Positions 1-10,490 of a stretch of 10,490 nt of DNA are shown in pieces. Every line of letters begins with the position of its first letter. The stretch's first letter is position 1. Both the position numbers and the translations under genes were made by a program. The notes below the pieces were generated by a model. That model worked only from the letters and a program-made list of their open reading frames with translations. It was not told the origin of the DNA and did no database searches. This DNA is from Candidatus Fermentibacterota bacterium. GTDB taxonomy: Bacteria; JAFGKV01. The DNA lies in assembly GCA_030620115.1 (NCBI GenBank), contig JAUXFG010000138.1:1-10490 (forward strand), written 5' to 3'.

Positions 1-48
1 ACCGGTGGCAACACCGCTGAAGATCCATTCTTGGAGGAATCTTAACGC

Positions 49-62
49 TGATCAGCTGATCA
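49..62. other. 14-bp perfect palindrome downstream of the lipoprotein-like gene
   Basis: TGATCAGCTGATCA is fully self-complementary and lies 36-49 bp past the stop at 98. It has no loop and no following T-run, so it is not a typical terminator. Bases 1-97 otherwise hold no gene I can support, apart from a possible frameshifted tail of the lipoprotein-like gene ending at 52. Confidence 0.5.
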
Positions 63-97
63 TCAGTAATCTGTCAAGTGATATATCTGGTGTCAAG

Positions 98-2119
98 TCA
101 TGTGAACCATACTATAACTACATAGTCGTCGGCATTGGTCACACTGCTGGGTACATCCCAATCATAAGAGCCGTTGTTCAATGCACTGCTGGAAATTGTC
201 ACTGCGGGGAATCCCGGCCGGCGCAGCTTGATCGACACATTCTTCGGCAGATCGCCGGTACCCCATCGAATCGGAACATTCCGGTCTCCGGGATGCCAAA
301 TTGTCGAGGAATTCGGCTCTGTTACCAATATGTCCCCGTACTGCTGTAGGGAAATATCAACTTCAACCGGATTCTCGTCCGGATCGTTGCTCCTGATTAT
401 GAGATCCGCCTGATACGGATCTGGATCTAATCCCGTGGTATCGACCCGGACCATAATCGTCTCATGTGAATGCTTGGCGATACTGACCGCATTGGGTTGT
501 GCTGTCAGCCATAATTCCGACGATTCAATCTGCGCCACGAGTGTTCCATACCCGATATTGGCTATGGTCAGTGTTCCCGTTAGACTGACGGCAACCTCCG
601 TCGAGAAGGAGAACGAGTCGGGGCTGACGGTGATATCAACGGGGAGAATGTGCAAAGTAGACGAGGCCTCCTGATCGGCTTCATTCCCCGCCCTATCCTC
701 GAACGTGAACCAGGGTTTCCCTTCCCATGGCCCGGAATCCACAACCCAATCCAATTCGTAGATCCCATCTCCGGCAGTCTCGTCGCCCCCTGTCCCGTCA
801 TCCATCAGTATGACTTCCACGCTTGTTCCGATGAGAACTCGACCGTTCCCTTCCGGCTCGCCGCAATCCGCTCGAGAATGTATCGTTTCGCCCATGCCGA
901 TACTATCCGCATCGAAGGTGAAATCTCGTATCACCACCTCCGTGTCCAATCCAATCATATCGGAAATGGGATCGGTCTCAATCAGGAATTCATTCCGAAA
1001 TTGCGCTGTTACCTGTTTGTCCCCATCTCCCGTACTGACCGTCAACGTCGCGGTCGTATCGAAAGGCATCCATGACGCGCCGCTGAGATCCGTCCCCTCC
1101 GCAATCCGCATTTCCGAGACGCCGGCGCAATCAAGCGTCAGAATCGCGTTCCGATCGTTTGTGTAGGGATCGTCATCATTCATGACGATTTCCCCATCGC
1201 CCGGTTGGTTCGGTAGTATGCCATCTTGTACCTCGGCGGTCTCGATCTCGAACGTATCACGGAAAATGGCATAAACCCTCTTTTCGCTTTCGCCGGTCGC
1301 CAAAGTCACATGTACGGTGTCCTGAAAGGCTCTCCAAGCAGCCGCCTCAGTCGTATCCGCCCATACCCGCATCTCCTCCGCTCCCGTACATTCAAGCCGC
1401 ACCACCACATCTCGTGTTGCCGTATGCGTCGCCCCCTCATCGATCACCACGCTTGGTGTTCCCATGGCAGCAGGTAGAATCATATCCTGGGCCCTACCTG
1501 CTGTGTCACCGCCCGCATATGAGGCCCGCGCGTAGACGACCTTCTCGCCCGGTCCCATCGTCAGTGTCCAATCCAAGCTGCTCTGAAATGCCATCCACTC
1601 CCCGCTGTCCGGTTCCGCATGGTTCGATAGCCATATCCGCTCCGCCTCGGCCGCAATAACCGTTACCTCAACCATTCGGCTCGCAATCGTCTCGGCTCCC
1701 TCGGCGATTTCAACATACGGTCCCATGGGTATACGGAACGGTACTACATGCGAGATAGCGCTCTCAACATTTCCCACGAAGGCGCTTACTTTGTAGTAAA
1801 AAACCTTCCCTGCAGATACTCCATCATCCACATAGGTTGTATCAGTAACAATCTCGATCCTCGAATAGCTCCCTGTTGAGTCCAAGCTCCGATAAATGCC
1901 GTACCGGTCTACCGGCACCCCGTCCAACACCACAGAGAACCACTCGAGCACAATCCCCCCACTTCCCACATGTGCCCGTACTCCAAACGGATCTTCCCCT
2001 GACGCCGGATCCAACGGATTACTCCGCTCGGGCGCCTTTAGATCTTTTCCACAGTTGAATGTGCCAACAGCAACCAGGATCATAACCAGCGTCCAAATCA
2101 TCAGGTTTTTCCCGCGCAT
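98..2119 (-). CDS. Surface lipoprotein-like protein with FnIII/Ig-like repeats and a KNH-type C-terminal domain
   Basis: Predicted 673-residue envelope protein with no catalytic motif; probably structural or adhesive. The ATG at 2119 has AAAGGAG six bases upstream. The signal peptide has a basic start (MRGKN) and a hydrophobic core (residues 6-20), then FNC at 21-23. Cys23 could be lipidated, though Asn at -1 is a poor lipobox. After a PERSNPLDP linker come: an FnIII-like domain (about 43-128); three related ~85-residue beta modules (134-216, 224-303, 311-392), each with a 'E-x-R-x-W/A ... W-x-F ... G-(D/E)-x-x-K-x-V' pattern; a domain with DDGTGGDETAGDGIYE (about 395-490); an Ig-like domain of the BACON/ASPM-SPD2-hydin kind (about 496-592); and a segment like the Kre9/KNH (Ser-Thr-rich GPI-anchored) family (598-673: GDRNVPIRWGTGD, then NGSYDWDVP). 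It stops just after the last strand, so the domain may be cut short by a frameshift. It is the last gene of the co-directional set. Domain names are from pattern recognition; the coding call is firm. Confidence 0.9.
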   Translation of the reverse strand: MRGKNLMIWTLVMILVAVGTFNCGKDLKAPERSNPLDPASGEDPFGVRAHVGSGGIVLEWFSVVLDGVPVDRYGIYRSLDSTGSYSRIEIVTDTTYVDDGVSAGKVFYYKVSAFVGNVESAISHVVPFRIPMGPYVEIAEGAETIASRMVEVTVIAAEAERIWLSNHAEPDSGEWMAFQSSLDWTLTMGPGEKVVYARASYAGGDTAGRAQDMILPAAMGTPSVVIDEGATHTATRDVVVRLECTGAEEMRVWADTTEAAAWRAFQDTVHVTLATGESEKRVYAIFRDTFEIETAEVQDGILPNQPGDGEIVMNDDDPYTNDRNAILTLDCAGVSEMRIAEGTDLSGASWMPFDTTATLTVSTGDGDKQVTAQFRNEFLIETDPISDMIGLDTEVVIRDFTFDADSIGMGETIHSRADCGEPEGNGRVLIGTSVEVILMDDGTGGDETAGDGIYELDWVVDSGPWEGKPWFTFEDRAGNEADQEASSTLHILPVDITVSPDSFSFSTEVAVSLTGTLTIANIGYGTLVAQIESSELWLTAQPNAVSIAKHSHETIMVRVDTTGLDPDPYQADLIIRSNDPDENPVEVDISLQQYGDILVTEPNSSTIWHPGDRNVPIRWGTGDLPKNVSIKLRRPGFPAVTISSSALNNGSYDWDVPSSVTNADDYVVIVWFT

Positions 2120-2125
2120 GTGAAG

Positions 2126-2132
2126 CTCCTTT
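2126..2132 (-). promoter_or_regulatory. Ribosome binding site that sets the lipoprotein-like gene's start
   Basis: AAAGGAG lies six bases before the ATG at 2119. It favours this start over the in-frame ATG at 2161, whose 14-residue extension would push a basic segment in front of the signal peptide. Confidence 0.8.
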
Positions 2133-2187
2133 GAAGATCTGCAGATCAGTCTACGACCCATTCGCGCCCTACGGCGCTCCTACGTGT

Positions 2188-2222
2188 CCCCTCACCTCAA
2201 TCCTCTCCCCAGGGAGAGGAGG
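2188..2222. repeat. Half copy of the intergenic nested-palindrome repeat
   Basis: Degenerate left half of the element seen complete at 3527-3635: CCCCTCACCTCAATCCTCTC, then CCC, A and GGGAGAGGAGG. The small CTCTCCC/GGGAGAG palindrome is intact, but the right half is missing. It lies between the lipoprotein-like gene and the VWA gene, in the same orientation as the other copies. I see no gene in the rest of the 199-bp gap, only a short CATGG-AGG-CCATG inverted repeat at 2275-2287. Confidence 0.75.
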
Positions 2223-2318
2223 TCTTCTCGCGGGGATCAGAAGAGTTGAGAACCTGCAGGACATATTCCTCAGTCATGGAGGCCATGCAGCAATGGATGT
2301 CTCGGGGGTCCGCGTCCC

Positions 2319-3425
2319 CTAGCCCATCACACCATACAACGCCCCGACAAGGCTTCCCAGGAGCGTGAGCAAGATCACCGCGAGGATAACGACACCAGGC
2401 TTCCTTCGTCTGATAGCAATGGCAAGCACCAATCCGAGGCAGAGGCCGACCGCTCCGCCGGCGGCAATGTGCAACCAGACCAATCCGGGCTCAGCGACAA
2501 CAGCAGGTGCGGGGGTTATCTCCCTACGTTCTGAACTAGAGCGAGGCTCCCCTGTGAGTTCGAGAAGACGCCGGCCGGTCAGGCGTACCGTCTCCGCCTG
2601 TACCGCGATTGCCAAGACATGAGTCCCTCCCTCCCGCACATCTTCCGGGATTTTGAACCTCACCACATATCCGCTCTCAAGCTCCGCGGCGATGGCGCGG
2701 TAGATCTTGATCAGATCCCCTGGACCGGGAGCATGGAAATACTGGCCACCTGTGCTCGCAGCAATTGCGGCCAGTTTGGCAGATTCAACCCCACTTCCCA
2801 GACCAACGGTATAGACCGGTACGGAGTAGTCTGCCAGCTTCGCTTTCAGTTCCTCAAATGAAGTCTTGCTTCGAGTATCCTTCCCATCAGTTAGCGCAAC
2901 CATCGCTCTACGGGGGGCCCAGTGTTTCTGTATTGGCGGTAGAATCGTGAGTATGGCATCGTAGAGGGCCGTGTTCTTTCCTATCTCGATGTTCCGAATA
3001 GCATCAGCGACTCCTTGCTCCTTCCGCAGAAACGCCGGCTCGGGCAACGGATCTTCATCGAAAGGCACAACGGCGAAGAGTGTCTGATGGCCACACCGTG
3101 CAACGAAATCTTCGGCCGCCTCCTTCGCCGCGGCAAGGGGCTTCCCCTTCATGCTTCCGCTCTTGTCGATAAGCATGGCTACCGAGAGCCATTGCTCCGT
3201 GACGGGAAACACGTCGGTCACTGACACTTCTCCGTCATCCAATGCAAGGGTGAATCGGTCTGTGGTAAGACCGGTGATAAGGTTGCCGCTATTGTCGCGA
3301 ACAGTGACAATTGTCTGAAAGCTCCTCTCGCTCAACGGTGTGGGTGAGAGAATATCCACCTCACGGGCGGCAACACACGCTCCCAGAAAAGAAAACACCA
3401 AAACGAAGCACATCCCATTCTTCAT
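2319..3425 (-). CDS. VWA-domain protein with signal peptide and two C-terminal transmembrane helices
   Basis: 368-residue envelope protein. VWA domains bind protein ligands through a metal ion held by the MIDAS motif. The ATG at 3425 has AGGAGG four bases upstream. The N-terminus (MKNGMCFVLVFSFLGACVAA) is a signal peptide that can be read two ways: LGAC is a good lipobox (Cys17), while ACVAA-R also fits signal peptidase I. A short beta-rich region follows (22-75, with 'IVTVRDNSGNLITGLTTDRF', the style found before VWA domains in VWFA-related proteins). The VWA domain spans about 80-255, with MIDAS residues Asp87-x-Ser89-x-Ser91, Thr152 and Asp180 all present, so metal binding should be intact. 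Two hydrophobic helices (about 314-338 and 344-366) surround an RRRK turn, leaving the VWA outside and a short basic loop inside. It resembles BatA/BatB-like VWA proteins in layout, but no MoxR ATPase gene is visible. It sits between the FGE-like and lipoprotein-like genes. Confidence 0.93.
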   Translation of the reverse strand: MKNGMCFVLVFSFLGACVAAREVDILSPTPLSERSFQTIVTVRDNSGNLITGLTTDRFTLALDDGEVSVTDVFPVTEQWLSVAMLIDKSGSMKGKPLAAAKEAAEDFVARCGHQTLFAVVPFDEDPLPEPAFLRKEQGVADAIRNIEIGKNTALYDAILTILPPIQKHWAPRRAMVALTDGKDTRSKTSFEELKAKLADYSVPVYTVGLGSGVESAKLAAIAASTGGQYFHAPGPGDLIKIYRAIAAELESGYVVRFKIPEDVREGGTHVLAIAVQAETVRLTGRRLLELTGEPRSSSERREITPAPAVVAEPGLVWLHIAAGGAVGLCLGLVLAIAIRRRKPGVVILAVILLTLLGSLVGALYGVMG

Positions 3426-3429
3426 GAGC

Positions 3430-3435
3430 CCTCCT
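3430..3435 (-). promoter_or_regulatory. Ribosome binding site of the VWA/two-TM gene
   Basis: AGGAGG, four bases before the ATG at 3425. It decides against the longer reading from 3509, whose first ~14 residues would be translated from the intergenic repeat. Confidence 0.85.
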
Positions 3436-3463
3436 ATAATGCCAGATCCAACAACTCTCCAAT

Positions 3464-3497
3464 CCCTTCTCCCCCAGGGAGAAGGAAAGGATGAGGG
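3464..3497. repeat. Half copy (right half) of the nested-palindrome repeat
   Basis: CCCTTCTCCC, CCA and GGGAGAAGG, then AAAGGATGAGGG. It matches the right half of the complete copy at 3527-3635, with AAAGG for GTTAGG. It lies about 38 bp upstream of the VWA gene start. The left half is absent, probably lost or overwritten by the start region of that gene. Confidence 0.8.
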
Positions 3498-3526
3498 AGT
3501 GCTCCTCATCTACATCCATCTTCCTT

Positions 3527-3635
3527 CCCCTCACCCTAACCCTCTCCCCATGGGAGAGGGAAACATTGGTACAACCCGTATTCCCGTCTTCCCTCCAATC
3601 CCTTCTCCCCGGGGGAGAAGGTTAGGATGAGGGGG
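3527..3635. repeat. Complete ~109-bp nested inverted-repeat element
   Basis: The left arm (CCCCTCACCCTAACC...) and right arm (...GGTTAGGATGAGGGG) are inverted repeats of about 22 bases with two mismatches. Inside each arm is a smaller palindrome: CCCTCTCCC-CAT-GGGAGAGGG at the left and CTTCTCCCC-GG-GGGAGAAG at the right. About 40 bp of less conserved sequence separates them. There is no coding capacity. This is the best-preserved copy and the reference for the others. It resembles the CCCTCACCCTAACCC-type intergenic repeats common in many environmental bacterial genomes; its mobility and role are not known to me. Confidence 0.85.
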
Positions 3636-3660
3636 CTCTTCCCGTTTGCATCCAAGATTC

Positions 3661-3763
3661 CCCCCTCACCCTAACCCTCTCCCAGTGGGAGAGGGAAGCG
3701 TTGAGTTGACGCCACATATCGATCTTCCCTCCAGCCCCTTCTCCCTCAGGGAGAAGGCTAGAA
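3661..3763. repeat. Nested inverted-repeat element with decayed right end
   Basis: The left arm is intact (CCCCCTCACCCTAACC, then CCCTCTCCC-AGT-GGGAGAGGG). The inner palindrome CTTCTCCC-TCA-GGGAGAAG is present, but the right terminus reads GGCTAGAATCTG instead of GGTTAGGATGAGGG. A 25-bp spacer separates it from the preceding copy, so 3464-3763 is a cluster of two and a half copies. Confidence 0.8.
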
Positions 3764-3766
3764 TCT

Positions 3767-3825
3767 GCGGAGCGCTTCGCGCTTCCGTCCTTATGCGCTC
3801 CCGCGCAAGGACTCCGCCGCTCCGC
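3767..3825. other. GC-rich nested stem-loop downstream of the FGE-like gene
   Basis: The outer stem is GCGGAGCG (3767-3774) with CGCTCCGC (3818-3825), a perfect 8 bp. The inner stem is GTCCTT-(AT bulge)-GCGC (3787-3798) with GCGCAAGGAC (3803-3812), giving 10 bp around a TCCC loop. It begins 46 bp past the stop codon at 3872 on the coding strand. No T-run follows, so it is not a typical intrinsic terminator. Given the VR-like tail of the gene, it could be the DNA hairpin or cruciform known to follow variable regions in diversity-generating retroelements. That role is inferred; the pairing is directly visible. Confidence 0.65.
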
Positions 3826-3871
3826 GCAGGCTAACGCCACGCCCATGGCTTGCGCCTTCGCAGGACGGCGC

Positions 3872-5452
3872 TCACTCCTTCCTCAGGAGGCGGAAGCCCA
3901 GGTTGAAGTAGCGGCGACCGGGGACGCCCCTGCCGCGACTCGCGGAACGGCAGAGCCTCGCGTAGAAGCGCCAACTCCCGCCGCGGGAGACCCGGAGCGA
4001 GCCTGAGGATGGGCCGATCGGATCGGTTACACTTCTACTCGGATAGTCTCCGTACCAGTCCCAGCACCATTCCCATACGTTCCCATGCATATCGTACAAT
4101 CCCCACGCATTCGCCTTCCCGCTCCCGGCTTCCCAGGTTTCCTTGCGATCCCGGCCCTTGCTGCAGCCTGAGTACGGATAGTCCCCATCATAATTCGCTT
4201 CATTCGTACTTAGACAGCTCCCCGTGTGAAACGGCCCCATCGTCCCCGCCCTGCACGCATACTCCCACTCAGCCTCCGTAGGCAGCCGATAGCCGTTTCC
4301 ACCATGATCCCATGTAACGGAAGTCCCCGTGATTTGATAACACGGCCTCAACCCCTCATTCCTCGACAACGTATTGCAGAACTCCACCGCGTCGTACCAC
4401 GACACCTTCTCAACAGGCCGCTTCCTCCCCTTGAGATGCGACGGACTACTCCCCATCACCGCTTCATACTGCTCCTGCGTCACCTCATACTTCCCCACCC
4501 AGAATCCCTTGCTCAACGTCACCCTGTGCTGCCTTTCATCAGAATCGTGACTGGCCTCACTGCTCGGTGATCCCATTTGGAAGCTCCCTGATGGGATCCA
4601 GACCATCGTCAGTTGTTTGCCACCAGGCAACCAAAACACCTTCTCCTCACCGGCTTCGCGGGGACATCCCTTGATCCCAGCTTCCGCCCGAGTATCCCCT
4701 GGTTTCCACCTCAAAACCTGCCTATGCAGGCTGCATGCCTTCGTCCTGTCCCCCCTCCTCTCCGCCTCGTCCGCCAGTCCAAGCGCCACCTCAACGCAAA
4801 CCTCCTTGGCTTTCTTCTCCAATTCCCTCCTATACGCTTCTGTTACTTCCGCTTGTCCAAACGCTCCCGTCGCATCACAACACTTGCCGGGCATCTCCTT
4901 GAGAAAAGCCTCCCGCAATACTCCTCTCCCCTCCACCCAATCCCAACTTCCCGCCAACGCCAGTAGCGCTTTTCTTGACGCTCCTACATGATCCTGTGTC
5001 TCCATCAGGTATCTCGCCTCATCAAGCGCCCACTCACGATTCTTCTTCATCTCTGCTAACCATGCTTCGTACTGCCGTCTCTCACGTTCCGCCTTCGCTG
5101 CCTCTTCTCGTCTCCGCTGCTCCTCCTGAACCTTCCCCTCGCACTCCTTGATCCGATCCTTGGCCTCAGGATGCCCTGGCCGCAACTCCTCCATTCTCTG
5201 ATACAACCCAAGCGCCTCCGCCCATTTCCCGCTCTCATACGCAGCCCGCGCTCTTTTCAGAACCTCCATGGCATCTGTCAGGCTTTGCTCCGGCTCAACC
5301 GCCTTCGAGAAATCGAACCCACATTCCTTACAGAACTTCGCTATCTCCTGGTTCTCAGCTCCGCATCTGGGACAGGGCTTGGCATACGCCTGAGCAAACC
5401 CCACTGCCGCTATCAACAGCACAACAACCACCAAGATTATCTCTCGCTTCAT
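3872..5452 (-). CDS. Secreted zinc-ribbon/FGE-like (SUMF1-fold) protein, candidate DGR target
   Basis: 526 residues. A signal peptide (1-24, cleavage near AYA-K) precedes a zinc ribbon with Cys27, Cys30, Cys41 and Cys44. Then come a TPR-like helical pair (about 58-100), a charged coiled coil (101-140, rich in E/R/K) and more helices to about 265. The C-terminal FGE-sulfatase domain (about 275-523) has hallmark stretches: WIPSGSFQMGS, YEVTQEQYEAVMG, PVEKVSWYDAVEFCN, GYRLPTEAEWEYACRAGT, GLYDMHGNVWEWCWDWYG, RGGSW and LGFRLL. Catalytic Cys336 and Cys341 of human SUMF1 have no counterpart: Ala498 sits at the second site, and the only nearby Cys (501) is three residues on. So formylglycine synthesis is unlikely and ligand binding more likely, as in the Treponema DGR protein TvpA, which shares this C-type-lectin-like fold. 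The last ~35 codons look like a DGR variable region (separate entry). Start: ATG with GGAGGG eight bases upstream. An alternative reading is an ordinary non-catalytic SUMF1/PvdO-family protein with no active diversification. Confidence 0.93.
   Translation of the reverse strand: MKREIILVVVVLLIAAVGFAQAYAKPCPRCGAENQEIAKFCKECGFDFSKAVEPEQSLTDAMEVLKRARAAYESGKWAEALGLYQRMEELRPGHPEAKDRIKECEGKVQEEQRRREEAAKAERERRQYEAWLAEMKKNREWALDEARYLMETQDHVGASRKALLALAGSWDWVEGRGVLREAFLKEMPGKCCDATGAFGQAEVTEAYRRELEKKAKEVCVEVALGLADEAERRGDRTKACSLHRQVLRWKPGDTRAEAGIKGCPREAGEEKVFWLPGGKQLTMVWIPSGSFQMGSPSSEASHDSDERQHRVTLSKGFWVGKYEVTQEQYEAVMGSSPSHLKGRKRPVEKVSWYDAVEFCNTLSRNEGLRPCYQITGTSVTWDHGGNGYRLPTEAEWEYACRAGTMGPFHTGSCLSTNEANYDGDYPYSGCSKGRDRKETWEAGSGKANAWGLYDMHGNVWEWCWDWYGDYPSRSVTDPIGPSSGSLRVSRGGSWRFYARLCRSASRGRGVPGRRYFNLGFRLLRKE
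3884..3985 (-). other. Putative DGR variable region (VR) at the 3' end of the FGE-like gene
   Basis: Residues 490-523 read RGGSW-RFY-AR-L-CRSA-S-R-GRGV-P-G-RR-YFN-LGFRLL. The fixed frame matches FGE-type DGR targets, whose template repeats typically encode asparagines at the changing sites. The positions expected to vary use CGC, TTC, TAC (495-497), CTC (500), AGT (505), GGC (507), GGC, GTC (509-510), GGT (512), CGC (513), TAC, TTC, AAC (515-517). All thirteen end in C or T, as expected if AAC/AAT template codons were mutated at adenines to NNY. What is seen is the frame and codon pattern. That it is a true VR is inferred: no template repeat or reverse transcriptase is present in the window. 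Confidence 0.6.
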
Positions 5453-5460
5453 ATCAACGT

Positions 5461-5466
5461 CCCTCC
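5461..5466 (-). promoter_or_regulatory. Ribosome binding site of the FGE-like gene
   Basis: GGAGGG, eight bases before the ATG at 5452. It supports the start that gives a complete signal peptide (MKREIILVVVVLLIAAVGFA). Confidence 0.75.
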
Positions 5467-5499
5467 ATTGGCCGACAACGGCCTCTTCTCATCCGTCTT

Positions 5500-5621
5500 C
5501 CCCTCACCCTAACTCTCTCCCCACGGGAGAGGGAATTATTGGTTCAACCCACATTCCCATCTTCCCTCCCAGGCCCTTCTCCCCTCAGGGAGAAGGCTAG
5601 GATGAGGGCTAGGATGTGGGG
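5500..5621. repeat. Nested inverted-repeat element with duplicated right end
   Basis: Complete copy: CCCCTCACCCTAAC at the left, CTCTCCC-CAC-GGGAGAG, an internal ATTGGTTCAACCCACATTCC segment, then CCCTTCTCCCC-TCA-GGGAGAAGG and GCTAGGATGAGGG. The right terminus is tandemly duplicated (GCTAGGATGAGG then GCTAGGATGTGG), probably by slippage. It lies about 34 bp upstream of the ribosome site of the FGE-like gene. Confidence 0.82.
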
Positions 5622-5649
5622 GCTCTGCTCATCTACATCCATCTTCCTT

Positions 5650-5756
5650 CCCCTCACCCTAACCCTCTCCCCGCGGGAGAGGGGATCATTTGTGCCACCC
5701 GCATTCCCTCTCCCTACAGTCCCTTCTCCCCCCGGGAGAAGGCTAGGATGAGGGGG
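5650..5756. repeat. Complete nested inverted-repeat element
   Basis: The left arm CCCCTCACCCTAACC, palindrome CCCTCTCCC-CGC-GGGAGAGGG, palindrome CTTCTCCC-CCC-GGGAGAAG and right arm GGCTAGGATGAGGGGG are all intact. The 28-bp spacer between this copy and the one at 5500 contains CTCATCTACATCCATCTTCC. The same words stand before the copy at 3527, so a larger unit than one element was duplicated. Confidence 0.83.
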
Positions 5757-5918
5757 CTCATTTTGACTGCGGCAGCCTTTCCTAAAGCAAGCCATGCCTG
5801 CGCTTCCGCTCGTGCCCATGCTCTGCGTGGAAGCGACGGGAAATCCGCATCCGCATCCACACGCTGGACGCTGAACGCTCATCGCTTCCCCAGTCTCCCC
5901 TCGCCGTCGGCATTCCCC
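5757..5918. other. Non-coding stretch with a hairpin and short tandem repeats
   Basis: No supportable gene lies between the repeat pair and the end of the VWA-FHA gene. It holds an inverted repeat CGCTTCC (5801-5807) / GGAAGCG (5829-5835) with a 21-base loop. Two short tandem runs follow: ATCCGC (about 2.7 copies, 5843-5858) and ACGCTG-R (ACGCTGG, ACGCTGA, ACGCTC, 5861-5880). On the minus strand this is the 3' side of the VWA-FHA gene, but no T-run follows the hairpin, so I do not call a terminator. Confidence 0.55.
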
Positions 5919-8261
5919 CTATCCCTCCGGCAAGCGGAACTCAAGCGTAGTTTCACCCATCCTTATGACGTCACCTGGTCTAAGGGACGCCTCATGGACC
6001 TTTTGGTCATTTACATACGTTCCATTCGTGCTCCCGAGATCTACGATCCGGAAGCCTTGCTTATTGCATTCAATCCGCGCATGGCGGCCAGACATCTTCT
6101 CATCCTGAATTGCCACATCATTTCCTACCGATCGCCCAAGAGTACTGATCCGCTTCGTGAGGACATAGTGTTCCCTTTCAACCCCCTTCACTAGCAGCAA
6201 CCCCACGACAGTTGGAGAAGCCATTCTTCTTCCACGATTGAAAAGCACCAATGTCCCCGCACCCAGCAAAATGATCACGGCCCACAACCCGCCCAGAACA
6301 TACCAGAGAGGATCCGTATCGCGTCCATATCGAACCACGATCCGGTGAGATTCGGGCGTCACCGGCTGCGGATGGACCTGTCCCGGCCAGTAATGAATTT
6401 CATTCGTGGCCCTCGTCAGAGCCCTTGTCAGCTGTGGTAGGTTGTCGGCTCTATGGAACGAGCCTTGCGCCGCCTGAGCAATAGCTTCGAGCTGCCTCTG
6501 GGCTTCAGGCTCCACATCGAAGGCAATGACTGAGAGCCTTATGGGCCTAGTCTGCGCCGCCGCGTACACGGTGGATCCCAAGAGCTCCATCAGTCCGCTC
6601 AGTGGACCCAATATTCCCACGTTCAACTCCCTCGCAGCTGTCACAGGGTCCCCGCCACATGTTTCCATCCCGTCTGAGATCAGTATCAATGATAGTTCTG
6701 ATGATTGTGGCCTGCTTCTGAGAATCCTCGCCCCCTCACGTATCGCCGATTCGATTGGAGTCTTGCCTTCCGGTTCCAATGGCCCGATAGCTGCCGTGAT
6801 GGCCGCGGCGTCACGTCCGAAATCACAGATCAGTCGAGTCGCGCACCTTCCTCCAAAGGCCAAGACCCCGAACTCATTGCCTGGAGACTGCGAGAACTGC
6901 TCAACAGCGATTGCCAGCGCTTCCTTGGCCGCATCGATCTTGCGCTGTGACGAACCGGGGCAGCGATCCTTCATACTCCCCGAAGTATCGAGCAGGAACA
7001 GTATCGTTGTGTTCCCTGCAATAATCGGCCCGCCGAGGCCCCCGGCTTGCAGCGGCTGGCAGACTCCTGGAGCATATCCCCTTGTGCAGTCCTCCTTCGT
7101 CCCTTCGTAGTATTCGACCCACTGCTCATAGCGTTTCCCTAACAGGAGAATGCTGTTCACGAAGTCCCTGAACTTCGCCTCTCCGGTTGAGAATGCCCGA
7201 ATCATGTAGTCATAGAACTGTACGCCAAGATGGGCTTTGACAGAGATCATACAGCTGGAATTCGCCTGACTCGATTTGTGCAAAATCCCCCACAATTCCC
7301 CGGACAGACACGCTCGTCTCGCCAACTCCTCCTGGTTGTAGATTCCCATGATGACTTTGAATTCCAAGGCGAATGCCCAGCCATGAGGAAGATGTGCGAG
7401 GAGGCCTATGACTCCCGTGGACAAGAGATCAAGCTTGTTGTCGTCTATGGCTACGCTCATCGCACCAAGGAAGTCGCGCCATGTGCTCTCCTGCATCATG
7501 ACATCGATATTTCCACGCACACGAGATAATGCCTCGATCATGGCAGGATCGGGAGAAGACAAGCCCCGAATCAGAGCTTCAAGCTCCGAGAGACGAAGGT
7601 CCGCCTCGTCGTTGGCAAGGGCTTGGAGAACAGCGGTAGTCAACGCAACATCGCCGACTTGGCCGACGGCGGCCATAATATCCACCGCCCCGCTCAGCGC
7701 CCCCATGGCTCTGCCCTGCCCGCCGAATACATGGCGAACCGATCTTCCATGGACTTTGAGCGTATTGACCAAATCACGTGATGCCGTTCCACCTGGGATG
7801 TATCTCAAGTTGGTCAAATCCCGAACGTGCGGACTCACAGAGGCGAGATCAGACGCAATGCTGAACAATGTCGAAATTTGCTGTCCTGTTTCTGTACCTT
7901 GATCCCACGCCCCAGTCAGAGACTGACCAAGATTTCGGAACCAAAGATCAGAGAAAAGGGGTTGCAGCACGGCATCCCGAATGACTTCCTCATAGAGGTC
8001 AACCCGCTTGCCGTAGTTCCATAGAGTAGGCGCCCCGCGCCCCTCACCCACGAGTCGAACATAGTTCCGATCGCTCTCGAGGGATTCCGGAATCTTCACC
8101 TGGTAGTAGTTCCCTTGGCTGTCGTGGAGGGTCTCACCCAGGTGCGCCTGTGAGAAGTCGCGGCTGAGAACACAGTGTGCATCCGCATTCTCGACCATAC
8201 TCAGCACAAAGACGCCCATCATGCCCATCATACAAACCAACCCAACCCGATTACAATTCAT
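5919..8261 (-). CDS. VWA-TM-FHA protein (extracytoplasmic VWA, cytoplasmic phosphothreonine-binding FHA)
   Basis: 780 residues. The ATG at 8261 has GAGGAGG five bases upstream. The signal peptide runs to about residue 28 (ENADA-H). Residues 30-400 form a mostly helical region with no family I recognise, including a small WNYGKRVDLYEEVIRDAV segment and scattered Cys. The VWA domain (about 417-615) keeps the MIDAS residues: Asp425-x-Ser427-x-Ser429, Thr501 and Asp530 (ISDGMETC). One strong membrane helix (about 651-674, WYVLGGLWAVIILLGAGTLVLF) is followed by RGRR, a positive-inside stop-transfer. The C-terminal FHA domain (about 690-777) has Gly709-Arg710-Ser711, Ser724-Gly-Arg-His727 and Asn746-Gly-Thr748, the phosphothreonine-binding set. 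The VWA should therefore sit outside and the FHA inside, where it could dock on proteins phosphorylated by the kinase encoded just upstream in transcription order (355-bp gap). This pairing recalls the PpkA-Fha phosphorylation switch of type VI secretion, but no secretion genes are present. Confidence 0.95.
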   Translation of the reverse strand: MNCNRVGLVCMMGMMGVFVLSMVENADAHCVLSRDFSQAHLGETLHDSQGNYYQVKIPESLESDRNYVRLVGEGRGAPTLWNYGKRVDLYEEVIRDAVLQPLFSDLWFRNLGQSLTGAWDQGTETGQQISTLFSIASDLASVSPHVRDLTNLRYIPGGTASRDLVNTLKVHGRSVRHVFGGQGRAMGALSGAVDIMAAVGQVGDVALTTAVLQALANDEADLRLSELEALIRGLSSPDPAMIEALSRVRGNIDVMMQESTWRDFLGAMSVAIDDNKLDLLSTGVIGLLAHLPHGWAFALEFKVIMGIYNQEELARRACLSGELWGILHKSSQANSSCMISVKAHLGVQFYDYMIRAFSTGEAKFRDFVNSILLLGKRYEQWVEYYEGTKEDCTRGYAPGVCQPLQAGGLGGPIIAGNTTILFLLDTSGSMKDRCPGSSQRKIDAAKEALAIAVEQFSQSPGNEFGVLAFGGRCATRLICDFGRDAAAITAAIGPLEPEGKTPIESAIREGARILRSRPQSSELSLILISDGMETCGGDPVTAARELNVGILGPLSGLMELLGSTVYAAAQTRPIRLSVIAFDVEPEAQRQLEAIAQAAQGSFHRADNLPQLTRALTRATNEIHYWPGQVHPQPVTPESHRIVVRYGRDTDPLWYVLGGLWAVIILLGAGTLVLFNRGRRMASPTVVGLLLVKGVEREHYVLTKRISTLGRSVGNDVAIQDEKMSGRHARIECNKQGFRIVDLGSTNGTYVNDQKVHEASLRPGDVIRMGETTLEFRLPEG

Positions 8262-8266
8262 GACGG

Positions 8267-8273
8267 CCTCCTC
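8267..8273 (-). promoter_or_regulatory. Ribosome binding site of the VWA-FHA gene
   Basis: GAGGAGG, five bases before the ATG at 8261. Only 17 bp separate it from the left end of the repeat element at 8291, so that repeat must lie in the 5' leader or promoter region. Confidence 0.8.
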
Positions 8274-8290
8274 ATCGATTCCTCCCGTAG

Positions 8291-8401
8291 CCCCTCACCC
8301 TAACCCTCTCCCACCGGGAGAGGGAACCATTGGCTCACGCCACATTCCCATCTTCTCCCCACCAGTCCCTTCTCCCCTCGGGAGAAGGTTAGGATGAGGG
8401 G
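8291..8401. repeat. Complete nested inverted-repeat element upstream of the VWA-FHA gene
   Basis: CCCCTCACCCTAACC at the left, CCCTCTCCC-ACC-GGGAGAGGG, then ACCATTGGCTCACGCCACATTC in place of the usual middle, CTTCTCCCC-TC-GGGAGAAGG and GTTAGGATGAGGGG at the right. This is a single, well-preserved copy in the same orientation as the others. Confidence 0.85.
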
Positions 8402-8490
8402 CTCCTTTTTCTCCCTACTCCCTACTCATTTCCCCCCAATGACCAATAATCTTCGCCCACGTTCCCCTGCTGCGTCAATAGCCGAGGTTC
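8402..8490. other. Low-complexity intergenic DNA
   Basis: No gene is visible. It contains a pyrimidine-rich tandem CTCCCTACTCCCTACTC (8411-8427) and an AT-richer segment with CCAATGACCAATAATC (8437-8452). Both are of a kind seen as scattered intergenic filler in repeat-rich environmental genomes. Nothing else is recognised before the palindromic element at 8491. Confidence 0.5.
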
Positions 8491-8559
8491 TTGGATTGAA
8501 TTATCCATCCCTCCGGGGCGTAGGCCCATATGGGCCGGAGGCTCGAGAATTCAATCCAA
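8491..8559. repeat. 69-bp palindromic element with perfect 12-bp terminal inverted repeats
   Basis: TTGGATTGAATT (8491-8502) pairs perfectly with AATTCAATCCAA (8548-8559). Inside, CCTCCGG (8510-8516) pairs with CCGGAGG (8535-8541), around the perfect 14-bp palindrome GGCCCATATGGGCC (8523-8536). A weaker GGTT/AACC match extends the outer stem. The nested architecture suggests a REP- or MITE-like element, or a DNA/RNA fold. It lies 58-126 bp past the stop codon of the kinase gene, but no T-run follows, so a terminator role is only possible. Confidence 0.75.
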
Positions 8560-8567
8560 CCCCAACC

Positions 8568-8591
8568 CTCTGTGTCTTTGTGAGCTCTGTG
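8568..8591. repeat. Short CTCTGTG-type (CACAGAG) repeat pair
   Basis: CTCTGTG at 8568-8574 and again at 8585-8591, joined by TCTTTGTGAG, itself a near copy. The reverse strand reads as CACAGAG/CACAAAGA words, which I know as a common intergenic repeat style in environmental genomes. No coding role. Confidence 0.5.
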
Positions 8592-8616
8592 AGAGATCCT
8601 CTTCCCCATTCTCCAT

Positions 8617-10326
8617 TCATTTCAACTCATACCCACAGTGGATACAGTACTTCTCATCCGCGGTCCACTTCCTGCAGTTCGGGCAGGCGACCGTAAGGCC
8701 CTGCAAGCTTCTCCCACACATCTGGCAAATCTTGCCTTCTTCAGTTGTCCTTCCACAGTACGGGCACTTGGCTGTCATTGCCTGGACAACCGACGTCTTT
8801 CGCCTGCACTCTGTAATTCTACCACTGTAGTCCCCGCCTCCGCCGATCGTGCCCAGAGATACCGCGTATCGGGCGGCTTTCTCACAATCATGTTCCGCCA
8901 GGCTGCTCTCTATCCAACGCCGATACTTGTCCCTCATCCCATCAATCAGCTCCAAACATACAGAATTCTCCGGCTCTTCCTTCATGATCTCTTGGCAGGT
9001 TTCCCATACATTCCCGTCGGGACCTGACCTGAAGCTGCTGTTTCTGAAAAGCCTCTGAGCCTTCTGTTCCAATGCCACAATGTGGTCACGAGACGGCGAA
9101 GACGTTGGCGTTTCCGGCTTCGGCGGCAGTCTGTCATCAGGCTTATCAACTACGTCTGAGTCACCAGTCACGGGATGCTGATCCCCAATCGATTCATTCC
9201 TGTCAACCTTCATTCCCCCGGAGATGCCGCCAACGCCTGAGGCAACAACGATGACCAATATGACCAGCGCTGCCAACGTGGACCCCAACACCCATGGGAG
9301 GACCGTGTTGCTCTTCCACCATTTCTCTGGTAATCCTGCCGCAAGCGCCGTCTTGACCCGTTTCGCCCCAACCTTATATGTGCGACCCGGTACAACAGCT
9401 TCCTGAGCGCTGCTGCGCGGAGCCGAAGGAGGCGCGGCTGCCGGTTGCGGTTGGGGTACGTGTATCGCCCGCTCCGCGAGCTGGCCCATGGGAATGTAGA
9501 CAGGAAGCCCGGAGGGATCGGAAAGCCCGCGCAGAAGCTGTTCGGCGTTCTGTACACGACCGTTTATGTCTTTGACAAGACAAGCCCCGATCCATCGAAC
9601 CGCCTCTCGAGGCACGTCTTTGAACGAAGGATCGCTCTGCGTCTGATTGAACATGACCGACATCGGATCACCCTTGAATGGTGTATGACCAGTGAGCATT
9701 TCATAGACCATGGATCCGACGGCATAGAGATCAGTTGCAGGGCCTATATCGTCTGTTCCACGGATCGCCTCGGGAGCCATGTAGGCCGGGGTTCCGCTGA
9801 TGGACGTATCCTGAGAGATCCGGCTCATTGACGCCATGATGGACTTGGAGATGCCGAAATCAGCGACTATCGGTATCCCTTCTTCTCGGAACAAGATGTT
9901 CCCTGGTTTTACATCCCGATGTACAATCCCTGCTTCGTGAACAGTCTGAAGACCTCGAAGAATAGGCACGAGAAGCCGTTTCGTTTCCTCCCATGGCACG
10001 AGTCCCCGGTGCCTCCGGTACGAGTTCAGGTCACCTCCCTTGGCCCACTCCATGGTCACGAAATGCCCACCCTCGCCATCGTCCCACATATCGTAGACCC
10101 TGAGCACGTACCGCCCCGAAACCCTCCGAGCCCGTTTCACCTCTCCTGCGAACTGCCCCACCGCCTCGCGATCTTCGGCCATCGCCATCGGCAGGAACTT
10201 GAGCGCCACTTCCTCATCCAGTTTCCTGTCCACCGCGCCGAACACAATCCCCATAGCCCCGGCCCCAAGCCTCACCTTGAGCTCGAACCTCTCAATGATA
10301 ATCATCCCCGGCTGATACCCTAACAC
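8617..10326 (-). CDS. Membrane Hanks-type Ser/Thr protein kinase with C-terminal double zinc ribbon
   Basis: 569 residues. The kinase domain (about 11-270) has every catalytic element: glycine loop LGAGAMG (20-26), Lys43 in VALKFL, Glu62 as the likely C-helix partner, His136-Arg-Asp138 with KPGN (140-143), Asp156-Phe-Gly158, Ala184-Pro-Glu186 and Asp199 of the F-helix. It should therefore be active on Ser/Thr, and its activation loop (161-179) is rich in Ser/Thr for autophosphorylation. A Pro/Ala linker leads to one membrane helix (about 343-363, VLPWVLGSTLAALVILVIVV). After an acidic, Pro-rich stretch and a helical region (412-515) come two zinc ribbons: Cys521/524/534/537 and Cys548/551/561/564. 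With the kinase inside, these ribbons would face the periplasm, which is unusual. The start is a GTG with AGAGG nine bases upstream; it yields GYQPGMIIIERFEL, the usual lead-in to PknB-like domains. ATG at 10305 is the alternative. The likely partner is the FHA protein encoded next. Confidence 0.95.
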   Translation of the reverse strand: MLGYQPGMIIIERFELKVRLGAGAMGIVFGAVDRKLDEEVALKFLPMAMAEDREAVGQFAGEVKRARRVSGRYVLRVYDMWDDGEGGHFVTMEWAKGGDLNSYRRHRGLVPWEETKRLLVPILRGLQTVHEAGIVHRDVKPGNILFREEGIPIVADFGISKSIMASMSRISQDTSISGTPAYMAPEAIRGTDDIGPATDLYAVGSMVYEMLTGHTPFKGDPMSVMFNQTQSDPSFKDVPREAVRWIGACLVKDINGRVQNAEQLLRGLSDPSGLPVYIPMGQLAERAIHVPQPQPAAAPPSAPRSSAQEAVVPGRTYKVGAKRVKTALAAGLPEKWWKSNTVLPWVLGSTLAALVILVIVVASGVGGISGGMKVDRNESIGDQHPVTGDSDVVDKPDDRLPPKPETPTSSPSRDHIVALEQKAQRLFRNSSFRSGPDGNVWETCQEIMKEEPENSVCLELIDGMRDKYRRWIESSLAEHDCEKAARYAVSLGTIGGGGDYSGRITECRRKTSVVQAMTAKCPYCGRTTEEGKICQMCGRSLQGLTVACPNCRKWTADEKYCIHCGYELK

Positions 10327-10335
10327 AATGCAAAA

Positions 10336-10340
10336 CCTCT
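10336..10340 (-). promoter_or_regulatory. Ribosome binding site supporting the GTG start of the kinase
   Basis: AGAGG, nine bases before the GTG at 10326. The alternative ATG at 10305 has only GGGG directly abutting it and an AGGG twelve bases away, so the GTG is preferred. Confidence 0.55.
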
Positions 10341-10360
10341 TTTCAAGCCCACAATCTCCT

Positions 10361-10377
10361 TCCCCTCACCTTGGGGC
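10361..10377. repeat. Remnant of the nested-palindrome repeat
   Basis: TCCCCTCACCTTGGGGC keeps only the CCCCTCACC start of the family. It is about 35 bp upstream of the kinase start. It is weak, and listed because it occupies the same place relative to a gene as the complete copies do. Confidence 0.3.
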
Positions 10378-10381
10378 TCGC

Positions 10382-10405
10382 GCAAGAATAACTTCACATT
10401 CTTGC
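10382..10405. other. Perfect 8-bp inverted repeat near the right edge
   Basis: GCAAGAAT (10382-10389), an 8-base loop AACTTCAC, then ATTCTTGC (10398-10405). It sits 56-79 bp upstream of the kinase GTG on the transcribed side, so it could be an operator or a leader hairpin. No flanking T-run on either strand supports a terminator. Confidence 0.45.
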
Positions 10406-10490
10406 ATCCCATCTTCACCACATCCGTTTGCCTCACATCGATCGCGAAATCCTCGACGTAGCTTGGACTACGCCTCCCGTCTACGCCAAG

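Follow-up and report, generated by a model that had tools for sequence, protein, structure and literature searches.

The window analysed here is a whole contig of 10,490 nucleotides (G000:C216) from a Candidatus Fermentibacterota bacterium, whose draft genome comprises 4.10 Mb in 296 contigs and is 98.3% complete. It carries the following features, centred on a putative DGR target gene:

98..2161, minus strand: large exported-looking protein with an Ig-like (Kre9_KNH) and a choice-of-anchor X domain (Pfam, NCBIfam)
2319..3509, minus strand: VWA protein (Pfam VWA, E 6e-14; 57% identity to a VWA gene at G001:C51, G001 being a genome of the same family)
3787..3812, minus strand: small hairpin 60–85 bases past the stop codon of the target gene (fold –10.2 kcal/mol, z –4.8)
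3872..5452, minus strand: DGR target gene, an open reading frame of 526 aa with a signal-like N-terminus, a zinc ribbon, a helical middle and a C-terminal FGE/C-type-lectin domain
3881..4609, minus strand: FGE-sulfatase/C-type-lectin-fold domain, aa 282–524 (Pfam FGE-sulfatase, E 3e-52)
3887..4000, minus strand: variable region (VR), codons 485–522, aligned without gaps over 114 bases to the templates TR1 and TR2 of G001
3902..3997, minus strand: stretch with the variable codons 486, 489, 495–497, 500, 505, 507–510, 513 and 515–517
5919..8261, minus strand: VWA + FHA protein (Pfam)
8617..10326, minus strand: Ser/Thr protein kinase with a C-terminal zinc ribbon (Pfam Pkinase, E 1e-46), the homologue of which in G001 is a fusion protein on contig C291

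The target protein, whose C-terminal end reads ...GSLRVSRGGSWRFYARLCRSASRGRGVPGRRYFNLGFRLLRKE*, starts with a hydrophobic stretch ending in AQAYA-K that, judged by eye, resembles a signal peptide. The zinc ribbon (aa 27–47, Pfam Zn_Ribbon_1, E 3e-6) is separated from the FGE domain by the helical region. An AlphaFold2 model of the last 247 aa reached a pLDDT of 94.6, and the best structural match to its FGE domain was TvpA, a DGR target of Treponema (VIA-align Z 33.7, rmsd 1.4, 231 residues), while FGE enzymes scored Z 27–28 and Mtd of the Bordetella phage Z 13.4. TvpA (2y3c) was also the top PDB match by sequence (E 5e-38). Predicted model and PDB match hence bear out the FGE/C-type-lectin fold claimed in the original prediction. 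The apparent signal peptide and the fold, as the basis for both proposals, would be consistent with a protein that is exported or surface-displayed and that binds a ligand.

In three genes of related loci (L039, 5909–7726; L043, 6588–8096; L038, 1961–3409), the helical part of the target is followed by PEGA-like repeats instead of an FGE domain; two of them also carry a zinc ribbon and two stand beside kinases. The C-terminus of this gene family may represent a swappable module. Moreover, a zinc-ribbon gene of the target's FGE type at L038 (G001:C51, 6031–7460) seems to be broken, with its N-terminal part and the FGE tail in separate frames.

The suspicion of a VR initially stemmed from thirteen codons near the 3′ end of the target gene, which match the sequence exactly as quoted and all end in C or T (NNY). 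With the amino acids and local codon usage taken into account, this has a probability of ~2.7e-4 (~4e-5 unconditionally), but the thirteen sites were chosen post hoc and the count is therefore not decisive by itself. In fact, the conserved, non-variable FGE tails of L082 (Breznakiella) and L073 reach NNY counts of 11–12, with 12/12 for L082, and many of the 95 FGE tails in related loci, at least two of which are templates, score 11–12 of 12. Conserved tails score this high because only C or T can be the third base in codons for Asn, Asp, Tyr, Phe and His. We consequently rejected the idea that such a count proves a VR, even though the signature of the target gene is intact (12/12) and other FGE paralogues in the family score 4–10.

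Stronger evidence came from relatives, which were sought at the family and order level in a comparison covering three genomes. Related FGE targets are present in all three family genomes, and FGE genes outnumber DGR cores within the family. In G001, RT fragments occur on contigs C111, C334 and C213, with two Asn-rich repeats, TR1 and TR2, beside them. TR1 and the tail of an FGE gene on C318 disagree at 15 adenines, while all 81 other bases are identical; likewise, TR2 and the FGE tail on C334 disagree at 18 adenines, with all 82 other bases identical. An HRDC accessory gene follows each of these targets, and the RT carries the motif IGNLTSQ, which we take to be the DGR form of that RT motif. 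Bona fide DGRs of the FGE type thus exist in this family, with two complete TR–VR pairs in G001. Both DGRs are split across two contigs each, C334 + C213 and C318 + C111 (loci L035, L034, L039 and L033).

The target VR, located at the 3′ end of a gene with a C-type-lectin fold, differs from TR1, a template of a related genus, mainly at adenines: of the 33 adenines in the gapless alignment of 114 bases, 26 are changed, as opposed to 13 of 81 other bases (p 3e-10). Ten of these 13 non-adenine differences fall at third codon positions, and the four bases are now almost evenly represented where the template has adenine (G9, T8, A7, C6). A de-mutated query, in which the variable codons were set to AAY, retrieved TR1 in G001 with 84% over 117 bases (E 8e-30), a match that is partly by construction. 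At codons that are AAY in both G001 templates, and which were thereby fixed independently of the target gene, 12 of 13 target codons are NNY, the exception being AGG at codon 508. The concentration of changes at the adenines of a related genus's template supports the reading as a DGR variable region, and the Asn-rich template inferred in the original prediction is essentially present in that genus as SNRVKRGGSWNNNAQNCRSANRNNNSPGNSNNNIGFRL. However, TR1 and TR2 were rejected as direct templates of the target VR, with 13 and 21 non-adenine mismatches, respectively. Since neither matches the VR at all non-adenine sites, the target's own template is hypothetical; a predicted cognate template would read about SNRVNRGGSWNNNARNCRSANRNRNNPGNRNNNLGFRL.

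The alignment also redraws the limits of the VR. The region proposed originally, 3884–3985, does contain a VR, but its 5′ side reaches farther upstream (~4000) and the other end lies at ~3887, so that the VR ends 12 nt ahead of the stop codon and spans about the last 40 codons. Here, codons were called variable when they are AAY in TR1 and/or TR2 or differ at position 1 or 2 between the target gene and C291. Codon 512 (GGT), listed among the thirteen, is probably a fixed Gly, since it is GGC in both templates. Downstream of the VR, the hairpin at 3787..3812 has a modest, 11-nt imperfect stem, weaker than the stems at the G001 targets (e.g., a 15-nt perfect stem at C318), and is possibly the hairpin found downstream of VRs in DGR targets.

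A further comparison was possible with an orthologous gene on C291 of G001. At L036 on this contig (61–2424), a Ser/Thr kinase and a DGR-type variable FGE domain form a direct fusion that adjoins a VWA-FHA gene; in the window, the same parts are separate genes. The kinase domain of the fusion shares 73% identity with the kinase encoded near the target gene, and the adjoining VWA-FHA protein 54% with the VWA + FHA neighbour. At the 13 template-AAY codons, target and C291 show 12/9/1 differences at codon positions 1/2/3, in contrast to 49/48/82 across 189 aligned codons upstream (p 1e-4). Conserved non-DGR FGE tails (L073, L077, L082) behave in the opposite way, with 6–7 changes at position 3 but 1–3 at positions 1 and 2 in the same columns. 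The pattern of the target gene is the one that adenine-directed rewriting of AAY codons predicts and ordinary selection does not, and the cross-genus comparison goes against a refutation of the DGR reading.

The template repeat and DGR RT that the original prediction proposed to look for in the same genome were both missing from the 296-contig draft, which agrees with one half of what that prediction named as its refutation, albeit in a draft instead of a complete genome. Blastn of the raw VR against this genome matched only the VR itself, with no second copy, and the predicted TR gave, beyond the VR, a best match of 19 bases (E 0.26); the exact TR core had no match in viral contigs. RVT_1 gave no match in the 98.3% complete draft and relatives of the G001 DGR RT none at E ≤ 10, and identical RT queries do detect matches in G001. 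No DGR-like stand-alone HRDC accessory was found in the draft either; its HRDC-domain match (E 2e-8) lies inside a 607-aa frame, unlike the stand-alone accessory. For Eisenbacteria, a literature search found no DGRs.

Taken together, we consider it highly likely that the C-terminus of the target gene is a genuine VR, belonging to a remote or orphaned DGR target whose fold could present randomised residues as a binding patch. The VR signature, its kinship to real TRs, the fold and a core missing from the draft support this directly, whereas export, ligand binding, a signalling role and the time since the last rewriting of the VR are inferred. Such a VR would arise when an error-prone RT copies an Asn-codon-rich template RNA, random bases are inserted opposite the template adenines and the resulting cDNA replaces the 3′ end of the target gene (adenine-specific mutagenic retrohoming). 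The FGE/C-type-lectin fold would then display the randomised residues, and the target protein could probably act as a sensor together with the kinase, VWA and FHA proteins encoded next to it. The core itself (HRDC accessory, RT and TR) would either have been lost recently or be located in unassembled sequence.

These two options were rated about equal. One is quite conceivable: the organism does have an intact core, missed during assembly or binning, which continues to rewrite the VR in trans. Every G001 core is broken at contig ends (C318 + C111, C334 + C213), which indicates that such cassettes assemble badly, the codon signature of the VR is intact, and DGRs acting in trans on remote VRs have been published (PMC10907252, PMC7517822). 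Against it stands that none of three separate core parts appears, even as a fragment, in an assembly of 98.3% completeness. Loss of the core in the lineage, leaving a frozen and ordinarily inherited VR, has close to an even chance and accounts for RT, TR and HRDC accessory all missing from the draft. It also fits the surplus of FGE genes over cores in the family and the precedent of Treponema denticola, where 8 of 17 genomes carry FGE-type targets without TR or RT (PMC4891356, Table 1). Nevertheless, the VR shows no visible decay, with third positions differing from C291 at 1 of 14 variable codons vs. 82 of 189 upstream. An unlikely variation is that the VR is kept diversified without a resident DGR, by cassettes or templates arriving from other cells, phages or plasmids, or by one mobile, rarely resident core shared among many FGE targets.

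Explanations outside DGR activity fared worse. It is very unlikely that an ordinary FGE-family tail mimics a DGR product: although C and T are common third bases in codons for Asn, Asp, Tyr, Phe and Gly and the conserved tails of L082 and L073 reach 11–12 NNY codons, the codon-position pattern toward C291 and TR1/TR2 is opposite to that of conserved tails, and the de-mutated VR matches a real TR. Finally, it is hardly credible that the protein acts catalytically, as a formylglycine-generating enzyme or sulfatase-modifying factor. Such a function would agree with the strong Pfam FGE-sulfatase match and the fit to human FGE (Z 27.7), yet the fold is nearer to TvpA and PvdO, the sequence is nearer to TvpA, and one of the two active-site cysteines is missing. 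Cys501 is present, but the position that presumably corresponds to the first catalytic cysteine of human FGE is occupied by Phe496, a variable codon.

A genuine VR of a remote or orphaned target is in line with several known systems. As here, the VR of TvpA-type targets in T. denticola sits at the C-terminal end of an FGE-type C-type-lectin domain and in the same frame (RVLRGGSWAGSADYCAVGERVNISPGVRCSDLGFRL), and the T. denticola DGR resembles those of G001 in its HRDC accessory gene (PMC4891356). In contrast, many T. denticola targets are lipoproteins, and the N-terminal zinc ribbon, the helical region and the kinase/VWA/FHA neighbours set the present target apart. Cyanobacterial remote variable proteins and the already described kinase-CLec variable proteins (PMC7517822) likewise lie far from any RT and link a C-type-lectin VR domain to Ser/Thr kinases, by fusion as in C291 or, here, by neighbourhood; those genomes do contain a DGR, whereas none was found in this draft. 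FGE/CLec VRs, VWA plus kinase signalling and incomplete DGR loci are further shared with the putative conflict-system sensors of Thiohalocapsa PB-PSB1 and the VMAP ternary systems (PMC10907252, PMC7159879), but this contig encodes no MoxR ATPase, VMAP, EAD or STAND protein. A defence-system reading of the locus was rejected, as PADLOC matched the kinase only, with many kinase-containing models.

Remote and orphaned DGR targets are already published and the mechanism is well known. The present locus brings in an uncultured bacterial family: one member has two real DGRs, and related FGE targets in all three are associated with genes for Ser/Thr kinases and for VWA and FHA proteins. Moreover, the codon-position contrast between orthologous VRs, combined with a de-mutated query, offers a usable test for VRs without RT or TR, which are overlooked by surveys requiring an adjacent RT, a limitation stated in PMC8144416. 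Across loci L059–L138, many Treponema MAGs carry several VR-like FGE tails and no RT in the flanks examined, L117 being the only one with an RT nearby.

Apart from the target gene, intergenic CTCACCCTAACCCTCTCCC-type repeats occur on both strands of the window (2191–2209, 3530–3683, 5503–5752 and 8294–8398). With 10 matches vs. 0.01 expected, they likely represent a dispersed palindromic repeat family.
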